A stretch of 64,000 nt of DNA, taken from positions 62,001 to 126,000 of the forward strand of contig JAEUJM010000029.1 in NCBI GenBank assembly GCA_016794585.1, written 5' to 3'. Origin of the DNA: Acidimicrobiales bacterium. GTDB lineage: Bacteria; Actinomycetota; Acidimicrobiia; Acidimicrobiales; DATDAH01. Below, piece after piece: positions 1 to 64,000 of this stretch. The notes beneath the pieces are model-generated. The model was not told the DNA's origin and ran no database searches. It saw only the letters and a program-made list of their open reading frames with translations. The stretch's first letter is position 1, and every line of letters starts with the position of its first letter. Both the position numbers and the translations under genes were made by a program.

Positions 1-2279
1 CCGAGAAGTTCTTCGACCTGTGCCGCCAGCTCGGCCCCGAGAACGTCGGCCTGCTCACGGGCGACTCGTCCGTGAACGCCGACGCCCCGGTGATCTGCGC
101 CACCACCGAGATCCTCGCCCACGTCGCTCTCCGGGACGGGGCCGAGGCCGACGTCGACACCGTCGTGCTCGACGAGTTCCACTACTACGGCGACCCCGAC
201 CGGGGATGGGCCTGGCAGGTCCCGCTCCTCGAGCTCCCCCAGGCGTCGTTCCTGCTCATGTCCGCCACGCTCGGTGACGTCGCCTTCTTCCAGGAGGAGC
301 TGACCCGGCGCACCGGTCGCCCCACCGCCGTGGTGGACGACGCCGTGCGCCCGGTACCACTGCGCTTCGAATACCACCGCACGCTGCTGCACCACACGGT
401 CGAGGAGTTGCTGGACCGGGACGCGGCGCCGCTCTACATCGTCAACTTCTCGCAGAAGGACGCGGTTGCCCAGGCATCGGCCCTGGCCTCGGTCACCAAG
501 CTGGACGAGCGGGGCAAGTCGATCGTCGCCGAGGAGCTGTCCCGGGCGAAGCTGCCCGCCGGCTTCGGCCGCGACCTCGCCCGGCTCCTGCGCAACGGCG
601 TCGGCGTCCACCACGCCGGGATGCTCCCCCGCTACCGCCGCCTGGTCGAGCGCCTCACTCAGGAAGGCGTGCTGAAGGTGATCTCGGGCACGGACACCCT
701 CGGAGTCGGGGTGAACCTGCCCATCCGCACCGTCGTGTTCACCCGCCTCTACAAGTACGACGGCACCGAGACCCGCCTGCTCAGTGCCCGTGAGTTCCAC
801 CAGATCGCCGGCCGAGCCGGGCGCGCCGGCTACGACACCGAGGGCCTCGTCGTGGCCGTCGCGCCCGACCACGTGGCCGCCAACGACGCCGCCGACGCGA
901 AGGCCAGCGACGACCCGAAGAAGAAGCGCAAGCTGAAGAAGGCGGCGCCGCCGCGCGGGTTCGTCCACTACGACGAGGACACCTTCACCCGCTTGCAGTC
1001 GGCGACCCCCGAGCCCCTCGTCTCGTCGTTCCGCATCACCCCGGGGATGCTCATGCAGCTCCTGGACCGGCCCGGTGACGCCTGGGTCCACGGCCGGGCG
1101 CTGCTGCTCGGCAACCACGAGCCGCGGGACCGCCAGCGCCGCCACGTCCGCACCACGCTGAGCCTCTACAAGGCGCTGCGCACCGCGAACGTCGTCCGCC
1201 TCCTCGAGACGCCCGACGAGTACGGGCGCTTCGTCGAGGTCGACCGCGCGCTCCAGGCCGACTTCGCCCTCGACCAGCTGCTGTCGCCGTTCCTGTTGAC
1301 CGCGGTCCCCCAGCTCGACGCCGACCACGAGTCCTACGCCCTCGCCCTGCTCGCCCTGGTCGAGGCCGTGGTGGACAACCCCTTCCCCATCCTGATGGCC
1401 CAGAAGGACAAGGCCAAGGACGAGGCCATGGCCGCGATGAAGGCCGCCGGGGTCGAGTACGAGGAGCGCATCGCCGAGCTCGAGAAGATCAACTACCCGC
1501 AGCCGCTGCGCGACGAGATCTACGACGTGTTCGACCGCTGGCGGGTGGCCAACCCGTGGATCGGCGACCGCAACATCGCCCCCAAGGGCGTGGTGCGCGA
1601 CCTGTGGGACCGCTCCATGGACTTCCCCTCGTTCGTGCGCTTCCTGGGCATCAAGCGCTCCGAGGGGCTCCTGCTGCGCTACCTGTCGGACGTGTACAAG
1701 ACGATGCTGCGCGCCGTCCCCGACGCGGCCAAGACCGACGAGGTCGACGAGCTGACCGACTGGCTGGGCGCGGTGATCCGCACGACCGACTCGTCCCTGC
1801 TGGACGAGTGGACGGCGATGTTCGACCCCGAAGCGGCCGTCGACCTCGACGCCCTGGAGGACGCCACCGAGGCCGTGGTGGACATCACCACCGACCGCCA
1901 TGCCTTCCGGGCCCTCGTCCGCTCCCGGGTGTTCCGGTGGGTGCAGTACGCCGCCACCGGCCAGTGGGAGGCGTGGTCGGAGGACCTCACCGAGATCGGC
2001 AACCACGGATGGACGGCGGCGAGGTTGCTCGAGCAGTTCGAGCCGTTCTTCACGGCGTACCCGGACGTGGCCTGGAACGAGCGGATCGGCATCGACGGCG
2101 ACGCCCGGGGGCCGGCCCGCTTCCTCGTGGCGGACGAGGGCCCCCAGTGGGCCGTCGAGCAGATCCTCGTCGACCCCGAGGGCCACGACGAGTGGTACCT
2201 CGACGTCACCGTCGACCTCCCCGCCTCGGCGGAGGCCGGCGAGATCGTCGCCCGCTTCGAGGGCCTCCGCCGGCGCTGA
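1..2279 (+). CDS. Superfamily 2 DEAD/DEAH-type helicase with DUF3516 C-terminus, 5' end outside window
   Basis: The open frame runs in from the left edge (first full codon at base 3), so the N-terminus with Walker A is missing. The visible part shows a Walker B-type DEFH box in VVLDEFHYYGD, motif III in LLMSATLGD, motif V around GTDTLGVGVNLP and motif VI as QIAGRAGRAGYD, all typical of an ATP-dependent SF2 nucleic-acid helicase. A lysine-rich patch (KKKRKLKKAA) follows the helicase core. The last ~400 residues match the DUF3516 region of a family common in Actinobacteria and related to Ski2-like RNA helicases. An in-frame ATG at 72 is not the start because homologous sequence continues upstream of it. 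Substrate (RNA or DNA) cannot be told from this fragment. Confidence 0.9.
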   Translation, partial: EKFFDLCRQLGPENVGLLTGDSSVNADAPVICATTEILAHVALRDGAEADVDTVVLDEFHYYGDPDRGWAWQVPLLELPQASFLLMSATLGDVAFFQEELTRRTGRPTAVVDDAVRPVPLRFEYHRTLLHHTVEELLDRDAAPLYIVNFSQKDAVAQASALASVTKLDERGKSIVAEELSRAKLPAGFGRDLARLLRNGVGVHHAGMLPRYRRLVERLTQEGVLKVISGTDTLGVGVNLPIRTVVFTRLYKYDGTETRLLSAREFHQIAGRAGRAGYDTEGLVVAVAPDHVAANDAADAKASDDPKKKRKLKKAAPPRGFVHYDEDTFTRLQSATPEPLVSSFRITPGMLMQLLDRPGDAWVHGRALLLGNHEPRDRQRRHVRTTLSLYKALRTANVVRLLETPDEYGRFVEVDRALQADFALDQLLSPFLLTAVPQLDADHESYALALLALVEAVVDNPFPILMAQKDKAKDEAMAAMKAAGVEYEERIAELEKINYPQPLRDEIYDVFDRWRVANPWIGDRNIAPKGVVRDLWDRSMDFPSFVRFLGIKRSEGLLLRYLSDVYKTMLRAVPDAAKTDEVDELTDWLGAVIRTTDSSLLDEWTAMFDPEAAVDLDALEDATEAVVDITTDRHAFRALVRSRVFRWVQYAATGQWEAWSEDLTEIGNHGWTAARLLEQFEPFFTAYPDVAWNERIGIDGDARGPARFLVADEGPQWAVEQILVDPEGHDEWYLDVTVDLPASAEAGEIVARFEGLRRR

Positions 2280-2339
2280 TCCCGGCTGCCCGGAAACGGA
2301 GAGTGACGTCTCAGGCGCCGCACGGGGAAGGAACCGGGT

Positions 2340-3059
2340 ATGGCCGAAGCCGCCGAACCCGATCTGACGTCACCGCCCGAGGGTCGAGGCCCCACCCGGC
2401 TCGTCCTCGTCCGCCACGGGGAGGCCCACGCGGGCTTCCACGGCGTCATCGGCGGCCGCACCGGCTGCGCCGGGCTCACGCCGCACGGTCGGACGCAGGC
2501 CGAAGCGCTGCGGCGCCGCCTCGAGACCACGCGCGAGCTTCGGGCCGACGTGTTGCTGGCCAGCGTGCTCCCCCGGGCCATCGAGACCGCGGACATCATC
2601 GCCCCCGGCATGGGCCTGCCGGTGGCCGCGCACGAGTGCGACCTCTGCGAGATCCACACCGGAGACGCCGACGGCCTCGAGTGGACCGAGTACACCACCC
2701 GGTTCGGGACGTTCGACATGGAAGCCGAACCGGATCGGGTCTTCGCCCCCGAGGGGGAGAGCTGGAACAGCTTCCACGCGCGGGTGCGCCAGATGCTCGA
2801 GCGCATCGCCACCGAGTACATCGGCCAGACCGTTGTGGCGGTCTGCCATGCCGGCGTCATCGGCGCCTCGGTCCGGGTGCTGTTCGACATCCCGCACCCG
2901 GGCTCCGGCGCCACCCTGCAACCCACGAACACAGGCCTCACCGAGTGGCGCCACGACCCCAGCCGCGGGCGATGGACCCTGCACCGCTTCAACGACGCGA
3001 CCCACCTGATCGAGCAGGCGGCATCGACAAGCGCCGGCGTGGGAAGGAGCGCGACGTGA
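2340..3059 (+). CDS. Histidine phosphatase superfamily protein (phosphoglycerate mutase-like)
   Basis: 239 residues. The phosphate-accepting motif LVLVRHGEAH lies near residue 24, followed by the second arginine region (LPRAIETADII) and the late catalytic histidine in VVAVCHAGVIG. This is the histidine phosphatase fold; the substrate may be a phosphosugar, phosphonucleotide or other phosphoester and is not predictable. It lies 60 bp after the helicase and overlaps the next gene by 4 bp (GTGA), so the two are probably translated together. No signal peptide, so cytoplasmic. Confidence 0.88.
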   Translation: MAEAAEPDLTSPPEGRGPTRLVLVRHGEAHAGFHGVIGGRTGCAGLTPHGRTQAEALRRRLETTRELRADVLLASVLPRAIETADIIAPGMGLPVAAHECDLCEIHTGDADGLEWTEYTTRFGTFDMEAEPDRVFAPEGESWNSFHARVRQMLERIATEYIGQTVVAVCHAGVIGASVRVLFDIPHPGSGATLQPTNTGLTEWRHDPSRGRWTLHRFNDATHLIEQAASTSAGVGRSAT

Positions 3060-3529
3060 GCACCGACATCGACTGGGCGGACGCCGCCCATCGGGCTGGC
3101 GAGCAGGACGCACTGGGTCCGTGGGTGCGGGAGTTCCTGTGCAGCCCCGGCAGCGACAACGCCGAGCTGGCCGACCTCCTCATGGGCCGGATGGCGTCCT
3201 GGCACGGACCCGTACCGCTGCCCATCGACCTCCTCGGCCGACTCGCCGGACCGCGCGACGCCCCCGTCCTGGTCGCCGTCGAGGACCACGAGTGGCGCGA
3301 TGACGTGGAGGACCTCGAGCGTCGTCTTGCCGAGGGCTGGCAACCGGCCCCCGTCATCGTGACGTTCCGGGACGGAGGCTTCGCCCTCGAGGACGGCAAC
3401 CACCGGGTCGAGGGCCTCCGGCGCGCCGGGCGACGGGAGACGTGGGCGGTCGTGGGGTTCGAGGACGAGGCCGACCGGGAGCTGTTCGAGGTCCGGCACG
3501 GGTCCGGGGCGACGGGGGCCGGCGCCTGA
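3056..3529 (+). CDS. Hypothetical protein with ParB/sulfiredoxin-like DGNHR motif
   Basis: 157 residues, acidic. The GTG start at 3056 overlaps the phosphatase stop codon (GTGA) and has a good ribosome site (GGAAGGAG) about 7 nt upstream. The only recognisable element is FALEDGNHRVEGLRRAG near residue 115, which resembles the nucleotide-binding GxxR loop of ParB N-terminal and sulfiredoxin-like domains. The rest matches nothing I know. A nucleotide-binding or kinase-like role is possible in that fold, but this is inference; coupling with the phosphatase suggests a shared pathway. Confidence 0.72.
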   Translation: MSTDIDWADAAHRAGEQDALGPWVREFLCSPGSDNAELADLLMGRMASWHGPVPLPIDLLGRLAGPRDAPVLVAVEDHEWRDDVEDLERRLAEGWQPAPVIVTFRDGGFALEDGNHRVEGLRRAGRRETWAVVGFEDEADRELFEVRHGSGATGAGA

Positions 3530-3573
3530 CGGCGAGGGCTCGACGACGTTCCGTCCAGGCGCCCGGGCGCCGG

Positions 3574-3579
3574 TAGCGT
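3574..3579 (+). promoter_or_regulatory. Candidate -10 element (TAGCGT) of leaderless MaoC gene
   Basis: TAGCGT fits TAnnnT and ends 6 nt before the GTG start at 3586. No Shine-Dalgarno sequence lies between, so the transcript would begin at or next to the start codon. Confidence 0.55.
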
Positions 3580-3585
3580 CCCGCC

Positions 3586-4080
3586 GTGCGCTACTTCGAG
3601 GACTTCGCGATCGGGACCGTCGACCACAAGGGCGGCGCCTACCTGGTCACCGAGGCGGAGATCATCGAGATGGCCGAGCGGTTCGACCCGCAGCCCTTCC
3701 ACGTCGACCCGGTCGCCGCCGCCGACACCATGTTCGGCGGCCTCGTGGCGTGCTCCGCCCACGTCTTCGCCATCAGCTGCTCGCTGCACTCGAAGGTGCC
3801 GGAGACGGAGAAGGTGGCCGCGGTCAGCGCCCTCGGGTTCGACAAGCTGCGCCTCCACGCCCCGGTCCGGCCCGGCGACGAGCTGCGGGCCCGCTCCACC
3901 GTGGTCGAGCTGCGCCGGTCCAACAGCCGCCCCGGCATCGGCATCGTCTCGTCGACCGGTGAGCTGCTCAACCAGCGCGACGAGGTCGTCTTCAGCCTCG
4001 CGAGCGCGGCGATGGTCCGCTGCCGGCCCGAGCCGGCGACCGGCGACGGTGCGGGCAGCAGCGATGATCTGGCAGTGTGA
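3586..4080 (+). CDS. MaoC-like hot-dog-fold dehydratase/hydratase
   Basis: 164 residues. The N-terminus begins RYFEDFAIG, typical of MaoC proteins, and the hydratase motif is seen as FDPQPFHVD, containing the conserved Asp and His that activate water for (R)-specific hydration of an enoyl-CoA. Single-domain MaoC proteins act on CoA thioesters in fatty acid or aromatic metabolism; the particular substrate is unknown. The GTG start is chosen because a TAnnnT hexamer sits 6 nt upstream. Its stop overlaps the GTG of the next gene, so translation is likely coupled. Confidence 0.87.
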   Translation: MRYFEDFAIGTVDHKGGAYLVTEAEIIEMAERFDPQPFHVDPVAAADTMFGGLVACSAHVFAISCSLHSKVPETEKVAAVSALGFDKLRLHAPVRPGDELRARSTVVELRRSNSRPGIGIVSSTGELLNQRDEVVFSLASAAMVRCRPEPATGDGAGSSDDLAV

Positions 4081-4505
4081 GTGCCATGACCGGACACGTG
4101 GAGCCCACCACCGAGCAGCTCGCCCAGTTCCTCGCGAACGACCCCGGCGGCACCGTGGTGATGTTGAACCTCCTGCGCTACCTCGACGAGGCCGACTACT
4201 CGGAGGCCGCCGAACTGGCGCCCGAGTCCCCCATCTCCGGCCGCGAGGCCTACCAGCGCTACTCCGAGGGCGTGCTGCCCATCCTGGCCGGCATCGGCGG
4301 GTCGATCGAGATGCTGGGCGGGTGCCACGGCACGCTCATCGGCCCCGACGACGAGCAGTGGGACGACATCGTGCTCGTGCGCTACCCGGACACCACGGCC
4401 TTCGTCTCGATGGTGTCGTCGGCCGAGTACGTGGCCATCCAGGGCCACCGCACCGCGGCGCTCGCCGACAGCCGCCTGGTGCGCACCACCGCCGTCCGCA
4501 CCTGA
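4077..4505 (+). CDS. DUF1330-family protein
   Basis: 142 residues. The pattern TVVMLNLLRY near the N-terminus, then the YQRYSEGVLPIL region and DDIVLVRYPDTTAFVSMV, is that of the DUF1330/dimeric alpha-beta barrel family, small cytoplasmic proteins of unknown activity. The GTG at 4077 overlaps the MaoC stop (GTGA); an ATG at 4086, three codons later, is an equally possible start. Coupling to the MaoC gene suggests they serve the same catabolic pathway, which is inference only. Confidence 0.8.
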   Translation: MSAMTGHVEPTTEQLAQFLANDPGGTVVMLNLLRYLDEADYSEAAELAPESPISGREAYQRYSEGVLPILAGIGGSIEMLGGCHGTLIGPDDEQWDDIVLVRYPDTTAFVSMVSSAEYVAIQGHRTAALADSRLVRTTAVRT

Positions 4506-4521
4506 GAGGCACGCCGCCCGG

Positions 4522-4547
4522 AGCCCGGCGCGCCGCCCGCCGGGGCT
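4522..4547. terminator. Candidate bidirectional hairpin between convergent genes
   Basis: A 9-bp GC-rich stem (AGCCCGGCG with CGCCGGGGCT, one bulged G, 7-nt loop) lies where the DUF1330 gene and the RCC1 gene converge and includes the RCC1 stop codon. There is no U-tract, which is common for terminators in high-GC genomes. Confidence 0.4.
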
Positions 4548-5817
4548 AGGCGGCCTGCACCGGCGTCGGGAGCTTGCGGCGCGTGGTGGTGCCGTCACCG
4601 ACCTGGCCGAAGTTGTTGGCCCCCCAGCACTGGACGGTCGAGTCGGTGAGCAGCGCGCACGTGTGCTGATCGGCGCCGACGACGGTCTGCGCGTTGCTCA
4701 ACGGCTGGGTGTCGAACTGGTTGCGCACCACCACGGGCAGCTTCCGCGGTGAGGTCCGGGTGCCGTCACCCGCCTGCCCGTCGCGGTTGAGGCCCCAGCA
4801 GCGCAGTTGCGCAGTGGTCACCCGGGCGCAGGCGTGGAACGCGCCCACCCCTACGGACTGGGCGCCGGTGAAGGCGGCGGTGCCCGAGGGTGCCTTCACC
4901 GCGGTCGGGCGCAACGGCCCGGCCTGGCCGGGCAGGGTCACCGTGCCGTTGCCCCGCTGTCCGTTGGTGTTGGGTCCCCAGCATCGCAACTGGCCGGTGC
5001 CGCCCAGGCGCGCACAGGTGGTCTGCAGGCGGGACGAGATCTGGGTCACGCCGGTGAGCGAGCCCGTGCCCGAGGTCGCTTTCACGAGCTTGGGCAGCAA
5101 GCGAGCCGTCGTGGTGCCGTCGCCGATCTGGCCCTGACCGTTCTCGCCGAAGCAGCGCACCGTGCCGTCGCCGAGGAGCGCGCACGTGTGGTTCGACCCG
5201 GCTGCCAGTTGCGTGACGTTCGTCAGCGGGCCCGTGCCGGCGCCGTTCTGCACCACCACGGCCCGCTTGCGGTTCGTACGGGTCCCGTCGCCGATCGTTC
5301 CCTGGTTCTGACCCCAGCAGCGGGCCTCACCGGAGGACAGCCGGGCGCAGGCGTGGAAGTCCCCGAGAGCGAGCTGGGTGATCCCGGTCAGGGTGGCACC
5401 GCCCTGCTGCTGCACCACGACGGGACGGGCGCTCGGCGTCGTGGTCCCGTCGCCGAGGTTGCCGACCAGGTTCTCGCCCCAGCACACCGCCGAGGTGTCC
5501 TGGAGGAGAGCGCAGGCGAAGCCGGTACCCACCGCCACCTGGGTGACCCCGGTGAGCGGGTCGCCGTTGGCGTCCTGCACCTGCACGGCGAGGGTGGAGG
5601 TCTGGTTGAACGCGCCACCCGTGCCGAGCGGCCCCATCCCCCAGCAGCGGGCGGTGGTGTCCTGGAGCACCGCGCACGTCATGGAGGCGTTGGCGGCGAC
5701 CTGACTCACGCCGCTGAGGCCGACGCCCCCTGCCCCCGCCGGCGAGGCGACCACGACCGGTGCCATCGAGCCGGCCACCAGGCCCATCACGATCATCAGA
5801 CTGCGCGTCGCTCGCAT
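4546..5817 (-). CDS. Secreted seven-repeat RCC1-type beta-propeller protein
   Basis: 423 residues. The ATG at 5817 has a strong ribosome site (GAGGAGGG, 3 nt spacer plus) and starts a classical signal peptide ending near ASPAGAGG; the open frame extends further upstream but without coding features. The mature protein has seven repeats built around C-A-x-L ... C-W-G (for example TCALLTDSTVQCWG) followed by GQxGDGT, the RCC1 blade signature, spaced about 50-60 residues, so a single seven-bladed propeller. Each blade carries a Cys pair that may form disulfides outside the cell. No membrane anchor or sorting signal is visible. Bacterial RCC1 proteins of this kind have no established role; binding to a surface or partner protein is a guess. 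A second such protein lies at 15845-18022. Confidence 0.88.
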   Translation of the reverse strand: MRATRSLMIVMGLVAGSMAPVVVASPAGAGGVGLSGVSQVAANASMTCAVLQDTTARCWGMGPLGTGGAFNQTSTLAVQVQDANGDPLTGVTQVAVGTGFACALLQDTSAVCWGENLVGNLGDGTTTPSARPVVVQQQGGATLTGITQLALGDFHACARLSSGEARCWGQNQGTIGDGTRTNRKRAVVVQNGAGTGPLTNVTQLAAGSNHTCALLGDGTVRCFGENGQGQIGDGTTTARLLPKLVKATSGTGSLTGVTQISSRLQTTCARLGGTGQLRCWGPNTNGQRGNGTVTLPGQAGPLRPTAVKAPSGTAAFTGAQSVGVGAFHACARVTTAQLRCWGLNRDGQAGDGTRTSPRKLPVVVRNQFDTQPLSNAQTVVGADQHTCALLTDSTVQCWGANNFGQVGDGTTTRRKLPTPVQAA

Positions 5818-6050
5818 CCGCCCTCCTCGGGGAACCGGGTCCAGTCTGGACGATGAGCGGGGTGACGGGGCCGCGTCATCCTCTGCCTCTCGACCGACGA
5901 CGCCGACCCGCGTCCGGGCCGCCGCCTCCCGAGGGTCGCCCGGGAGATTGCGCTCCCCACGGTCCGGGACCTTCGGCCCGCGCGTCGGCACCACGCAGAA
6001 GGGCGCGGTTGGCCGATCGGGACCCCTCCAGCGTCCGTCGATCCCGAGGT

Positions 6051-6638
6051 ATGCGACGAACTCGAACCACGATGGCGCTGGTCCTCGTCGGGGTCGCACT
6101 CCTGATGACGACCGCGTGCCAGCCCTACGCCTACCTCCACCTCGACTCGCGGGGCCAGCCCGTGCGCTGGTCTCCGTGCGCCACGATCCACTACCAGATC
6201 GACCCCACCGGCGGACGCCTGGTCCTCACCTCGGACATCCACGACGCGTTCGCGGCGGCGTCGCTCGCCACGGGGATCCCCGTCCGCTACGACGGCAGGG
6301 TCGACGCCGACGGGGTGCACCAGGACGACCGCGACCCCGTGTGGGTCTCGTACGACGTGATCCCCGGGCGGCACGCCGGATGGAGCGACCCGGCCATCCG
6401 CGGCGGGCGCTACGTCAGCGGCGTGATCGTCCTCGACCCGGGGGACCTGAACGGCGACGCCGTCGCCCACCGCCGGGTGGCGTTCCACGAGGTGGGGCAC
6501 CTGTTCGGCCTCGACCATCCCGACGGCGAGGCCTTCTCCACCCAGGTGATGGGGACCGCCGACGCTCCGTACCGGTCGGGCGACCTCGCCGGACTGCGGG
6601 CGCTGGGCCGCTCACCCAAGGGCTGCCCGGCCCGCTGA
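6051..6638 (+). CDS. Lipoprotein zinc metalloprotease, matrixin-like
   Basis: 195 residues. The chosen ATG follows GAGG and begins a lipoprotein signal with lipobox LLMTTAC. The catalytic motif HEVGHLFGLDH near residue 148 is the extended metzincin zinc site HExxHxxGxxH, and a methionine downstream (QVMGT) can serve as the Met-turn. The whole protein is little more than the catalytic domain, with no obvious propeptide, and should act at the outer face of the membrane. It is divergent from the RCC1 gene (about 230 bp apart) and convergent with the acyltransferase. The longer frame starting at 5760 overlaps the RCC1 signal peptide and is unlikely. Confidence 0.85.
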   Translation: MRRTRTTMALVLVGVALLMTTACQPYAYLHLDSRGQPVRWSPCATIHYQIDPTGGRLVLTSDIHDAFAAASLATGIPVRYDGRVDADGVHQDDRDPVWVSYDVIPGRHAGWSDPAIRGGRYVSGVIVLDPGDLNGDAVAHRRVAFHEVGHLFGLDHPDGEAFSTQVMGTADAPYRSGDLAGLRALGRSPKGCPAR

Positions 6639-6642
6639 GCAG

Positions 6643-6660
6643 GACGACGGTGCCGTCGTC
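6643..6660. terminator. Perfect 8-bp inverted repeat between convergent genes
   Basis: GACGACGG-TG-CCGTCGTC is an exact inverted repeat placed in the 36-bp gap between the stop codons of the metalloprotease and the acyltransferase. It can form a stable stem in both transcripts and is a candidate shared terminator without U-tract. Confidence 0.45.
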
Positions 6661-6674
6661 GTCCCGGAACCCGA

Positions 6675-8732
6675 TCAGCCAGCCCCGAAGAGCGGGGACG
6701 CGCCGGCCCGGGGAGCGGCGGCGTCGAGGAGGGCGCCGACCTGTGGCGCCAGGCGCTCGACGTAGGGCGTGGCCAGGTGACTGGCATCGCGGTACACGAG
6801 GTGGCGGCCGACGATGACCGGGCACCGCTGGAGGCCACACACCAGGTCCACCGTCGGGACGAGGGGGACGCCGGCATCCGAGGCGGCCTGGGCCTCGACC
6901 CGGGCGAGGTCGAAGGCGAGCTGACCGCGGTCGAGGGCGCAGGCCGGGGCGTCGGACAGGTGCTCCGCCAGGCAGGCGGGCACGTCGCCGGCCGGGTACG
7001 GGGTGTCCCCCAGGAAGACGGTGGGCGCCGTCGCCGCCACGGCGCCGAGGGTGCGGGTGAGGGCGGCGGTCCAGTCCTCGGCGTCGGCCTCCGCGCCCGA
7101 GCCGTCTGGAGCCGGCGCGTCGTAGCGCGAGGAGCTGGCGACGACCACGAGGTCCGGCTCGAGCTCGCCGACGAGCGCGACGACGTCGTCCCGCCACGTG
7201 TCGCACTCCGTGTAGGGCCGCCCCAGCAGCCGGTTGTCGACGGTGAGGTCGGCGACGGGGCAGGCCGACTTGGTGAGCACGACGAGGCGCACGCCCGCGT
7301 CCTCGGCCAGGGCGGCGAGCGCGGGTTGCCACTGCGCCGCGTGCGAGTCGCCGACCAGCACCACCGTCCGGTCTCCGTCCGCGTCGCCGTAGGTGCAGGC
7401 CTCGACCCGGGCCGCGTCGACGGTGGTCGGCCCGAGGTCGCCGTTGCAGCCGTCGGTGAACACGACGGGGAGGTCGGCGCGGGCGTCGGCGAGGGCCGGG
7501 GTGAGGTTGGCGGGCACCTGCTCGACGAGCGCGGCGGCGTCGAGCCGCTCGGGGTCGAGGGGCGTCGGGGCACCGCCGTCGTCGGCGACCGATGTACCGG
7601 GCCCCAGCACGTCGGCGCGGGTGGCGTGCAAGACCGCGAAGGAGCCAGCCAAAGTGACCGTCACCGCGAGGCCCAGCACCACGCTGGCCCGGGGCGACGC
7701 CACCAACCTGGGTGCCCGCCGGACCGGCTGCTCGACCAGTGTGTAGGTCACGTGGGCGAGCGCCAGGGCGCCCACCCCCGCCAGCACGGCGGGCCAGCCG
7801 CCGACGTCGCGGTCCAGAGCGGCGGCGGCGAACACCATGGTCGGCCAGTGCCAGAGGTACCAGGAGTACGACCGCACGCCCACCCAGGTGAGCGGCGCCT
7901 GTCCCAGCAGCGCCGCGAACGGCCCCGAAGGCGGGCCCGCCAACACGAGCAGGGTCGCGACCGTCGGGAGCAGCGCCCACCATCCCGGCCACGCCGTGGC
8001 CGACGACAGCCCGACCACCGAGGCGACGATGGCGGCGAGACCGACGAGCTGACCGACGGCGCGCCCGCGCTCGTCGAGCCGCTCGACGCGCGACCAGGCC
8101 AGGCCCAGGAGCGCCCCGAGGCCGAGCTGCCAGGCCCGGGCCGGCAGGGCGAAGAAGGCCCATTCGGGGGCAGCGGCGGTCCACCACAGCGAGACCACGA
8201 ACGATGCCCCCACTACGGCACCGACCACCGCCGCGGCGCGCCGACGGGCCGAGGCCCCACGCAGCGCCGCCCAGAGCACCAGAGGCCACACCAGGTAGAA
8301 CTGCTCCTCCACCGCCAGCGACCAGAACTGCTGGAAGGCCGACGGGAACAGGTCGGCGCGCAGGTAGTCGTAGTGCTGCGCGGCGAGCCGCAGGTTGATG
8401 GTGTAGGTCGAGGTGGCGAGCGCGTCGGCGGTCAGGTCCCCCCGGTCGATGGGCGAGAGCACCCACCAGCCCACGACCACGGTGGCGACGGTCACGAGCG
8501 CCGCCACCGGCAGCAGGCGGCGGGCCCGCCGCCCGTAGAAGCCGGCGACCGAGAGGCGTCCGGAGCGCTCCACCTCCCCGACCAGCAAACCGGTGATCAG
8601 GAACCCGGAGATCACGAAGAACACGTCGACGCCGACGAACCCGCCGCCGAACCCGGGCACCCCGGCGTGGTAAGCGACGACCGCCACCACCGCGAGGGCC
8701 CGCACCCCGTCGATCTCGGGCCGGTACCGCAC
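6675..8732 (-). CDS. OafA/YrhL-type membrane acyltransferase with C-terminal SGNH domain
   Basis: 685 residues. The first ~390 residues form an acyltransferase 3 domain with about ten membrane segments, starting with RPEIDGVRALAVVAVVAYHA (the catalytic His region) and containing the family motif FVISGFLITG. The last ~250 residues are an extracytoplasmic SGNH/GDSL-like domain: VVLVGDSHAAQW carries the nucleophile Ser and YRDASHLATPYV the DxxH pair. Such fusions O-acetylate cell-wall polymers or exopolysaccharides, the membrane part moving the acyl group and the SGNH part transferring it. The GTG start sits 6 nt after TAGCTT, consistent with a leaderless message. Acceptor sugar unknown. Confidence 0.92.
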   Translation of the reverse strand: MRYRPEIDGVRALAVVAVVAYHAGVPGFGGGFVGVDVFFVISGFLITGLLVGEVERSGRLSVAGFYGRRARRLLPVAALVTVATVVVGWWVLSPIDRGDLTADALATSTYTINLRLAAQHYDYLRADLFPSAFQQFWSLAVEEQFYLVWPLVLWAALRGASARRRAAAVVGAVVGASFVVSLWWTAAAPEWAFFALPARAWQLGLGALLGLAWSRVERLDERGRAVGQLVGLAAIVASVVGLSSATAWPGWWALLPTVATLLVLAGPPSGPFAALLGQAPLTWVGVRSYSWYLWHWPTMVFAAAALDRDVGGWPAVLAGVGALALAHVTYTLVEQPVRRAPRLVASPRASVVLGLAVTVTLAGSFAVLHATRADVLGPGTSVADDGGAPTPLDPERLDAAALVEQVPANLTPALADARADLPVVFTDGCNGDLGPTTVDAARVEACTYGDADGDRTVVLVGDSHAAQWQPALAALAEDAGVRLVVLTKSACPVADLTVDNRLLGRPYTECDTWRDDVVALVGELEPDLVVVASSSRYDAPAPDGSGAEADAEDWTAALTRTLGAVAATAPTVFLGDTPYPAGDVPACLAEHLSDAPACALDRGQLAFDLARVEAQAASDAGVPLVPTVDLVCGLQRCPVIVGRHLVYRDASHLATPYVERLAPQVGALLDAAAPRAGASPLFGAG

Positions 8733-8738
8733 CGCCGC

Positions 8739-8744
8739 AAGCTA
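8739..8744 (-). promoter_or_regulatory. Candidate -10 element (TAGCTT) of leaderless acyltransferase gene
   Basis: On the minus strand TAGCTT ends 6 nt before the GTG start at 8732, with no ribosome site between. On the opposite strand the divergent GH5 gene has CACGAT at the same distance from its GTG at 8881, a weaker match. The 148-bp divergent gap therefore holds both promoters. Confidence 0.5.
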
Positions 8745-8880
8745 CCGGCGCCGGTGACCCGGTGGCCGACGCGGAGGTGGAGGCGAGGGCCGTCGGATTC
8801 CGGGCGCAGTCGCCTCCACCTCGTCAGATCGTCGCCGGGCATGGGCGCCACCGACCGGACGCTGCTGCCACGATGGACGC

Positions 8881-10470
8881 GTGCGCCCACACGCCGCCTT
8901 TCCCGCCGCCCTGCTCGTCGTCGCTCTGGTGGCGGGCGCCTGCTCGTCGGGCGGCAAGTCCGAGGGCACCACCGACACGACCGTCGTCGAGCGTGTCGAC
9001 GGCGCCCCCTTCGGTGCCGACGACCTTGCGCCCCTGCGCCTCGAGCGTGGCGAGCATCCCCGCATCGTCGACGTCGACGGGAATCAGGTGCTGCTGCGCG
9101 GCGTCAACCTCAACACCCTCGCCGAGTACGACCAGCCCAACCCCGACCTCCCGCCGACGTTCGCCTACGACGACGGCGAGTTCGCCGAGATGGCCGCGCT
9201 GGGGTTCGACGTCGTCCGCCTCCTCCTCAGCTGGTCCCGGCTCGAACCCGATCCCGGTGAGATCGACGAGGAGTACCTCTCAGAGGTCCATGCCGCGGTC
9301 GACGCAGCCGCGGCGCAGGGTCTCTACACCGTGCTCGACATGCACCAGGACGCGTACTCGAGCTTCGTGGCCAGCCCGTCCGGGACCACCTGCCCGGACG
9401 GCCAGTCCCCGGCGATCGGGTGGGACGGCGCGCCCGAGTGGGCCACCCTCACCGACGGGGCGTCGACCTGCCGCTCGGACACCGGGGGCCGCGAGAGCGC
9501 CGGGGCGGTGGTGGCGGCATGGAACAACTTCTGGGCGAACACCGAAGGCATCCAGGACCACCTGATCGAGGTGTGGGAGCGGCTGGGCGAGGAGTTCGGC
9601 GCCGAACCGGCCATCGCCGGCTACGACCTGTTGAACGAGCCGGGCTTCGGGCCCGGCGTGGACGGGACGAACGCCGCGCTCGGCGATTTCTACGGCCGCG
9701 CCATCGACGCCGTGCGCCGCGGTGAGGCCGCCGGCGGCGCCGAGACCCCCCACCTGGTGTTCGTGGAGCCGGTGATCCTGTGGTCGGGCCTGGGCGACGC
9801 GCCCGTGCCGACCGACTTCACCGACGATCCCGACGTCGTGTTCTCCCCCCACCTCTACGCCGAGTCGATCTCGTCCGCGGGCGTCACCATCGCGGAGGGG
9901 TTCGCCAACGCCGAGACCACCGCCGCCGCCCTCGACACCACCTTCTGGGTGGGCGAGTACGGGTGGTTCGGCGACCCGGACGAGCAGGCCGGCCTCGTGG
10001 CGGAGTACGCACGCCAGGAGGACCGTCACCTGGTCGGCGGCGCCTGGTGGCAATGGCGCCAGGCCTGTGGCGACCCGCACTCGGTGGGCGTGGGCCCCGC
10101 CTACGAGCCGCCCGAGGTGCTCGTGCACCTGCACCGCACCGCCTGCCCGAGCGGCGAGGACCTGGGGCTGACCCAGCCGTGGGCGACCATCCTCTCGCGC
10201 ACCTATCCCCGGGCCGCGCCGGGGCGCCTCACCCGCCTGCGCAACGATCCCGTGACCGGCGCCGCCCGCATCCGCGGCGAGGTCGACGGCGAAGGCACGC
10301 TCGTGCTCTGGGTGCCCGACCGCGACCTCGGGGTCCCCCTGGTGTCCACCACCACCGGCGCCTCCGGGACCGTCACCGCCGGCGCCGGCGGGTTTCGTGT
10401 CGAGGTGCCCGTGTCCGGCACGTACGAGGTGCGGGTGACCCCGACCGACGCGCTCCAGGTCGGCGGCTGA
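8881..10470 (+). CDS. Lipoprotein glycoside hydrolase family 5 (endoglycoceramidase-like)
   Basis: 529 residues. The N-terminus is a lipoprotein signal with lipobox LVAGAC. The (beta/alpha)8 barrel shows LLRGVNLNTLAEYDQP at strand 1, TVLDMHQDAYS, the acid/base Glu in YDLLNEPGFG near residue 256, and the nucleophile Glu in FWVGEYGWFG near residue 360. The DMHQDAYS and NEP arrangement is that of GH5 endoglycoceramidase-type enzymes, which cut glycans from glycolipids, but glucanase activity cannot be excluded. The last ~100 residues (after SRTYPRAAPG) are a C-terminal beta-sandwich as in that subfamily. GTG chosen because it starts the signal peptide; an ATG lies 8 nt upstream in another frame. 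Confidence 0.88.
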   Translation: MRPHAAFPAALLVVALVAGACSSGGKSEGTTDTTVVERVDGAPFGADDLAPLRLERGEHPRIVDVDGNQVLLRGVNLNTLAEYDQPNPDLPPTFAYDDGEFAEMAALGFDVVRLLLSWSRLEPDPGEIDEEYLSEVHAAVDAAAAQGLYTVLDMHQDAYSSFVASPSGTTCPDGQSPAIGWDGAPEWATLTDGASTCRSDTGGRESAGAVVAAWNNFWANTEGIQDHLIEVWERLGEEFGAEPAIAGYDLLNEPGFGPGVDGTNAALGDFYGRAIDAVRRGEAAGGAETPHLVFVEPVILWSGLGDAPVPTDFTDDPDVVFSPHLYAESISSAGVTIAEGFANAETTAAALDTTFWVGEYGWFGDPDEQAGLVAEYARQEDRHLVGGAWWQWRQACGDPHSVGVGPAYEPPEVLVHLHRTACPSGEDLGLTQPWATILSRTYPRAAPGRLTRLRNDPVTGAARIRGEVDGEGTLVLWVPDRDLGVPLVSTTTGASGTVTAGAGGFRVEVPVSGTYEVRVTPTDALQVGG

Positions 10471-10520
10471 GCACTAGCGTCCCCGGTGATCGAGTCCGAC
10501 CAGGACGGGGGAACACCTTC

Positions 10521-12803
10521 ATGTCCATCCTTGGGAACCGGGTGCTGCGCACCGAGGACCCCGCCTTCCTGACCGTCGGGGGCACCTACGTCGACGACGT
10601 CGTGCTGCCGGGAACGCCGGCCCACGTGGTCTACGTGCGCTCCACCATGGCCAGCGCCCGCCTCCTCGAGGTCGACACCAGCGAGGCGGCGGCGATGCCG
10701 GGCGTGCTCGCGGTGTGGACCATCGACGACGTCGACATCGCCGACCAGGCCCCGTCGATGGGCTTCCTCAACCAGCAGATGCTCCGCCCTCTCCTGGCCC
10801 GTGACGTCGTGCGCTTCGTGGGCGAGCCCATCGCCGCGGTCGTGGCCGAGACCCGCAGTCAGGCCACCGACGCGGCCGAGCTGGTGATCGTCGACTACGA
10901 CCCCCTCGACGCCGTCGTCGACCCCGAGGCCGCCCTCTCGCCGGCCCAGCCCCTCTTCCCCGACGCCGACACCCAGGGCGTCATGTCCATCCCCGCCGGC
11001 GGGATGACCGCGGACTTCTCCGACTGCGAGGTCGTGGTCGAGCAGCGCATCGTCAACCAGAAGGTGGCGCCCTGCCCCATCGAGCCGCGCTCGGCGGCGG
11101 CGTACTGGGACGACGACGGTCGCCTCGTCGTCTACTCCAGCAACCAGGGCGCCCACCCGATCCGGGAGTCCGTGGCCAAGGTGCTCGGCCTCGGCGAGGA
11201 CCAGGTCCGCGTCGTCACCCCCGACGTGGGAGGCAGCTTCGGCTCGAAGTCGAGCGCCTACCCCGAGGACCTCCTCCTCGGCCCGCTGTCCAAGCACCTC
11301 GGCCGCCCCGTGAAGTGGACCGAGACCCGCTCCGAGTCGATGGTGAACCTCGGGCACGGCCGCGCCCAGATCCAGGACGTCACCATCGGCGGCACCCGCG
11401 ACGGCAAGATCACCGCCTACCGCCTGAAGGTCGTCCAGGACTCGGGGGCCTACCCGATGATGGGAGCGATCCTGCCCTTCATGACCCGGATGATGACCAC
11501 CGGCGTCTACGACGTGACCAACGCCGAGTTCAGCGCCGAGTCCGTGGCCACCAACACCACGCCGCTGGTCGCGTTCCGGGGTGCGGGGCGTCCCGAGGCC
11601 GCCGCGGCCATCGAGCGGGCAGTGGACCTCTTCGCCGCCGAGATCGGCAGGGACCCCGCCGAGGTGCGCCGCCGCAATCTCCTCGCCGACGACGCCTTCC
11701 CCTACGACACCCCTGGCGGCGCCACCTACGACATCGGGGCCTACACGGCCGCGCTCGACCTCCTGCTCGAGTCCGCCGGCTACGCCGAGCTGCGGGCCGA
11801 GCAGCAGCGCCGCCGCGACGCCGGCGCCACCAAGGTGCTGGGCCTCGGGCTCTCCGTGTACGTCGAGATCACCGCCCTCGGCGGGGGCTCCGAGTTCGGC
11901 TCCGTCGAGCTGCGGTCCGACGGCACCTTCCTCGCCAAGACGGGCTCGTCCCCCTACGGCCAGGGCCACAAGACGGCCTGGGCCATGCTCGTGGCCGACC
12001 GCCTCGGGGTGCCCATCGACCAGGTCGAGGTCGTGTTCGGCGACACCGACGTCATCCCCACCGGCTCGGTGACCGGCGGCTCCCGCTCGGTGCAGGTGGC
12101 CGGCTCGGCCATCCACGACGCCGCCGGCAAGCTCCACGACCTCGCCCGGGACGCCGCCGCCGACCTGCTCGAGGCCAGTGCCGACGACCTCGTGCTCGGT
12201 GAGCCCGGCGCGGACGGCCGTCGTCGCTTCCACGTGGCCGGCGTGCCCGCGGTCTCCGTGGGATGGGACGAGGTCGCCACGTCGACGGCCGGTGCCAACC
12301 CGCTGGTGGGGGTGTCCGACTTCAACGCCCCGGGCCCGACCTTCCCCTTCGGTGCCCACCTCGCCGTGGTCGAGATCGACACCGAGACCGGTTCGGTCGA
12401 GCTCACCCGCCTCGTGGCGGTCGACGACGCCGGCACCATCCTCAACCCCCTCCTCGCCGACGGCCAGGTGCACGGCGGCCTCGCCCAAGGCGTGGCGCAG
12501 GCCCTGCTCGAGGAGGTGCGCTACGACGAGGACGGCAACCCCCTGACCACCAACTTCATGGACTACGCGGTGATCACCGCCACCGAGCTGCCCATGTTCG
12601 AGCGCATCCCCATGGAGACGCCGACGCCCTACAACGAGCTCGGGGCCAAAGGCATCGGCGAGTCCGGCACCGTCGGCGCCACACCGGCCGTGCAGAACGC
12701 CGTGGTCGACGCCCTCGCCCACCTCGGCGTGCGCCACGTCGACATGCCCTGCACCCCCGAGCGGGTGTGGCGGGCGCTGGAAGACGCCGCCGCCACGGTC
12801 TGA
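10521..12803 (+). CDS. Xanthine dehydrogenase-family molybdopterin-binding large subunit (substrate unknown)
   Basis: 760 residues. The N-terminal domain ([20 protein letters not shown] to about residue 130) and the cofactor domain are both present. Visible motifs: [48 protein letters not shown], and the active-site Glu in [14 protein letters not shown]. The GAGR in [11 protein letters not shown] rather than the CSFR loop argues against aerobic carbon monoxide dehydrogenase form I. The enzyme class hydroxylates aldehydes, purines or aromatic compounds and normally needs FeS and FAD subunits; neither is encoded nearby. A TAGCGT hexamer at 10475-10480 could give a ~35-nt leader. The ATG starts exactly where family homology begins. 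Confidence 0.9.
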
Positions 12804-12804
12804 C

Positions 12805-12827
12805 CCCGGACGTACCGACGTTCCGGG
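12805..12827. terminator. Candidate hairpin between convergent genes
   Basis: CCCGGACGT and ACGTTCCGGG can pair (one bulged T, 4-nt loop) immediately after the stop of the hydroxylase gene and before the convergent rlmB gene. No U-tract. Confidence 0.4.
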
Positions 12828-12894
12828 TACTCCCCGGGACCCGCTGAGCACACACGGGAGTGCCCAGAACGGGAGGGGGTCGGGTCGGGCGGGC

Positions 12895-13866
12895 TCAGAC
12901 CCGCCGGCGGGCGACCTCGTAGCAGGCGAGGGTGCCGGCGGCGCCGACGTTGAGCGAGCCGAGCGCGCCGCGCAGCGGGATCGACACCACGCTGTCGCAG
13001 CGCTGGGCCACCAGGCGGGAGAGGCCCTTTCCCTCGCTGCCCAGCACCAGCGCCACCGGCTCCTTCGCGAGGGTGAGGTCGAAGAGGGACTGGTCGGCGG
13101 CGCCGTCGAGGCCCACCACCCAGACCCCGAGCTCCTGCAGACGGGTGATGGCGGCGGGGAGCCCCCCCACGAGGCACATGGGCAGGTGCTCGATGGCGCC
13201 GGCCGCGGACTTGGTGACGGTCGGCGACAGGTGCACAGCCCGGTGGCGCGGCAGCACGACGCCGGACACGCCGGCGCACTCCGCCGAACGGAGCAGGGCG
13301 CCCAGGTTCCCCGGGTCGGTGACGCCGTCGACCATGAGCAGGAAGGGCGCCTGGCCGGTGGACCGGTCGCCCGCCTGGGCCAGTTCGTCGAGTGAGTGCT
13401 CGGGCACCGGCTGAGCGAACGCGAGGACCCCCTGCGACGACTCCGTGCGGGCCGTCGAGTCGAACTTGGCCCGGCTCAGCTCGTTCACCGGGACCTTGTG
13501 CTCGTCGGCGAGGTCGATGATGTCGTCGAGGATGGGCGCGTCGTCGAGGCCCGAGCTGAAGATCACCTCGACGGTCTTGCGTCGGCCCGCCAGCAGCAGC
13601 TCGCGGACCGACTGACGGCCCTCCACCTGCTCGCCCCCCAGGCCCCGCTTGTCCACGGGCTTGTTGCGGTTGGGCCGTGCCGGGGGTGCCCCGACGCGGG
13701 CGCCGCTGCGGTCGCCCGATCGCCCGCGACCCGCCGGCGGCTTGCCGCGGCCCTTCCCGCCGCCCCGACCGCCCCCGGACGGCGAGCGGCCCCCGCCCCC
13801 GGAGGAGCGACCACCGCCGCCGGAGCGACCGCCGCCGCCTCGACCGCCCTGGCGGGGCGGGCTCAC
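12895..13866 (-). CDS. rlmB: 23S rRNA (guanosine-2'-O-) methyltransferase RlmB, TrmH/SpoU family
   Basis: 323 residues. The SpoU methyltransferase domain carries the three family motifs: [33 protein letters not shown] and [17 protein letters not shown], forming the trefoil-knot S-adenosylmethionine site; a substrate-binding domain ([17 protein letters not shown]) precedes it. RlmB methylates G2251 in the peptidyl-transferase loop. The first ~75 residues are an unusual low-complexity extension of Gly/Arg/Ser with RGG-like repeats. The GTG start has GGGAGG 5 nt upstream. It is the last gene of an ispD-ispF-rlmB run; the usual actinobacterial order has cysS between ispF and rlmB, missing here. 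Confidence 0.92.
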
Positions 13867-13918
13867 GGCCGCCTCCCGGCCGATGCCTGCTGGTGGAGCG
13901 TGGGTGGGGCGAGCAGGG

Positions 13919-14437
13919 TCATGAGGTCTCCACGAGGAGGGCGACGGCGAGGCAGGCGATGCCCTCGGTACGGCCGAGGGCGCCGAGGCCCTCGGCCCGG
14001 GTGGCTTTCACCGACACCGGCGCGCCGACGGCGGAGCCGAGGCGCTGCTGCATGTCGTCGCGGCGGGCGGCCAGCTTGGGGCGCTCGGCGATGACGGTGC
14101 AGTCGACGTTGGCGGGCGACCAGCCGGCGGCGCGCACCCGGGCGGTCACCTCGGCCAGAAGGGCGATGCTGTCGGCGCCGGCCCAGGCGGGATCGGTGTC
14201 GGGGAAGTGCTGGCCGATGTCACCGAGCCCGGCGGCGCCGAGGAGCGCGTCGGCACAGGCGTGGGCCACGGCGTCGGCGTCGCTGTGGCCGCGCAGCGGG
14301 GTCTCGCCGGGGAAGGTGACGCCGCCGAGCGTGAGCACCCGATCACCCGCGTCCTCGTCGTCGCCGAGGAAGGGATGCAGGTCGAAGCCCTGGCCGATGC
14401 GCAGGCCGGCGCCGGCCGCCGGGCGGGCGTCGGTCAC
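13919..14437 (-). CDS. ispF: 2-C-methyl-D-erythritol 2,4-cyclodiphosphate synthase
   Basis: 172 residues. Metal-binding residues are in GQGFDLHPF (Asp and His) and in LRGHSDADAVAHA (His), with the conserved DIGQHFPDTDP following. The enzyme closes the cyclodiphosphate ring in the MEP pathway to isoprenoid precursors. Its GTG start overlaps the ispD stop by 4 bp (GTGA), so translation is coupled, matching the functional pairing of IspD and IspF. Product feeds the polyprenyl diphosphate synthase encoded at 26313. Confidence 0.96.
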   Translation of the reverse strand: MTDARPAAGAGLRIGQGFDLHPFLGDDEDAGDRVLTLGGVTFPGETPLRGHSDADAVAHACADALLGAAGLGDIGQHFPDTDPAWAGADSIALLAEVTARVRAAGWSPANVDCTVIAERPKLAARRDDMQQRLGSAVGAPVSVKATRAEGLGALGRTEGIACLAVALLVETS

Positions 14438-15099
14438 GCGTCGGCCTCGTCGAGCAGGACCGCGGCGATGCGCAGATCACCGGGGTCGGTGATCTTCAAG
14501 TTGTGGGAGCGGCCGGGCACGACCACCACCGTGCCACCTGCGGCCTCCACGAGCGAGGCGTCGTCGGTGGCCTCGCCGCCGGCGGCGTGCGCGGCTCGGA
14601 GGGCGGAGGCCCGGAACGCCTGGGGCGTCTGCACCGCCACGAGGTGGGAGCGGTCGATCACACCTTCGTCGGCGTGGCGGATGGTGTCGTGCACGGCGAC
14701 GCCGGGGACGGCGGCGTCGGCGCCCTGGCGGACCGCGGCGATCACCTCGGCGAAGAGCGAGGCCGGCGCCACCGGGCGGGCGGCGTCGTGCACCACGATG
14801 ACGCCGGCATCGTCGGGCACCGCCGCCAGTCCCGCCCGCACGGACTCGGACCGGGTGGCGCCGCCGGGCACGGAGACGTCGGCTGCGGGCTCCGATCGGC
14901 CGGTGCCGGCGGGGAGCACGCACACCACGCCGTCGCATGCGGCCCGGGCGGCCGCGAGCGACCAGTCGATCACGCGCCGGCCGCGGAGCGGCTCGAACTG
15001 CTTCGGGCCGCCGAAGCGGGCCCCCGAGCCGGCGGCCACGACGACGGCCCAGGTGTCACCACTCGGTGCGGCTTCGTGAGGTGAAGGGGACGGGGGCAC
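14434..15099 (-). CDS. ispD: 2-C-methyl-D-erythritol 4-phosphate cytidylyltransferase
   Basis: 221 residues from the GTG at 15099. The nucleotide-binding signature VVVAAGSGARFGGPKQF is near residue 16, followed by the loop VHDAARPVAP and the late SHNLKITDPGDL that are diagnostic for IspD. It joins CTP with methylerythritol phosphate in the MEP pathway. The open frame extends upstream without homology. The GTG is preferred because TAGATT lies 7 nt upstream (leaderless) and because homology starts about 15 residues later. In mycobacteria carD precedes ispD on the same strand; here a Crp-like gene sits divergently in that place. Confidence 0.95.
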   Translation of the reverse strand: MPPSPSPHEAAPSGDTWAVVVAAGSGARFGGPKQFEPLRGRRVIDWSLAAARAACDGVVCVLPAGTGRSEPAADVSVPGGATRSESVRAGLAAVPDDAGVIVVHDAARPVAPASLFAEVIAAVRQGADAAVPGVAVHDTIRHADEGVIDRSHLVAVQTPQAFRASALRAAHAAGGEATDDASLVEAAGGTVVVVPGRSHNLKITDPGDLRIAAVLLDEADA

Positions 15100-15106
15100 G
15101 ACCTGC

Positions 15107-15116
15107 AATCTACGAT
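15107..15116. promoter_or_regulatory. Overlapping divergent -10 elements of ispD and the Crp-like gene
   Basis: On the minus strand TAGATT (15107-15112) ends 7 nt before the ispD GTG. On the plus strand TACGAT (15111-15116) stands 10 nt before the ATG at 15127. The two hexamers share bases 15111-15112, so polymerase could probably occupy only one direction at a time. Confidence 0.5.
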
Positions 15117-15128
15117 GACGAACGTCAT
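15115..15128. promoter_or_regulatory. Inverted repeat ATGACG-AA-CGTCAT, candidate operator
   Basis: A perfect 6-bp inverted repeat with a 2-nt spacer covers the predicted start site of the Crp-like gene and touches both -10 elements. A homodimeric regulator bound here would block both promoters; autoregulation is a reasonable guess. It is shorter than a classical CRP site. Confidence 0.4.
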
Positions 15129-15786
15129 GGTGGATCAGGGGGTGCTGACCGACGTCGTGCTGTTCCGCGACCTGAGCCCGGACGCGCTCGCGACCGTGAC
15201 CGCGGCTGCTTCGATGCTCACCGTCGAGCGGGGCGACGTCGTGTTCTCCGTCGAGGACGACCCGGACGCGTTGTTCGTGGTCGAGTCGGGCCGCATCGCC
15301 ATCGCCAACAAGTCCGAGGACGGCCGGGAGTCGCTGATCGCTCTCATGGAGCGCGGCGACCTGTTCGGCGAGATGCCCCTCTTCGACGGCCTCCCCCGTT
15401 CGGCCGAGGCGAGGGCCCTCGAGGAGTCGCAGCTCATCGCCATCCCCTACGAGCCCCTGCGCGAGGTGTTCGAGGCCGAGCCCGGGCACCTGTGGCGGGT
15501 CGTCGAACTGCTGGCCGGCCGCCTCCGCACCACCGACGAGGCGCTGGCCGACTCCGTCTTCCTCGACGTCACCGGCCGCACCGCCAAGCGCCTCCTCGAG
15601 CTCGCCGGTGAGAGCGACCACTTCGAGCTGCCCATCACCCAGGAAGAGCTGGCGGGCATGGTCGGCGCCTCCCGCGAGCGGGTCAACAAGGCCATCTCGT
15701 CGTTCATCCGCCTCGGCTGGCTCGAGCCTGCGGACGGCGGGTACACCATCACCAACCGCCAGCAGATGACCATCCGCGCTCGCTGA
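15127..15786 (+). CDS. Crp/Fnr-family transcriptional regulator
   Basis: 219 residues. An N-terminal cyclic-nucleotide-binding beta-roll (DVVFSVEDDPDALFVVESGR to the GDLFGEMPLFDG cassette region, then RSAEARALEES) is followed by a long dimerisation helix and a Crp-type winged helix-turn-helix: LPITQEELAGMVGASRERVN is the recognition helix region. The phosphate-binding cassette has GEMPLFDGLPRSAEA, similar to GcvR-like Crp proteins that can bind cAMP, but ligand choice is uncertain. No Fnr-type cysteine cluster is present. Start: ATG at 15127 is preferred because the predicted -10 overlaps the in-frame ATG at 15115, which would give 4 extra residues. Confidence 0.9.
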   Translation: MVDQGVLTDVVLFRDLSPDALATVTAAASMLTVERGDVVFSVEDDPDALFVVESGRIAIANKSEDGRESLIALMERGDLFGEMPLFDGLPRSAEARALEESQLIAIPYEPLREVFEAEPGHLWRVVELLAGRLRTTDEALADSVFLDVTGRTAKRLLELAGESDHFELPITQEELAGMVGASRERVNKAISSFIRLGWLEPADGGYTITNRQQMTIRAR

Positions 15787-15844
15787 GCGCGCCGGCGTCG
15801 GCTCTCCTACGCTGGGCCCGGGCGCGACGAGCGGGGGGCAGAAC

Positions 15845-18022
15845 GTGCGCGAGCAGCGACGAGTACGACGACACACCGGCCGGTGGACCGGCGCCGCGCT
15901 CCTCCTTGCATTCGTGGCGGCCCTCGCGGTCTCCGCACCGACGGCGTCGGCGACGCCCACCCGAGGGGCCGCCGTCGAGACCGTGCAGCAGTCTCCGAAC
16001 GAACCGACCGCGGTCCAGGTGACGGCGGGGACCGACCACTCCTGCGCGCTCCTCGGCACGGGCGAGGTCAAGTGCTGGGGGGGCAACGCCTACGGCCAGC
16101 TCGGCGTCGGTGACACCGACACCCGCGGGGACACCCCCGGCGAGCTGGGCGATGGGCTCCCGCCCGTCGATCTCGGCGCCGACCGGACCGCCACCGCCAT
16201 CGCCGCCGCGGGCCACCACACGTGCGCGCTGCTCGACGACGGCACCGTGAAGTGCTGGGGCATGAACGACGTCGGCCAGCTGGGCCAGGACGACACCTTC
16301 GGCCACGGCTACAGCACCGGCCAGATGGGTGACACCCTGGCGCCCGTCGACCTGGGCGAGGGCCGCACGGCCGTGGCCATCACGGCGGCGGCTCGCGGCT
16401 GGCACCGGCCCAGCATCGGCTACACCTGCGCGCTGCTCGACGACGGGTCCGTGAAGTGTTGGGGTGGGAATGCCTACGGGCAGCTCGGCCAGGGTGTCCT
16501 GACGCCCCTCGGCGACCAGGACGGCGAGATGGCCGCGTTGGCTCCGGTCGACCTCGGGCCCGGGCGTACCGCCCTGGCCGTCGACGCGGGCGCCGAGTTC
16601 GCCTGCGCGATCCGCGACACCCACGATGTCGTCTGTTGGGGCGAGACGGACGGCGTCCACACCGATCGCCACGACGTGGACGACAGCGTCGGCGACGACC
16701 CCGGCGAGATGGGGAGTGCCCTGGTGCCGGTGAACCTGGGCCCGGGGCGCACGGCCACCGCCATCAGCGTCAGCGACACCCATGCCTGCGCGCTCCGGGA
16801 CGACCAGCGACTGGTCTGCTGGGGCCAGAACAACGACGGCCAGCTCGGCATCGGCACCACCACACCCGCTGGGCTGAGCCAGCCGCTCCCCGACGACCAC
16901 CCCTCGGTGGACCTTGGGACGGGCCGGACCGCGGTCGCCCTCACCACCGGCGGCTACCACCACACGTGCGTGCTGCTCGACGACCAGACCGTGAAGTGCT
17001 GGGGCGACTACCAGCGCGGCACCCTCGGCACCGGCGACCTCCTGCGTCGGGGCGACGGACCCGACGAGATGGGCGATGCCCTCCTCCCGATCGACCTCGG
17101 TCCGGGGCGCACCGCGACGGCGGTGACCCTCGGGGACTTCCACGCCTGCGCGGTCCTCGACGACGGCACCGTGAAGTGCTGGGGCGACAACGAGCGTGGC
17201 CAGCTCGGGCTCGGGGACACGTCCGTACGCGGCGACGCACCCGGCGAGATGGGCGACCAGCTGCCGGCGGTCGACCTCGGGACGCCGGCGCCCGCACTGG
17301 CCGTGGACGTCACCGCCGACCAGACCGAGGTCGAGGCGGGCTCGGCCATCGACTACCACGTCACCGTCACCAACACGGGCAACGTCGACCTCTCTGGCGT
17401 GACCGTGGTCGATCCCGCCGCACCGGCCTGTGCGAGCGACGTCGGGACGCTCACCGTCCGCAACGCGGTCACCGTGGACTGCTCGTACACCACGGCGGCG
17501 AACCACGCCGGCACCTACACCAACGTCGCCACCGCCGACAGCGACCAGACCGAGCCGGTGGACTCGACCCCGGTCGACGTCACCGTCACCCTCACGCACC
17601 AGCCCGACCTCGCCCTGAAGCTCGCCGGTCGGGCCTTCGTCGGCGGCGACGCCTATGGACGCGACGGCGCCGCCCAAGCGGTCGACGCCACACGCCGACG
17701 CGGCGGTCGGGCCACGTTCTACGTTCGCATCGAGAACGACGGCGCGGTGGCCGACACCTTCGACCTGCGACGCGTCGGCACCAGTCCCGGGGTCGACGTC
17801 CGGTTCTTCCGAGGGCGGACCGCCACCGACCTGACCGGAGCGGTCGTGGGACGCACCTACCTCACTCGCCCACTGGCGCCCGGCCAGTCCGTACTGGTGA
17901 GGGTGGAGGCCGTGGCGTCTGCCGGCGCGGCGCCAGGGACGCGCTCGATCGTCCTCCGGAGTCGCTCGACGACCGAGACGACCCGCGTCGACACGGTGCT
18001 CGCCCGGGTGACGGTGCGGTGA
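15845..18022 (+). CDS. Secreted seven-repeat RCC1 protein with DUF11 and C-terminal beta domain
   Basis: 725 residues. A signal peptide (cleavage near APTASATP) precedes seven RCC1-type blades, each with CA(L/V/I)-x-DD-x-x-V-KCWG and GQLG, then a long acidic loop GD-x-PGEMGD between blades that is longer than in the 4546-5817 protein. Residues ~480-590 are a DUF11/CARDB-like beta-sandwich (YHVTVTNTGNVDLSGVTVVD), and the last ~130 residues form another beta domain (YVRIENDGAVADTFDLRRVG). No anchor is visible. The gene has TACGCT at 15808-15813 and a G-rich leader before the GTG. It is probably an extracellular adhesion or scaffold protein; the function is unproven. Confidence 0.88.
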   Translation: MREQRRVRRHTGRWTGAALLLAFVAALAVSAPTASATPTRGAAVETVQQSPNEPTAVQVTAGTDHSCALLGTGEVKCWGGNAYGQLGVGDTDTRGDTPGELGDGLPPVDLGADRTATAIAAAGHHTCALLDDGTVKCWGMNDVGQLGQDDTFGHGYSTGQMGDTLAPVDLGEGRTAVAITAAARGWHRPSIGYTCALLDDGSVKCWGGNAYGQLGQGVLTPLGDQDGEMAALAPVDLGPGRTALAVDAGAEFACAIRDTHDVVCWGETDGVHTDRHDVDDSVGDDPGEMGSALVPVNLGPGRTATAISVSDTHACALRDDQRLVCWGQNNDGQLGIGTTTPAGLSQPLPDDHPSVDLGTGRTAVALTTGGYHHTCVLLDDQTVKCWGDYQRGTLGTGDLLRRGDGPDEMGDALLPIDLGPGRTATAVTLGDFHACAVLDDGTVKCWGDNERGQLGLGDTSVRGDAPGEMGDQLPAVDLGTPAPALAVDVTADQTEVEAGSAIDYHVTVTNTGNVDLSGVTVVDPAAPACASDVGTLTVRNAVTVDCSYTTAANHAGTYTNVATADSDQTEPVDSTPVDVTVTLTHQPDLALKLAGRAFVGGDAYGRDGAAQAVDATRRRGGRATFYVRIENDGAVADTFDLRRVGTSPGVDVRFFRGRTATDLTGAVVGRTYLTRPLAPGQSVLVRVEAVASAGAAPGTRSIVLRSRSTTETTRVDTVLARVTVR

Positions 18023-18025
18023 GCC

Positions 18026-18688
18026 TCAGCCGTTCAGGAAGGTGACGGCGCGGCGCCAGGCGTCGGCGGCGTCGTCGGGGCGGTGGGCCGGGCGACTCGG
18101 GTCGTGCACGAAGCCGTGCTCGGCGCCCTCGTAGCGCACGACCTCGGCCCCCGTTGCCTCGAGGTCGTCGACGTCGCCGGCCGGTGTGTACGGGTCGTTG
18201 GTGCCGATGATGGCCAGCACCGGTGAGGCGCCAGGCGTGGTCACCGCCTCGAGGGGCTCGCCCTGGCCCTCGCTCTGCCAGTCCTCGGGGACACGGATCA
18301 TCCCGTAGAAGGCGACGCACCGCGAGAAGCGACCGGTGCCCGAGGCCTTCAGCGCGTACATGCCGCCCATGCAGAAGCCGATGAGTCCGACTCGCTCTTC
18401 ACCCGTGGCGTCGGCGGCCTCCACCAGGGCACCGACCTGGGTGCCGTCCACCAGGCCACCCACGGCGGCCATGCGCTCGCCGAGGTCCATGTGCTCGCGC
18501 CCGGGGAAGGGCTCGGGGGCGCACACCACCCAGCCGTTCTCGTCGGCGAGGCGTTGGCAGAGGTCGTCGAAGAGGGGCCGCAGGCCTCCGATGTCGGGGG
18601 CGATCACGAGGCCGGCGATGGCGGCGCCCTCGCTCGGACGGGCGACACGGGCAGGGACGCCGGAGGGGAGGGTGATGGTCTCGATCAT
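18026..18688 (-). CDS. Dienelactone hydrolase-family alpha/beta hydrolase
   Basis: 220 residues from the ATG at 18688, where homology starts (IETITLPSGVPARVARPSEG); the frame runs 21 codons further without support. The nucleophile is the cysteine in GFCMGGMYAL, as in true dienelactone hydrolases, with Asp in GTNDPYTPAG and His in GAEHGFVHDPSR completing the triad. Such enzymes open dienelactones in chlorocatechol breakdown or act on other lactones and esters; substrate unknown. Convergent with the RCC1 gene with only 3 bp between stop codons. Cytoplasmic. Confidence 0.9.
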   Translation of the reverse strand: MIETITLPSGVPARVARPSEGAAIAGLVIAPDIGGLRPLFDDLCQRLADENGWVVCAPEPFPGREHMDLGERMAAVGGLVDGTQVGALVEAADATGEERVGLIGFCMGGMYALKASGTGRFSRCVAFYGMIRVPEDWQSEGQGEPLEAVTTPGASPVLAIIGTNDPYTPAGDVDDLEATGAEVVRYEGAEHGFVHDPSRPAHRPDDAADAWRRAVTFLNG

Positions 18689-18754
18689 CGGGGCAACCTC
18701 ATGGGGAGCGGTCGGGGCACAGCGGTGGGCGGGGTGCGGCCGCGGCCGCACCGG

Positions 18755-19831
18755 TCATCCGTAGCGGTCGAGGATGCTGGTCTCGGCCAGCCGGGCGAGG
18801 CCGTCCTTCATGGCTCGGGCCCGGCTCTCCCCCACGCCCTCGACCTCGTCGAGGTCGGCGATGGTGGCCCGCATGATCTTCTGGAGGTCGCCGAAGCGCT
18901 CGACCACGTTGTCGATCACGGCCTCGGGCAGACGGGGGATCTTGGCCAGGAGTCGATGCCCTCTCGGGGCGACACCGAGATCGAGGTCGACCTCGTCGGC
19001 CGACCCGGGCAGGTTGAGGGTTGCCGCGACACCCTTCTGGTCGAGGAGATCCTCGGTGGACAAGCTCGCCAGCGCGTCCAACGCATCCTCGAGGCGGTGG
19101 GCCTCGGTGCGGTGGAAGTAGTCGGCGACCGCGAGCCGGCGGTCGGCGACCACGCCGGAGTAGAGCTCTTCGAGCTGCAGGCGCACGAGCCGGCCGTCCT
19201 CGCCCAGTTCGACGATGTGGCTGTCGATCTCCTCGGCGATGCGCCGCACCATCTCGGCCCGCTGGATGACGCTGACCACGTCGCGCAGGGTGACGAGGTC
19301 CTCCACCTCGAGCGCCGACAGCGACCGGGACACCGCGTCGAGGCGGGTGCGGTAGCGCTCGAGGGTCTGGAGCGCCTGGTTGGACCGGTCGAGCAGACGC
19401 GGGATGGGCTCGAGGGGGTGCTTCTCGTCACCCACGTAGACGGCGATGACGGCCATGCGCTCGGACACCGAGATGACGGGCACGTTGATCGAGCGGGCGA
19501 CCCGCTCGGCCGTGCGGTGGCGGGTGCCCGTCTCGGACGTGGGGACGTTGGGGTTGGGCACGAGGTGGACGTTGGCCCGAGCGATGCGGCTGGCGTCCGC
19601 GGCCAGGATGATGGCCCCGTCCATCTTGGCCAGCTCGGACAGGCGCTGTGGGGTGAAGGCGGCGTCGAGCAGGAAGCCGCCCGAGCAGAGGTTGAGCACG
19701 TCCGGCCCATCGCCGACGACGATCAGGGCGCCCATCCCGGACAGCAGGATGCGATCGAGGCCCTCGCGCAGCGGACGCCCGGGCGCGGAGGCGGCCAGGG
19801 CGGCCCGGAGGGCTTCGCTTGGCTGCGCCAC
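18755..19831 (-). CDS. disA: Diadenylate cyclase DisA (DNA integrity scanning protein)
   Basis: 358 residues, the usual length. The N-terminal DAC domain has the catalytic DGAIILAADA motif and the ATP-binding GTRHRTAERVARS motif; a helical linker follows and the C-terminus carries helix-hairpin-helix DNA-binding elements (DLDEVEGVGESRARAM). It makes cyclic di-AMP from two ATP while scanning DNA and stops at branched or damaged sites. GTG start with TAAGCT 6 nt upstream. It lies just downstream of radA, on the same strand with 39 bp between, as in mycobacteria, where RadA modulates DisA activity. Confidence 0.96.
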   Translation of the reverse strand: MAQPSEALRAALAASAPGRPLREGLDRILLSGMGALIVVGDGPDVLNLCSGGFLLDAAFTPQRLSELAKMDGAIILAADASRIARANVHLVPNPNVPTSETGTRHRTAERVARSINVPVISVSERMAVIAVYVGDEKHPLEPIPRLLDRSNQALQTLERYRTRLDAVSRSLSALEVEDLVTLRDVVSVIQRAEMVRRIAEEIDSHIVELGEDGRLVRLQLEELYSGVVADRRLAVADYFHRTEAHRLEDALDALASLSTEDLLDQKGVAATLNLPGSADEVDLDLGVAPRGHRLLAKIPRLPEAVIDNVVERFGDLQKIMRATIADLDEVEGVGESRARAMKDGLARLAETSILDRYG

Positions 19832-19837
19832 GACGAG

Positions 19838-19843
19838 AGCTTA
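19838..19843 (-). promoter_or_regulatory. Candidate -10 element (TAAGCT) of leaderless disA
   Basis: TAAGCT on the minus strand ends 6 nt before the disA GTG. It lies in the 39-bp radA-disA gap, so disA can have its own promoter besides read-through from radA. Confidence 0.5.
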
Positions 19844-19870
19844 GTGGGCGACCCCTGTCGGACGGGCGGG

Positions 19871-21256
19871 TCAGACCGCGGCCACGAGGGGACGGCCGAG
19901 GCCACCGCCGTGGCACAGCCGCACGGCTTCGGCCAGGGTGGCGGCGGGCACGGCCCGCATGCCCGGCGGGGGCTCGGGGCCGTCGGGGGCGACGAGGGCG
20001 GTGGCAAAGCCGAGGCGGGCGGCCTCGGCGAGGCGTCGATCGAGTCGGGCCACCTGGCGCAGCTCGCCACCGAGGCCCAGCTCGGCGCAGACCACCACCC
20101 CATCCACCAGCGGGGTGTCGCTGGCGGCGGTGACCACCGCGAGGGCGAGCGCGAGATCCGCCCCCGGCTCGGTGACGCGCAGGCCCCCGGCGGCGAGGGC
20201 GTACACGTCGGACTTGGCCACGGAGATGCCGGCCCGCTCCTGGAGGACGGCGAGGATCATGTTCAGCCGCCCGCTGTCGACCCCCTGCGCGGAGCGGCGC
20301 GGGTTGCCGAGGTCGGAACCGGTGACCAGCGCCTGGATCTCGACGAGCAGTGGCCGGTTGCCGTCGAGGGTGGGCACGACGACCGAGCCCGGCACCCCCC
20401 GCCGGCGGTCGGACAGGAACAGGCCGCTCGGGTCGGGCACGCCGAGCATGCCCCGGTCGGTCATCTGGAACAGGCCCAGCTCGTGGGTGGGGCCGAAGCG
20501 GTGCTTCACCGCCCGCAGCATGCGCAGGGCGTGGTGGCGGTCGCCCTCGAAGGTGCAGACGGTGTCGACCACGTGCTCGAGCACGCGGGGCCCGGCCAGG
20601 GACCCGTCCTTCGTGACGTGGCCCACCAGCACGACGGCCACCCCCCGCTGCTTGGCTTCGGTGACGAGCTGAGCGGCGACGTGACGCACCTGGGCCACCG
20701 AGCCCGGTGCCGACGAGAGCTGCGGGTCGGCCAGGGCCTGGACGGAGTCGATCACCACCAGTGCGGGATCGGTGGACGAGAGGTCGGCCAGCACGGTGGG
20801 GAGACTGGTCTCGGCCACCAACCAGAGGTTGGGGTCGAGCGTGTCGAGACGACCGGCCCGGAGTCGCACCTGCTGACGGGACTCCTCGGCCGAGACGTAC
20901 AGGACGCGGTCACCGGCCGCGGCGCGGGTCGCGGCAGCCTGGAGCAACAAGGTGGACTTGCCGATCCCGGGCTCACCCCCCAGGAGGGTGACCGATCCGG
21001 GGACGAGCCCCCCGCCGAGCACCCGATCGAGCTCGTCGATGCCGGTGGGGATGGCCACCCATTCGTCGGCGGGCACCCGGTCGATCGGCATGGGGCCCGC
21101 GCCCGTGCGCCGTGCCGCGACGGCAGGGAGCGGCGCGGCCTCGGCCAGCTCCTCCACGAGCGAGTTCCACGCCTCGCACGTGGGGCAGCGCCCCAGCCAC
21201 CGCGGGGACTCGCCGCCGCACTCGCCACACCGGAACACCGTCTTGACCCGAGCCAT
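19871..21256 (-). CDS. radA: DNA repair protein RadA (Sms)
   Basis: 461 residues from the ATG at 21256. The N-terminal zinc finger is CGECGGESPRWLGRCPTC; the RecA-like ATPase has Walker A GGEPGIGKSTLL, Walker B ALVVIDSVQAL, and the RadA-specific motif as KHRFGPTHE (usual KNRFG, with His for Asn). The C-terminal third is the Lon-protease-like domain with a replaced catalytic centre. RadA promotes branch migration in recombinational repair. The frame extends 10 codons further, but those bases contain the promoter, so MARVKTVFRC is the start. Heads the radA-disA pair. Confidence 0.95.
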   Translation of the reverse strand: MARVKTVFRCGECGGESPRWLGRCPTCEAWNSLVEELAEAAPLPAVAARRTGAGPMPIDRVPADEWVAIPTGIDELDRVLGGGLVPGSVTLLGGEPGIGKSTLLLQAAATRAAAGDRVLYVSAEESRQQVRLRAGRLDTLDPNLWLVAETSLPTVLADLSSTDPALVVIDSVQALADPQLSSAPGSVAQVRHVAAQLVTEAKQRGVAVVLVGHVTKDGSLAGPRVLEHVVDTVCTFEGDRHHALRMLRAVKHRFGPTHELGLFQMTDRGMLGVPDPSGLFLSDRRRGVPGSVVVPTLDGNRPLLVEIQALVTGSDLGNPRRSAQGVDSGRLNMILAVLQERAGISVAKSDVYALAAGGLRVTEPGADLALALAVVTAASDTPLVDGVVVCAELGLGGELRQVARLDRRLAEAARLGFATALVAPDGPEPPPGMRAVPAATLAEAVRLCHGGGLGRPLVAAV

Positions 21257-21263
21257 ACGAACA

Positions 21264-21286
21264 AACGTACGCCCCGGGTGTGACAA
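21264..21286 (-). promoter_or_regulatory. DNA-damage-type promoter of radA (TTGTCA ... N8 ... TACGTT)
   Basis: Read on the minus strand, TTGTCA at 21286-21281 begins a 9-mer followed by exactly 8 nt and then TACGTT at 21269-21264. This matches the layout of the mycobacterial RecA-NDp/PafBC promoter (TTGTCRGTG-N8-TAnnnT), although the last three bases of the first box differ. TACGTT ends 7 nt before the radA ATG, so the message is leaderless. A near-match to the actinobacterial LexA box (CGAAC-N4-GTACG, one mismatch) overlaps at 21258-21271. Confidence 0.5.
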
Positions 21287-21328
21287 CGTGGCGCACCCGG
21301 GCGCTGGGACCGACTCCCGGGACCGGGA

Positions 21329-22741
21329 CTACGCGGCGGGGCAGGCCGGGGCGCTCGGCACGGCGCCGCCGGCGACGGCGTCCGCGGAGAGCCCTCGCAG
21401 CGAGCGGAGCAGCTGGGCGCGGCGGAGGGGGGCGTCGGGGCGGAAGGTGCCGCCCACCAGCAGGGCGTCGACCCCGTGCGCCACCAGCCACTCCACCGCC
21501 GGCGCGTACTTCGCCTGCGGGTCGAGCCCGGGGACCGTGGGCGAGGGCGGCGCCGCGACCGGTCGGCCGGCGAGGCGCCACAGCGCCATGGCCGCCGCGG
21601 CCCGCGAGACGACCCTCGCCCCTCCGAACGTCCCGTCGCGCCGGGGATGGAGGATGCCCGAGTCGACCACCCACTCGATCGCCGCGCTCCCCCCGGTCCG
21701 TCCGGTGGCGTCGGGTACCTCGCCGGTCCAGCGCCACGCCCACGCGGCGAACTGGCGGCGGGTGACGTCGCCCGACGGCGTCAGCGGTCCCGTCACGGTG
21801 CCGTTGAGCACACCCGCGCCGGTCGCCCAGGCAACCACCTGGGCGGTGGCCGAGCCCGGGACGACGTCGGCGTAGGCGACGGGCCCCCCGACCGTGCAGG
21901 CCAGGAACCCCGCCACCTCCGGCGCCGCCGGATCGAAGAACCCGGTGGCGTCGTGGGTGGCCCCGTCGTAGACCAGCAGGTCACAGGCGCCGCCGGCGGC
22001 CTCCCAACGCTTGCACGTGTCGTCGGCCCAGTTCAGCGGGATGAGGGTGTCCGCCGAGCCGTGCAGCATGCGCACAGGCGCCGACGCCGCGCCCACGTCG
22101 CCGGCGAGGAAGCCGGAGACGGCCAGCACCCCGGCCACCATCGACGACTCCTCCGGGGTGCCGCTGTCCCCCGGGTCGTCCGGGTGGGCACCGACCCGCA
22201 GCGCGGTGATCGCGCCCGCCGAGTGGCCGGTCACCGCGATGCGCTCAGGGTCGATGCGCAGCTCGCTCGAATGGACCCGCAACCAGCGGACCGCGGCCTG
22301 CACGTCGTGCTGGGCGTCCACCGCGGCCACCGGGAACTCGGGGTAGGCGTCGGGGCGGAGGCGGTAGTCCACCGCCGCCACCACGATCCCCTGCTCGGCG
22401 AAGGCCTGCGCCATGGCGACGTAGACAGGATCGGTCTTGTCGCCCTGGGAGAAGCCGCCGCCGTGGACCACCACCAGGGCCGGCCTCACTCCGACCACGG
22501 CGCTCGGGTCGTAGAGGTCGAGCCGGAGGGTCTCGGGGAGACCGGTCTCGTCGGGGGCCTCGCCGTAGGCGATGTCCGGCGTCACCACCACGCCCGCCTC
22601 TCCCGTTCCCGTCGACATCGCCCGGCGAGCAGGCGATGCCCCGGCCGGGCCCGCCGTCGCCGACAGACCGAGCGCCACGACCGCCACCGAGGCCGCGACG
22701 CCCACCACCTGGACGAGGCGGCGGTGCGAGGGACGGGGCAC
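21329..22741 (-). CDS. Secreted alpha/beta hydrolase (esterase) with C-terminal SLH domains
   Basis: 470 residues. A signal peptide ends near GPAGASPA. The catalytic domain shows the oxyanion-hole motif VVVHGGGFSQGD, the nucleophile elbow VTGHSAGAITAL, an Asp in HGSADTLIP and a His in GATHDATG, the pattern of hormone-sensitive-lipase/BD-FAE type carboxylesterases. Residues ~285-460 hold three S-layer-homology units (starting VAYADVVPGSATAQVVAWAT, then AAIEWVVDSGILHP and PAVEWLVAHGVDALLVGGTF), which attach proteins to secondary cell-wall polymer. So this is an esterase displayed on the wall. GTG start precedes the signal directly. Natural ester unknown. Confidence 0.87.
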   Translation of the reverse strand: MPRPSHRRLVQVVGVAASVAVVALGLSATAGPAGASPARRAMSTGTGEAGVVVTPDIAYGEAPDETGLPETLRLDLYDPSAVVGVRPALVVVHGGGFSQGDKTDPVYVAMAQAFAEQGIVVAAVDYRLRPDAYPEFPVAAVDAQHDVQAAVRWLRVHSSELRIDPERIAVTGHSAGAITALRVGAHPDDPGDSGTPEESSMVAGVLAVSGFLAGDVGAASAPVRMLHGSADTLIPLNWADDTCKRWEAAGGACDLLVYDGATHDATGFFDPAAPEVAGFLACTVGGPVAYADVVPGSATAQVVAWATGAGVLNGTVTGPLTPSGDVTRRQFAAWAWRWTGEVPDATGRTGGSAAIEWVVDSGILHPRRDGTFGGARVVSRAAAAMALWRLAGRPVAAPPSPTVPGLDPQAKYAPAVEWLVAHGVDALLVGGTFRPDAPLRRAQLLRSLRGLSADAVAGGAVPSAPACPAA

Positions 22742-22785
22742 ACCCCTTCATCGACACCCCGACGGCCCGACTTGGGCCAAAAGAC

Positions 22786-23574
22786 CTACGCCAGCTCAAC
22801 ATCCTCGCGGTGCTGCCGACGGCGGCGGACGCCGCCCCGGATCACGCGGAAGAGCAGGAGCAGCACGAGCAGGACGAGGGCGCCGGCCGACACCGCGGCG
22901 AGGGCCAGCACGGTGGTGTCCCGCTCCGAGGACTCGGCGGCCATGCGCACCGGGTCGTCGCCCAGGTCGGCGGTCCAGGTGGCCGAGGAGGCGCCGGTCG
23001 CCTCGCCGTCGGTGGTGAAGTCGCCCTCGGGCAGGGTGGCGGAGACGGTCACGGACATGGTGTCCGCGAGCGGCTCGCCGAGCTGCTCCTCGAGCGAGGC
23101 CTGGTCCTGGCCGAACGTGTCCGAGCCGAGCACGGCCTCGAGGTCCTCGTCGCTGAAGGTGGCGAGGCCGGCGGAGAGGTCGAGCGTCCCGCCGAAGGCC
23201 CAGGAGGTCTCGGCGAAGGTGTGGTCCCGGCGCAGGGTCAATGCCCGCAGCAGGCCGCCGCGACCACCGATCTCGCGCAGCACTTCGCGGCCCTGCTCGG
23301 CGTTGGCGAAGGGCTTGCGGGCCACGATCTCGACGCCGCCCTCGGTGTCGGTCGGGCCCGTCACCTCCCAACCGGTGGCCTCGAGGTCGCGGACGCGCAG
23401 GTCCTCGGCCAGGTTCGGCACCCGGGCGGCGGCGTCCTCGTCGAGGGTGACGGTCACCTCGACCGCCCCCGAGCCGTCCTCGGCCATGGTGACGTCGACG
23501 TGGGCGTCGACCTGGCACCCGGCCAGCACCGCCACGAGCGCAGCGACCGCCAGGAAAACGCGAGCTCGACGCAC
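22786..23574 (-). CDS. LppM-like (DUF3153) lipoprotein with C-terminal membrane segment
   Basis: 262 residues. Lipobox LAGCQ follows a short signal peptide. The body resembles DUF3153/LppM proteins of actinobacteria: an N-terminal VDAHVDVTMAEDGSGAVEVT strand region, then alternating beta structure, and one membrane helix near residues 225-245 (SAGALVLLVLLLLF) with a basic Arg-rich cytoplasmic tail. LppM in mycobacteria affects cell-surface glycolipids and host interaction; a role here is unknown. It lies between clpC and the esterase gene on the same strand, 66 bp after clpC. Confidence 0.78.
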   Translation of the reverse strand: MRRARVFLAVAALVAVLAGCQVDAHVDVTMAEDGSGAVEVTVTLDEDAAARVPNLAEDLRVRDLEATGWEVTGPTDTEGGVEIVARKPFANAEQGREVLREIGGRGGLLRALTLRRDHTFAETSWAFGGTLDLSAGLATFSDEDLEAVLGSDTFGQDQASLEEQLGEPLADTMSVTVSATLPEGDFTTDGEATGASSATWTADLGDDPVRMAAESSERDTTVLALAAVSAGALVLLVLLLLFRVIRGGVRRRRQHREDVELA

Positions 23575-23640
23575 CCCGGGCCGCCGTGCGACCGAGGGTG
23601 CGTCGAGTTCGGAGTGCGTCAGGTGGGGCAGGGCGCCGTG

Positions 23641-26178
<2,538 letters not shown>

Positions 26179-26215
26179 GAGAACTGCCTCCCTATCAAAG
26201 GGGTTTACGTGTGGC

Positions 26216-26233
26216 GAGTCTACCGGTGGACTC
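26216..26233. promoter_or_regulatory. 18-bp imperfect palindrome over the clpC -10 element
   Basis: GAGTCTACCGGTGGACTC pairs in 8 of 9 positions. Its left half contains, on the minus strand, TAGACT (26222-26217), a good -10 element giving clpC a leader of ~30 nt with the ribosome site. A repressor bound here would control clpC. The half-site is not a clear match to the HspR (HAIR) or ClgR sites. Confidence 0.4.
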
Positions 26234-26300
26234 TCCTCCCCCGCGCGTCGGCCGCAAGGTGGGTCCTCTGGAGGGTTGGGGCGGGATGGCTGTGCCCGCA

Positions 26301-26306
26301 TACGCT
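26301..26306 (+). promoter_or_regulatory. Candidate -10 element (TACGCT) of leaderless polyprenyl synthase gene
   Basis: TACGCT ends 6 nt before the GTG at 26313. This decides the start among several in-frame candidates, because the earlier ones (26211, 26286) lie upstream of the promoter. Confidence 0.5.
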
Positions 26307-26312
26307 CCCCTG

Positions 26313-27302
26313 GTGGCCGAGAACCCGCTGCTCGCGATACCTGGCATGGAGGCCGGCCTGGCCCGTGTGGAGGTGGCGCTCCGTGAGTCGGTGCGGTCGG
26401 AGGATCCGTTCCTCACCGAGGTGGCCAGCCACCTGATCACCGCCGGCGGCAAGCGGGTCCGCCCGGCGTTCGCCCTGGCCGCCGCCTCCACGAGCCTCGA
26501 GGACCCCTCCGCCGAGGTCTCCGATGACGTGGTGATGGGCGCCGTCGCGGTCGAGCTCGTCCACCTCGGCTCGCTCTACCACGACGACGTCATGGACGAG
26601 GCCACCACCCGGCGCACGGTCGAGAGCGTCAACGCCAAGTGGGGCAACCTCCAGGCCATCCTCGCCGGCGACTTCCTCCTGGCCCGGGCCTCCGAGATCG
26701 CGGCGTCGCTCGGCGTCGAGATCGCCGCCCTCCTCGCCGCCACCATCGGCCGGCTCTGCGAGGGTCAGGTGCGCGAGCTGCGCGACACCTACAACGCGGG
26801 GCGCACCGAGGCCGACTACCTCTCGTCCATCGAGGGCAAGACCGCGTCGCTCTTCGCCACCGCGTGCCGGGTGGGCGCCATCGTCGGCGAGCTGCCCCGC
26901 CACGAGGTCGACGCCCTCACCGAGTTCGGCCTGCGCTTCGGCATGGCCTTCCAGATCGTCGACGACATCCTCGACGTCACCGCCACCGACGAGCAGCTGG
27001 GCAAGCCCGCCGGCCACGACCTCGTCGAGGGCGTGTACACCCTGCCGGTCATCCGGACGATGGCGGCGGGCACCGCGCCCGACCTCGCCGGCCTGCTCGG
27101 CGGGCCCCTCGAGGACGGGCAGCTCGACCGGGCCCGGTCGATGGTCCGCTCCGACGGCGCCGTGGCCTCGTCCCTCGAGACCGCCGCCGCCTACGCCCAG
27201 TCGGCCATCGAGAGCCTGCACCCTCTCCCCCACGCCACCGCCGCCCTCCGTCTGGGCGAGGCGGCGCAGCACCTCCTCGCCGGCGTCCGCGCCGCGGCCT
27301 GA
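26313..27302 (+). CDS. Polyprenyl diphosphate synthase (trans-isoprenyl transferase)
   Basis: 329 residues from the GTG at 26313. First aspartate-rich motif YHDDVMDEA (DDxxD as DDVMDE) and second motif [10 protein letters not shown] are both intact, with GGKRVRPAF near the N-terminus for binding isopentenyl diphosphate. Residues upstream of the first motif ([14 protein letters not shown]) are small or large in the positions that set chain length for long products, suggesting a menaquinone side-chain (C35-C50) synthase; exact length unknown. It uses precursors from IspD/IspF. Divergent from clpC, followed by the two-component pair. Confidence 0.9.
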
Positions 27303-27360
27303 CCGCCGCAGAGCGGCCTCGCCCACGCAGCCCGTCCGGACCCGGTCCGGAGCGGGCCGG

Positions 27361-27366
27361 TAGCGT
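27361..27366 (+). promoter_or_regulatory. Candidate -10 element (TAGCGT) of leaderless sensor kinase gene
   Basis: TAGCGT ends 7 nt before the GTG at 27374, with no ribosome site. It supports a separate transcript for the two-component genes. Confidence 0.55.
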
Positions 27367-27373
27367 CGGCGGT

Positions 27374-28468
27374 GTGAGCGAGCCGGGGTCGTCGCTGACG
27401 CGGGGGATGCTCACCGGCGTCACCGCGTACCGGTGGGCGGCCTGGGCCTGGATGGCCATCGTCGTGGTGGTCGACCGCGAGGAGCTGGAGCGACCCGGGG
27501 TCGCGCTCGTGCTCGTCGCCTCCGCCCTGGCGGTGACCGTGGCCGACACGCTGCTGCTGCGGACCGACGCCGACCGCCTGCTGCGCCCGGTGGTGGTGGG
27601 GACCGAGCTCGCCGTGGCCGTGGCCCTGTCGGTGGCCGACCCCATCGCGTACGTCGACGGCCACTCGCAGTCGCTCGGCTCGGCGTGGCCGCTCGCCGGG
27701 ATCCTGACCGCGGGCATCGCCTTCGGGGCCGTCGGCGGTATCAGCGCCGGCGTCGTCGTGGGCCTGGCCCGCTTCGCCGGAGACGTCGTGGCCACCGGGC
27801 CGTGGACCGACGCCCGGACCCTCTCGGCCCTCTCGACCATCGTCCTCTACGCCCTCGCCGGTGGTGCCGCCGGGTTCGCCGCCGCCCGCCTGCGCCGGGC
27901 CGAGCGAGAGATCGCCCTGGCCCGGGCGCGGGCGGAGGTGGCCGCCACCCTCCACGACGGCGTGCTCCAGACCCTCGCCGTGGTGCAGCGCCGCACCGAC
28001 GACCCCGACCTGGCCCGCCTCGCCCACGAGCAGGAGCGCGAGCTGCGGGACTTCCTCGCCGGCCGGGAGGCACCGCCCGAGGGCCTGGTCCTGGCGCTGC
28101 GGGAGGCCGCGGCCCGCTTCGAGGACCGCTACGGCGGGCGCGCCGAGGTCGTGATCGCAGCCGATCTGGACGAGCCCGGCGCCGACGTCGCCGCCGCGCT
28201 GGCCGGGGCCGTGGGCGAGGCGCTGGCCAACGCCGGCCGCCACGGCGGGGCGGGACACGTCGTGGTCTACGTCGAGCCCGACGGCGACGAGGTGTTCTGC
28301 TCGGTGAACGACGACGGCGCCGGCTTCGACCCCTCCACCACCGCCGAGGGCAGCGGCCTCACCGGGTCCATCCGGGGCCGGGTCGAGGCCGTCGGCGGCC
28401 GGGTGCAGGTGGACGGGCGGCCCGGTCGAGGCGCCGAGGTCCGCCTCTGGGTGCCCACCCGCGGCTGA
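27374..28468 (+). CDS. NarL/DesK-type sensor histidine kinase
   Basis: 364 residues. About six membrane helices occupy residues 15-180, with no sizeable extracellular loop, so the signal is probably sensed in the membrane. The HisKA_3 phosphoacceptor is in ATLHDGVLQTLAVVQRR near residue 196; the ATPase domain has the N box GEALANAGRHGG and G box NDDGAGFDP. The dimerisation segment is short: the usual second helix before the ATPase domain is compact. Pairs with the response regulator that follows 20 bp later. Signal unknown. Confidence 0.9.
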   Translation: MSEPGSSLTRGMLTGVTAYRWAAWAWMAIVVVVDREELERPGVALVLVASALAVTVADTLLLRTDADRLLRPVVVGTELAVAVALSVADPIAYVDGHSQSLGSAWPLAGILTAGIAFGAVGGISAGVVVGLARFAGDVVATGPWTDARTLSALSTIVLYALAGGAAGFAAARLRRAEREIALARARAEVAATLHDGVLQTLAVVQRRTDDPDLARLAHEQERELRDFLAGREAPPEGLVLALREAAARFEDRYGGRAEVVIAADLDEPGADVAAALAGAVGEALANAGRHGGAGHVVVYVEPDGDEVFCSVNDDGAGFDPSTTAEGSGLTGSIRGRVEAVGGRVQVDGRPGRGAEVRLWVPTRG

Positions 28469-28488
28469 GGGCTGGTTCAATCGTGGCC

Positions 28489-29139
28489 ATGGCCACCACC
28501 GAGGGAGCCGGGCGCCTGGGCCCGGTCCGGGTCGTCGTGGCCGACGACCACCCCATCTGGCGCACCGGCCTGCGGGCCGATCTCGGGGAGAACTTCCACG
28601 TCGTGGGCGAGGCTGGCGACGGCGCCGAAGCGGTCGCCGTCATCCGCCGGGAGCACCCGGACCTCGTGCTCTGCGACCTGCACATGGGTGGTGGCGGGGG
28701 GCTCCACGTGGTGCGGACGTGCGGCGGCGAGACCCGCATCGTGATGCTCACCGTCTCGGAGGCCGAGCGGGACCTGCTCGACGCCGTGGCCGCGGGCGCC
28801 GTGGGCTACCTGGTGAAGTCGACGCCGCCCGATGAGCTCCGCCAGGCGCTCTGGCGGGCCGCCCAGGGCGAGCCGGTGTTCTCGCCCCAGCTCGCCGCCC
28901 TGGTGCTGGGTGAGTTCCGCCGCATGGCCAAGGCCAGCGGACCGACCGAAGCCTTGTCGGACCGCGAGCGCGAGGTACTCCAGCACGTCGCCCGAGGCCA
29001 CACGTACCGCGACATCGGCGAGGAGCTCCACATCTCGCCCAAGACCGTGGAGAACCACGTGCGCAACATCCTCGCCAAACTGCACCTCAGCCGGCGCCAG
29101 GAGCTCGTGCGCTACGCCCTCGAGCACGGCATCGAGTAG
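28489..29139 (+). CDS. NarL/FixJ-type response regulator
   Basis: 216 residues from the ATG at 28489 (a GTG two codons earlier is possible). Receiver domain: acidic pair in VVVADDHPIW, phospho-acceptor Asp in VLCDLHMGG, Thr in IVMLTVSEAE and Lys in GYLVKSTPPD. A LuxR-type helix-turn-helix ends the protein: ALSDREREVLQHVARGHTYR and ISPKTVENHVRNILAKL. It is phosphorylated by the kinase just upstream and binds DNA as a dimer. TTCAAT 7 nt before the ATG could be a weak -10, so it may also be transcribed alone. Targets unknown. Confidence 0.92.
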   Translation: MATTEGAGRLGPVRVVVADDHPIWRTGLRADLGENFHVVGEAGDGAEAVAVIRREHPDLVLCDLHMGGGGGLHVVRTCGGETRIVMLTVSEAERDLLDAVAAGAVGYLVKSTPPDELRQALWRAAQGEPVFSPQLAALVLGEFRRMAKASGPTEALSDREREVLQHVARGHTYRDIGEELHISPKTVENHVRNILAKLHLSRRQELVRYALEHGIE

Positions 29140-29184
29140 CCCTGCGCCCTGGGGACCCCCAGGCGAAGATGGGGGCGACCCCCG

Positions 29185-31026
29185 ATGGTCGAGGCCCCTC
29201 CGGGGGCGCACAGTGCGGCCATGGCTGCTCCTCCGACTGCTCTGACCGCGCCGACCGTGCTGACCTCGGCAACGCTCCCGCCGCCGCCGTCCTCCACTCC
29301 TCCCCCTCCGCCGTCTGCTCCCCCGCCCTCCAGGTCGAGCTCCCAGCGACCCGACGGACCACCGCCCACGCCACCCCCGCCGGCGCCGGCCGGTCCCGAA
29401 GGCGGCGGCGCGGGTCGGCTCGGCGCTCTGCTGGTCGCGGGCACGGGCGCCTTCCTGCTCTTCGCCGCCGCGGTGGTCTTCGTGGCCGTCCGCTGGGGGC
29501 ATCTGCCCGAGAGCGCCAAGGTGGCCATCGTCGGTGGCCTGACCGCGTCGCTGCTCGTGGCCGGCCGGGTGGGCCGTCGCGCCCTGCCGGGCACGGCGAC
29601 CGCGCTGTTCCACCTCGGCGCCTTCCTGGTGCCGGTCGACGTGGCCGCCCTCCTCGTGCGGGGCGGGGCCCCGACCGATGTGGTGCTCCTGGTGACGGGC
29701 CTCGCCGCGGTCGGTGCGCTCGGCCTGGGCGCCCGCCTCGAGCGCTCACCGGTCCTGGCCGCCGGCGGCGTCGTCGGGACGGTGGTGGCGGCCACCGGGC
29801 TCGGGCTCCTGGCCGGGGGCCCCGTCGCCCCCGTCGTGCTCCCCGGCCTCGTCACCACCGCCTGGTGCACCGCCGGCGCGATCGGCGCGGCCCGTCGGAG
29901 CGACTGGGTCGCCGAGGCCGCGCTGCCGCTGGCCCTGCTCGCCGTCCTGACGCCGGCGGGATGCGCCGCGGCCATCGCCGGTGACGTCCCCACGCCGTTG
30001 CTGCTCTCGGTCCTCCTCGCCCTGGCGTGGGGCCTCGGGGCCGCACTCGACCACACGGAGTCGAACCAGGTCCCGGCCCTCGGGGCCCTCCCCCGGGTGG
30101 CCTCGGCGCTGCTGCTGGCGCCGGCCGTCGACGAGCTGACCCCTGCGGGCGACGGGACCTTCACCGCGGCGTTCGCCGCGGTGATGTGCACATTGGCCGT
30201 CGTCGAGGCCGCCCGGCTGCGTCAGCCCGCGCTGGCCGCCCTCGCCGCCGTCGCGGCACCGGTCTCGGTGGTTGCCGGCGCCCTCGCCGCAGGCGCGGTC
30301 CCGAGCGCGGCCGGCCTCGTGAGCCTCGGTGTCGCCCTGGTCCCCCTGGCGATCGCCACGGTCGCGCCCCGGCCCTGGCCGGTACCCGCCGTCCTGACCG
30401 CGGCCACCCTTGCGGGAACCGGTCTGGTGCTCGCCGCCGGACAGCCCTCCACCGGCGCCACCGCCCTGTTGCTGACGGGCGGCCTGCTGCTCCTCGCCGG
30501 CGCGCTCTGGGGCCTTGTGCCCGTGGCCGTGCTCGGCGGCGTCACCGCCTCCGTGGGCTACTGGTCGCACCTCGACCAGCGCGGCATCGAGGCCGCCGAC
30601 GCCCTGGTGCTCCCGGTGGTGGTCGCCCTCGCCGTGGTCGGCCTCGTGGCCGAGCGCCATCGAGCCGCTTCCTCGTGGTTCACCCTCGCCCCGCCCCTCG
30701 CGCTCCTCGGGGGCACGGCCGTGGCCGAGCGCCTCGACGGTGGCAGCGGCATCCACGGCCTCGTGGCCGGAGCGGTCGGCGTGGTGGCCGTGGTGGTCGG
30801 CGGTCGGCTCCGCCTCACCGGGCCGCTCGTCGTGGGCCTCGTGCTCCTCGGTGTGCTCACCGTCTTCGAGACCCTGGCCGTCACGGCCGGAGTGCCGACC
30901 TGGGCGTGGCTGGCCGCGGGCGGCTCCGTCCTCCTCGGCGCCGGCGTGGCCCTCGACCGCACCGACACCGGCCCCGTCGAGGCCGGCCGCCACCTCCGCG
31001 ACGTGCTCGACGCCAGCTTCCGCTGA
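29185..31026 (+). CDS. Polytopic membrane protein with proline-rich N-terminus (SCO7613/DUF2157-like)
   Basis: 613 residues. Residues ~15-75 are rich in proline (runs of four to five P) and likely disordered and cytoplasmic. After that about 17-18 hydrophobic helices alternate with very short loops to the C-terminus, the first being LGALLVAGTGAFLLFAAAVV. The VRWGHLPESAKVAIVGGLTA segment resembles the start of DUF2157 and SCO7613 C-terminal-type membrane proteins of actinobacteria. No catalytic motif is seen and function is unknown. An ATG at 29221 is an alternative start. It follows the response regulator by 45 bp. Confidence 0.75.
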   Translation: MVEAPPGAHSAAMAAPPTALTAPTVLTSATLPPPPSSTPPPPPSAPPPSRSSSQRPDGPPPTPPPPAPAGPEGGGAGRLGALLVAGTGAFLLFAAAVVFVAVRWGHLPESAKVAIVGGLTASLLVAGRVGRRALPGTATALFHLGAFLVPVDVAALLVRGGAPTDVVLLVTGLAAVGALGLGARLERSPVLAAGGVVGTVVAATGLGLLAGGPVAPVVLPGLVTTAWCTAGAIGAARRSDWVAEAALPLALLAVLTPAGCAAAIAGDVPTPLLLSVLLALAWGLGAALDHTESNQVPALGALPRVASALLLAPAVDELTPAGDGTFTAAFAAVMCTLAVVEAARLRQPALAALAAVAAPVSVVAGALAAGAVPSAAGLVSLGVALVPLAIATVAPRPWPVPAVLTAATLAGTGLVLAAGQPSTGATALLLTGGLLLLAGALWGLVPVAVLGGVTASVGYWSHLDQRGIEAADALVLPVVVALAVVGLVAERHRAASSWFTLAPPLALLGGTAVAERLDGGSGIHGLVAGAVGVVAVVVGGRLRLTGPLVVGLVLLGVLTVFETLAVTAGVPTWAWLAAGGSVLLGAGVALDRTDTGPVEAGRHLRDVLDASFR

Positions 31027-31055
31027 CGGAGCGACGGCCGTGGCAGGCTCATGAG

Positions 31056-31745
31056 GTGGCGGGCGAGCACAGCGACGACACGGCCGACGACGACGCCGAC
31101 GACCCGAGAGGCGAACGACGCGGGCCCATCGTCGTCACGATGCTGGTCGCGATGGCCATCCCCCACTTCATGCCACCTGAGGTCACGTCGGTCATGCGGT
31201 GGATCGTGACGGGCCTGTTGGCGACGCTCCTGGTCGCGATGCTGGTGATGGACCCGGGCCGCATCGACCGGGCCACCGCCGGCGTCCACCGGGTGCGCAT
31301 GGCCCTCATCACCGTCCTCGCCGCCGGCGCCGCGTACGCCACCGGACGCCTGGCCATCGTGATCCTCACCGGGTCGTCGGGCGCGGACTCGGCCACCGAC
31401 CTCTTCCAGGCCGGCGGGCTGGTGTGGCTCTACCTGGTGATCGCCTTCGGCTTCGTCTACTGGGAACTCGACGGCGGCGGCCCCGGGGCCCGGATCCACC
31501 GACCCCAGGCGCACCCCGACCTCCTGTTCCCCCAGCTCGGTGATCCCACGCTGGCGCCACCGGGCTGGCGACCCGTGTTCGTCGACTACCTCTACGTGGC
31601 CTTCACCACCGCGATTGGCTTCGGGCCGGCGGACACGATCCCGCTGGCCCGCTGGGCCAAGCTGGCGATGGCGGTGCAGGCCATGGCGTCGCTGGTGGTC
31701 ATCGGCCTCGTGCTGGCCCGTGCGGTCAACATCCTCGCCTCCTGA
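31056..31745 (+). CDS. DUF1345-family membrane protein
   Basis: 229 residues. An acidic N-terminal stretch (EHSDDTADDDADDPRGE) precedes about five membrane helices. The C-terminal region FVDYLYVAFTTAIGFGPADT is the signature of DUF1345, a family with a pore-loop-like FTTAIGFG segment that looks like part of a potassium channel. Function is unproven. GTG start at 31056 with CAGGCT 6 nt upstream, a one-mismatch -10. It follows the previous gene by 29 bp. Confidence 0.85.
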   Translation: MAGEHSDDTADDDADDPRGERRGPIVVTMLVAMAIPHFMPPEVTSVMRWIVTGLLATLLVAMLVMDPGRIDRATAGVHRVRMALITVLAAGAAYATGRLAIVILTGSSGADSATDLFQAGGLVWLYLVIAFGFVYWELDGGGPGARIHRPQAHPDLLFPQLGDPTLAPPGWRPVFVDYLYVAFTTAIGFGPADTIPLARWAKLAMAVQAMASLVVIGLVLARAVNILAS

Positions 31746-31754
31746 TGCCGCGGA

Positions 31755-31777
31755 CGGCGACCGGCCATCGGGCCGTG
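31755..31777. terminator. Weak hairpin between convergent genes
   Basis: ACGGC and GCCGT flank CCG/CGG with a 2-nt bulge and 5-nt loop in the 46-bp gap between the DUF1345 gene and the convergent antiporter. Only a moderate stem, no U-tract. Confidence 0.25.
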
Positions 31778-31791
31778 CGCGCCGGGGCGCC

Positions 31792-33075
<1,284 letters not shown>

Positions 33076-33132
33076 GCCGAGATCATGGCGTGTCCACCGC
33101 GCGCCGCCGCGCCGAACGCCACGGTGAGCCGA

Positions 33133-35484
33133 TCAGTCGATGAGGAACCAGCCGCGGACCGTGGCCTCGTGGTCGAGGTAGCGCTCCCCGGAGACGTCGA
33201 CGACCACCTTGTCGATGGCGCCGCCGGTGAAGGCGAACGGTGCCTGGTAGTTGGGCGACACCGCCGAGCCGGAGTCCCGTCCGATGGAGATCCCGTCGCC
33301 CGTGAGGCAGAAGTAGCCGGGCTGGGTGACGATCTCCCCCGAGCCGACCGCGGCGTCGTCCACGTACAGCGTGAGCGTGCCCTTCGCCCCGGGCTGCGCC
33401 GGGTCGGCGCTCGGCCCTTCGGCCTGGAACTCGGCCACGACGGTGTGCGCACCGGGCGCCAGCGGCGAGGTGGCCACGACGTCCTGCTGGTGGGTGCCCA
33501 CCCAGTTGAAGGTGTAGTGGAGGGTGCCGTCCTTCACGTAGAGGGCGTGGCCGCCCGGCACGCCGCCGTGGGCGAAGATCACGCCCTCGGCGCCCTCCTC
33601 GACCCGGACGCCTGCCGCGACGGCGTAGGACCGACCCGGGATCATCGGCCCGGCCGACTCGGGCACGTCGGAGGTCCCGGGGTAGAAGACGTACTGCGGC
33701 CGGTCGGGCGAGCCGTGCGGGCGCTCGGCCAGCACCTGCTCGATGGCGCTGCGGTCGTCGAGGGGCAGGCCGTTGTAGATGCCGGCGTAGTAGAACCACA
33801 GGCCCTTCATCAGCTCGAGGCGGTCGGGGTGATCGGCGGCCACGTTCTTCGACTGCGAGCGGTCGTGCTCGAGGTCGAACAGCTCCCACTCGTCGGCCAT
33901 GAAGTTGCCCCAGCCCGACAGCGGCGGGTGCACCGTGGTGGCCAGCCAGCCCTCGTGGTAGAGCGCTCGCTGGCCGAGCATCGTGTAGAACTGCGTGCGC
34001 TTGCCCGGCGCGGTGTTGTCGGTGAGGGCGGCGGCGAAGCTCTCGCCCTCGATGGGGCTCTGGACGAACCCCTTCAGCACCTCGGGGGGCTCGATGCCGA
34101 GCAGCTCGTACACGGTGGGCACGAGGTCGACGGCGTGCACGTACTGGTGGCGGACCTCCTCGGACGGGGCGATCTTGGCCGGCCAGGACACGATCAACAT
34201 GTCCGCGGTGCCGCCCTCCTCGCCCGCCCAGCGCTTCCAGTAGGGGAAGGGCGTGTCGAGGGCCCAGGCCCAGCCGGTGTTGTAGTGGTTGTTCGACGCC
34301 GGCGTGCCGAGCTCGTCGAGGTGCGGCATGGTCGTCTCGACGGTGTCGGCCACGCCGTTGAAGAAGCGCCACTCGTTGAACGAGCCGTTGGGGCCGCCCT
34401 CACCGGAGGCGCCGTTGTCCGAGCAGACGACGATCAAGGTGTTGTCGATCTCGCCCGACTCCTCGAGGTAGTCGAGGACGCGACCGAGGCGGTCGTCGTA
34501 GTAGGAGATGTAGCCCGCGAACACCTCGGCCATCCGGGTGAACATCTTCTTCTCGTCGTCGGTGAGGGTGTCCCACGGGCGCACGGTGTCGAGCAGCGGC
34601 CAGGGCTGGCCGTCGGGGCCGGTGCGGCCGGGCTCGCCGTGGGGGTTGATGGGCGAGAGCTCCGTGCCCTCGGGCAGGAGGCCGAGCTCGATCTGGCGGG
34701 CGAGGATGCCGTCGCGGATGGCCTCGTAGCCCTCGTCGAACACCCCCTTGTAGCGGTCGGCCCACTCGAGCGGCACGAGATGGGGGGCATGCCCGGCCTG
34801 AGGCGCCAGGTACATGAAGAAGGGCTTGTCCGGGTCGATGACCTTGGCGTCACGGATGAACTGCACCGCCGTGTCGGCCAGGTCGTCGGCGAGGTGATAG
34901 CCGTCTTCAGGACGGCCGGGAGGCTCGATTTGGTGGTTGTCGTTGACGAGGTCCGGGTAGTACGAGTTGGTCTCGCCGCCCAGCCAGCCGTAGAAGCGCT
35001 CGAAGCCGCGCCCGAGGGGCCAGCGGCCCTTGAAGGCGGCGGCGTTGACCTCCTCACCCGGGGTGAGGTGCCACTTGCCGACGCAGTAGGTGTTGTAGCC
35101 GTTCTCGGCCAGCACCTCGGAGATGAAGCCGTTCTCGAACGGGATGCGCGTCGAGATGCCCGGGAAGCCCGAGGCGAACTCGGCGATGGTGGCCATGCCG
35201 TTGCTGGTGGCGTTACGGCCGGTCAACAGCGAGGCTCGCGTCGGAGAGCACAGCGCGGTGGTGTGGAAGTTCGAGAACACCACGCCTCGCTCCGCGATGC
35301 GGCGCATGTTGGGGCACTCGACGGGGCCGCCGTAGGTGTCCATGGTGGCGAACCCGAGGTCGTCCCAGGTGAGGAAGAGGACGTTCGGTGCCCCCTCGGG
35401 CGCCCTGGGCGCGAGGTAGGGGGCCCAGTCGGGCTCCGAGTCGCGGATGTCCAGCTCGATCTTGCCGTTGAAGCGCGGCGCCAT
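33133..35484 (-). CDS. Type I arylsulfatase (formylglycine-dependent)
   Basis: 783 residues. Metal site PNVLFLTWDDLGF near residue 34 and the maturation motif LCSPTRASLLTGR, in which Cys is converted to formylglycine, identify the class. The catalytic domain continues to about residue 500 (DNGASGEGG metal ligands, GMATIAEFASG). The last ~200 residues are a beta-sandwich (YVKDGTLHYTFNWVG, YVDDAAVGSGEI) as in large arylsulfatases of this type. No signal peptide is visible, so it may be cytoplasmic. The Cys form requires FGE or a radical SAM maturase; one of the latter is at 53013. AAGGA lies ~10 nt before the ATG, and TACCT is repeated three times in the leader. Confidence 0.93.
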   Translation of the reverse strand: MAPRFNGKIELDIRDSEPDWAPYLAPRAPEGAPNVLFLTWDDLGFATMDTYGGPVECPNMRRIAERGVVFSNFHTTALCSPTRASLLTGRNATSNGMATIAEFASGFPGISTRIPFENGFISEVLAENGYNTYCVGKWHLTPGEEVNAAAFKGRWPLGRGFERFYGWLGGETNSYYPDLVNDNHQIEPPGRPEDGYHLADDLADTAVQFIRDAKVIDPDKPFFMYLAPQAGHAPHLVPLEWADRYKGVFDEGYEAIRDGILARQIELGLLPEGTELSPINPHGEPGRTGPDGQPWPLLDTVRPWDTLTDDEKKMFTRMAEVFAGYISYYDDRLGRVLDYLEESGEIDNTLIVVCSDNGASGEGGPNGSFNEWRFFNGVADTVETTMPHLDELGTPASNNHYNTGWAWALDTPFPYWKRWAGEEGGTADMLIVSWPAKIAPSEEVRHQYVHAVDLVPTVYELLGIEPPEVLKGFVQSPIEGESFAAALTDNTAPGKRTQFYTMLGQRALYHEGWLATTVHPPLSGWGNFMADEWELFDLEHDRSQSKNVAADHPDRLELMKGLWFYYAGIYNGLPLDDRSAIEQVLAERPHGSPDRPQYVFYPGTSDVPESAGPMIPGRSYAVAAGVRVEEGAEGVIFAHGGVPGGHALYVKDGTLHYTFNWVGTHQQDVVATSPLAPGAHTVVAEFQAEGPSADPAQPGAKGTLTLYVDDAAVGSGEIVTQPGYFCLTGDGISIGRDSGSAVSPNYQAPFAFTGGAIDKVVVDVSGERYLDHEATVRGWFLID

Positions 35485-35560
35485 GGCGGTGGTCCTTCTC
35501 GATCAGGTAGGTACGGAGGTACGGGTGGGGAGGGTGAGGAGGTGGTGCCGGCCGGACGGC

Positions 35561-35743
35561 TCAGCGGAAGCCGCGGCGATCCTGGCGGTCGTCTCGACGA
35601 TCATCGCGCCGGTCGTCCCGGCGGTCGCCACGACGGCGGACGCCGTGGGCCACGACGGCGGCGGTGCCGACGGTGGCCGCGGTGCGGGCCACGGGGGCGC
35701 CGATGACGCCGCGGCGGGCGGCACGTGCGGGTCGCAGGGGCAT
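35561..35743 (-). CDS. 60-residue basic microprotein with Arg-Asp repeats
   Basis: The ATG at 35743 has an AAGGAG ribosome site 7 nt upstream and lies 1 nt after the stop codon of the DUF6325-like gene, so translation is coupled. Residues 1-35 include a weak hydrophobic stretch (ARTAATVGTAAVVAHGV) after an Arg-rich N-terminus; residues 36-60 are RR/DD repeats (RRDDRRDDRRDD type), encoded by a tandem repeat of about 12 bp. It may be a membrane-associated partner of the protein before it. I know no function. Confidence 0.65.
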   Translation of the reverse strand: MPLRPARAARRGVIGAPVARTAATVGTAAVVAHGVRRRGDRRDDRRDDRRDDRQDRRGFR

Positions 35744-35744
35744 G

Positions 35745-36200
35745 TCAGGCTCCTTCGCTCTCGGCCTCGGCCTCGAAGGAGGCGACGAGGGCCTGGATGG
35801 GGATGCGGCCGCTGGCGACCAGCTGGCCGCCGGCGCGTCGGGCGGCCGAGGCGAACGGCGCAGCCCAGAGGTTCTCCCAGACGAGGACGCCGGCCACGGT
35901 GCCGGGCTCCATGGCCTCGGCGAGGTGGACGACGTCCTCCTCAGCGAGGATCTCGGCGATCTCGGTCTCGAGGCGAGCCAAGTCGCCCGCGTCCTCGAGG
36001 TCGTCAAGCTCGAGGGCCTCGACGTTGCCGTCCTCGTCCTTGGCCAGGATCAGCAGGTCGAGCAGGCGCACGACCTCGGCGTCGACGAGCGAGACCAGCT
36101 CCCTGGCCAGCTCACCGGTGAAGCGCTGCTCACCCGGGGGGAACTCGACCACGAGGTAGTCCACGGGTCCCAGCTCGTCGATGGTCACGCCGTCGCTCAT
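35745..36200 (-). CDS. DUF6325/DUF1269-like small acidic protein
   Basis: 151 residues from the ATG at 36200, which has a strong AGGAGG site 6 nt upstream. The sequence begins with ELGPVDYLVVEFPPGEQRF, typical of a family found in actinobacteria next to short membrane proteins; the middle is a rich Asp/Glu helix (EALELDDLEDAGDLARLE) and the end has VLVWENLWAAPFASAARRAGG. It probably has a ferredoxin-like fold with no known activity. It is followed by the coupled RD-repeat microprotein, then the sulfatase and antiporter on the same strand. Confidence 0.75.
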   Translation of the reverse strand: MSDGVTIDELGPVDYLVVEFPPGEQRFTGELARELVSLVDAEVVRLLDLLILAKDEDGNVEALELDDLEDAGDLARLETEIAEILAEEDVVHLAEAMEPGTVAGVLVWENLWAAPFASAARRAGGQLVASGRIPIQALVASFEAEAESEGA

Positions 36201-36286
36201 TGCGTCCTCCTGTGCCGCTGGCGCGCCGCGCCGGTCGGCAGTTCGATTCGTGCCCACGATGGTGCCCGTACGGCTGGGCGGTGTCG

Positions 36287-38569
36287 TCACCCGGAAGGGG
36301 TGACCGCTCGGGACGCATCGAGGAGGCCGAGGTCATGGGCGCGGTCCACCGCGGCGCTGCGCCCCGACACACCCAGCTTCCGGTAGATCGAGACCGCGTG
36401 GGTCTTGACCGTGTTGCGGGAGATGTAGAGGACCTCACCGATCTCCTCGAGCGACCGGTGGGTGGGGAGCTGCTCGAGCACGCGGGACTCGGCACCGGTG
36501 ATGCCCAGCCGGTCCACCAGGGCGGCCTGCTGGCGACGGACGCGGAGCACGCCGCGGAGCCGGTCGACCCACTCCCAGAGGACGACGGCGTCGGGCTCAT
36601 GGGCCAGGAGGGGCTCGGCCTCGTCGACCAATCGGGAGACCACCTCCAGATCGCCGAGCAGCAGCGCGGCCTCCGCGAGGATCAGGCGCGTGTGGCAGCG
36701 CGCGCGGGGGACGGCGTCTGGGTGTCGTTCGAGCACGTCGCGGGCCCGGGCGATCGCCTCGCGGGCACGATCGGGGGAACCGCGCCGTGCGCTCGCGTAC
36801 GCCGCGATGGCGTGCACGTGCACGACGAGGGTGTACTCCTCGATCCCCTCGGCGCGGACCTCTTCGACCGACCGGGTGATGGCGGCCTGCCCTCCCCGGT
36901 CGTCCCCCTGGCCGAACCGCGCCCAGGCCAGGTGAGCGAGCGCCACTGCGTGCGCCGTGGTCTGTCCTCTGGTGGCGAACTCGGCGCCCGCGCACAGGCT
37001 CGGCGCGTCCACCGACGGATCGGCCAGCGGGCTCGCCACCGCTTCCATCAGCCGCGCCGTGCTCCACCAGGGGTTCTCGGTCGGGCCGGCGGCCTGGACG
37101 GTGCGAGCGGCGGCGACCACCGCCTTGACCCCGCCTCCGCCCTGGATCATGGCCAGCGCAGCCCGACCCACCACGACGTCACGGTCCCCCGCGACCTCAC
37201 CGTCGTCGACCGCGGTGTCGAGGTGGTCGAGCCAGAGCCCGGCGTCGCCGAACTGGCCACGAGCGACGCAGGCCCATCCGCGGGCGACGGCGAGGGCCGG
37301 ACGGCGCCGCTCCTCCTCGGCGGGGAACAACGCCAACCACCGTTCGAGGGTCTCGATCCGCCCCGACTGCACGAGATCGGCGAGGTGACGGACCACCAGG
37401 GACGAGGCGAGATCCGTGTCACCCGCCGTCACGGCCTGGTGGACCGCCCCGTCCGCGTCCCCGTGCTCGGCCAACCATCGCGCCGCCCGCTGCCGGAGCA
37501 CCGCCGCTTCGTCCCCGGGCGCCTCGACGGGGAGCTCGGCGACCAGCAGGTCGGCGAACAGGGGGTGGTAGCGATAGGCGTCGGGGTCGTCGTCGAGTGC
37601 GACCACGAAGAGGTTGTCGGACTCGGCGAGCGCCCGGAGCACCACCCCGCTGTCGGTCCGTTGGAGCACGGCGTCGCACAGCCCGCTGGAGAGCCGCGGC
37701 AGGATCGAGGTCCGCACGAGGAACGAGCGGAGCCCGGGGTCGAGGCCCCGAAGGAGCTCCTCGTGGAAGTAGGTGCCCAGATCGCCGCCGGCAGTGGGCA
37801 GACGGGTCACCACCTGATCAGGCGCCGCCGCGCCCTTCAGCGCGAGCACCGAGAGGTACAGCCCGGCGGGCCACCCCTCGGTGCGGGCGAGGATCTGATC
37901 GAGCGCCTCGGTGCTCAGCCCGGGCACGGCCCGCTCCAGCACCGCCCGGCTCTCGCGCTCGGTGAAGGCCAGATCCTCGCGTCGCAGCACCATGGCGTCC
38001 TCGTTGACGACGTGGCGGGTCAGGCGCATCGGCGGCAGCGAGCGGCCCACCAGGGCCAGGGTCGAGCCGTCCGGCAGAACGCCCACGAGCCACTCGAGCA
38101 GCTCGCCCACGGCGGGGCTCGTGAGGACATGCACATCGTCGAGCACCAGGACGAACGGCTGCGCGAAGACCGCGAGCGAGGCCGCGAGGCGGGGGAGCAC
38201 GACCTCGGCGCTGCGCAGTCGATCGACGGCGAGGAGCGCCTCGACCTCGGGCAGGGGCTCGATGCCGTCGAGCGCCCGTACGAGGTGTCGCAGGAGCCAC
38301 ACGGGATCGTTGTCGGCCCGATCGACGGTCAGCCACGCGCTGGCCCGACCGTCGACCTCGATCCACTGGCGGACGGTGGTGGTCTTGCCGTAACCGGCCG
38401 CCGCTCGCACGGCCACGACGGGGACGTGTGCAGCACACAACGCGTCCACGAGGACCGCTCGCGGGTGCTCGTCGTCGCGCAGGCGCGGCGCCAGGAGCTT
38501 CGCTGCGACCACCATGGCCGGTGCCGAGGCGGCGGACGGAGGGGTCGCGGTGGAACCGGGGGGTGACAC
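36287..38569 (-). CDS. MalT-like LuxR-family transcriptional regulator (large ATP-binding, STAND type)
   Basis: 760 residues from the GTG at 38569. The N-terminal NTPase has Walker A RAAAGYGKTTTVRQW and Walker B FVLVLDDVHVL, followed by a winged-helix region, a long helical repeat (TPR-like) sensor domain and a LuxR helix-turn-helix at the C-terminus (LGITGAESRVLEQLP, ISRNTVKTHAVSIYRKLG). MalT-type proteins switch between ATP- and inducer-bound states and activate transcription of neighbouring genes. CATACT ends 7 nt before this GTG, so longer in-frame starts (38593) are upstream of the promoter. Probable local targets: the DUF6325/sulfatase/antiporter genes, inferred from position only. Confidence 0.9.
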   Translation of the reverse strand: MSPPGSTATPPSAASAPAMVVAAKLLAPRLRDDEHPRAVLVDALCAAHVPVVAVRAAAGYGKTTTVRQWIEVDGRASAWLTVDRADNDPVWLLRHLVRALDGIEPLPEVEALLAVDRLRSAEVVLPRLAASLAVFAQPFVLVLDDVHVLTSPAVGELLEWLVGVLPDGSTLALVGRSLPPMRLTRHVVNEDAMVLRREDLAFTERESRAVLERAVPGLSTEALDQILARTEGWPAGLYLSVLALKGAAAPDQVVTRLPTAGGDLGTYFHEELLRGLDPGLRSFLVRTSILPRLSSGLCDAVLQRTDSGVVLRALAESDNLFVVALDDDPDAYRYHPLFADLLVAELPVEAPGDEAAVLRQRAARWLAEHGDADGAVHQAVTAGDTDLASSLVVRHLADLVQSGRIETLERWLALFPAEEERRRPALAVARGWACVARGQFGDAGLWLDHLDTAVDDGEVAGDRDVVVGRAALAMIQGGGGVKAVVAAARTVQAAGPTENPWWSTARLMEAVASPLADPSVDAPSLCAGAEFATRGQTTAHAVALAHLAWARFGQGDDRGGQAAITRSVEEVRAEGIEEYTLVVHVHAIAAYASARRGSPDRAREAIARARDVLERHPDAVPRARCHTRLILAEAALLLGDLEVVSRLVDEAEPLLAHEPDAVVLWEWVDRLRGVLRVRRQQAALVDRLGITGAESRVLEQLPTHRSLEEIGEVLYISRNTVKTHAVSIYRKLGVSGRSAAVDRAHDLGLLDASRAVTPSG

Positions 38570-38576
38570 GGCTCTC

Positions 38577-38582
38577 AGTATG
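38577..38582 (-). promoter_or_regulatory. Candidate -10 element (CATACT) of MalT-like regulator gene
   Basis: CATACT (one mismatch to TAnnnT) ends 7 nt before the GTG at 38569 and sits between the two possible starts, favouring the downstream one. Confidence 0.4.
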
Positions 38583-38746
38583 GAGGGGCACACCCCTCGG
38601 CGCAGGGTCGAGCACCCCGCCCTCGAGGGGAGGCCGGCCGCGACGCCACCGGCAGGTCATCGGCCGGTCGCCCGAGTGTGGTCAGGAGGTCATCGACACG
38701 TCCGGTCCGCGCCCGGTCGCTCCCGTCAGCGACGAGTCCTCCGTGG

Positions 38747-38752
38747 TTGAAT
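38747..38752 (+). promoter_or_regulatory. Candidate -10 element (TTGAAT) of M48 protease gene
   Basis: TTGAAT (one mismatch to TAnnnT) ends 6 nt before the ATG at 38759. The 190-bp gap between this gene and the divergent MalT-like regulator also holds the regulator promoter. Confidence 0.4.
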
Positions 38753-38758
38753 TGCGCC

Positions 38759-39991
38759 ATGCCGGCGCCCGATCGCATCCGTGACCTGGACACGCGGCGG
38801 GCGTGGGCCCGCGCCCGAGCGCCGCTGTGGTTCGTGCTCGGGACGATGATGATCGCCCTCTTCAACGCCTCGCTCGTACTGTTGGCGCTCGCCGCCGCCG
38901 CCCGCTTCTGGTCCTGGGCCTCGGGCGACGGCTTCCGGGACTCACCCCTGTGGGAGTACCTCGGACCCGGCGCTGCGCTGATGGTGGTCGGCGCCTTCGC
39001 CCTCTCCCTCGCCTACCTCATCGTGCACGTCGTCGCCTCGGCACCCAAGAAGGTGCTGTCGGACGTGGGCGCCTCGCGCCTCAACCGGGGCATCCTCACC
39101 CAGGTCGACAACGTGCTCGACGGCCTGACCATCGGCCTCGGGCAGCCCGAGCCTCCCGAGCTCTGGCTCATCGACGACGCCGCACCGAACGCGCTCTCGC
39201 TGCGGAGCCGCAAGCGGAAGGTCCTGGCCATCACCAGTGGGCTGACGACGTTCCCGCGCGACGAGCTCGAGGCGGTCTGCGCCCACGAGATGGCTCACCT
39301 GCACGCCTCTGACGCGCAGTGGGTGACCGCCGCCGGCTCATCCGTGCAGCGGGCCCGGCGGTACGCCAAGACCGTGCTCGCCGGCGGCACCATGCTCGTC
39401 GTCTTCCAGCTGTGGCTGGCCGACAAGGCGGGCTTCCTCCTCTCCCCCTTCCTCTTCGCGCTGGTCCTGACCGCGCTCGGCGCCATAGCCGCGTTCGCGC
39501 TCGGCCACATGAGCCGCAAGATCCGCAGCGACGCGGACGACGTCGCCGACGTCGTCGCGGTGCACCTGTGCAAGAACCCCATCGGCCTCGGTCGGGCGCT
39601 CGACCGCATCGGCGCCGACCACCGCCGCGTCACCCACAACTCCTGGCGCAGCGAGCTGCTCTGGTTCGAGACCACCGAGGAGGAGGCCACCGTCGAAGGG
39701 GCGGCTCGCGGCGGGAGAGAGATCGACCGCCGGGCCATCGCCGCCTACGCCACCGCCAACGAGGCCCGTCCCGCCGAGGCGGCGGCGGCGATCGCCGCCG
39801 CCACCACGGCCGCGGCGGCGGCGCTGGCCGCCCCGGCGATGGCGGTCACCGACGGCCGCGAGCCCGGGTTCGCGCCCGTCACGGTCGTGCACCCATCCGA
39901 CGTCGCCCCTCCTCCTCCTCCACCACCGCCCCCTCCTCCGCCGCCGCCACCGGCCCCGGGCTCCCCCCCGCCGGGGTCCACCGCGTTCTGA
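38759..39991 (+). CDS. M48-family membrane zinc metalloprotease (HtpX-like) with polyproline tail
   Basis: 410 residues. Two membrane helices (residues ~22-45 and ~65-95) precede the zinc motif CAHEMAHLHASDAQW with HExxH near residue 180; a second pair of helices follows (MLVVFQLWLADKAGFLLSPF, then FALVLTALGAIAAFALGHMS), and the third zinc ligand Glu can be sought in the DADDVADVVAV region (as HtpX, but unclear). The final ~80 residues are alanine-rich helix and then a tract of about 15 prolines. This is likely a quality-control protease facing the cytoplasm; the tail may bind other proteins. Family assignment good, substrate unknown. Confidence 0.85.
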   Translation: MPAPDRIRDLDTRRAWARARAPLWFVLGTMMIALFNASLVLLALAAAARFWSWASGDGFRDSPLWEYLGPGAALMVVGAFALSLAYLIVHVVASAPKKVLSDVGASRLNRGILTQVDNVLDGLTIGLGQPEPPELWLIDDAAPNALSLRSRKRKVLAITSGLTTFPRDELEAVCAHEMAHLHASDAQWVTAAGSSVQRARRYAKTVLAGGTMLVVFQLWLADKAGFLLSPFLFALVLTALGAIAAFALGHMSRKIRSDADDVADVVAVHLCKNPIGLGRALDRIGADHRRVTHNSWRSELLWFETTEEEATVEGAARGGREIDRRAIAAYATANEARPAEAAAAIAAATTAAAAALAAPAMAVTDGREPGFAPVTVVHPSDVAPPPPPPPPPPPPPPPAPGSPPPGSTAF

Positions 39992-40143
39992 GTCCTCGCG
40001 GCCGCTGACCTCACCGGTCGGCGGTCGGCGGTCCGCACCGCGTCCGCCGTCGCGTGCGGGGGCACCCACGGGACCGAGGCGGACTGAGGACGTACCTTGG
40101 TGGCGAGAGATCAGTGCGGGGGCGGCGTACCGAGCTCCGGTTC

Positions 40144-40171
40144 TAGACGTTCCGGCGCGGGGGTAGACGCT
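40144..40171. promoter_or_regulatory. Direct repeat TAGACG(T/C)T, 20 bp apart, upstream of TetR gene
   Basis: TAGACGTT at 40144 and TAGACGCT at 40164 are placed two helical turns apart just before the TetR start. The rest of the 212-bp gap from 39992 holds only a possible -10 (TACCTT at 40093-40098) and no ORF. It could be a binding site for a regulator. Confidence 0.3.
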
Positions 40172-40203
40172 TGGTTGCAGATCCCACTGACAGGCGAGGC
40201 GAC

Positions 40204-40827
40204 ATGACCCCCACCGCTACAGCAACGCGTCCTGACCACGTCGAGAACGGCCGACCGGTCGGCCGGGCAGAGGTCATGGAAGCGGTCAGCGCCGCGGCCA
40301 CCGACCTGTTCGCCGAGCGCGGGCCCGACGCCGTGACCGTCCGGGAGGTGGCCGATCGCGCCGGCGTGAACCACGCCCTCATCCATCGCCACTTCGGCAC
40401 CAAGGAGGAGTTGCTGCGGGTGGTGCTGTCGGGGGCCATCGAGCGGATGGCCTCGGTCGCCCAGCACACGACCAACACCGGCGAGGACATCCGCGAGGTC
40501 GTCGGCGCCATGCAGCGCGAGGAGCCGGCCATCCGGCTCCTCGGATGGGCCATCCTCGCCGGCTACCCCATCGAGCAGATCTGGCCCGAGTACCCCGCCT
40601 TCCAGAAGGTGCAGACCGTGCTGAGTGACGAACAGGAGCGTTCGGGCGGCCGAGGTGACCGTGAGGACCCCCGGGTGGTCGTGGCCACGGGCACGGCCCT
40701 GTTGTTCGGATGGATCCTCTTCCGCCCCTTCCTGGAGCGCGCCGCCCGACTTTCGGAGATCCCCGATCTGGACGACGGAGAGGTGCTCTTCACCGCGGCG
40801 CAACAGCTGCTCGACCGGGCGCGCTAG
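40204..40827 (+). CDS. TetR-family transcriptional regulator
   Basis: 207 residues from the ATG at 40204. The helix-turn-helix is near residues 40-70: FAERGPDAVTVREVADRAGV then NHALIHRHFGTKEELL. The rest is the all-helical ligand-binding dimer domain with no recognisable ligand site. It sits 39 bp before a DHA2 drug exporter on the same strand, the usual arrangement for a repressor of its neighbour. The frame extends 11 codons upstream with no support; AGGCGAGG provides a weak ribosome site. Confidence 0.9.
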   Translation: MTPTATATRPDHVENGRPVGRAEVMEAVSAAATDLFAERGPDAVTVREVADRAGVNHALIHRHFGTKEELLRVVLSGAIERMASVAQHTTNTGEDIREVVGAMQREEPAIRLLGWAILAGYPIEQIWPEYPAFQKVQTVLSDEQERSGGRGDREDPRVVVATGTALLFGWILFRPFLERAARLSEIPDLDDGEVLFTAAQQLLDRAR

Positions 40828-40854
40828 ACCCCACCGGGCCACCGGCCGACGGTT

Positions 40855-40860
40855 TACGGT
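40855..40860 (+). promoter_or_regulatory. Candidate -10 element (TACGGT) of leaderless exporter gene
   Basis: TACGGT ends 6 nt before the GTG at 40867, so the exporter can be transcribed separately from the TetR gene. Confidence 0.5.
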
Positions 40861-40866
40861 TGGGCG

Positions 40867-42549
40867 GTGACCGACACCGGAGACATCGACCCGCGCTCGG
40901 GTGTCGACGCGGGCAAGGCCTCGCGCGCCGTGCTCATCACCTTGGCCACGGCGCAGTTCGTCATGGTCCTCGACCAGGCCGTGATGAACGTCTCCATCAG
41001 CCAGCTGGTGGCGGACTTCGACACCGAGGTCACCACCATCCAGGGCGTCATCACCCTCTACAGCCTCGTCATGGCCGCGCTCATGATCACGGGCGGCAAG
41101 TTGGGCGACAAGTGGGGCCGCAAGCGGGCGTTCCGCATCGGGCTGATCATCTACGCCTGCGGATCGGCGCTCACTGCGGTGTCGTGGTCGGTCGGCACAC
41201 TGGCGCTCGGTTGGTCCGTGCTCGAGGGGATCGGCGCTGCGCTGGTGATGCCGGCGCTCGCCGCCCTGGTCGCGGGCAACTTCGAGGGCAAGGCCAGGGC
41301 CGGGGCCTACGCCGTCCTCGGAGGGGTCGGCGGCGCCGGCATCGCGGTCGGGCCCATCCTCGGCGGCTGGGTCACCACCAACCTCACCTGGCGACTCGTC
41401 TTCGCCGGAGAGGTCGTGCTCGTCCTGTTCATCCTCTTCATGCTCCGCTCGATGGCGGACGCTCCGCGCCAGGGCAAGGCCCCGCAGCTCGACTGGGTCG
41501 GCTCGGTCCTCTCCGCCTCGGGCCTCGCCCTCATCGTCGTCGGTGCCCTCCAGTCCAGCACCTGGGGGTGGGTCCAGCCCCGCAACGCTCCGATCGAGCC
41601 GCTCGGCTACTCCCCCACGCTCTTCGTGATCGCCCTCGGCGGCGGCGTCCTCTACGCGTTCACCCGCTGGCAGCGTCGCCGCGAGCGCGTCGGCCGTGAC
41701 CCGCTCGTCCGCCTCGACCGCCTGCGCATCCCACCCCTGCGTTCCGGGCTCGTCATGTTCCTCGCCCAGAACACGGTCCTCCTGGGGATCTTCTTCATCA
41801 TGCCGTTGTACCTGCAGATCGTGCAGGGCTACGACGCCTTCGAGACGGGCCTGCGCATGCTGCCCGTGTCGGTGACGATGTTCGTCACCGCGCTGATCGG
41901 CCCGAAGCTCGCCGGCCGCGCCGGCCCCCGCCTGGTGGTCCGTGTCGGCCTCGCCGTCATCGTGTTGTCCTGCGCCAGCCTCCTCTCGGTGCTCGATCCC
42001 GAGATCGACACGCTGTCGTTCCTCATCACCATGGGCGTGCTGGGCATCGGGATGGGCCTGATCGTGTCGCAACTGGGCAACGTGGTGCAGTCGTCGGTCG
42101 GCGAGGAGGGTCGCAGCGAGGCCGGTGGGCTCCAGAACACCGCGCTCCAACTCGGCGCGGCCCTCGGCACCGCCCTCATCGGTGCCGTGGTCATCGGCGG
42201 TCTCGCCAGCAGCGTGTCCAGCAAGATCGAGGACAACCCCCAGGTGAGCGCGGCGACGCAGGAACAGGTCGGCATCTCGCTGGAAGCAGGGGTGTCCTTC
42301 GTGTCCATCGACCAGGCCGCAGCCGGCATCGACGCCGCCGGCATCCCGCCGACCGAGGGCGACGCGCTGCTCCAGGCGTACAGCGAGGCTCAGCTCGAGG
42401 CGCTGAAGGCCGGCGTCCTGCTGGCGGGCGGGATCACCCTCCTGTCCTTCCTCGGCACGACCCACCTCCCCGGGCGAGAGGGCGAGGACGACGGCGGTGA
42501 CGAGGACGTCGGGCTCGTACCCGGCGGCCCCACGCCCGCGGTCACCTGA
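40867..42549 (+). CDS. DHA2-type MFS drug:proton exporter
   Basis: 560 residues with 14 predicted helices, the DHA2 number. Motif A appears as GGKLGDKWGRKRAFRIG between helices 2 and 3; motif C-like GGVGGAGIAVGPILGGW is in helix 5, typical of antiporters. The membrane-entry segment has ITLATAQFVMVLDQAVMNVS (motif D1). A ~60-residue extracellular loop lies before the last helix, then a long acidic tail. It exports hydrophobic drugs or similar compounds in exchange for protons; probably controlled by the adjacent TetR protein. Specific substrate unknown. Confidence 0.92.
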   Translation: MTDTGDIDPRSGVDAGKASRAVLITLATAQFVMVLDQAVMNVSISQLVADFDTEVTTIQGVITLYSLVMAALMITGGKLGDKWGRKRAFRIGLIIYACGSALTAVSWSVGTLALGWSVLEGIGAALVMPALAALVAGNFEGKARAGAYAVLGGVGGAGIAVGPILGGWVTTNLTWRLVFAGEVVLVLFILFMLRSMADAPRQGKAPQLDWVGSVLSASGLALIVVGALQSSTWGWVQPRNAPIEPLGYSPTLFVIALGGGVLYAFTRWQRRRERVGRDPLVRLDRLRIPPLRSGLVMFLAQNTVLLGIFFIMPLYLQIVQGYDAFETGLRMLPVSVTMFVTALIGPKLAGRAGPRLVVRVGLAVIVLSCASLLSVLDPEIDTLSFLITMGVLGIGMGLIVSQLGNVVQSSVGEEGRSEAGGLQNTALQLGAALGTALIGAVVIGGLASSVSSKIEDNPQVSAATQEQVGISLEAGVSFVSIDQAAAGIDAAGIPPTEGDALLQAYSEAQLEALKAGVLLAGGITLLSFLGTTHLPGREGEDDGGDEDVGLVPGGPTPAVT

Positions 42550-42599
42550 CCGGCGACGTGCCCGGCTCACCGGTGGAGCGAAGGGGGTAGGGGCACACG

Positions 42600-43067
42600 G
42601 TGCCCGGAGGTCGGCTGACGCAGCGGCGCCGCTGGGCGCTCGCCACGGTCGCGGTGGTCGCCACCCTCGTCGTGCCGGTGGCGCTCGACCACGACAGCTT
42701 CCCGCTGTCGACCTACCCGATGTACTCGCAGGCCCGATCCGACCGGGTGACCCTCCCCACGGCGTTGGGGATCTCCGACGACGGGGCGGCCGCCCGCCTG
42801 TCCCTCGACCTCATCGGCGCCAGCGACGACCCCCTCGTCGTCGCCGGCGAGCTGCGGGAGGCCATCGCGAGGGGCACGGTCGACGAGCGCTGCCACGAGA
42901 TCGCCCGCCGAGTGGGCACCGAGGGGGCCGCCAACCCGACAGGGGAACGGATCGTGGCGGTAGAGATCGTGCTGGAGCACCACGACGTGGTCGACCAGGC
43001 CATGGGCGACCCCCCGCCCCTCCGACGGGAGCCCCTCGCCCGCTGCGAGGTGCCCGGGCCGACATGA
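42600..43067 (+). CDS. Membrane-anchored hypothetical protein paired with HTTM protein
   Basis: 155 residues. An Arg-rich N-terminus and one hydrophobic helix (LATVAVVATLVVPVAL) anchor it; the rest is probably extracellular. The DSFPLSTYPMYSQARSDR segment just after the helix is a recurrent motif in small proteins encoded before HTTM-domain genes. GTG start with G-rich sequence ~10 nt upstream. Its stop overlaps the ATG of the next gene by 4 bp (ATGA), so the two are coupled. Function unknown. Confidence 0.75.
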   Translation: MPGGRLTQRRRWALATVAVVATLVVPVALDHDSFPLSTYPMYSQARSDRVTLPTALGISDDGAAARLSLDLIGASDDPLVVAGELREAIARGTVDERCHEIARRVGTEGAANPTGERIVAVEIVLEHHDVVDQAMGDPPPLRREPLARCEVPGPT

Positions 43068-43972
43068 CGACCGTGTGGGCCCTCCATGCCGACGCCCCAC
43101 CGCAGCGCCTGGCCGCGGTACGGCTCCTGACGGGCGCGTTCGCGGTCGGCTACCTCGCCGTGCGCTCCCCCGCCTACCTGTCGCTCCGGGGGCGCAGCTC
43201 CGGCGGCTTCGAGGGCGTCGGCGTCCTGGCCTGGATGGGGAGCCCGGTCGCCGACCCGGTGGTGGCGGCGGCCCTGGGGCTCGCCCTCGTGTCGGGCACC
43301 GCCTTCACCGCCGGCGCGTGGTTCCGGGGCACCGGGCCGGCCTTCGCCCTCACGGTCCTGCTGCTGGCCACCTACCGGTCCTCGTGGGGACAGCTCCTGC
43401 ACTTCGAGAACCTGCTCGTGCTGCACCTGCTGGTCCTCGGGGTGGCGGCATCCGCCGATGCCTGGTCGTTCGACGCCCGCCGGCGGTCGAGCCCGAGGCG
43501 GGACCGCGCCTACGGCCCGCCGCTCGTGCTGCTGTGCGTGATCGTGGCCGTGACGTACGCGATCGCCGGCCTGGCCAAGCTGCGCTACGGCGGCGTGGAC
43601 TGGATCAGCGGCGACACCCTCCGGAACCACATCGCCTACTCGGCCACCCGCCTCAAGGTGCTCGGCGGTTCCCCGTCGCCCCTCGCTCCCCTCGCCGTGC
43701 GCCACCCGGGGGCGCTCGGCCCGATGGCGGCGGCCTCGGTGCTGATCGAGCTCGCCGCCCCGATCGCGCTGCTGGGCGGCTGGTGGCGCAACACCTGGGT
43801 CGCGGCGGCGTGGGTGATGCACGCCGCCATCGCGGCCCTCATGCTCGTGGTGTTCCCCTACCCGCTGTTCCTGGTGGCCTTCGCACCGTTCTTCGCTCTG
43901 GAACGGGCGGCGGCGTGGGCGCTCGCGACTCGAAGACGTTCAGCTGAACGCCCCACCGGCCCTTCGTCCTAG
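43064..43972 (+). CDS. HTTM-like multi-pass membrane protein
   Basis: 302 residues and about eight membrane helices. The segment YAIAGLAKLRYGGVDWISGDTL and the following HIAYSATRLK are typical of the horizontally-transferred-transmembrane (HTTM) family, related to vitamin-K-dependent gamma-carboxylases, though no carboxylase motif is obvious. Together with the coupled upstream protein it forms a small membrane unit, of unknown role, maybe in lipid or surface modification. Its end carries the palindrome and -10 element of the next cassette. Confidence 0.78.
   Translation: MTTVWALHADAPPQRLAAVRLLTGAFAVGYLAVRSPAYLSLRGRSSGGFEGVGVLAWMGSPVADPVVAAALGLALVSGTAFTAGAWFRGTGPAFALTVLLLATYRSSWGQLLHFENLLVLHLLVLGVAASADAWSFDARRRSSPRRDRAYGPPLVLLCVIVAVTYAIAGLAKLRYGGVDWISGDTLRNHIAYSATRLKVLGGSPSPLAPLAVRHPGALGPMAAASVLIELAAPIALLGGWWRNTWVAAAWVMHAAIAALMLVVFPYPLFLVAFAPFFALERAAAWALATRRRSAERPTGPSS
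43937..43950. promoter_or_regulatory. Perfect 14-bp palindrome CGTTCAGCTGAACG, candidate operator
   Basis: This exact palindrome is inside the last codons of the HTTM gene, overlapping the -35 position of the promoter for the OLD-type cassette. A dimeric repressor bound here would shut off that promoter. Confidence 0.45.
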
Positions 43973-43975
43973 CAT
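43970..43975 (+). promoter_or_regulatory. Candidate -10 element (TAGCAT) of the OLD-type cassette
   Basis: TAGCAT fits TAnnnT and lies 44 nt before the GTG of the 41-residue ORF, leaving a leader of about 37 nt that contains an AGGGAG ribosome site. Confidence 0.45.
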
Positions 43976-44018
43976 CGGCGTCCTGCTGATCGAGGCAGGC
44001 GACGACAGGGAGCATGAC

Positions 44019-44144
44019 GTGGCGAATGCCAGCTGCGGAACGGGACGCCACGAGCTGAGCGCACGGCAGCGGGAGAAGACGATCGAGTCGGAGGTCATGC
44101 GCACCACCTACGAAGCGCTCCGTGAGCGGGAGGCCGAGGCGTGA
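44019..44144 (+). CDS. 41-residue small protein coupled to OLD-family nuclease gene
   Basis: A short ORF from GTG at 44019 to TGA at 44142-44144, with a strong AGGGAG ribosome site exactly 6 nt upstream. Its last bases overlap the GTG of the nuclease gene (GTGA), an arrangement that couples translation. The product has one Cys, then a highly charged, probably helical part (ELSARQREKTIESEV, ALREREAEA) with no hydrophobic stretch. It matches no family I know. Its place suggests a partner, regulator or antitoxin-like modulator of the nuclease. It may instead be only a translational leader peptide. Confidence 0.55.
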   Translation: MANASCGTGRHELSARQREKTIESEVMRTTYEALREREAEA

Positions 44145-46537
44145 AGCTCGATCGGATCGAGATCAAGAACTACCGCTCGCTGTTCCACGACTACGACAGC
44201 AACGAGTCGTTCCGGCTCGACCTCGGCGAAGGCATGAACGCCATCACGGGGCCGAACAACGCCGGCAAGTCGAACGTCTTCAGGGCCTTGGCCCTCGCCC
44301 TCGACCCCGATTGCGCCTTCGACCGCTCCGCTGACATGCCGAGCCTCTGGAATTGGTCGAAGCCCTCGGTGACCCTCACCTTCCAGGTTCCCGTCCAAGG
44401 TCGCAGCAGCAAGGAGAAGACGCTGCTCAAGTACCTCGAGCAGTACGAGCGGAAGGTGAACCCGACAGCCAAGCGCACCTACGCGGAGGACGGGGTGGTC
44501 AAGCTCCGCGTGACCATCGAAGGCGCCGCCGACTCCGTGGGCACTCGTCGGGAGGTGTTCGTCGCCCGCGGAGGTGGCGCCCTCAGCCTGGGTGACGAAG
44601 ATGACCTCGCTCGCCGGACGATCGAGCAGTTTCACAAGTGCCTGCACTTCGTGATGATCAGCAGCGGCCAGTCACTCGAGAGCCTCATGGAAGGCAAGTT
44701 CCGGGACATCCTGCACAACGTCCTCCTGGAGGACCTCCGGGCGGAGTTCAAGGCCGCGAACCAGAGCCGGGAGAAGTACGAGGACGAGCTGCGAGGCGGG
44801 CTGCTCAAGCCGCTGGCCGACCGGATCTCCGAGGAGGTGCACGACCTCTTTCCAGAGATCTCCGGGGTGACTCTCGACCCCAGCGTCCTCCCTCTGGAGG
44901 AGACGCTCGCTCACATGGCTGTCCGGGTGAGCGACCGTGCGGTGACCGATCTCGCCGACAAGGGCACAGGGGTACGTGGGGGACTGATCATCGCGATGCT
45001 GCGCCACTTCGCGGACGTCGGGAAACGATCCATGCTGTTCGCCGTCGAGGAGCCCGAGTCGTTCCTGCACCCGGCCGCCCAGGAGCAGCTCCGCGAGGAC
45101 CTGGAGGCCCTCGCAGACCGCCGGGACGTCTCTCTCTTGGTCACGACCCACTCGCCCTACATCGTCTCTCGGCTGGGGGACTCGAAGGTCTTCGCGCTCG
45201 ACAAGGACGGCGAGGGGCGCACGGTCATCAGCGCGGAGGCGACCGGCGCCGATCCACACGCTCCCGTCATGGGTGGGCTGTTCCGAGATCGGCTCTCCGT
45301 CGAATGGATCGACCGGGCGCAGTCCGTACCAGGGGACACGAGCCTGATCCTCGTGGTCGAAGGCCCCACCGACCAGGCGTTCGCCGAGCTCGCGCTCACT
45401 GCGGCGGGTCGGCCAGATCTCTTGGCGGGAGTCCACTTCCTTCATGCGGGCGCAGGCCTTGCATCAGGTGGCGGCGCCCACCTAGCGGTGATGCAGGCAC
45501 TCCTCGCTCGATCCACGTCCCCATCGGCGGTGAAGGTCGCGGCACTCTTCGATGATGACGATCCGGGCCGCGAGGCGGCCAACATGCTGAGTCAGATCGG
45601 CAAGAAGACCGACGAGTGGAAGAGGGGCAAGTCGATCTTCAGCTACGCCGCGGTCTTCCACGCAAGCAAGCAGAACATCCGCTACGAGGCCGAGGATCTC
45701 TGGCCGAACAGCCTGCACGAAGGATTCCTGGCCGTCTGCGAGGACCAGGGATGGCTCAAGCGGAAGGAGAAGCTGAACCCACCTGAGGTCGGCTACCAGT
45801 ACGACTGGACGAGTGCGGCAAAGTGGCCCCTCGTCGCCTACCTTCGCGACAACGTCGAATCGAGCGACTGCCAACGGTGGGTGGACCTCTTCGAACTGAT
45901 CCACAAGGGTGCTGGCATCGAGCCCGCAGTGGCTCCCGATACCGGCGTACCCCATGTCGCCCCGGCGGCCAAGGCTGATCCAGGGACGGAGAGTCCGCGC
46001 AGCTATCTGGCCGCAGTGCTCGCCGAGGTGCGTTCCCGCCTGGAGGCCGCCGGCCTCGAACGGGTCCGCATGCACACGGGCGGTGCATTCATCGAGATGC
46101 GGCCGCCGAAGGCGGCTGGCCTCGAACCAGCGGACGGACACTTCCTCATCAAGGTCACCGCAGCTGACACCAAAGTGGACCTGGTGCTCCACAAACTCCC
46201 TGACCGACGCTCGAACTTCGCAGCACTCGAGGTCCTTCGATCACGCTACGAAGACGAGATCGCGCTGAACGACAACGGCCTGTACGTGACCTCGTGGACC
46301 GCGGGGCAAGGCGACGCGGTCCGGTCCTACGCGCAGACGGTCCGTGAAGGGTCTGGGCGAAGCAGCGCCACGCCGGCCGAGACGGCCAAATGGGCGGCGG
46401 ACATCTGCCTCGCGTGGACCGACGTGCTGTTGTCGGACCCGATTCCCGACCTGCTTGGCGCTGTCGATCAGCAACTCGCGGCCAGCACTCCTGTGCCAGA
46501 CGACGTCGGCGGCGACCCAAACCCGGCGTCGACCTGA
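44141..46537 (+). CDS. OLD-family ATPase/TOPRIM nuclease with extra C-terminal domain
   Basis: 798 residues, GTG start. N-terminal ABC-type ATPase: Walker A ITGPNNAGKSN (37-44), signature-like KGTGVRGGLI (274-283), Walker B SMLFAVEEPESFLHP (acidic pair at 303-304), H-loop VTTHSPYIV (His 337). TOPRIM nuclease: ILVVEGPTDQAF (Glu 407) and AALFDDDDPGR (Asp 471-474), then YEAEDLWP (516-521). This order is that of OLD proteins such as phage P2 OLD and GajA of Gabija, which cleave DNA in anti-phage defence. Residues ~618-770 form a further domain I cannot assign. No helicase (GajB) or other partner gene is nearby except the coupled 41-residue ORF. Base composition is about 60% GC in lines I counted, below neighbours, which suggests transfer. 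Confidence 0.88.
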   Translation: MKLDRIEIKNYRSLFHDYDSNESFRLDLGEGMNAITGPNNAGKSNVFRALALALDPDCAFDRSADMPSLWNWSKPSVTLTFQVPVQGRSSKEKTLLKYLEQYERKVNPTAKRTYAEDGVVKLRVTIEGAADSVGTRREVFVARGGGALSLGDEDDLARRTIEQFHKCLHFVMISSGQSLESLMEGKFRDILHNVLLEDLRAEFKAANQSREKYEDELRGGLLKPLADRISEEVHDLFPEISGVTLDPSVLPLEETLAHMAVRVSDRAVTDLADKGTGVRGGLIIAMLRHFADVGKRSMLFAVEEPESFLHPAAQEQLREDLEALADRRDVSLLVTTHSPYIVSRLGDSKVFALDKDGEGRTVISAEATGADPHAPVMGGLFRDRLSVEWIDRAQSVPGDTSLILVVEGPTDQAFAELALTAAGRPDLLAGVHFLHAGAGLASGGGAHLAVMQALLARSTSPSAVKVAALFDDDDPGREAANMLSQIGKKTDEWKRGKSIFSYAAVFHASKQNIRYEAEDLWPNSLHEGFLAVCEDQGWLKRKEKLNPPEVGYQYDWTSAAKWPLVAYLRDNVESSDCQRWVDLFELIHKGAGIEPAVAPDTGVPHVAPAAKADPGTESPRSYLAAVLAEVRSRLEAAGLERVRMHTGGAFIEMRPPKAAGLEPADGHFLIKVTAADTKVDLVLHKLPDRRSNFAALEVLRSRYEDEIALNDNGLYVTSWTAGQGDAVRSYAQTVREGSGRSSATPAETAKWAADICLAWTDVLLSDPIPDLLGAVDQQLAASTPVPDDVGGDPNPAST

Positions 46538-46558
46538 CCGCCGGGCAGGGCCGCGACC

Positions 46559-47950
46559 TCAGCAGACCTTGGCGCGCTTGTGCTCCTGGTGGGGCTTCTG
46601 GGAGCGGATCTCGGGCGGTAGGGCGCCGAGCTCGTCGCCGACGCGGTGGAAGTCGGCGATCAGCAGGTCGGCCATGTCGCGGCTCATGCCTTCGCGCACC
46701 ACGACCCGGATGACCGAGACGTCGTCGGCGTCCTTGGCGAGCGTGTAGGCCGGCACGATCCAGCCCCGCTCCTTCATCTTGGCGCTGATGTCGTAGGCGG
46801 TGAAGCCCATGCCGTCGGCCACCTTGGCGCAGACGAGGGGTAGGGCGTTGCGCTTGCTCATGAGCTCGAGGTACGGGCTCGCCTCGACGAGGTCGCTCAG
46901 GTAGTCGGCGGTGGCCGACAGGCGGGTCATCACGTCCGTGTAACCCTCACGACCCATGCGCAGGAAGTTGTAGTACTGCGCCACGATCTGGCTGGCGCCA
47001 CGCGAGAAGTTGAGGTCGAAGGTGGGCTGGTCGCCGCCCAGGTAGTTGGTGTGGAAGATGAGCTCCTCGGGCAGCTGGCTCTTGTCCCGCCAGAGGGCCC
47101 AGCCCACACCGGGGTACACCAGGCCGTACTTGTGGCCGGAGGCGTTGATGGACTTCACCCGCGGCAGGCGGAAGTCCCACGCCAGGTCGGGCTGGGTGAA
47201 GGGGGCCACGAAGGCGCCGCTGGCGCCGTCCACGTGGAGCGGGACGTCGAGGCCGGTGCGCTCCTGGAGGGCGTCGAGGGCGTCGGACAGGCCCTGGATG
47301 TCCTCGAACTCACCGGTGTAGGTCGAGCCGAGGATGCCCACGACGCCGATGGTGTTCTCGTCGACGAGCTCCATGGCCAGGGCCGGGTCGATGACCGTGC
47401 GCTCGGCGGTGATGGGAACGAAGCGGGGCTCGACGTCGAAGTAGCGGACGAACTTCTCCCAGCACACCTGCACCGTCTCGCTCATCACGAGGTTCGGGTG
47501 ATCGGTGGACTTGCCCTCGGCCTCGCGGGCCTTACGCCAGCGCCACTTCATGGCGAGACCGGCGAGGTGGATGGCCTCGGACGAGCCGACCGTGGCGGTT
47601 CCCATGGCGTGGGCCGAGTCGTCGGCGTGGAAGAGGTCGGCGAGGATGCTGACGCACCGGTTCTGGATCTCGGTGGTCTGGGGGTACTCGTCCTGGTCGA
47701 TGCTGTTGACGTTGAGGGTCTCGTTGATGAGCTTCTCGGCCTCAGGCTCCATCCAGGTGGTGACGAAGGTGGCGAGGTTCAGCGCCGGGTTGCCGTCGAG
47801 GGCGAGCTCGTCGTGGATGAGCTGGTACGCCAGGCGGGCGGGCATGTCCCCTTCGGGCAGGCGGTACTTCGGCACGGGCTCCGAGAGAGAGCGGCTGCCG
47901 TACGCAGGAGCCAGCGTGTCGTCAGGATCGTTCTCGGCGTGGTTGAACAT
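46559..47950 (-). CDS. gad: Glutamate decarboxylase (PLP-dependent)
   Basis: 463 residues, the usual length. The PLP-binding lysine is in SINASGHKYGLVYPG, with HVDGASGAFVAPF giving the cofactor Asp. TTEIQNRCVSILADLFHA and GTATVGSSEAIHLAGL are typical of GadB-type enzymes. It converts glutamate to GABA and consumes a proton, which helps acid tolerance in many bacteria. No gadC-type antiporter is adjacent; the divergent neighbour is a SulP transporter. A C-terminal segment with His and Lys (QEHKRAKVC) could be the pH-sensing tail. ATG start, with a -10 (TACTCT) at 47975-47980 on the minus strand. Confidence 0.94.
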   Translation of the reverse strand: MFNHAENDPDDTLAPAYGSRSLSEPVPKYRLPEGDMPARLAYQLIHDELALDGNPALNLATFVTTWMEPEAEKLINETLNVNSIDQDEYPQTTEIQNRCVSILADLFHADDSAHAMGTATVGSSEAIHLAGLAMKWRWRKAREAEGKSTDHPNLVMSETVQVCWEKFVRYFDVEPRFVPITAERTVIDPALAMELVDENTIGVVGILGSTYTGEFEDIQGLSDALDALQERTGLDVPLHVDGASGAFVAPFTQPDLAWDFRLPRVKSINASGHKYGLVYPGVGWALWRDKSQLPEELIFHTNYLGGDQPTFDLNFSRGASQIVAQYYNFLRMGREGYTDVMTRLSATADYLSDLVEASPYLELMSKRNALPLVCAKVADGMGFTAYDISAKMKERGWIVPAYTLAKDADDVSVIRVVVREGMSRDMADLLIADFHRVGDELGALPPEIRSQKPHQEHKRAKVC

Positions 47951-47974
47951 GGCGCCTCCTCAAGGTCGTGGCGC

Positions 47975-48054
47975 AGAGTAACCCCAGGGTTCGACACGCG
48001 CCCGCGTTCGGGGAACGAATCGTCCACATGGGGTGAAACCAGGCGGTTTAGTCT
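47975..48054. promoter_or_regulatory. Divergent promoter region of gad and SulP gene
   Basis: Two TAnnnT hexamers face outward: TACTCT (47980-47975, minus strand) ~25 nt before the gad ATG, and TAGTCT (48049-48054, plus strand) ~50 nt before the SulP ATG. Both leave a leader with purine-rich sequence, unlike the leaderless genes elsewhere in this window. Confidence 0.4.
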
Positions 48055-48105
48055 CTCGTGGCCTTGAACGGGGCGTGACGACAGAGGGAACAGGACGGGT
48101 TCACC

Positions 48106-49881
48106 ATGTCAACGGACACCACCGGCGATACCCCCGCACCCTCCGAACCCACGGGCACACCCGCTCGGCGCCGCCCCTTCTTCCAGGGTCTCCTGCCGCT
48201 CGACCGGGCGGGCATCACGACCCAGGTCGTGGCCGGCATCACGCTCGCGGCGCTCGCCATCCCCGAGGTCATGGGGTACGCCACCATCGCCGGCATGCCG
48301 GTCATCACCGGCCTCTACACGATCGTGCTCCCGGTGGTCGTCTTCGCCGTCCTCGGCTCCTCGCGCCACCTGGTGGTTGGGGCCGACTCCGCGACCGCGG
48401 CGGTGATGGCCGCGGGCCTGGCCGGCCTCGCCGCGACCGGCTCCAAGGAGTACGTGGCTCTCGCGGGACTGCTCGCGCTCATGGCCGCGGCGTTCCTCCT
48501 GCTGGCTCGCCTCGTGAAGCTGGGGTTCCTCGCCGACTTCCTCTCGCGCACCGTCCTGATCGGCTTCCTCACCGGCGTGGGCGTACAGGTGGCCTGTGGG
48601 CAGGTCGGCGGCCTCCTCGGGATCCAGGAAGGCACCGGGATCACGCTGCTCGGACGCACCGACAACGGCACCATCGGCAAGCTCGTGAGCACGCTCCAGA
48701 ACGTGGGCGACGTCAGTTGGTCCACGGTGGCGGTCTCTGCCGCAGTGATCGTCGTCATCTTGGGATCGAAGTACGTCACGAAGAAGGTCCCCGGCGCGCT
48801 CATCGCGGTGATCGGGGCCATCGCGGTCAGCTGGCACTGGGACCTGGTCGACCACGGGGTGTCGACGCTCGGCAAGGTGCCCAGCGGGCTCCCCTCGCTC
48901 GGCCTGCCCTCGGGCGGTGTCAACGCGATCGCCTCGCTCATCCCGACCGCGATCTCGGTGTTCATCCTGATCCTCGCCCAGAGCGCAGCCACCTCACGCG
49001 CCTACGCCGCGAAGTACAACGACGACTTCGACGAGAACGTCGACCTCGTCGGCCTGGGCGCCGCCAACATCGCCGCCGGCCTCAGCGGGACGTTCCTCGT
49101 GAACGGCAGCCCCACCAAGACGCAGATGGTCGACGGCGCCGGCGGGCGCAACCAGGTGGCCCAGCTGACCACCGGTGCGATCGTCGTCATCGTTCTGCTC
49201 TTCTTGACCGCGCCGCTCCAGTACATGCCCAACGCCGTGCTCGCGGCAGTGGTGTTCCTGATCGGGATCGAGCTCGTCGACCTCGGCGGGATGCGCAGGA
49301 TCCTCCGCCTCCGACCCGACGAGTTCGTCGTCGCCCTCGCCACCGCGGTCGCGGTGATCGCGGTCGGCGTCGAGCAGGGCATCATCCTGGCGATCGTCCT
49401 CTCCGTGATCGACCACCTGCGCAACTCGTACCGCCCGGTCACCTCGGTGATGGTGCCCGTCGACGGCGACCCCGCCTGGCGCCAGGCGCCGTTCCGCCCC
49501 GACGCCCGCACCCTTCCCGGCCTCGTCGTGTACCGCTTCGCCGGCGGGATCTACTACGCCAACGCCAACCACCTCGTGGAGGACCTCGCCCTGATCGTCG
49601 ACACCGCCGAGACCGGCGGTGAGACCCTCCGCTGGATCTGCATCGACTCCATGGTCATCGACGACGTGGACTACAGCGGGGCCGAGGCCCTCCGACAGGT
49701 CCACGCCAGCCTCACCGACCATGGCGTTCGCCTGGTGGTCGCCGAGCCGCTCCCCCAGGTCCGTGCCCTCATGGAGCGGTATGGGCTGGTCGACCTTCTG
49801 GGGGAAGACGCCTTCTACGCCACGCTCTCCGACGCCGTCGCCGCCTACCGAGCCATCGACACCCCTCCCAGGAGCACCTGA
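48106..49881 (+). CDS. SulP-family anion transporter with C-terminal STAS domain
   Basis: 591 residues. The transporter core (LLPLDRAGITTQVVAGITLA, then ALAIPEVMGYATIAGMPVIT) starts a run of about 12-14 helices of the SLC26/SulP fold; the motif NGSPTKTQMVDGAGGRNQVAQ lies in the later helices. A cytoplasmic STAS domain takes the last ~130 residues (YRFAGGIYYANANHLVED, WICIDSMVIDDVDYSGAEAL). Members carry sulfate, bicarbonate or dicarboxylates with Na+ or H+; this one cannot be assigned. It is divergent from gad and followed by the DUF2252 gene with 7 bp between. Confidence 0.9.
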   Translation: MSTDTTGDTPAPSEPTGTPARRRPFFQGLLPLDRAGITTQVVAGITLAALAIPEVMGYATIAGMPVITGLYTIVLPVVVFAVLGSSRHLVVGADSATAAVMAAGLAGLAATGSKEYVALAGLLALMAAAFLLLARLVKLGFLADFLSRTVLIGFLTGVGVQVACGQVGGLLGIQEGTGITLLGRTDNGTIGKLVSTLQNVGDVSWSTVAVSAAVIVVILGSKYVTKKVPGALIAVIGAIAVSWHWDLVDHGVSTLGKVPSGLPSLGLPSGGVNAIASLIPTAISVFILILAQSAATSRAYAAKYNDDFDENVDLVGLGAANIAAGLSGTFLVNGSPTKTQMVDGAGGRNQVAQLTTGAIVVIVLLFLTAPLQYMPNAVLAAVVFLIGIELVDLGGMRRILRLRPDEFVVALATAVAVIAVGVEQGIILAIVLSVIDHLRNSYRPVTSVMVPVDGDPAWRQAPFRPDARTLPGLVVYRFAGGIYYANANHLVEDLALIVDTAETGGETLRWICIDSMVIDDVDYSGAEALRQVHASLTDHGVRLVVAEPLPQVRALMERYGLVDLLGEDAFYATLSDAVAAYRAIDTPPRST

Positions 49882-49888
49882 GCACATC

Positions 49889-51307
49889 ATGTCCACCGAG
49901 TACGACCAGTCCACCATGACCATCGACGAGCGCATCGCCTTCGGCCGAGCAGCTCGAGAGCGCGTCTCCCGGAAGAGCCACGGCGAGTGGTCCCCCGCCA
50001 CCGACCGGCGCGACCCGGTCGAGTTCATCGAGGAGCAGGCCGCCACCCGCGTGCCCGAGCTGGTGCCGTTGCGCCACGGCCGCATGTCGACCTCCGCGTT
50101 CGCGTTCTTCCGCGGCGCCGCCCTCGTCATGGCCGCCGACCTCGCGTCCGTGCCCGACTCCGGGCTCACCGTCCAGCTGTGCGGCGACGCCCACCTGTCC
50201 AACTTCGGCCTGTTCCAGTCCCCCGAGCGCAAGCTCGTATTCAGCGTGAACGACTTCGACGAGACCCTGCCGGGCCCGTTCGAGTGGGACGTGAAGCGCC
50301 TCGCGGCCAGCATCGAGGTCGCCGGGCGTTCCCGCGGGTTCCCGGACGCCACGACGGGAACGGTGCTGTTGCAGACCGTGCGCGCCTACCGGGAGGCCAT
50401 GGCCTCGTTCGCGGCGACCAGCAACCTCGACACCTGGTACATCCGGCTCGACATCGACGGGATCCAGGAGCGTTGGGGCGCCCGGGCCCGGGCCAAGGAG
50501 TCCGCGAGCATGGCCCGGTTGGTCACGAAGGCGGAGTCCAAGACCCGCATGAAGGCCCTGGCCAAGCTCACCGAAGAGGTCGACGGCGAGCTGCGCTTCC
50601 GGAGCCACCGGCCGCTCCTGGTGCCCTTCGAGGACCTCGCCGGCGAGTCGGTCGAGAAGGCCCATGACATCGTCGTCGGTGCGCTCGGGTCCTACCGCGA
50701 CACCCTCAGCGCGGATCGCGCCCACCTGCTCGGGACGTACCGGTTCGTACAGCTGGCGCGGAAGGTCGTCGGTGTGGGCTCGGTGGGCACCCGGTGCTGG
50801 TTGGCCCTGTTCGTGGGCCGCGACAACGAGGACCCCCTCTTCCTCCAGATCAAGGAGGCCGAGGCGTCCGTGCTCGAGCGCTTCCTCGAGCCGACCGTGT
50901 ACGCCGAGCAGGGCCAGCGGGTGGTCGAGGGCCAGCGCCTCATGCAGACCAGCAGCGACATCTTCCTCGGCTGGGAGCGCATCCCCGGCACCCTCGCCAT
51001 GGACGGCCGCGACCACGACTACTACATGCGTCAGCTGTGGGACGGGAAGGGCTCGGCCGTCGTCGAGACCATGACCCCCCGGACCATGGGCATGTACGGG
51101 GAGATGTGCGCCTGGACCCTCGCCCGGGCCCACGCCCGCTCGGGCGACCCCATCGCCATCAGCGCCTACCTGGGCAACGGGAGTCGGTTCGACCGCTCGA
51201 TCGCTGCGTTCTCCCGGGCCTACGCCACCCAGAACGAACTCGACCACCAGGCGTTGTGCGACGCCATCGCCTCGGGTCGCCTCGAGTCGATGGCCGAGCC
51301 GGTCTGA
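49889..51307 (+). CDS. DUF2252-family protein
   Basis: 472 residues from the ATG at 49889. The typical opening LVPLRHGRMSTSAFAFFRGA and the kinase-like LCGDAHLSNFGLFQSPERKL and VFSVNDFDETLPGPFEWD motifs identify DUF2252, an uncharacterised family with a probable phosphotransferase-like fold: GDxHxxN and D-F-D-E resemble the catalytic loop and metal site. Substrate unknown. It begins 7 bp after the SulP stop and has no separate promoter, so it is likely co-transcribed with that transporter. Confidence 0.88.
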   Translation: MSTEYDQSTMTIDERIAFGRAARERVSRKSHGEWSPATDRRDPVEFIEEQAATRVPELVPLRHGRMSTSAFAFFRGAALVMAADLASVPDSGLTVQLCGDAHLSNFGLFQSPERKLVFSVNDFDETLPGPFEWDVKRLAASIEVAGRSRGFPDATTGTVLLQTVRAYREAMASFAATSNLDTWYIRLDIDGIQERWGARARAKESASMARLVTKAESKTRMKALAKLTEEVDGELRFRSHRPLLVPFEDLAGESVEKAHDIVVGALGSYRDTLSADRAHLLGTYRFVQLARKVVGVGSVGTRCWLALFVGRDNEDPLFLQIKEAEASVLERFLEPTVYAEQGQRVVEGQRLMQTSSDIFLGWERIPGTLAMDGRDHDYYMRQLWDGKGSAVVETMTPRTMGMYGEMCAWTLARAHARSGDPIAISAYLGNGSRFDRSIAAFSRAYATQNELDHQALCDAIASGRLESMAEPV

Positions 51308-51316
51308 GCCCTCGCC

Positions 51317-52921
51317 TCAGCCCCCCGCCGCGGCGGTGTCCTCGCGCTCGTACTCCTCGAGCAGGGCGAGCTCGCGGTCGTGGCGGGGGAACAGGAAGAA
51401 CACCAGGGCCGCGCCGGCCAGGATGGCGGCGACTCCGGCCACGTAGGCCCAGTCCTGGCCGTCGACGAAGGACGTCTTCGCCGCGGCGGTGATCTGGGAG
51501 GCGTACTGCGGGTGCTGCTCGGCCACGGCCTCGGCGCTGGCAAAGGAGCGCTGGAGCTGCGTCTGCACGCTGTCGGTGATGCGCGCCTGGTCGGCCGAGG
51601 GCGCTCCGGCGATGGCCGTCGCCACGGCGGCCGCGTAGCCGGCGGTCAGCAGCGCACCCATGATCGACTGCATGATGGCGCCGCCGAGGTCGCGCTGGAG
51701 GTCGGCAGTCCCCGAGGCCATGCCCGCCCGGGTGACGGGCACCGACCCGGTGAGCGAGTGCGACGCGGGGGTACCGGCGAGGCCCACGCCCAGCCCGACG
51801 AAGGCGTAGGCCAGCCCGACCAGCCAGTACGAGATCCCGTCCTCCCAGAACAGCAACATGGTGAGGAAGCCGAGCATGCAGAACACGTAGCCGCTGAGCA
51901 GCGTGAAGCGGGCGCCCTTGGCCTCGACGAGCTTGGCCGAGCGGGGGGCGGCCAGCACCATGCAGACCACCGCGGGGAGGATGGCCGCGCCGGCGTCGAG
52001 GCTCGAGTAGCCGAGCACGTTCTGGAGGAACTGCTGGCCCACGAACATGGCGCCCATGAGCGAGCCGAACACGATGATGCCGGCGAGCGCGGCCACCCAG
52101 AAGATGCGGCGGGCCGCCACCTTGAGGTCGTAGAGGGGGTTCGCGGCCCGCCGCTGGCGGATGAGGAACGCCGCCCCGGCGGCCAGGGCGAGCACTGCGA
52201 GGCCGAGCGCGACGGTGCCCTCGTCGGGGACGGGAGCGATGTTGATGGCCAGGACCACCGCCGCCACCATGACGACCGACAGGATCCCGCCCAGGTTGTC
52301 CACCGGATCGGAGGACTCGTTCACGTGGGCCGGCACGAGGCGCCACGCGAGGAGGAAGGCGACGGCCGCCAGGGGAAGCGTCACGAGGAAGACCGAGCCC
52401 CAGTAGAAGTGCAGCAGCAACGCCCCCGCGATGAGCGGGCCGAGCGCCGAGATGCCGCCGCCGAGGGCCGACCAGAGCGCGATCGAGCGGGTGCGGGCCG
52501 CGCCGGACCAGAGGGCCGTGATGAGTGCGAGCGTCGTGGGGTAGGCCATGCCCGCCGACAACCCGCCGAGGATGCGGGCGGCGATGAGCACGCCGATGCT
52601 CGGGGCGAAGGCGGCCAGGAGGCACGCCGGGACCGACAGGCCCACGCCGAGCAGCAGCATCAGCTTGCGCCCGTACCGGTCACCCAGGGCCCCGAGCCAG
52701 AGGACCGAGGCCGCCAGCCCCAGCGAGTACCCGACCGCGACCATGTCGAGGGAGGTCTGCGAGGCGGTGAACGCCTTGCCGATGTCGGGTAGGGCCACGT
52801 TCGCGACCGCGAGGTTCAGGTTGGCCACCGCGGCCACGAGGACCAGCGCCAGCAGGACTGCCTTCTCCTTGGCGGGCGCCGTGCTCTCGTCGCCCATCGA
52901 CACGTCGGTCTGCTCGCTCAC
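51317..52921 (-). CDS. DHA2-type MFS transporter
   Basis: 534 residues from the GTG at 52921, which has a GAGGGG site close by. About 14 helices. Motif A region is LGALGDRYGRKLMLLLG, the first helix contains VANLNLAVANVALPDIG, and the GTPASHSLTGSVPVTRAGMASG loop is typical of DHA2 transporters with a domain 5-like antiporter segment. It should export toxic compounds by proton exchange. An inverted repeat lies over the -10 of its promoter, suggesting repressor control. The frame extends 24 codons upstream across the promoter. Confidence 0.88.
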   Translation of the reverse strand: MSEQTDVSMGDESTAPAKEKAVLLALVLVAAVANLNLAVANVALPDIGKAFTASQTSLDMVAVGYSLGLAASVLWLGALGDRYGRKLMLLLGVGLSVPACLLAAFAPSIGVLIAARILGGLSAGMAYPTTLALITALWSGAARTRSIALWSALGGGISALGPLIAGALLLHFYWGSVFLVTLPLAAVAFLLAWRLVPAHVNESSDPVDNLGGILSVVMVAAVVLAINIAPVPDEGTVALGLAVLALAAGAAFLIRQRRAANPLYDLKVAARRIFWVAALAGIIVFGSLMGAMFVGQQFLQNVLGYSSLDAGAAILPAVVCMVLAAPRSAKLVEAKGARFTLLSGYVFCMLGFLTMLLFWEDGISYWLVGLAYAFVGLGVGLAGTPASHSLTGSVPVTRAGMASGTADLQRDLGGAIMQSIMGALLTAGYAAAVATAIAGAPSADQARITDSVQTQLQRSFASAEAVAEQHPQYASQITAAAKTSFVDGQDWAYVAGVAAILAGAALVFFLFPRHDRELALLEEYEREDTAAAGG

Positions 52922-52951
52922 TGTCCCCTCACCGGTCTCGTAACCACCTGT

Positions 52952-52967
52952 GCGCACGCTAGTGCGC
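52952..52967. promoter_or_regulatory. Perfect inverted repeat GCGCAC-GCTA-GTGCGC over the exporter -10 element
   Basis: Six-bp arms with a 4-nt spacer. On the minus strand, TAGCGT (52961-52956) inside the repeat is a -10 element giving the exporter a ~28-nt leader with the GAGGGG site. A bound dimer would block initiation, as a typical efflux-pump repressor would. Confidence 0.5.
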
Positions 52968-53000
52968 GGACCTTCGGCACCCCGGACCTCCACACCTCTC

Positions 53001-53006
53001 TAGCCT
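53001..53006 (+). promoter_or_regulatory. Candidate -10 element (TAGCCT) of leaderless radical SAM gene
   Basis: TAGCCT ends 6 nt before the ATG at 53013. The GAGGAG between is adjacent to the ATG and too close to act as a ribosome site. Confidence 0.55.
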
Positions 53007-53012
53007 GAGGAG

Positions 53013-54335
53013 ATGGCCCCGACCCCCGTCTCGCTCGGCCGCCGCTCCGACGGCGCCCCGCCCGGGCCGGCGCTGCCTTCCCCCCGCCCGCTCACCGCGC
53101 CGGCGCAGTTCCACGTCCTGGCCAAGCCGACCGGCCCCATCTGCAACCTGGACTGCGAGTACTGCTTCTTCCTGTCGAAAGAGGCGCTCTACCCCGGCGA
53201 CCGGTTCCGCATGGGCGACGACGTCCTCGAGCAGTACCTCCGCCAGCTCCTCGAGTCGATGGACGGGCCGACCGCCACCATCGCGTGGCAGGGCGGCGAG
53301 CCCACGCTGATGGGTGTGGACTTCTTCCGCCGAGCGGTGGAGCTGGCCGAGTCGCTCAAGCGGCCCGGCCAGCGCCTCGAGCACACCATCCAGACCAACG
53401 GCACGCTCCTCACCGACGAGTGGTGCGAGCTCCTCGCCCGGCACCGGTTCCTCGTCGGCATCAGCATCGACGGCCCTCCCGACCTGCACGACGCCTACCG
53501 GGTCGACAAGCGGGGCGGGCCGACGTCGGACAAGGTGCTGCGGGGCCTCGAGCTGCTGAAGGCCCACGGCGTCGACTGGAACGTCCTGTGCACGGTGCAC
53601 GCCGCCAACCAGCACGCGCCGCTGGAGATCTACCGGTGGTTCCGGGACGAGCTCGGCGCGGCACACGTCCAGCTCATCCCCATCGTCGAGCGCGACAACG
53701 ACACCGGCTACCAGGAGGGCGACCGGGTCACCGTCCGCTCGGTGGATCCCGAGGCGTGGGGCGAGTTCCTCGTGTCGGTCTTCGACGAGTGGCTGCGCCA
53801 CGACGTCGGCCGGGTGTTCGTGCCCCACTTCGACGCCGCCCTGGCGTCCTGGGTGGGGGCGCCGGCGTCGTTGTGCATCTTCGGCGAGACCTGCGGCGAC
53901 GCCGTGGCCCTCGAGCACAACGGGGACCTCTACTCCTGCGACCACTTCGTCGAGCCCGCCCACCTGCTCGGCAACATCGTCGACACCCACCTCGTCGAGC
54001 TGATGGCGTCCCCCCAGCAGCGTGCCTTCGGCGAGGCCAAGCGCGACACGCTGCCCCAGTACTGCCTCGACTGCGAGGTGCGCTTCGCCTGCCAGGGCGA
54101 GTGCCCCAAGAACCGGTTCACCACCACCCCCGACGGCGACCCGGGCCTCAACTACCTCTGTGCCGGGTACCGCCGCTTCTTCAACCACGTCGACGGGCCC
54201 ATGCGCCTGATGGCCGATCTGCTCCGTCAGGGCCGCTTCGCCGACGAGGTCATGGGCATCTTCGCCGGCGCCGGCCGCAACGACCCGTGCCCGTGCGGCA
54301 GCGGCCGCAAGGCCAAGCTCTGCCACGGCCGCTGA
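53013..54335 (+). CDS. Radical SAM/SPASM enzyme, anaerobic sulfatase-maturase type, with SEC-C tail
   Basis: 440 residues. The [4Fe-4S]-SAM motif is in GPICNLDCEYCFFLS (CxxxCxxC) near residue 45, then IAWQGGEPTLMG and the SAM-binding GISIDGPPDLHDAYR. A SPASM domain with a cluster of cysteines (CGDAVALEHNGDLYSCDHF, CLDCEVRFACQGECPKNR) holds two extra iron-sulfur clusters. This pattern is the anSME family, which converts Cys or Ser of sulfatases to formylglycine without oxygen. The last 20 residues form a SEC-C zinc motif (NDPCPCGSGRKAKLCHG), an uncommon addition. A Cys-type sulfatase is encoded at 33133-35484. Function on that substrate is inference. Confidence 0.9.
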   Translation: MAPTPVSLGRRSDGAPPGPALPSPRPLTAPAQFHVLAKPTGPICNLDCEYCFFLSKEALYPGDRFRMGDDVLEQYLRQLLESMDGPTATIAWQGGEPTLMGVDFFRRAVELAESLKRPGQRLEHTIQTNGTLLTDEWCELLARHRFLVGISIDGPPDLHDAYRVDKRGGPTSDKVLRGLELLKAHGVDWNVLCTVHAANQHAPLEIYRWFRDELGAAHVQLIPIVERDNDTGYQEGDRVTVRSVDPEAWGEFLVSVFDEWLRHDVGRVFVPHFDAALASWVGAPASLCIFGETCGDAVALEHNGDLYSCDHFVEPAHLLGNIVDTHLVELMASPQQRAFGEAKRDTLPQYCLDCEVRFACQGECPKNRFTTTPDGDPGLNYLCAGYRRFFNHVDGPMRLMADLLRQGRFADEVMGIFAGAGRNDPCPCGSGRKAKLCHGR

Positions 54336-54371
54336 CCGTCACCCCACGCGTTCTGACACCAGGATCGAGTG

Positions 54372-57041
54372 CTAGGGGCGGGTGAGCGGGGGCTCGGGCG
54401 GGAGCACCGGATAGCGCAGCTCGATGGCGGGCTGGTGCTCGCGGAGGTCGATGTCGTACACGCCGCCGCGGTCGGTGGGGTACAGGCGCTCGAGGTCGTG
54501 GTTGACCAGCCACGGGTCGAGGTACTCGACCGGGAGTGGTCGACTGAAGAGGAAGCCCTGCGCGGACACGCAGCCCATGCGGACCAGCGCCCGGGCCGAC
54601 GCCGTGGTCTCCACCCCTTCGGCGACCACGTCGAGGCCCAGGTTGCGGGCCAGGTCGATGATCGCGTGGACGATGGTCTCGGCGGTCGCGTCGGCGGCCA
54701 TCGCGGCGATGAACGACTGGTCGATCTTCAACGTGTCGACGTCGAGCGTGGTCAGGTAGGACAGCGAGGAGTGTCCGGTGCCGAAGTCGTCGATGGCCAC
54801 CCGGACGCCGAGCTCGCGCAGGCGTCCCATCATCACGGCCGCTCGACCGGGGTTGACCATCAGCGTCGTCTCGGTGAGCTCGATCTCCAGGGCGGACGCG
54901 GGCACGCGCTCGGCCGCGAGCATGGCGCCGATGCTCTCGACGAGGTCGTCCTCGACGAGGTTGCGGGCGGACACGTTGACCGACACCCGCAGCGGACGCC
55001 CCGCCCGTTGCCACACCCCGGCTTGGGCGATGGCCATGCCCAGGACGTGTCGGGTGAGGGGGTGGATGATGTCGGTGCGCTCGGCCACGGGGATGAACTC
55101 CGTGGGGGGCAGGCTGCGGCGCCCGGCCTGGCGCCAGCGCACGAGGGCCTCGACCCCGACGATGGTGCCGTCGGCCAGGTCCACCTGCGGCTGGTACTCG
55201 AGCACCAGCTCGTCGACCTCGATGGCGTGACGCAGGCGGCCGACCATGGCGAGCCGCTTGGGGCTGTAGTGGTCCAGGTCCGCGGCGTAGACGACCACCC
55301 CCGCGTGCTCCGCCTTGGCTGCGTACATCGCCACGTCGGCCTGGCGCAGCAAGCCGGATCCGTCGGTCGCGCCGTCGCCGGGAAGCGCCACCCCGATGCT
55401 GGCGTCGACGTCGACGTCGACCTCGCCGACGCTGAAGGGCTGGCGGAGCTGGGAGAGGACCTCCTGGGCACGCTGGGCCGCGGCGACCGGGCCCGCGGCG
55501 GTCACGAGGAGCGCGAACTCGTCCCCGCCGAGGCGGGCGAGCAGGCCGTCATCGCGCATCCAGGTGCCCAACCGACGACCGACCTCGATGAGCAGCTCGT
55601 CCCCACTGGCGTGGCCGAGGGTGTCGTTGACCTCCTTGAACCGGTCGAGGTCGACGAGCAGCACGGCGAAGGCGCTCCCTCCGGCGGCGAGCCGCTCCTC
55701 CAGGCGACGCTGGAAGAGCGTCCGGTTGGGGAGACCGGTGAGGGAGTCGTGGGTCGCCAGGAACTCGTTGCCCGCCGACTCGGCCCGGAGCCGGTCCACC
55801 AGCCCGACGTTGCGCAGCGACACGGCGGCGTGCGAACACAGGGTGGCGAACAGCCGAGCGTCTTCGCGGTCGAATCGACGGGTGGCGCCGCTGCGGTCAC
55901 CCACTCCGATCACCACCCGGTGACCCTCGCCCACGGTCAGGCACTCGACGAGCGCCTCGGAGAGCCCGGCGGCGGCGAGCTCGGCGGAGGCATGCCCCTT
56001 CGGTCCGTAGAGGCGGACCCCTTCGCGCGCCGTCGCGGTGGTCCGGTCGAAGCCGGTCACCGGCTCGGTGCCGATGGTTCCCTCGCCGACGCGGTGCACC
56101 CGCTTCGAGGCATCGGGCGCGTCGGGCGACCACACCCACGCCGTGTCCGCCCGCAGCACGTCCGCGACGCGCGGGAGCAGGCTCGCCTCGACGTCGCCCG
56201 CGGCGACGGCGGCGCCGAGGTCCCGGGCGAACGCGTCCAGGCGCGCCATGGCGTTGTGGCGGGCCACGACCCGGGCATAGGCGCGGGACATCCCCACCAC
56301 GAACACGATGATGGGCACCGCGAGCCACGCCTCGAGCCACCCCTCCTCGAGGCCGCTCACGATCATGAGGGCCACGGCGAGGTCGATGACGGCCATCACC
56401 ATCGGCACCCAGATGCCCCAGAGCAGCGACGGCTCCCAGGCGCCCTGGTGGAGGCTGATGGCAGCCGTGACGACGACGCCGCCCACCAGGTCCGCGGCGA
56501 TGACCGCGGCGGCCGCCGCCAACCAGGCCTCGGGGCCGAGCTCGGTCGGCACGCCGATGCTGACCAGGACCACGCCGCCGACCGCCACCTCGAGGGCATG
56601 GGACAGCAGGTTGAGCAGCAGCTTCTCGCCCCGCTGGCGGCGCAGGAGGACCAGCACGACCGCAGAGGCCAGGACGCGGGCCAGCACCACCAGCGTGACA
56701 GGGAGGAAGAACAGGCCCACGACCAGCGGCACGGAGGTCAGGGCGAACGCATGCGACTCCCGGCGCAGCTCGATCTCCACCTCGAAGACCTCGGCGAGCA
56801 GGTAGAGCACGACCACGAGGGCGAAGATCCCCCAGTGCACGCCGTGGACGTCCTGGTGCACCTCGGCGCCGCCCAACGCGCCCAGAAGACCGACGAGGAG
56901 AACGCCCAGACTTCCACACAGCCACAGCACCCGACGACGACCGGCCTCCAAGTCGACCTCGCCCGGATGCTCCTGCGCGTCGCCCAGTGCGTCCGGTGCA
57001 CCCGGTTCGTCCGTGGCGTCAGCGGCGTTCGGAAGCGTCAA
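54372..57041 (-). CDS. Membrane GGDEF-EAL protein (c-di-GMP cyclase/phosphodiesterase) with GAF-like domain
   Basis: 889 residues, TTG start. Several membrane helices (residues ~40-280), a GAF-like sensor region (residues ~300-440), then GGDEF (LARLGGDEFALLV) and EAL (VDLADGTIVGVEALVRW) domains. GGDEF is intact but the upstream product-inhibition site reads R-D-D-G rather than RxxD, so feedback control is doubtful. The EAL domain has the metal and catalytic residues (EALVRW, ELTETTLM, DDFGTGHSSLSYL, KIDQSFI, EGVETT), so both activities are possible. It begins 19 bp after the S8 protease gene, same strand, probably one operon. Confidence 0.9.
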   Translation of the reverse strand: MTLPNAADATDEPGAPDALGDAQEHPGEVDLEAGRRRVLWLCGSLGVLLVGLLGALGGAEVHQDVHGVHWGIFALVVVLYLLAEVFEVEIELRRESHAFALTSVPLVVGLFFLPVTLVVLARVLASAVVLVLLRRQRGEKLLLNLLSHALEVAVGGVVLVSIGVPTELGPEAWLAAAAAVIAADLVGGVVVTAAISLHQGAWEPSLLWGIWVPMVMAVIDLAVALMIVSGLEEGWLEAWLAVPIIVFVVGMSRAYARVVARHNAMARLDAFARDLGAAVAAGDVEASLLPRVADVLRADTAWVWSPDAPDASKRVHRVGEGTIGTEPVTGFDRTTATAREGVRLYGPKGHASAELAAAGLSEALVECLTVGEGHRVVIGVGDRSGATRRFDREDARLFATLCSHAAVSLRNVGLVDRLRAESAGNEFLATHDSLTGLPNRTLFQRRLEERLAAGGSAFAVLLVDLDRFKEVNDTLGHASGDELLIEVGRRLGTWMRDDGLLARLGGDEFALLVTAAGPVAAAQRAQEVLSQLRQPFSVGEVDVDVDASIGVALPGDGATDGSGLLRQADVAMYAAKAEHAGVVVYAADLDHYSPKRLAMVGRLRHAIEVDELVLEYQPQVDLADGTIVGVEALVRWRQAGRRSLPPTEFIPVAERTDIIHPLTRHVLGMAIAQAGVWQRAGRPLRVSVNVSARNLVEDDLVESIGAMLAAERVPASALEIELTETTLMVNPGRAAVMMGRLRELGVRVAIDDFGTGHSSLSYLTTLDVDTLKIDQSFIAAMAADATAETIVHAIIDLARNLGLDVVAEGVETTASARALVRMGCVSAQGFLFSRPLPVEYLDPWLVNHDLERLYPTDRGGVYDIDLREHQPAIELRYPVLPPEPPLTRP

Positions 57042-57060
57042 CTCCCCGACCCGCCGCCGG

Positions 57061-58575
57061 TCACTCCCACGTCCCTTCCCGCCAGGTGTGGCCCCGCCAC
57101 GTGTGGCCCAGCCAGAGATCGGCCCGCCAGGTGTGTCCCGTCCAGACCTCGGACCGCCAGGTGTGGCCCTGCAAGGGCGACCCGCTCACCCCCATGCCCT
57201 GCCAGCCCGCACCGGCCCACACGTTGCCGTTCCACACCCCGCCGTCCCACGCCGCGCCCGCGGCGGCGAGCGGGGCCCACGTGGCCGGGGCCCATGGCGC
57301 GCCCTGGAGGTCGATCTCGCCCTGGAGCACCGTCCCGTCGGTGCCGACCAGGTGCTCGCCACCCCGAGCCGCTTCGATCGATCCCGTCCCCGTCGACACC
57401 GGGTGGGTCTGGTCGGCCACCGGAGTCGGGGCCCGCAGCGCGGCCCGGAGGTCGACGATGCCGGCGCCCTGGCCGGGCAGCGTGGGATCGGGCAACGGCC
57501 GAGCCGTGCCCACGAGGAGGGCCTTCAGCTGGTCCGGGGTGAGCTCGGGACGGTCGCTCAGCAGCTGGGCGGCGGCGCCCGCCACCACCGCCGCGGCCTG
57601 CGAGGTGCCCGATCCCTTGAACAGCGACCCGGCCACCACGGCCGCCGGGTTGGCGAGGTCGACCACCGATCCGGGGGCACGGAGGCCCAGGACCGACACG
57701 CCCGGGGCCACCAGGTCGACCCCCCGCTCCGGCGTGCCCAGTGCCGAGAAGGGGGCCACGACGTCATCGCCCCGATCGGAGGGGTTGCGCATGTCCGCCG
57801 CCCCGACGCTGATCACGTAGGGGTCGACGGCCGGGTCGGCCAGGGGGCCGGCCGAGTTGCCCCCGGCCGCCACGACCACGATCCCGTGGTGCCACGCGGA
57901 CTCGACCGCGTGGGCCAGCGGATCGACGAGGTAGGACTGGGTCGAGTCGGTGCCCCCCGACAGGCTGAGCACCCGGATGTTCATGCCCGGGTCCCGGCGG
58001 TGCTGCACCACCCAGTCGATGGCGGCGATCATCTGGGACACGTCGACGGCCCCGTCGGAGGCACCCACCTTCACGTTGACGATGCGCGACTCGCGGGCCA
58101 TGCCGCCCTCGCCGCCGATGATGCTGGCCATGTGGGTGCCGTGGCCGTAGGCGTCGACTCCCGCCGGGAGCCCGGCCTGGAGGTCGAGCGAGAGGTCGGG
58201 ACCGTTGACCACGAGGCCTTGGTCGTCGAGCCCCGGCACGGGGGCGATGCCCGTGTCGACGAGCGCGACGTCGATGCCCTGGCCGTCGGCGTCGCGGCGC
58301 TCGGCCCAGTCGGAGCGGATGATGTCGCGGATCTCGCGCCGGAGGATGGGCCGCACCGAGCCCCACGAGCGGAACTCCTGGCCCCACCGCTGGCGGGAGT
58401 TCGGCTCCGACCAGCCGGCCTCGCGGCCCCGGTCGCCGTCGGCGCTCGCCGGTGGCGCGACCACGACCAGCGACGCGCTCGCGATGGCGAGTGCAGCGGC
58501 GCTCGCCGCCATCGCCCGCCTCACGGTCCACCGCCGTCGGCGCTTCCCTTCGTCCCGCCCGAGAGATGTCCCCAC
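57061..58575 (-). CDS. Secreted S8 (subtilisin-like) serine protease with Trp-rich C-terminus
   Basis: 504 residues from the GTG at 58575, which has a G-rich ribosome site. Signal peptide ends near APPASADG. Catalytic Asp in VALVDTGIAPV, His in AYGHGTHMASII, oxyanion Asn in AAGGNSAGP and Ser in GSGTSQAAAVVAGAAA are all present, so it should be active. The last ~80 residues carry WxG and GHTWR repeats (WNGNVWAG, then GHTWR four times), a low-complexity aromatic tail common in some actinobacterial S8 proteases and of unknown role. First gene of an operon with the GGDEF-EAL protein. Confidence 0.92.
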   Translation of the reverse strand: MGTSLGRDEGKRRRRWTVRRAMAASAAALAIASASLVVVAPPASADGDRGREAGWSEPNSRQRWGQEFRSWGSVRPILRREIRDIIRSDWAERRDADGQGIDVALVDTGIAPVPGLDDQGLVVNGPDLSLDLQAGLPAGVDAYGHGTHMASIIGGEGGMARESRIVNVKVGASDGAVDVSQMIAAIDWVVQHRRDPGMNIRVLSLSGGTDSTQSYLVDPLAHAVESAWHHGIVVVAAGGNSAGPLADPAVDPYVISVGAADMRNPSDRGDDVVAPFSALGTPERGVDLVAPGVSVLGLRAPGSVVDLANPAAVVAGSLFKGSGTSQAAAVVAGAAAQLLSDRPELTPDQLKALLVGTARPLPDPTLPGQGAGIVDLRAALRAPTPVADQTHPVSTGTGSIEAARGGEHLVGTDGTVLQGEIDLQGAPWAPATWAPLAAAGAAWDGGVWNGNVWAGAGWQGMGVSGSPLQGHTWRSEVWTGHTWRADLWLGHTWRGHTWREGTWE

Positions 58576-58607
58576 AGTCGCCCCCCGGTGCCTCAGTTGT
58601 GGGGAGG

Positions 58608-58631
58608 AGCCTAAATCACCTGGGGTGACTT
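58608..58631. promoter_or_regulatory. Promoter and inverted repeat upstream of the S8/GGDEF-EAL operon
   Basis: On the minus strand, TAGGCT (58613-58608) is a -10 element ~30 nt before the protease GTG. Directly upstream, AAATCACC and GGTGACTT (58613-58620 and 58624-58631, 7 of 8 pairs, 3-nt spacer) form an inverted repeat over the usual -35 region, a candidate activator or repressor site. Confidence 0.4.
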
Positions 58632-58676
58632 GGCAAACGCTGAAAGTGGTTTATTGGTCCACCCTGCGTGACTGAC

Positions 58677-59882
58677 TCAGGAGTCAGCGGGCGCCGGGGC
58701 CCCGACGGACGCCTCGGCGGCGTCGCGTCCGTGGAGGGCGAAGCCCACCAGCGGGTAGATCAGCACCGACAGCATGCCTGCGCCCACCAGCGCGGCGGCG
58801 TTCTCGGGGAGCATGCGCTCGGTCTCCAGGCCGATCTCGGTGATGACCACGACGAGGGGAAGCGCTGTGGCCGAGAAGAAGGCCAGGGCGGCCCGGTCCC
58901 GCCGGGACAGGTCGTTGCGGTACAGGACCATGGCCGGCACGCCACGGGCGAGGAGGAACAAGGCGAGGAAGACCGGCACCCGCAGGAGGGTGGAGGGCTC
59001 GTCGAGCAGCGCGTCGAGGTCGAACTTCATGCCGCTGACCACGAAGAAGATGGGGATGAGGAAGCCGAAGCCGAGGGCCGAGAGCTTCGACCCCACCGCT
59101 TCGGCCTGGTCTCCGGCGGTGAAGAGCCGCACGATGATGCCCGCGGTGAACGCGCCGAGGAGGACGTCGAGACCGAGGTGACCGGCCACCCACACCAGGG
59201 CCACCACGAGCAGGACGGCGATGCGCACCGGGAGCTGGGCGCTCGAGTCGAGGTGGCGGCGCATGAGCTCGACCACCTTCGGGGTGCGCGCTCGGGTGGC
59301 GATCAGGGTGGCGGCCACCGCGAGCGCGATGAACACGACCAGCAGGATCACCGTGAGACCCGGGTTGTCGCTCGTGAGCAGCAGGGCGATGGCGACGATG
59401 GGGAGGAACTCGCCCACGGTGCCGACGGCGAGGACGAGCCCACCGAAGCGTGACTCGAGCACGCCGGCATCGCTCAGCATCGGCAGCAGCGTCCCCAGCG
59501 CCGTCGTGGTCACGGCCAGGCCGATCAGCAGGTCCGAATGGGCGAAGCCGTCGAGCACCATCACCGCACCGCAGGCCAGGCCGATGGCCAGCGAAAGAAA
59601 CCAACCCCGGGTCGCAAGGCTCAGCGGCCGGCCCCTGATGCGCTCGAGGTCGATCTCGTAGCCGGCGAGGAACATCAAGAAGCTGAGGCCCAGGTTGCCG
59701 AAGCCGGCCACCACCGGAGTCACCTCGGCGAGCCCGAGCACCTGCTGGCCGATGACCACGCCGAACGCGATCTCGAGGACGACACCGGGGATCCGGAACC
59801 GGCGCAGGGCCTCGGCGGCCAAGGGCGCCAGCACCGCCGCCACGATGATGAGGGCGAGCGACGAGGCGCTGGCCGTGTCCAT
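58677..59882 (-). CDS. CPA2-type (KefB/GerN-like) cation/proton antiporter
   Basis: 401 residues and about 12 helices. The sequence IPGVVLEIAFGVVIGQQVLG and GNLGLSFLMFLAGYEIDLERI are typical of the CPA2 monovalent cation:proton antiporter family. The usual ion-binding Asp is seen in the AGYEIDLE and HLGLDVLLGAFTAGII helices. No cytoplasmic RCK/TrkA-N domain follows, so it is a transport unit only. It exchanges Na+ or K+ with H+. TAACCT at 59897-59892 (minus strand) is its -10, 9 nt from the ATG. Ion preference unknown. Confidence 0.9.
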   Translation of the reverse strand: MDTASASSLALIIVAAVLAPLAAEALRRFRIPGVVLEIAFGVVIGQQVLGLAEVTPVVAGFGNLGLSFLMFLAGYEIDLERIRGRPLSLATRGWFLSLAIGLACGAVMVLDGFAHSDLLIGLAVTTTALGTLLPMLSDAGVLESRFGGLVLAVGTVGEFLPIVAIALLLTSDNPGLTVILLVVFIALAVAATLIATRARTPKVVELMRRHLDSSAQLPVRIAVLLVVALVWVAGHLGLDVLLGAFTAGIIVRLFTAGDQAEAVGSKLSALGFGFLIPIFFVVSGMKFDLDALLDEPSTLLRVPVFLALFLLARGVPAMVLYRNDLSRRDRAALAFFSATALPLVVVITEIGLETERMLPENAAALVGAGMLSVLIYPLVGFALHGRDAAEASVGAPAPADS

Positions 59883-59891
59883 GGGCGAGTG

Positions 59892-59934
59892 AGGTTAACC
59901 CAAGGGTCACGGGCTCCTCCGCTTCTCCTAGGAT
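59892..59934. promoter_or_regulatory. Divergent -10 elements of antiporter and kinase-flippase genes
   Basis: TAACCT on the minus strand (59897-59892) serves the antiporter and TAGGAT on the plus strand (59929-59934) serves the 812-residue gene, each 9 nt from its ATG, in a 61-bp gap with no ribosome site, so both messages have only a few untranslated bases. Confidence 0.45.
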
Positions 59935-59943
59935 CCTGCGGAC

Positions 59944-62382
59944 ATGGCCGCGACCGCGCCACCGGAGGGAGCTCCCACCGGCTTCCTCCCCGTCGTCACC
60001 TCGGTCATCGAGCGGCGGTGGACGTCATCGGTGTTCGGCATCGTGGCCGAGGGGCGCATCCGACGCCGGCCGTCCGACATCGCCAAATCGCTCCTCGCCA
60101 CCGTCGTCGTGGGCGTGCTCGCGGCCGGGGCGGTCAAGGGCACCGCCGTCGAAGGCGGCATCCTGAGCTTCCTCGCCAGCCTCCCGGGCACGCTGGGCAC
60201 GCTGTTCCAGGGGTTCTACCTGACCGGTGTGGTCCTGGCCGCCGCACTGGTCGTCACCGCGCTCGTCGCCCGCCGGGGTCGCCTGCTCGGGACCCTCCTT
60301 GTCGCCGGCGGGGTCGCGTGGCTCGTTTCGGCCGGGCTCCGGGAGCTGGTCGACCTCCCCGACGCCCTCGTCGACGCCGGCACGAGCCTCCACGGTCAGG
60401 ACCCTGACTTCCCGGTCGTCCCCCTCGCCACGGTCGCGGCGGTCATCCTCGCCGCCCGCCCCTACCTCACCCGTCCCGCCCGCCGACTGCTCGAGGTCGT
60501 GTACTGGGTCACGGCCCTGGGCGCGCTCGGCCTCGGTGCCGGCCTGCCGATCGCGGTGGTCGCCAGCCTCTTCCTGGGCTGGGGCATGGCTGCGGTGGCC
60601 CACCTGGTGTTCGGGTCGCCGGCCGCGACGCCGTCGCCCGCCCAGGTCCAGCAGTCGCTCCACGACCTCGGGGTGCCCACGGAAGGCCTCGTGCTCGCTC
60701 CCGAGCAGCGCTGGGGGCGCAGCCGCTACCGCGCCGGGCCCAACGGTGGGTTGGGCATCGCCGTCCTCGGTCGTGACAGCACCGACGCCCGCCTGTTCCA
60801 CAAGCTCTGGCGCTTCGTCTGGTACAAGGACTCGGGGCCCACGCTCTCACTCACCCGTGAGGGCCAGGTCGAGCACGAGGCCTACGTCCTGCTCCTCGCC
60901 GCCCGCACCGGGGCCGTGGTGCCCGACGTCGTCGCCGCCGGGGTGGCCGGCGCCCGCGACGACGCCGTGCTCGTGGTGCGCGACCCGGCGGGTGTGCCGC
61001 TCACGAGCGTCGATGCGCACCGGCTCACCGACGAGGTGCTCGACGCCGCGTGGGCCAACCTCGGCCACCTGCACGCGGCACGCCTCGCGCACGGCGACGC
61101 CGCCGCCCGCAACGTCGTGCTGGCCGACGACGGCACCGTCGGGATCGTCGACCTCGCGAGCGCCACCACCTCGGCGGGTGACCACCGGCGCGCCCTCGAC
61201 GACGTCACCCTCCTCGCCACCGTCGCCGAGCTCGTCGGGGTCGATCGTGCCCTCGACGCCGCCGAGCGCGCCCTCGGTGCGGAGGGCCTCGCCGAGCGGC
61301 TCTCCCTCTTCCAACCCTCCGCGCTCACCGCGACCTCGCGGCGCGACCTCGCCGAGCCGAAGTCCGGGCTCAAGGCGCTCGCGGAGGCCGCCGCCGACCG
61401 GACCGACACCGCCGTGCCCGACCCCGCCGCGCTGCGGCGGTTCTCCCTCGGGAGCATCCTGCTGGCGGGCGCCTTCTGCTTCGGCCTCTACCTGCTCATC
61501 GGCCAACTCGTCGGCGTGGCCGAGATGGGCGACATCTTCAAGGGGGCGATCTGGGAGTGGGTGCTCGTCACGGCCCTTCTCTCGCAGCTGCCCCAGTTCG
61601 CCCAGGCGGTCGCCATGCTGGGCAGCGTCGCCGCGCCCCTGCCCCTCGGCCCGGTGGTCGGGGTGCAGTTCGCCAACTCGTTCACCGGCCTCGTGGGCGG
61701 TACCGCCGGCAACGCCACCCTCGTCATCCGCTTCTTCCAGCGGCGCGGCCTCGCTCCGGCGGTGGCCGTCAGCTCCGGGCTGTTGAACTCCGCGGCGGGG
61801 TTCATCGTCCAGGCCACCCTGGTCATCACGGGGGTGCTGCTGGGCGCGGCCACGGCCTCCACCTCGTCCTCCGGGAGCGGTTCGTCGGGTGGCGGCGTCC
61901 CCGACTGGGTCCTCGCCCTCGGCGCCGCGGCGGGGCTCGCCGTCGTCCTCGCCGTGGCCGTCCCCAGGTTCCGCGCCCGCATCCGCACCGTGGTGGCCAG
62001 CCAGCTGAAAGCGGCGGTCAGCAACATCCGTGGCATCCTCGCCACCCCGCTGAAGGCCGTGCAGCTCTTCGGCGGCCAGATCGTCTCCCAGGTCGTTTTC
62101 GCCATGGTCCTGGGTGCGGCACTGCACGCCTACGGCGAGTCGCTGCCACTCATGCAGCTGATCGTCATCAACAGCTTCGCCTCCTTCATCGGCGGCGCCA
62201 TGCCCGTCCCGGGTGGCATGGGCGTGGTCGAGACGGGCCTGATCGCAGGCTTCACCGCGGCGGGCATCCCCCAGGCCGAGGCCACCGCGGCCACCTTCAC
62301 CGCCCGCATGTTCACGGCCTACCTGCCGCCGATCTGGGGTTGGTTCGCCCTCCAGTGGCTGCGCCGGCAGGACTACGTCTGA
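59944..62382 (+). CDS. Fusion of membrane domain, kinase-like domain and LPG-synthase/flippase-type (YbhN/UPF0104) domain
   Basis: 812 residues. Residues ~35-220 form about six helices; ~230-470 contain a soluble kinase-like domain with the catalytic loop LAHGDAAARNVVLAD and metal Asp in VGIVDLASA, resembling lipopolysaccharide/aminoglycoside kinases; ~490-812 are the eight-helix lysylphosphatidylglycerol synthase transmembrane (UPF0104) domain, ending with GAMPVPGGMGVVETGLIAGF. Such proteins are proposed to move or modify lipids, with the kinase part perhaps phosphorylating a lipid or sugar before transport. No experimental role known to me. Convergent with the next gene, overlapping by 10 bp at their 3' ends. 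Confidence 0.85.
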   Translation: MAATAPPEGAPTGFLPVVTSVIERRWTSSVFGIVAEGRIRRRPSDIAKSLLATVVVGVLAAGAVKGTAVEGGILSFLASLPGTLGTLFQGFYLTGVVLAAALVVTALVARRGRLLGTLLVAGGVAWLVSAGLRELVDLPDALVDAGTSLHGQDPDFPVVPLATVAAVILAARPYLTRPARRLLEVVYWVTALGALGLGAGLPIAVVASLFLGWGMAAVAHLVFGSPAATPSPAQVQQSLHDLGVPTEGLVLAPEQRWGRSRYRAGPNGGLGIAVLGRDSTDARLFHKLWRFVWYKDSGPTLSLTREGQVEHEAYVLLLAARTGAVVPDVVAAGVAGARDDAVLVVRDPAGVPLTSVDAHRLTDEVLDAAWANLGHLHAARLAHGDAAARNVVLADDGTVGIVDLASATTSAGDHRRALDDVTLLATVAELVGVDRALDAAERALGAEGLAERLSLFQPSALTATSRRDLAEPKSGLKALAEAAADRTDTAVPDPAALRRFSLGSILLAGAFCFGLYLLIGQLVGVAEMGDIFKGAIWEWVLVTALLSQLPQFAQAVAMLGSVAAPLPLGPVVGVQFANSFTGLVGGTAGNATLVIRFFQRRGLAPAVAVSSGLLNSAAGFIVQATLVITGVLLGAATASTSSSGSGSSGGGVPDWVLALGAAAGLAVVLAVAVPRFRARIRTVVASQLKAAVSNIRGILATPLKAVQLFGGQIVSQVVFAMVLGAALHAYGESLPLMQLIVINSFASFIGGAMPVPGGMGVVETGLIAGFTAAGIPQAEATAATFTARMFTAYLPPIWGWFALQWLRRQDYV

Positions 62383-63251
62383 CCGCCCGGCACCGACTCG
62401 TCCGCCGAGGCCAGCTCGTCGAGCAGCAGGCGGGCCCCCCAGAGGAAGCAGACGGCGCCGAGGAACGTGCCCGAGTTGGCCAGCGAGGCGTCGAGCAGGT
62501 CCCCCGTGTCGGGCACGACGAACGCGGCCAGGGCCGAGATCATGAAGAAGATCGAGCCCACCATGTTGAGCACGACGATCCACCAAGAGACGTCGCGGTC
62601 ACGCCACGAGAACCAGGCGTGGCACACCTCCATGATGGCCAGCTCGCTGGCCACGAGGAAGCAGATCGACCCCAGGAAGTCCGGCGTCCAGACCCGCAGC
62701 AGCTCCTGTTGGGTGCTGAAGCCGTCGCGCATCGCCGTGAAGGTGTTCACGTTGAACCAGAGGGTGCCGACCGACTGGATGGCGCACGCCCACCAGTCGA
62801 TGCGCCTCGGCTGCACCGCGAAGAGCCGGACCGACGTGCCCGGCGGTCGGCCCGCGTTGATCGACTGGAGGAACTGGCTGTACCCCGCAGACGTGAAGAA
62901 GATCGAGCCGACGAAGAACACGAGGCCGACCACCCCCGGCGAGACCAGCGAGGAGAAGCCGGGCACGGCGCCGAGGGCGAAGCAGAACGACCCGATCATG
63001 AACAGCACCGAAACCCACCAGCCCAGCTCGCGTGGGGCCCAGATGACGCGCCGGTGTGCCGGCGCCGCCGCCCCCTCCACCTGCGGCGGGAGGCCCTTGC
63101 GCTGGCGCCGTGAGCTGTAGACGAGACGCGAGCCGTCGGGCCGCTTCACCACCTCGCGGGTGAGGAAGGGCCCGAAGCGGACACGCTCGACGGACTCGTC
63201 CTCGCTGGCCGGCCGCCACGGCGCTCGCGAGGACAGGGCACCGGTGCCCAT
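62373..63251 (-). CDS. YrhK-like multi-pass membrane protein
   Basis: 292 residues. After an Arg-rich ~65-residue N-terminus come six or so helices repeating a small motif: MIGSFCFALGA, FVGSIFFTSAG, LGSICFLVASEL, VGSIFFMISAL, LGAVCFLWGAR. This G-S-x-x-F pattern resembles YrhK-domain membrane proteins; function is unknown. The ATG is 3 nt after the stop of the upstream gene on the same strand, so they are likely co-translated. The last codons overlap the convergent 812-residue gene by 10 bp. Confidence 0.75.
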   Translation of the reverse strand: MGTGALSSRAPWRPASEDESVERVRFGPFLTREVVKRPDGSRLVYSSRRQRKGLPPQVEGAAAPAHRRVIWAPRELGWWVSVLFMIGSFCFALGAVPGFSSLVSPGVVGLVFFVGSIFFTSAGYSQFLQSINAGRPPGTSVRLFAVQPRRIDWWACAIQSVGTLWFNVNTFTAMRDGFSTQQELLRVWTPDFLGSICFLVASELAIMEVCHAWFSWRDRDVSWWIVVLNMVGSIFFMISALAAFVVPDTGDLLDASLANSGTFLGAVCFLWGARLLLDELASADESVPGGQT

Positions 63252-63254
63252 GGT

Positions 63255-64000
63255 TCAGGTGCCGGCGTCGACCGGCGCCGGGGCGTCGGGTTCGGCGACG
63301 TCCGGGGTCGTGGCCCGGTCGGCGAGGCGCACGACGAGGAGCTCGTAGGCCCCCACGAGCGCCACGAGCAGGAAGAAGCCCAGCCACGACACGTCCAGGA
63401 ACCAGAGCAGAAGGAGGCCCACGATCGCGCCACCCCACTGCAGGGCGTCACGGTTCGACTGGACCCAGACCAGGGTCTCCTCGTCCTGGCTGCGCTCCTG
63501 CGCGGTGCTCACGAGGGTGCGCACGAGGTGGGCGACCTTGGCTCGCAGGGCGACCACCCACGGGTAGGGACCGCTCAGCACCGCGACCACGACGATGGCC
63601 GCGGCGATCCACAGGACCACCTCGGCCCCCATCCGCAGGGGGTCCACCACCCGGTCGGTGACGGCCTGCACTGCGGGCACGTTCTCGGGGATCTTGACGA
63701 GGTTGAGCAGATCACCCTGGATGCGCAGCGACAGCCGCCGCACCAGCACCATGCCCACCGAGATGGCGACGACCATCTGCAGGAGCGTCCGGCGGCGGTG
63801 CGCCGACAGCAGGAGGGTGAGGGGGAGCAGGACGATGGTCAACGCCACGAGCACCCACACGACCTTGTTGAACAGCGCGATGCCGTCCTGGGCCGCCTGG
63901 AGCGAGCCCTGGTCGTACACCGTGATGGTGCCGAAGTTGTCGTCGAGGTCCACCCCGAGCGCATCGCCGATCTTCTGGCGGGCGGCCTCGGGGACGTCGT
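63255..64000 (-). CDS. Membrane protein, 5' end outside window
   Basis: At least 247 residues; the frame runs in from the right edge of the window (visible start VPEAARQKIGDALGVDLDD...), so the N-terminus is missing. The first visible ~40 residues (DNFGTITVYDQGSLQAAQDG) look extracellular, then come four helices: VVWVLVALTIVLLPLTLLL, LLQMVVAISVGMVLV, GAEVVLWIAAAIVVVAVLSG and a C-terminal pair around WGGAIVGLLLLWFLDVSWLG. Resembles actinobacterial integral membrane proteins of unknown function with an N-terminal extracellular domain. Ends 3 nt before the YrhK-like gene, probably co-transcribed. Confidence 0.72.
   Translation of the reverse strand, partial: DVPEAARQKIGDALGVDLDDNFGTITVYDQGSLQAAQDGIALFNKVVWVLVALTIVLLPLTLLLSAHRRRTLLQMVVAISVGMVLVRRLSLRIQGDLLNLVKIPENVPAVQAVTDRVVDPLRMGAEVVLWIAAAIVVVAVLSGPYPWVVALRAKVAHLVRTLVSTAQERSQDEETLVWVQSNRDALQWGGAIVGLLLLWFLDVSWLGFFLLVALVGAYELLVVRLADRATTPDVAEPDAPAPVDAGT

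Follow-up and report, generated by a model that had tools for sequence, protein, structure and literature searches.

A predicted PafBC-type DNA-damage promoter ahead of radA–disA in an Acidimicrobiales bacterium

Results

We analysed a window of 64,000 nucleotides from the genome of an Acidimicrobiales bacterium. Here, radA (19871..21256, minus strand; NCBIfam equivalog TIGR00416 sms, 512 bits) is followed after 39 nt, on the same strand, by disA (18755..19831; NCBIfam equivalog NF010009, 473 bits), which is probably co-transcribed with it. Elsewhere in the window, an open frame at 15845-18022 carries RCC1-like repeats ('CALLDDGTVKCWG') and then a DUF11-like stretch, both recognized by reading, and probably encodes a secreted protein.

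Upstream of radA, the minus strand from 21286 to 21264 reads TTGTCACAC-CCGGGGCG-TACGTT, that is, a 9-mer, exactly 8 nt and a TANNNT hexamer. This confirms the TTGTCA and the 8-nt distance from 9-mer to TACGTT described in the original prediction. Sequence and comparison with the rest of the genome and with relatives mark the 9-mer (21278..21286) as the presumed PafB-binding element, a -26 box in CAC spelling. It is separated by the spacer CCGGGGCG (21270..21277), whose length is unique in relatives, from the -10 element TACGTT (21264..21269), which has a G just before it. The published mycobacterial promoter consensus is tTGTCRgtg-8nt-TannnT (PMC5656591); at radA, TTGTCR is indeed followed 11 nt later by TANNNT, while the box ends in CAC and does not match gtg, given in lower case in the consensus. 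No -35-like hexamer is found 16-18 nt from the -10 element, where CCACGT, GCCACG and CGCCAC stand. The start codon of radA (ATG, 21256..21254) lies 7 nt beyond the -10 element, and the radA mRNA is thus predicted to be leaderless. The LexA-like box of the original prediction is present as well: on the plus strand, positions 21258-21271 read CGAACAAACGTACG, one mismatch from the palindrome CGAAC-N4-GTTCG, overlapping the -10 element and stopping just short of the predicted start site.

The radA promoter is the sole exact match to this layout in the window; with up to one mismatch, the window holds 4 matches against a shuffle mean of 1.8, which is no excess over shuffles. Throughout the 5.49 Mb genome, TTGTCR-N11-TANNNT occurs exactly 7 times (reversed control 2), and a gap of 10 nt instead gives 3 matches versus 2 in the control. 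The scan for N8-spaced TTGTCR promoters that the original prediction had proposed thus returns other damage genes besides radA. The genes downstream are uvrB, recQ (assigned from DEAD/Helicase_C domains and inspection of the sequence), recA, radA, a gene on contig C42 whose start overlaps a LexA-like box, a small protein gene and a PAS-like gene. In six of the seven matches, the box reads TTGTCR-SAS and TANNNT is preceded by a G; the match at the PAS-like gene lacks both features and was taken as chance. A search with this refined form, partly circular as the pattern was derived from the exact matches themselves, gave 19 matches with one mismatch allowed, against 8 in the control. The additions include genes with the Pfam domains UvrD-helicase, Exonuc_V_gamma (RecC), BFN and Mg_chelatase (ComM/YifB-like). 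Three further one-mismatch matches (L039, L040, L043) were taken as chance, and the match upstream of the ribosomal protein S6 gene (L042) is an uncertain one. Separately, a CAC-type promoter stands 7 nt ahead of a gene that we read as a ComF-like phosphoribosyltransferase (G000:C39:10534, L292). Together with the ComM/YifB match (L038), this gene suggests that the regulon may include DNA-processing genes of the competence type.

The regulators, whose genes the original prediction had proposed to look for, are encoded in the same genome. Contig C13 carries the order prcA-pafA-(DUF3866-like)-pafB-pafC-...-tatA-tatC-helicase, the genes outside the profile scan being named by reading. The PafB and PafC proteins match solved chains of PafBC (6sj9/7p5x) with values of 1e-26 to 1e-35, and an HTH_PafC domain is present. 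Against the NCBIfam library the two proteins gave no match; their identity is therefore based on Pfam, the solved chains and synteny. A lexA gene is located at C17:177536, close to two perfect boxes, and further perfect LexA boxes stand upstream of recA and of imuA'-like and dnaE2-like genes, the latter two named by reading their sequence. The genome contains six WYL domains in all. A second PafB/PafC-like WYL pair is found at L046:5583-8103 (G000:C44:41582-44102), and the small protein gene with the exact layout, which precedes it, has the damage-type promoter TTGTCAGAG-N8-TACGGT. Since most relatives have a single PafB-like match, the C44 pair may be a damage-inducible extra copy.

Conservation was assessed in 70 radA upstream regions of the class, taken to be Acidimicrobiia, the window's own among them, and in 63 recA upstream regions across the phylum. 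Exact TGTCR-N11-TANNNT is found in 32 of the 70 radA regions (shuffle mean 0.12), other spacings from 5 to 19 giving at most 2, and in 54 of the 63 recA regions (shuffle mean 0.24), with at most 3 at other spacings. As the start codon lies 6-9 nt past the -10 element in 30 of the 32 radA matches, radA appears to be leaderless as a rule. Across the class, the box mostly ends in CAC, CAG or TAC; at this genome's own recA it ends in GAC. In some relatives (e.g. L077, L094, L131 and L138) no clear box was seen at radA, and scanning named genomes for radA gave remote matches only.

The GTG and CAC spellings were counted in 198 genomes of the phylum, in which PafB was also sought. The 70 PafB-positive genomes, which are those with an aligned PafB and were picked partly by site counts, hold 510 sites in GTG spelling and 291 in CAC spelling, against 25 and 37 in the controls. 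The 20 genomes without PafB hold 19 GTG (control 12) and 8 CAC sites (control 14), which is no excess. The difference has a Mann-Whitney p of 9e-9, which ignores phylogeny and genome size, and the comparison is confounded by phylogeny. When families f50 and f55 are removed, the other 60 PafB-positive genomes retain 134 GTG (control 13) and 274 CAC sites (control 21).

The two spellings are unevenly distributed. In fifteen genomes of the class with PafB, the CAC spelling occurs 78 times (8 in the control) and the GTG spelling 7 times (3 in the control), and the box of this lineage is TGTCR-NAC-CC, that of mycobacteria TGTCR-GTG. Seven f50 genomes of 7-10 Mb (G140, G217, G236, G266, G275, G285 and G295), probably Streptomyces, have about 30-70 GTG sites each, with CAC at control level. 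In an alignment of PafB, position X of the recognition-helix stretch X-R-M-F-E-R-D-K parallels the spelling at recA: the GTG box is found there in 11/11 genomes in which X is S, N, D or E, and in none in which it is R, K or H. Apart from these, the genomes tested mostly have R, K or H. The rule is blurred by K-type families, which have some GTG sites genome-wide, yet recA boxes that are not GTG. Proteins with S, N, D, E or G at X form one clade on the PafB tree; the switch of residue and spelling may thus be a single event, and the idea of many independent covariations was dropped. Family f2 has Q, A, L or R at this position. In part of this family (L215, L212, L082 and L106), the recA and radA boxes are TGTGACACCC rather than TGTCACACCC, possibly a third spelling.

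Discussion

Our analysis points with high confidence to a PafBC-dependent, LexA-independent DNA-damage promoter that would drive a leaderless radA-disA transcript. The PafBC layout put forward in the original prediction is strongly supported by the pafBC locus and the repair-gene promoters of the same genome, by its conservation at radA in the class and at recA in the phylum, and by the absence of a motif excess in genomes without PafB. By analogy with mycobacteria, single-stranded DNA made by damage would bind the WYL domains of PafBC. PafBC would then be placed between the promoter DNA and domain 4 of sigma-A, PafB reading the -26 box TTGTCACAC. The housekeeping polymerase could thereby start at a promoter that has no -35 element, and radA-disA would be up-regulated after damage. 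PafB of this lineage is expected to read TGTCR-NAC-CC, not the mycobacterial TGTCR-GTG, and the weak LexA site over the -10 element may add a repression that is lifted by the SOS response.

This last element could amount to dual control, in which PafBC activates and LexA directly represses radA through the box over the -10, a reading that we hold to be possible but somewhat less than even. The LexA consensus in S. venezuelae is tCGAAC-N4-GNNCGa (PMC9380542), and CGAACAAACGTACG fits its core, albeit with the outer t/a absent. The C42 gene combines the same -26 box with an overlapping LexA-like box (TGAACGTATGTTCG), and perfect boxes stand at lexA and at the imuA'-like and dnaE2-like genes of this genome. 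Furthermore, of the 70 upstream/start regions of radA compared within the class, 12 contain a perfect CGAAC-N4-GTTCG, against a mean of 0.035 in shuffles. LexA boxes are thus seen again at radA in other families, and LexA probably controls radA in parts of the class. These perfect boxes, however, lie mostly across codons 2-6, with varied centres and not over the -10 element. We observed this codon placement (CGA ACN NNN GTT CG) in L085, L086, L087, L089, L098 and others. Moreover, the 5.49 Mb genome has 374 LexA sites when up to one mismatch is allowed, so that roughly 0.4% of 60-bp windows hold one, and most of these sites are probably chance. As the closest relatives (L070-L074) have no LexA-like box at radA, LexA control of radA in this genome is possible, not established; a function of the overlap is no more than plausible.

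It is unlikely that the activator is the second WYL pair on C44, or another WYL protein, instead of canonical PafBC. The six WYL domains would offer candidates, and the C44 pair is preceded by a gene whose promoter is of the same type; yet the motif is widespread although most relatives have one PafB-like match, and the canonical pair sits in a conserved proteasome locus. Even less probable is that an ordinary leaderless sigma-A promoter is at work, one whose -10 element is extended and whose upstream TGTC is incidental. Leaderless starts are common in actinobacteria, and about half of the radA boxes of the class have a G just before TANNNT; against this, the layout, with 7 occurrences in the genome, is rare and clusters at repair genes, its N11 spacing is exclusive and it is not enriched in PafB-less genomes. 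Finally, it is highly improbable that the motif belongs to the coding part of a longer RadA: a frame of 471 aa is open from a TTG at 21286, but relatives keep the DNA motif with an ATG 6-9 nt downstream, and their box begins with C in 19 and with G in 9 of the 32 matches, which speaks against a TTG start codon at this place.

Beyond radA, we tentatively propose, with slightly less than even confidence, a phylum-wide PafBC regulon with two dialects. TGTCR-NAC-CC would be the older one, used in most classes, and TGTCR-GTG that of one clade comprising mycobacteria and the large Streptomyces-like genomes. The switch would accompany the change from R/K/H to S/N/D/E, i.e. the loss of a basic residue of the recognition helix. 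In the mycobacterial complex, the HTH of PafB engages the -26 motif (PMC11804915), which makes residue X a reasonable candidate for setting the spelling. The data thus give a specific residue-to-base prediction of how PafB reads DNA.

As far as the literature that we found goes, PafBC was worked out in mycobacteria, and none of the PafBC papers that we found mentions Acidimicrobiia. Our data indicate that within the phylum this class of promoter is old, and that the mycobacterial spelling, used as a search query, misses it in several classes. The paper on the S. venezuelae LexA regulon (PMC9380542) mentions an initial search that suggested a lack of conservation, in that species, of the PafBC motif of M. 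smegmatis; set against the roughly 30-70 GTG sites per f50 genome, this is worth re-examining. Under such control of radA-disA, the damage response would be coupled to both recombination repair and the synthesis of c-di-AMP.

Compared with known systems, the radA site shares TTGTCR, the N8 distance to TANNNT and the lack of a -35 element with the mycobacterial RecA-NDp/PafBC promoter, and in both systems repair genes are targets and pafBC adjoins proteasome genes. It differs by its box, which has CAC here (often with CC next) and GTG there, by the predicted leaderless start of radA, and by radA itself as a target, which the M. tuberculosis mitomycin C paper that we consulted does not mention. 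The LexA-like box resembles the actinobacterial SOS box in being one mismatch from the palindrome and in fitting the degenerate S. venezuelae core, whereas one half-site is changed, the flanking t/a are missing, the nearest relatives do not keep it and it overlaps a PafBC-type -10 element. With DriD and other ssDNA-sensing WYL activators, the proposed mechanism has in common a LexA-independent, WYL-type damage activation; DriD, however, is a Caulobacter regulator, while the genome studied here has a PafB/PafC pair in a Pup-proteasome locus.

What the first reader, a model, noticed from the sequence alone, without database searches (positions are those of the whole stretch)
43937..46537. Lower-GC OLD-family nuclease cassette with a coupled 41-residue ORF and an operator-like palindrome
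The 798-residue protein has complete ATPase and TOPRIM motifs of OLD/GajA anti-phage nucleases, but no UvrD-like (GajB) or other known partner is nearby. It starts inside the stop codon of a 41-residue ORF with a perfect ribosome site, is preceded by a TAGCAT -10 and an exact 14-bp palindrome, carries an unassigned ~150-residue C-terminal domain, and has lower GC than its neighbours. Seen: the motifs, the overlap and the palindrome. Known: OLD nucleases in defence. Inferred: this is a transferred two-component defence unit.
Basis: partly seen in the sequence, partly recalled or inferred. Interest (0 to 1): 0.8.

Follow-up and report, generated by a model that had tools for sequence, protein, structure and literature searches.

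The report
Solo OLD nuclease with borrowed tail
This is a stand-alone bacterial nuclease of the OLD family, most likely a phage-defence enzyme gained by gene transfer, which carries an extra tail domain also found on a type I restriction enzyme; the tiny gene in front of it is not a conserved partner.

Summary
The 798-residue gene (44141-46537) is a real, motif-complete OLD-type ABC-ATPase/TOPRIM nuclease. The reported 41-residue ORF, 4-nt overlap, palindrome, -10-like box and lower GC are all present. The two-component idea fails. None of five related loci in the same order (41-63% identity) has the small ORF, and each has an unrelated leader. An ORF this long ending on that TGA is expected in about 20% of cases. 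The palindrome lies inside the end of the upstream HTTM gene and is one of 27 in the window. The relatives are rare and patchy (5 of 396 other genomes). Four lie beside defence genes: directly downstream of HmaABC, downstream of a BREX-like cluster, or next to other PADLOC candidates. In the window the gene stands alone among transporters and enzymes, with no mobility marks. The nuclease core ends near residue 593. The rest is an add-on slot: absent in most relatives, winged-helix-like in one, and here a domain missing from Pfam. I found that domain at the C-terminus of HsdR in a complete type I restriction locus, in the position DUF4268 occupies in related nucleases. The best reading is a transferred single-gene OLD effector with an exchangeable C-terminal recognition domain: a new variant of a known kind, not a two-component system.

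The parts
44141..46537 (+). OLD-family ABC-ATPase/TOPRIM nuclease gene, 798 aa, GTG start
   Evidence: ORF; Pfam AAA_15/AAA_21/AAA_23; PADLOC Old/GajA; start codon matched by relatives' ATG/GTG
44141..45919 (+). Conserved nuclease core, residues 1-593 (ATPase, TOPRIM, short helical end with invariant K561)
   Evidence: Alignment of 11 relatives ends here in 9 of 10 others; AlphaFold2 core mostly pLDDT 60-95; Foldseek to GajA 8sm3 and TsOLD 6p74, E 5e-17 and 3e-16
44249..44272 (+). Walker A, GPNNAGKS
   Evidence: Sequence, alignment
45032..45058 (+). Walker B, MLFAVEEPE (E303/E304)
   Evidence: Sequence; the E in place of the Walker B aspartate is also described for TsOLD (PMC7049728)
45359..45823 (+). 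TOPRIM catalytic set E407, D411, D471, D473, E516, E518 and invariant K561
   Evidence: Invariant in 11 sequences; first four in register with TsOLD E377/D381/D431/D433
45986..46480 (+). C-terminal add-on domain, residues 616-780, DUF4268-like, after a Pro/Ala-rich linker
   Evidence: 34% identity, E 2.9e-23, to the C-terminus of HsdR in G1052; profile comparison with DUF4268 above controls
44019..44144 (+). 41-codon leader ORF, stop overlapping the OLD start by 4 nt (GTGA); not conserved
   Evidence: absent in relatives; chance of occurrence about 20%, coding-like GC periodicity
43970..43975 (+). TAGCAT, -10-like hexamer; overlaps the stop codon of the HTTM gene
   Evidence: Sequence only; not found by the sigma-70 scan
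43937..43950 (.). Perfect 14-bp palindrome CGTTCAGCTGAACG inside the 3' end of the HTTM gene; probably chance
   Evidence: 27 such palindromes in the window, 5-20 in shuffles
43058..43972 (+). Upstream neighbour: HTTM-domain protein, paired with ORF 42600-43067; not defence
   Evidence: Pfam HTTM; the pair is conserved in five other families without OLD
46559..47950 (-). Downstream convergent neighbour: glutamate decarboxylase; not defence
   Evidence: TIGR01788 E 7e-199

Best explanation
A horizontally acquired, single-gene OLD nuclease. SHOWN by sequence: an intact ABC-type ATPase with a TOPRIM metal-binding site, conserved across rare relatives that mostly sit in defence loci; a modular C-terminal slot filled here by a domain shared with a type I restriction HsdR; no conserved partner gene. 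INFERRED: the ATPase dimer senses a sign of phage infection (in known OLDs, inhibition of RecBCD, or phage proteins and DNA ends) and releases the TOPRIM site to cut nucleic acid (DNA, or tRNA as for P2 Old), stopping the phage or the cell. The C-terminal DUF4268-like domain adjusts what is recognised (substrate or trigger). The 41-codon ORF is at most a leader that feeds ribosomes to the overlapping start codon, or the leftover end of a former upstream gene.
For: Motifs complete. Best solved relative by profile is TsOLD 6p74 (E 3e-19), then PtuA and GajA; best folds GajA and TsOLD. Relatives adjoin HmaABC (hmaC stop overlaps the OLD start, GTGA), a BrxC/BrxHI/PDC-S68 cluster, PDC-S37 and PDC-M33A/C. 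PMC12839542 describes TOPRIM-linked OLD-ABC genes as backup effectors of BREX and BREX-related (including DUF499/Hma) systems. Patchy distribution and lower GC. C-terminal domain shared with HsdR of a complete HsdM-HsdS-HsdR locus. Single OLDs with phage defence or interference: P2 Old, V. cholerae OLD, E. coli YbjD.
Against: No defence gene was seen among the neighbours tested in the window, and no integrase, tRNA or flanking repeat shows a transfer event. GC may differ for other reasons. Anti-phage function was not tested. One archaeal OLD (Cran1) has a cell-cycle role, so defence is not certain (abstract).
Confidence: 0.65

Rival explanations
1. Orphaned effector: the gene came from a BREX- or Hma-type locus as a backup nuclease and still acts, or once acted, with such a system. 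The 41-codon ORF is the leftover 3' end of the former upstream gene.
For: In G611 the relative starts on the hmaC stop with the same 4-nt GTGA overlap; in G399 it follows BrxC...PDC-S68. The small ORF has coding-like GC periodicity.
Against: The 41-mer resembles no C-terminus seen. GTGA overlaps are common by chance. No BREX or Hma gene was found among the neighbours tested.
Confidence: 0.2
2. Not defence: a chromosomal OLD used for DNA repair, replication or cell cycle, like archaeal Cran1.
For: The gene lies among metabolic and transport genes; OLD proteins outside defence exist (Cran1 abstract).
Against: Patchy presence (5 of 396 other genomes in the order), relatives beside defence genes, variable C-terminus.
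Confidence: 0.12
3. One reading: a two-component defence unit in which the 41-residue peptide regulates or inhibits the nuclease, controlled through the palindrome.
For: Perfect ribosome site, overlap, coding-like GC periodicity.
Against: Absent in all five loci with readable leaders at 41-63% identity; no relatives; ORF and palindrome within chance.
Confidence: 0.05

Closest known systems
Class 1 (single-gene) OLD nucleases: P2 Old, T. scotoductus OLD (6p74), V. cholerae OLD, E. coli YbjD
   Same: ABC ATPase with Glu in Walker B, TOPRIM E/D/DxD residues, single gene without helicase; 6p74 is the best profile hit in the PDB
   Different: Extra C-terminal domain of about 190 residues. The basic catalytic residue that TsOLD has 7 residues after its last metal ligand (R487) is not there; an invariant Lys (K561) lies about 43 residues on, in the next-to-last core helix, as K562 does in Class 2 BpOLD
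Class 2 OLD / GajA (Gabija)
   Same: Overall fold (8sm3 best Foldseek hit); core length near GajA; Lys in a helix near the C-terminus
   Different: No GajB/UvrD gene beside it here or in the related loci
TOPRIM-linked OLD-ABC backup effectors of BREX and BREX-related systems (PMC12839542)
   Same: Relatives in G611 and G399 sit in such loci
   Different: The window copy is solitary
DUF4268 (PF14088) domains of restriction nucleases, including GmrSD type IV enzymes (PMC4619093) and PD-(D/E)XK-DUF4268 proteins
   Same: In the HsdR of G1052 the shared domain follows the same PD-(D/E)XK module (E 2e-20) that DUF4268 follows; two-sequence profile score 22.9 against 16.3 for the best of 56 controls
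   Different: Pfam DUF4268 does not match it; hhalign probability is only 5-6%, so the kinship is distant and unproven

Membership tests
OLD family | N-terminal ABC-type ATPase with Walker A/B and H-loop | tested here: met
OLD family | C-terminal TOPRIM with E, DxD and further acidic metal ligands | tested here: met
   E407, D411, D471, D473, E516, E518 invariant; first four aligned to TsOLD. Pfam Toprim_2 below cut-off
OLD family | Nuclease activity | not testable with these tools
   needs enzymology
Class 1 OLD | Single isolated gene, no helicase or reverse transcriptase beside it | tested here: met
   Neighbours HTTM, glutamate decarboxylase, transporters; relatives, however, are often in defence loci
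Class 1 OLD | Arg/Lys in the loop shortly after the last TOPRIM metal ligand (TsOLD R487) | tested here: not met
   Residues 519-526 are DLWPNSLH; no conserved K/R there; K561 invariant instead
[quoted passage not shown]
   No such gene in the window region or beside relatives; PDC-S68 and PDC-S37 helicases near two relatives are other families
Class 2 OLD / Gabija | C-terminal helical domain with catalytic Lys (BpOLD K562) | tested here: inconclusive
   Invariant K561 in helix 558-571, then final core helix 574-590; the five-helix bundle is not seen and active-site distance could not be measured
Class 3 OLD (retron) | Reverse transcriptase and ncRNA beside it | tested here: not met
   No RT among neighbouring genes scanned; ncRNA not searched
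PARIS | ATPase (AriA) and TOPRIM (AriB) as separate proteins | tested here: not met
   Both in one protein
DUF4268 (for the C-terminal domain) | Match to PF14088 over cut-off | tested here: not met
   No match even at E 10; weak profile similarity above controls
Two-component system with the 41-mer | Small ORF conserved beside relatives | tested here: not met
   Absent in five loci

The most novel reading that the evidence does not exclude
The C-terminal domain shared with HsdR is an integrated decoy or sensor. Phage anti-restriction proteins that bind the HsdR tail would also bind the OLD protein and switch on its nuclease, so that attacking restriction triggers a second, suicidal defence (PARIS-like logic in one polypeptide, with an exchangeable bait domain).
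Probability: 0.06. Interest if true: 0.8.

Novelty: new variant of a known kind. Interest (0 to 1): 0.36.

Why it matters
What single-gene OLD nucleases sense, and how they are kept off, is still open. A subfamily whose core keeps its motifs while its tail is swapped (none, winged-helix-like, or a domain shared with a type I restriction enzyme) points to the tail as the specificity part. It offers a direct test by tail deletion or exchange between relatives in a laboratory host. The case also shows that class labels by neighbourhood and by catalytic layout can disagree.

Tried and rejected
41-mer as conserved partner: rejected. Palindrome as operator: no support; CGTTCAGCTGAACG occurs once in the window. 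The sigma-70 scan found only one weak promoter-like match, inside the gene. Mobile-element marks: no tRNA, no convincing flanking direct repeat. C-terminal domain by single-sequence hhalign against DUF4268: not significant; only the two-sequence profile rises above controls. AlphaFold2 of the C-terminal domain alone is poor (pLDDT 49), so its Foldseek hits (E >= 0.4) were disregarded. Searches of viral contigs with the protein alignment, its tail and the tail alignment found nothing; no plasmid match; only weak phage matches, including P2 old at 22% identity. The papers on V. cholerae OLD and on P2 Old tRNA cleavage were not held; both are cited through other papers.

Full report
WHAT IS THERE. 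The window's gene 44141-46537 encodes 798 residues with an ABC-type ATPase (Pfam AAA_15 9e-23) and TOPRIM residues. PADLOC's best model is Old (7e-30), followed by AriA and GajA. Relatives start at the same codon (MKL..IEIKNYRSL), which confirms the GTG start. GC is 65-67% against 70-75% around it. GC3 is 0.85 in the core and 0.78 in the tail, against 0.94-0.97 for most neighbours.

SMALL ORF. 44019-44144 overlaps the start by four bases (GTGA) and has a good ribosome site. A GTG AAG start carries a TGA in the +1 frame by itself. With this leader composition an ORF of 41 codons or more ends there in 18% of shuffles, and at 22% of all GTGA sites in the window. Its codon-position GC pattern is coding-like (P about 0.001-0.01, same call), so it may be, or have been, translated. 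But the loci of G382 (63% identity), G399 (61% over the N-terminus), G578 (56%), G611 (44%) and G149 (41%) carry unrelated leaders. A search of 198 genomes gave only itself and a 17-residue match at E 0.09, and the plasmid collection only one match at E 10. It is not a conserved component.

PALINDROME AND PROMOTER. The 14-bp palindrome (43937-43950) lies within the last codons of the HTTM gene (43058-43972). TAGCAT (43970-43975) overlaps that gene's stop codon. Perfect 14-bp palindromes number 27 in the window and 5-20 in shuffles, so this one needs no explanation.

RELATIVES AND THEIR PLACES. In the order sampled, 6 of 397 genomes have the gene, the host included; sister genomes in the families of G382 and G578 lack it. 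No plasmid or viral-contig relative was found. In G611 the gene begins on the stop of hmaC, after hmaA and hmaB. In G399 it follows a BrxC-BrxHI-PDC-S68 cluster. In G578 it adjoins PDC-S37, in G382 PDC-M33A/C, and in G149 a NYN-domain gene near a tRNA-Val-like sequence read by eye. A 2026 study names TOPRIM-linked OLD-ABC genes as backup effectors of BREX and BREX-related systems, among which it counts the DUF499 systems also called Hma (PMC12839542). The window copy has no such neighbour. The HTTM pair upstream recurs in five other families without it, and the downstream gene is glutamate decarboxylase. This fits gain by transfer, although no insertion boundary, tRNA or repeat marks one.

CATALYTIC LAYOUT. 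Walker A, Walker B with Glu in place of Asp, and the H-loop are intact. E407, D411, D471 and D473 align with TsOLD E377, D381, D431 and D433. E516 and E518 follow as the likely further ligands (assigned by order, not by alignment). TsOLD has Arg487 seven residues beyond its last ligand; here that stretch is DLWPNSLH. The one invariant basic residue of this region in 11 relatives is K561, in a helix followed by the last core helix, which resembles K562 in the helical domain of Class 2 BpOLD (PMC6755086). By neighbourhood the gene is Class 1; by this feature it leans to Class 2. Foldseek ranks GajA and TsOLD about equally. The model's core is mostly well predicted (mean pLDDT 71 over the whole chain).

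THE TAIL. Nine of ten aligned relatives end near residue 593. The G578 protein goes on for about 200 residues with a weak winged-helix match (PF25213, 4e-4). The window protein has a Pro/Ala-rich linker and then a domain without Pfam match. That domain recurs at the C-terminus of a 1549-codon open frame in G1052 (34% identity, E 2.9e-23). The frame is HsdR (HSDR_N, SWI2_SNF2, T1R domains, AlbA_2), with HsdS and HsdM next to it. In that HsdR the domain follows a PD-(D/E)XK module that is 2e-20 similar to the module preceding DUF4268 in DUF4268 proteins. The two-sequence profile scores 22.9-23.2 against a DUF4268 profile, against at most 19.3 for 60 column shuffles and 16.3 for 56 slices of the OLD core. 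The E-value is only 0.006-0.007 and the probability about 6%, so 'DUF4268-like' is a moderate claim; 'shared with HsdR' is firm. DUF4268 is reported on GmrSD type IV restriction enzymes (PMC4619093).

HOW IT MOST LIKELY WORKS. Known OLDs respond to signs of infection: P2 Old to RecBCD inhibition with tRNA cleavage, Gabija to RecBCD inhibition and DNA ends, retron Eco8 to phage SSB (PMC12904381). By analogy the window protein would be a dimeric ATPase that holds a TOPRIM nuclease in check until infection. The tail, being exchangeable and shared with a restriction subunit, would set what is recognised. These steps are inferred. The family, the motifs, the missing partner and the tail's kinship are shown.

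VERDICT. The gene itself is an ordinary member of the OLD family. It becomes a new variant through the tail and the mixed Class 1/Class 2 layout. The two-component claim is not supported.

Noticed in passing
L050-L055 (G763, G1006, G870, G936, G841, G999), aligned in A2: A sister group of OLD proteins elsewhere in the phylum has lost Walker A Lys (K to T), the second Walker B Glu (E304 to S, N or A) and the H-loop His (to T or A), and lacks the ATPase insert, but keeps every TOPRIM residue and the invariant Lys. The copies compared with G870 are 53-59% identical to it and sit in different neighbourhoods: an apparently ATPase-dead OLD family with an intact nuclease site.
   Followed up: partly
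L057:6073-8472 (minus): The G578 relative (800 aa) carries a different C-terminal add-on with a winged-helix match (PF25213, E 4e-4, two stretches), after a Pro-rich linker like that of the window protein.
   Followed up: partly
L090:1992-6611 (minus): HsdR of a complete type I restriction locus with an extra Schlafen AlbA_2 domain, a second PD-(D/E)XK nuclease module and the DUF4268-like tail fused to its C-terminus.
   Followed up: partly
L058:472-11078: HmaA-HmaB-HmaC followed by an OLD nuclease whose start codon overlaps the hmaC stop: a four-gene Hma operon with a TOPRIM effector.
   Followed up: no
L032:8195-10771: In G149 a NYN-domain nuclease gene lies directly upstream of the OLD gene, just after a tRNA-Val-like sequence (read by eye), which suggests a tRNA-site island.
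   Followed up: no
window 33133-35484 and 53013-54335: A sulfatase (minus strand) and, 18 kb away, a radical-SAM/SPASM protein of the kind that includes sulfatase-maturing enzymes.
   Followed up: no
window 42600-43067 and 43058-43972: A small unassigned protein and an HTTM-domain protein form a conserved overlapping pair in at least five other families of the order.
   Followed up: no
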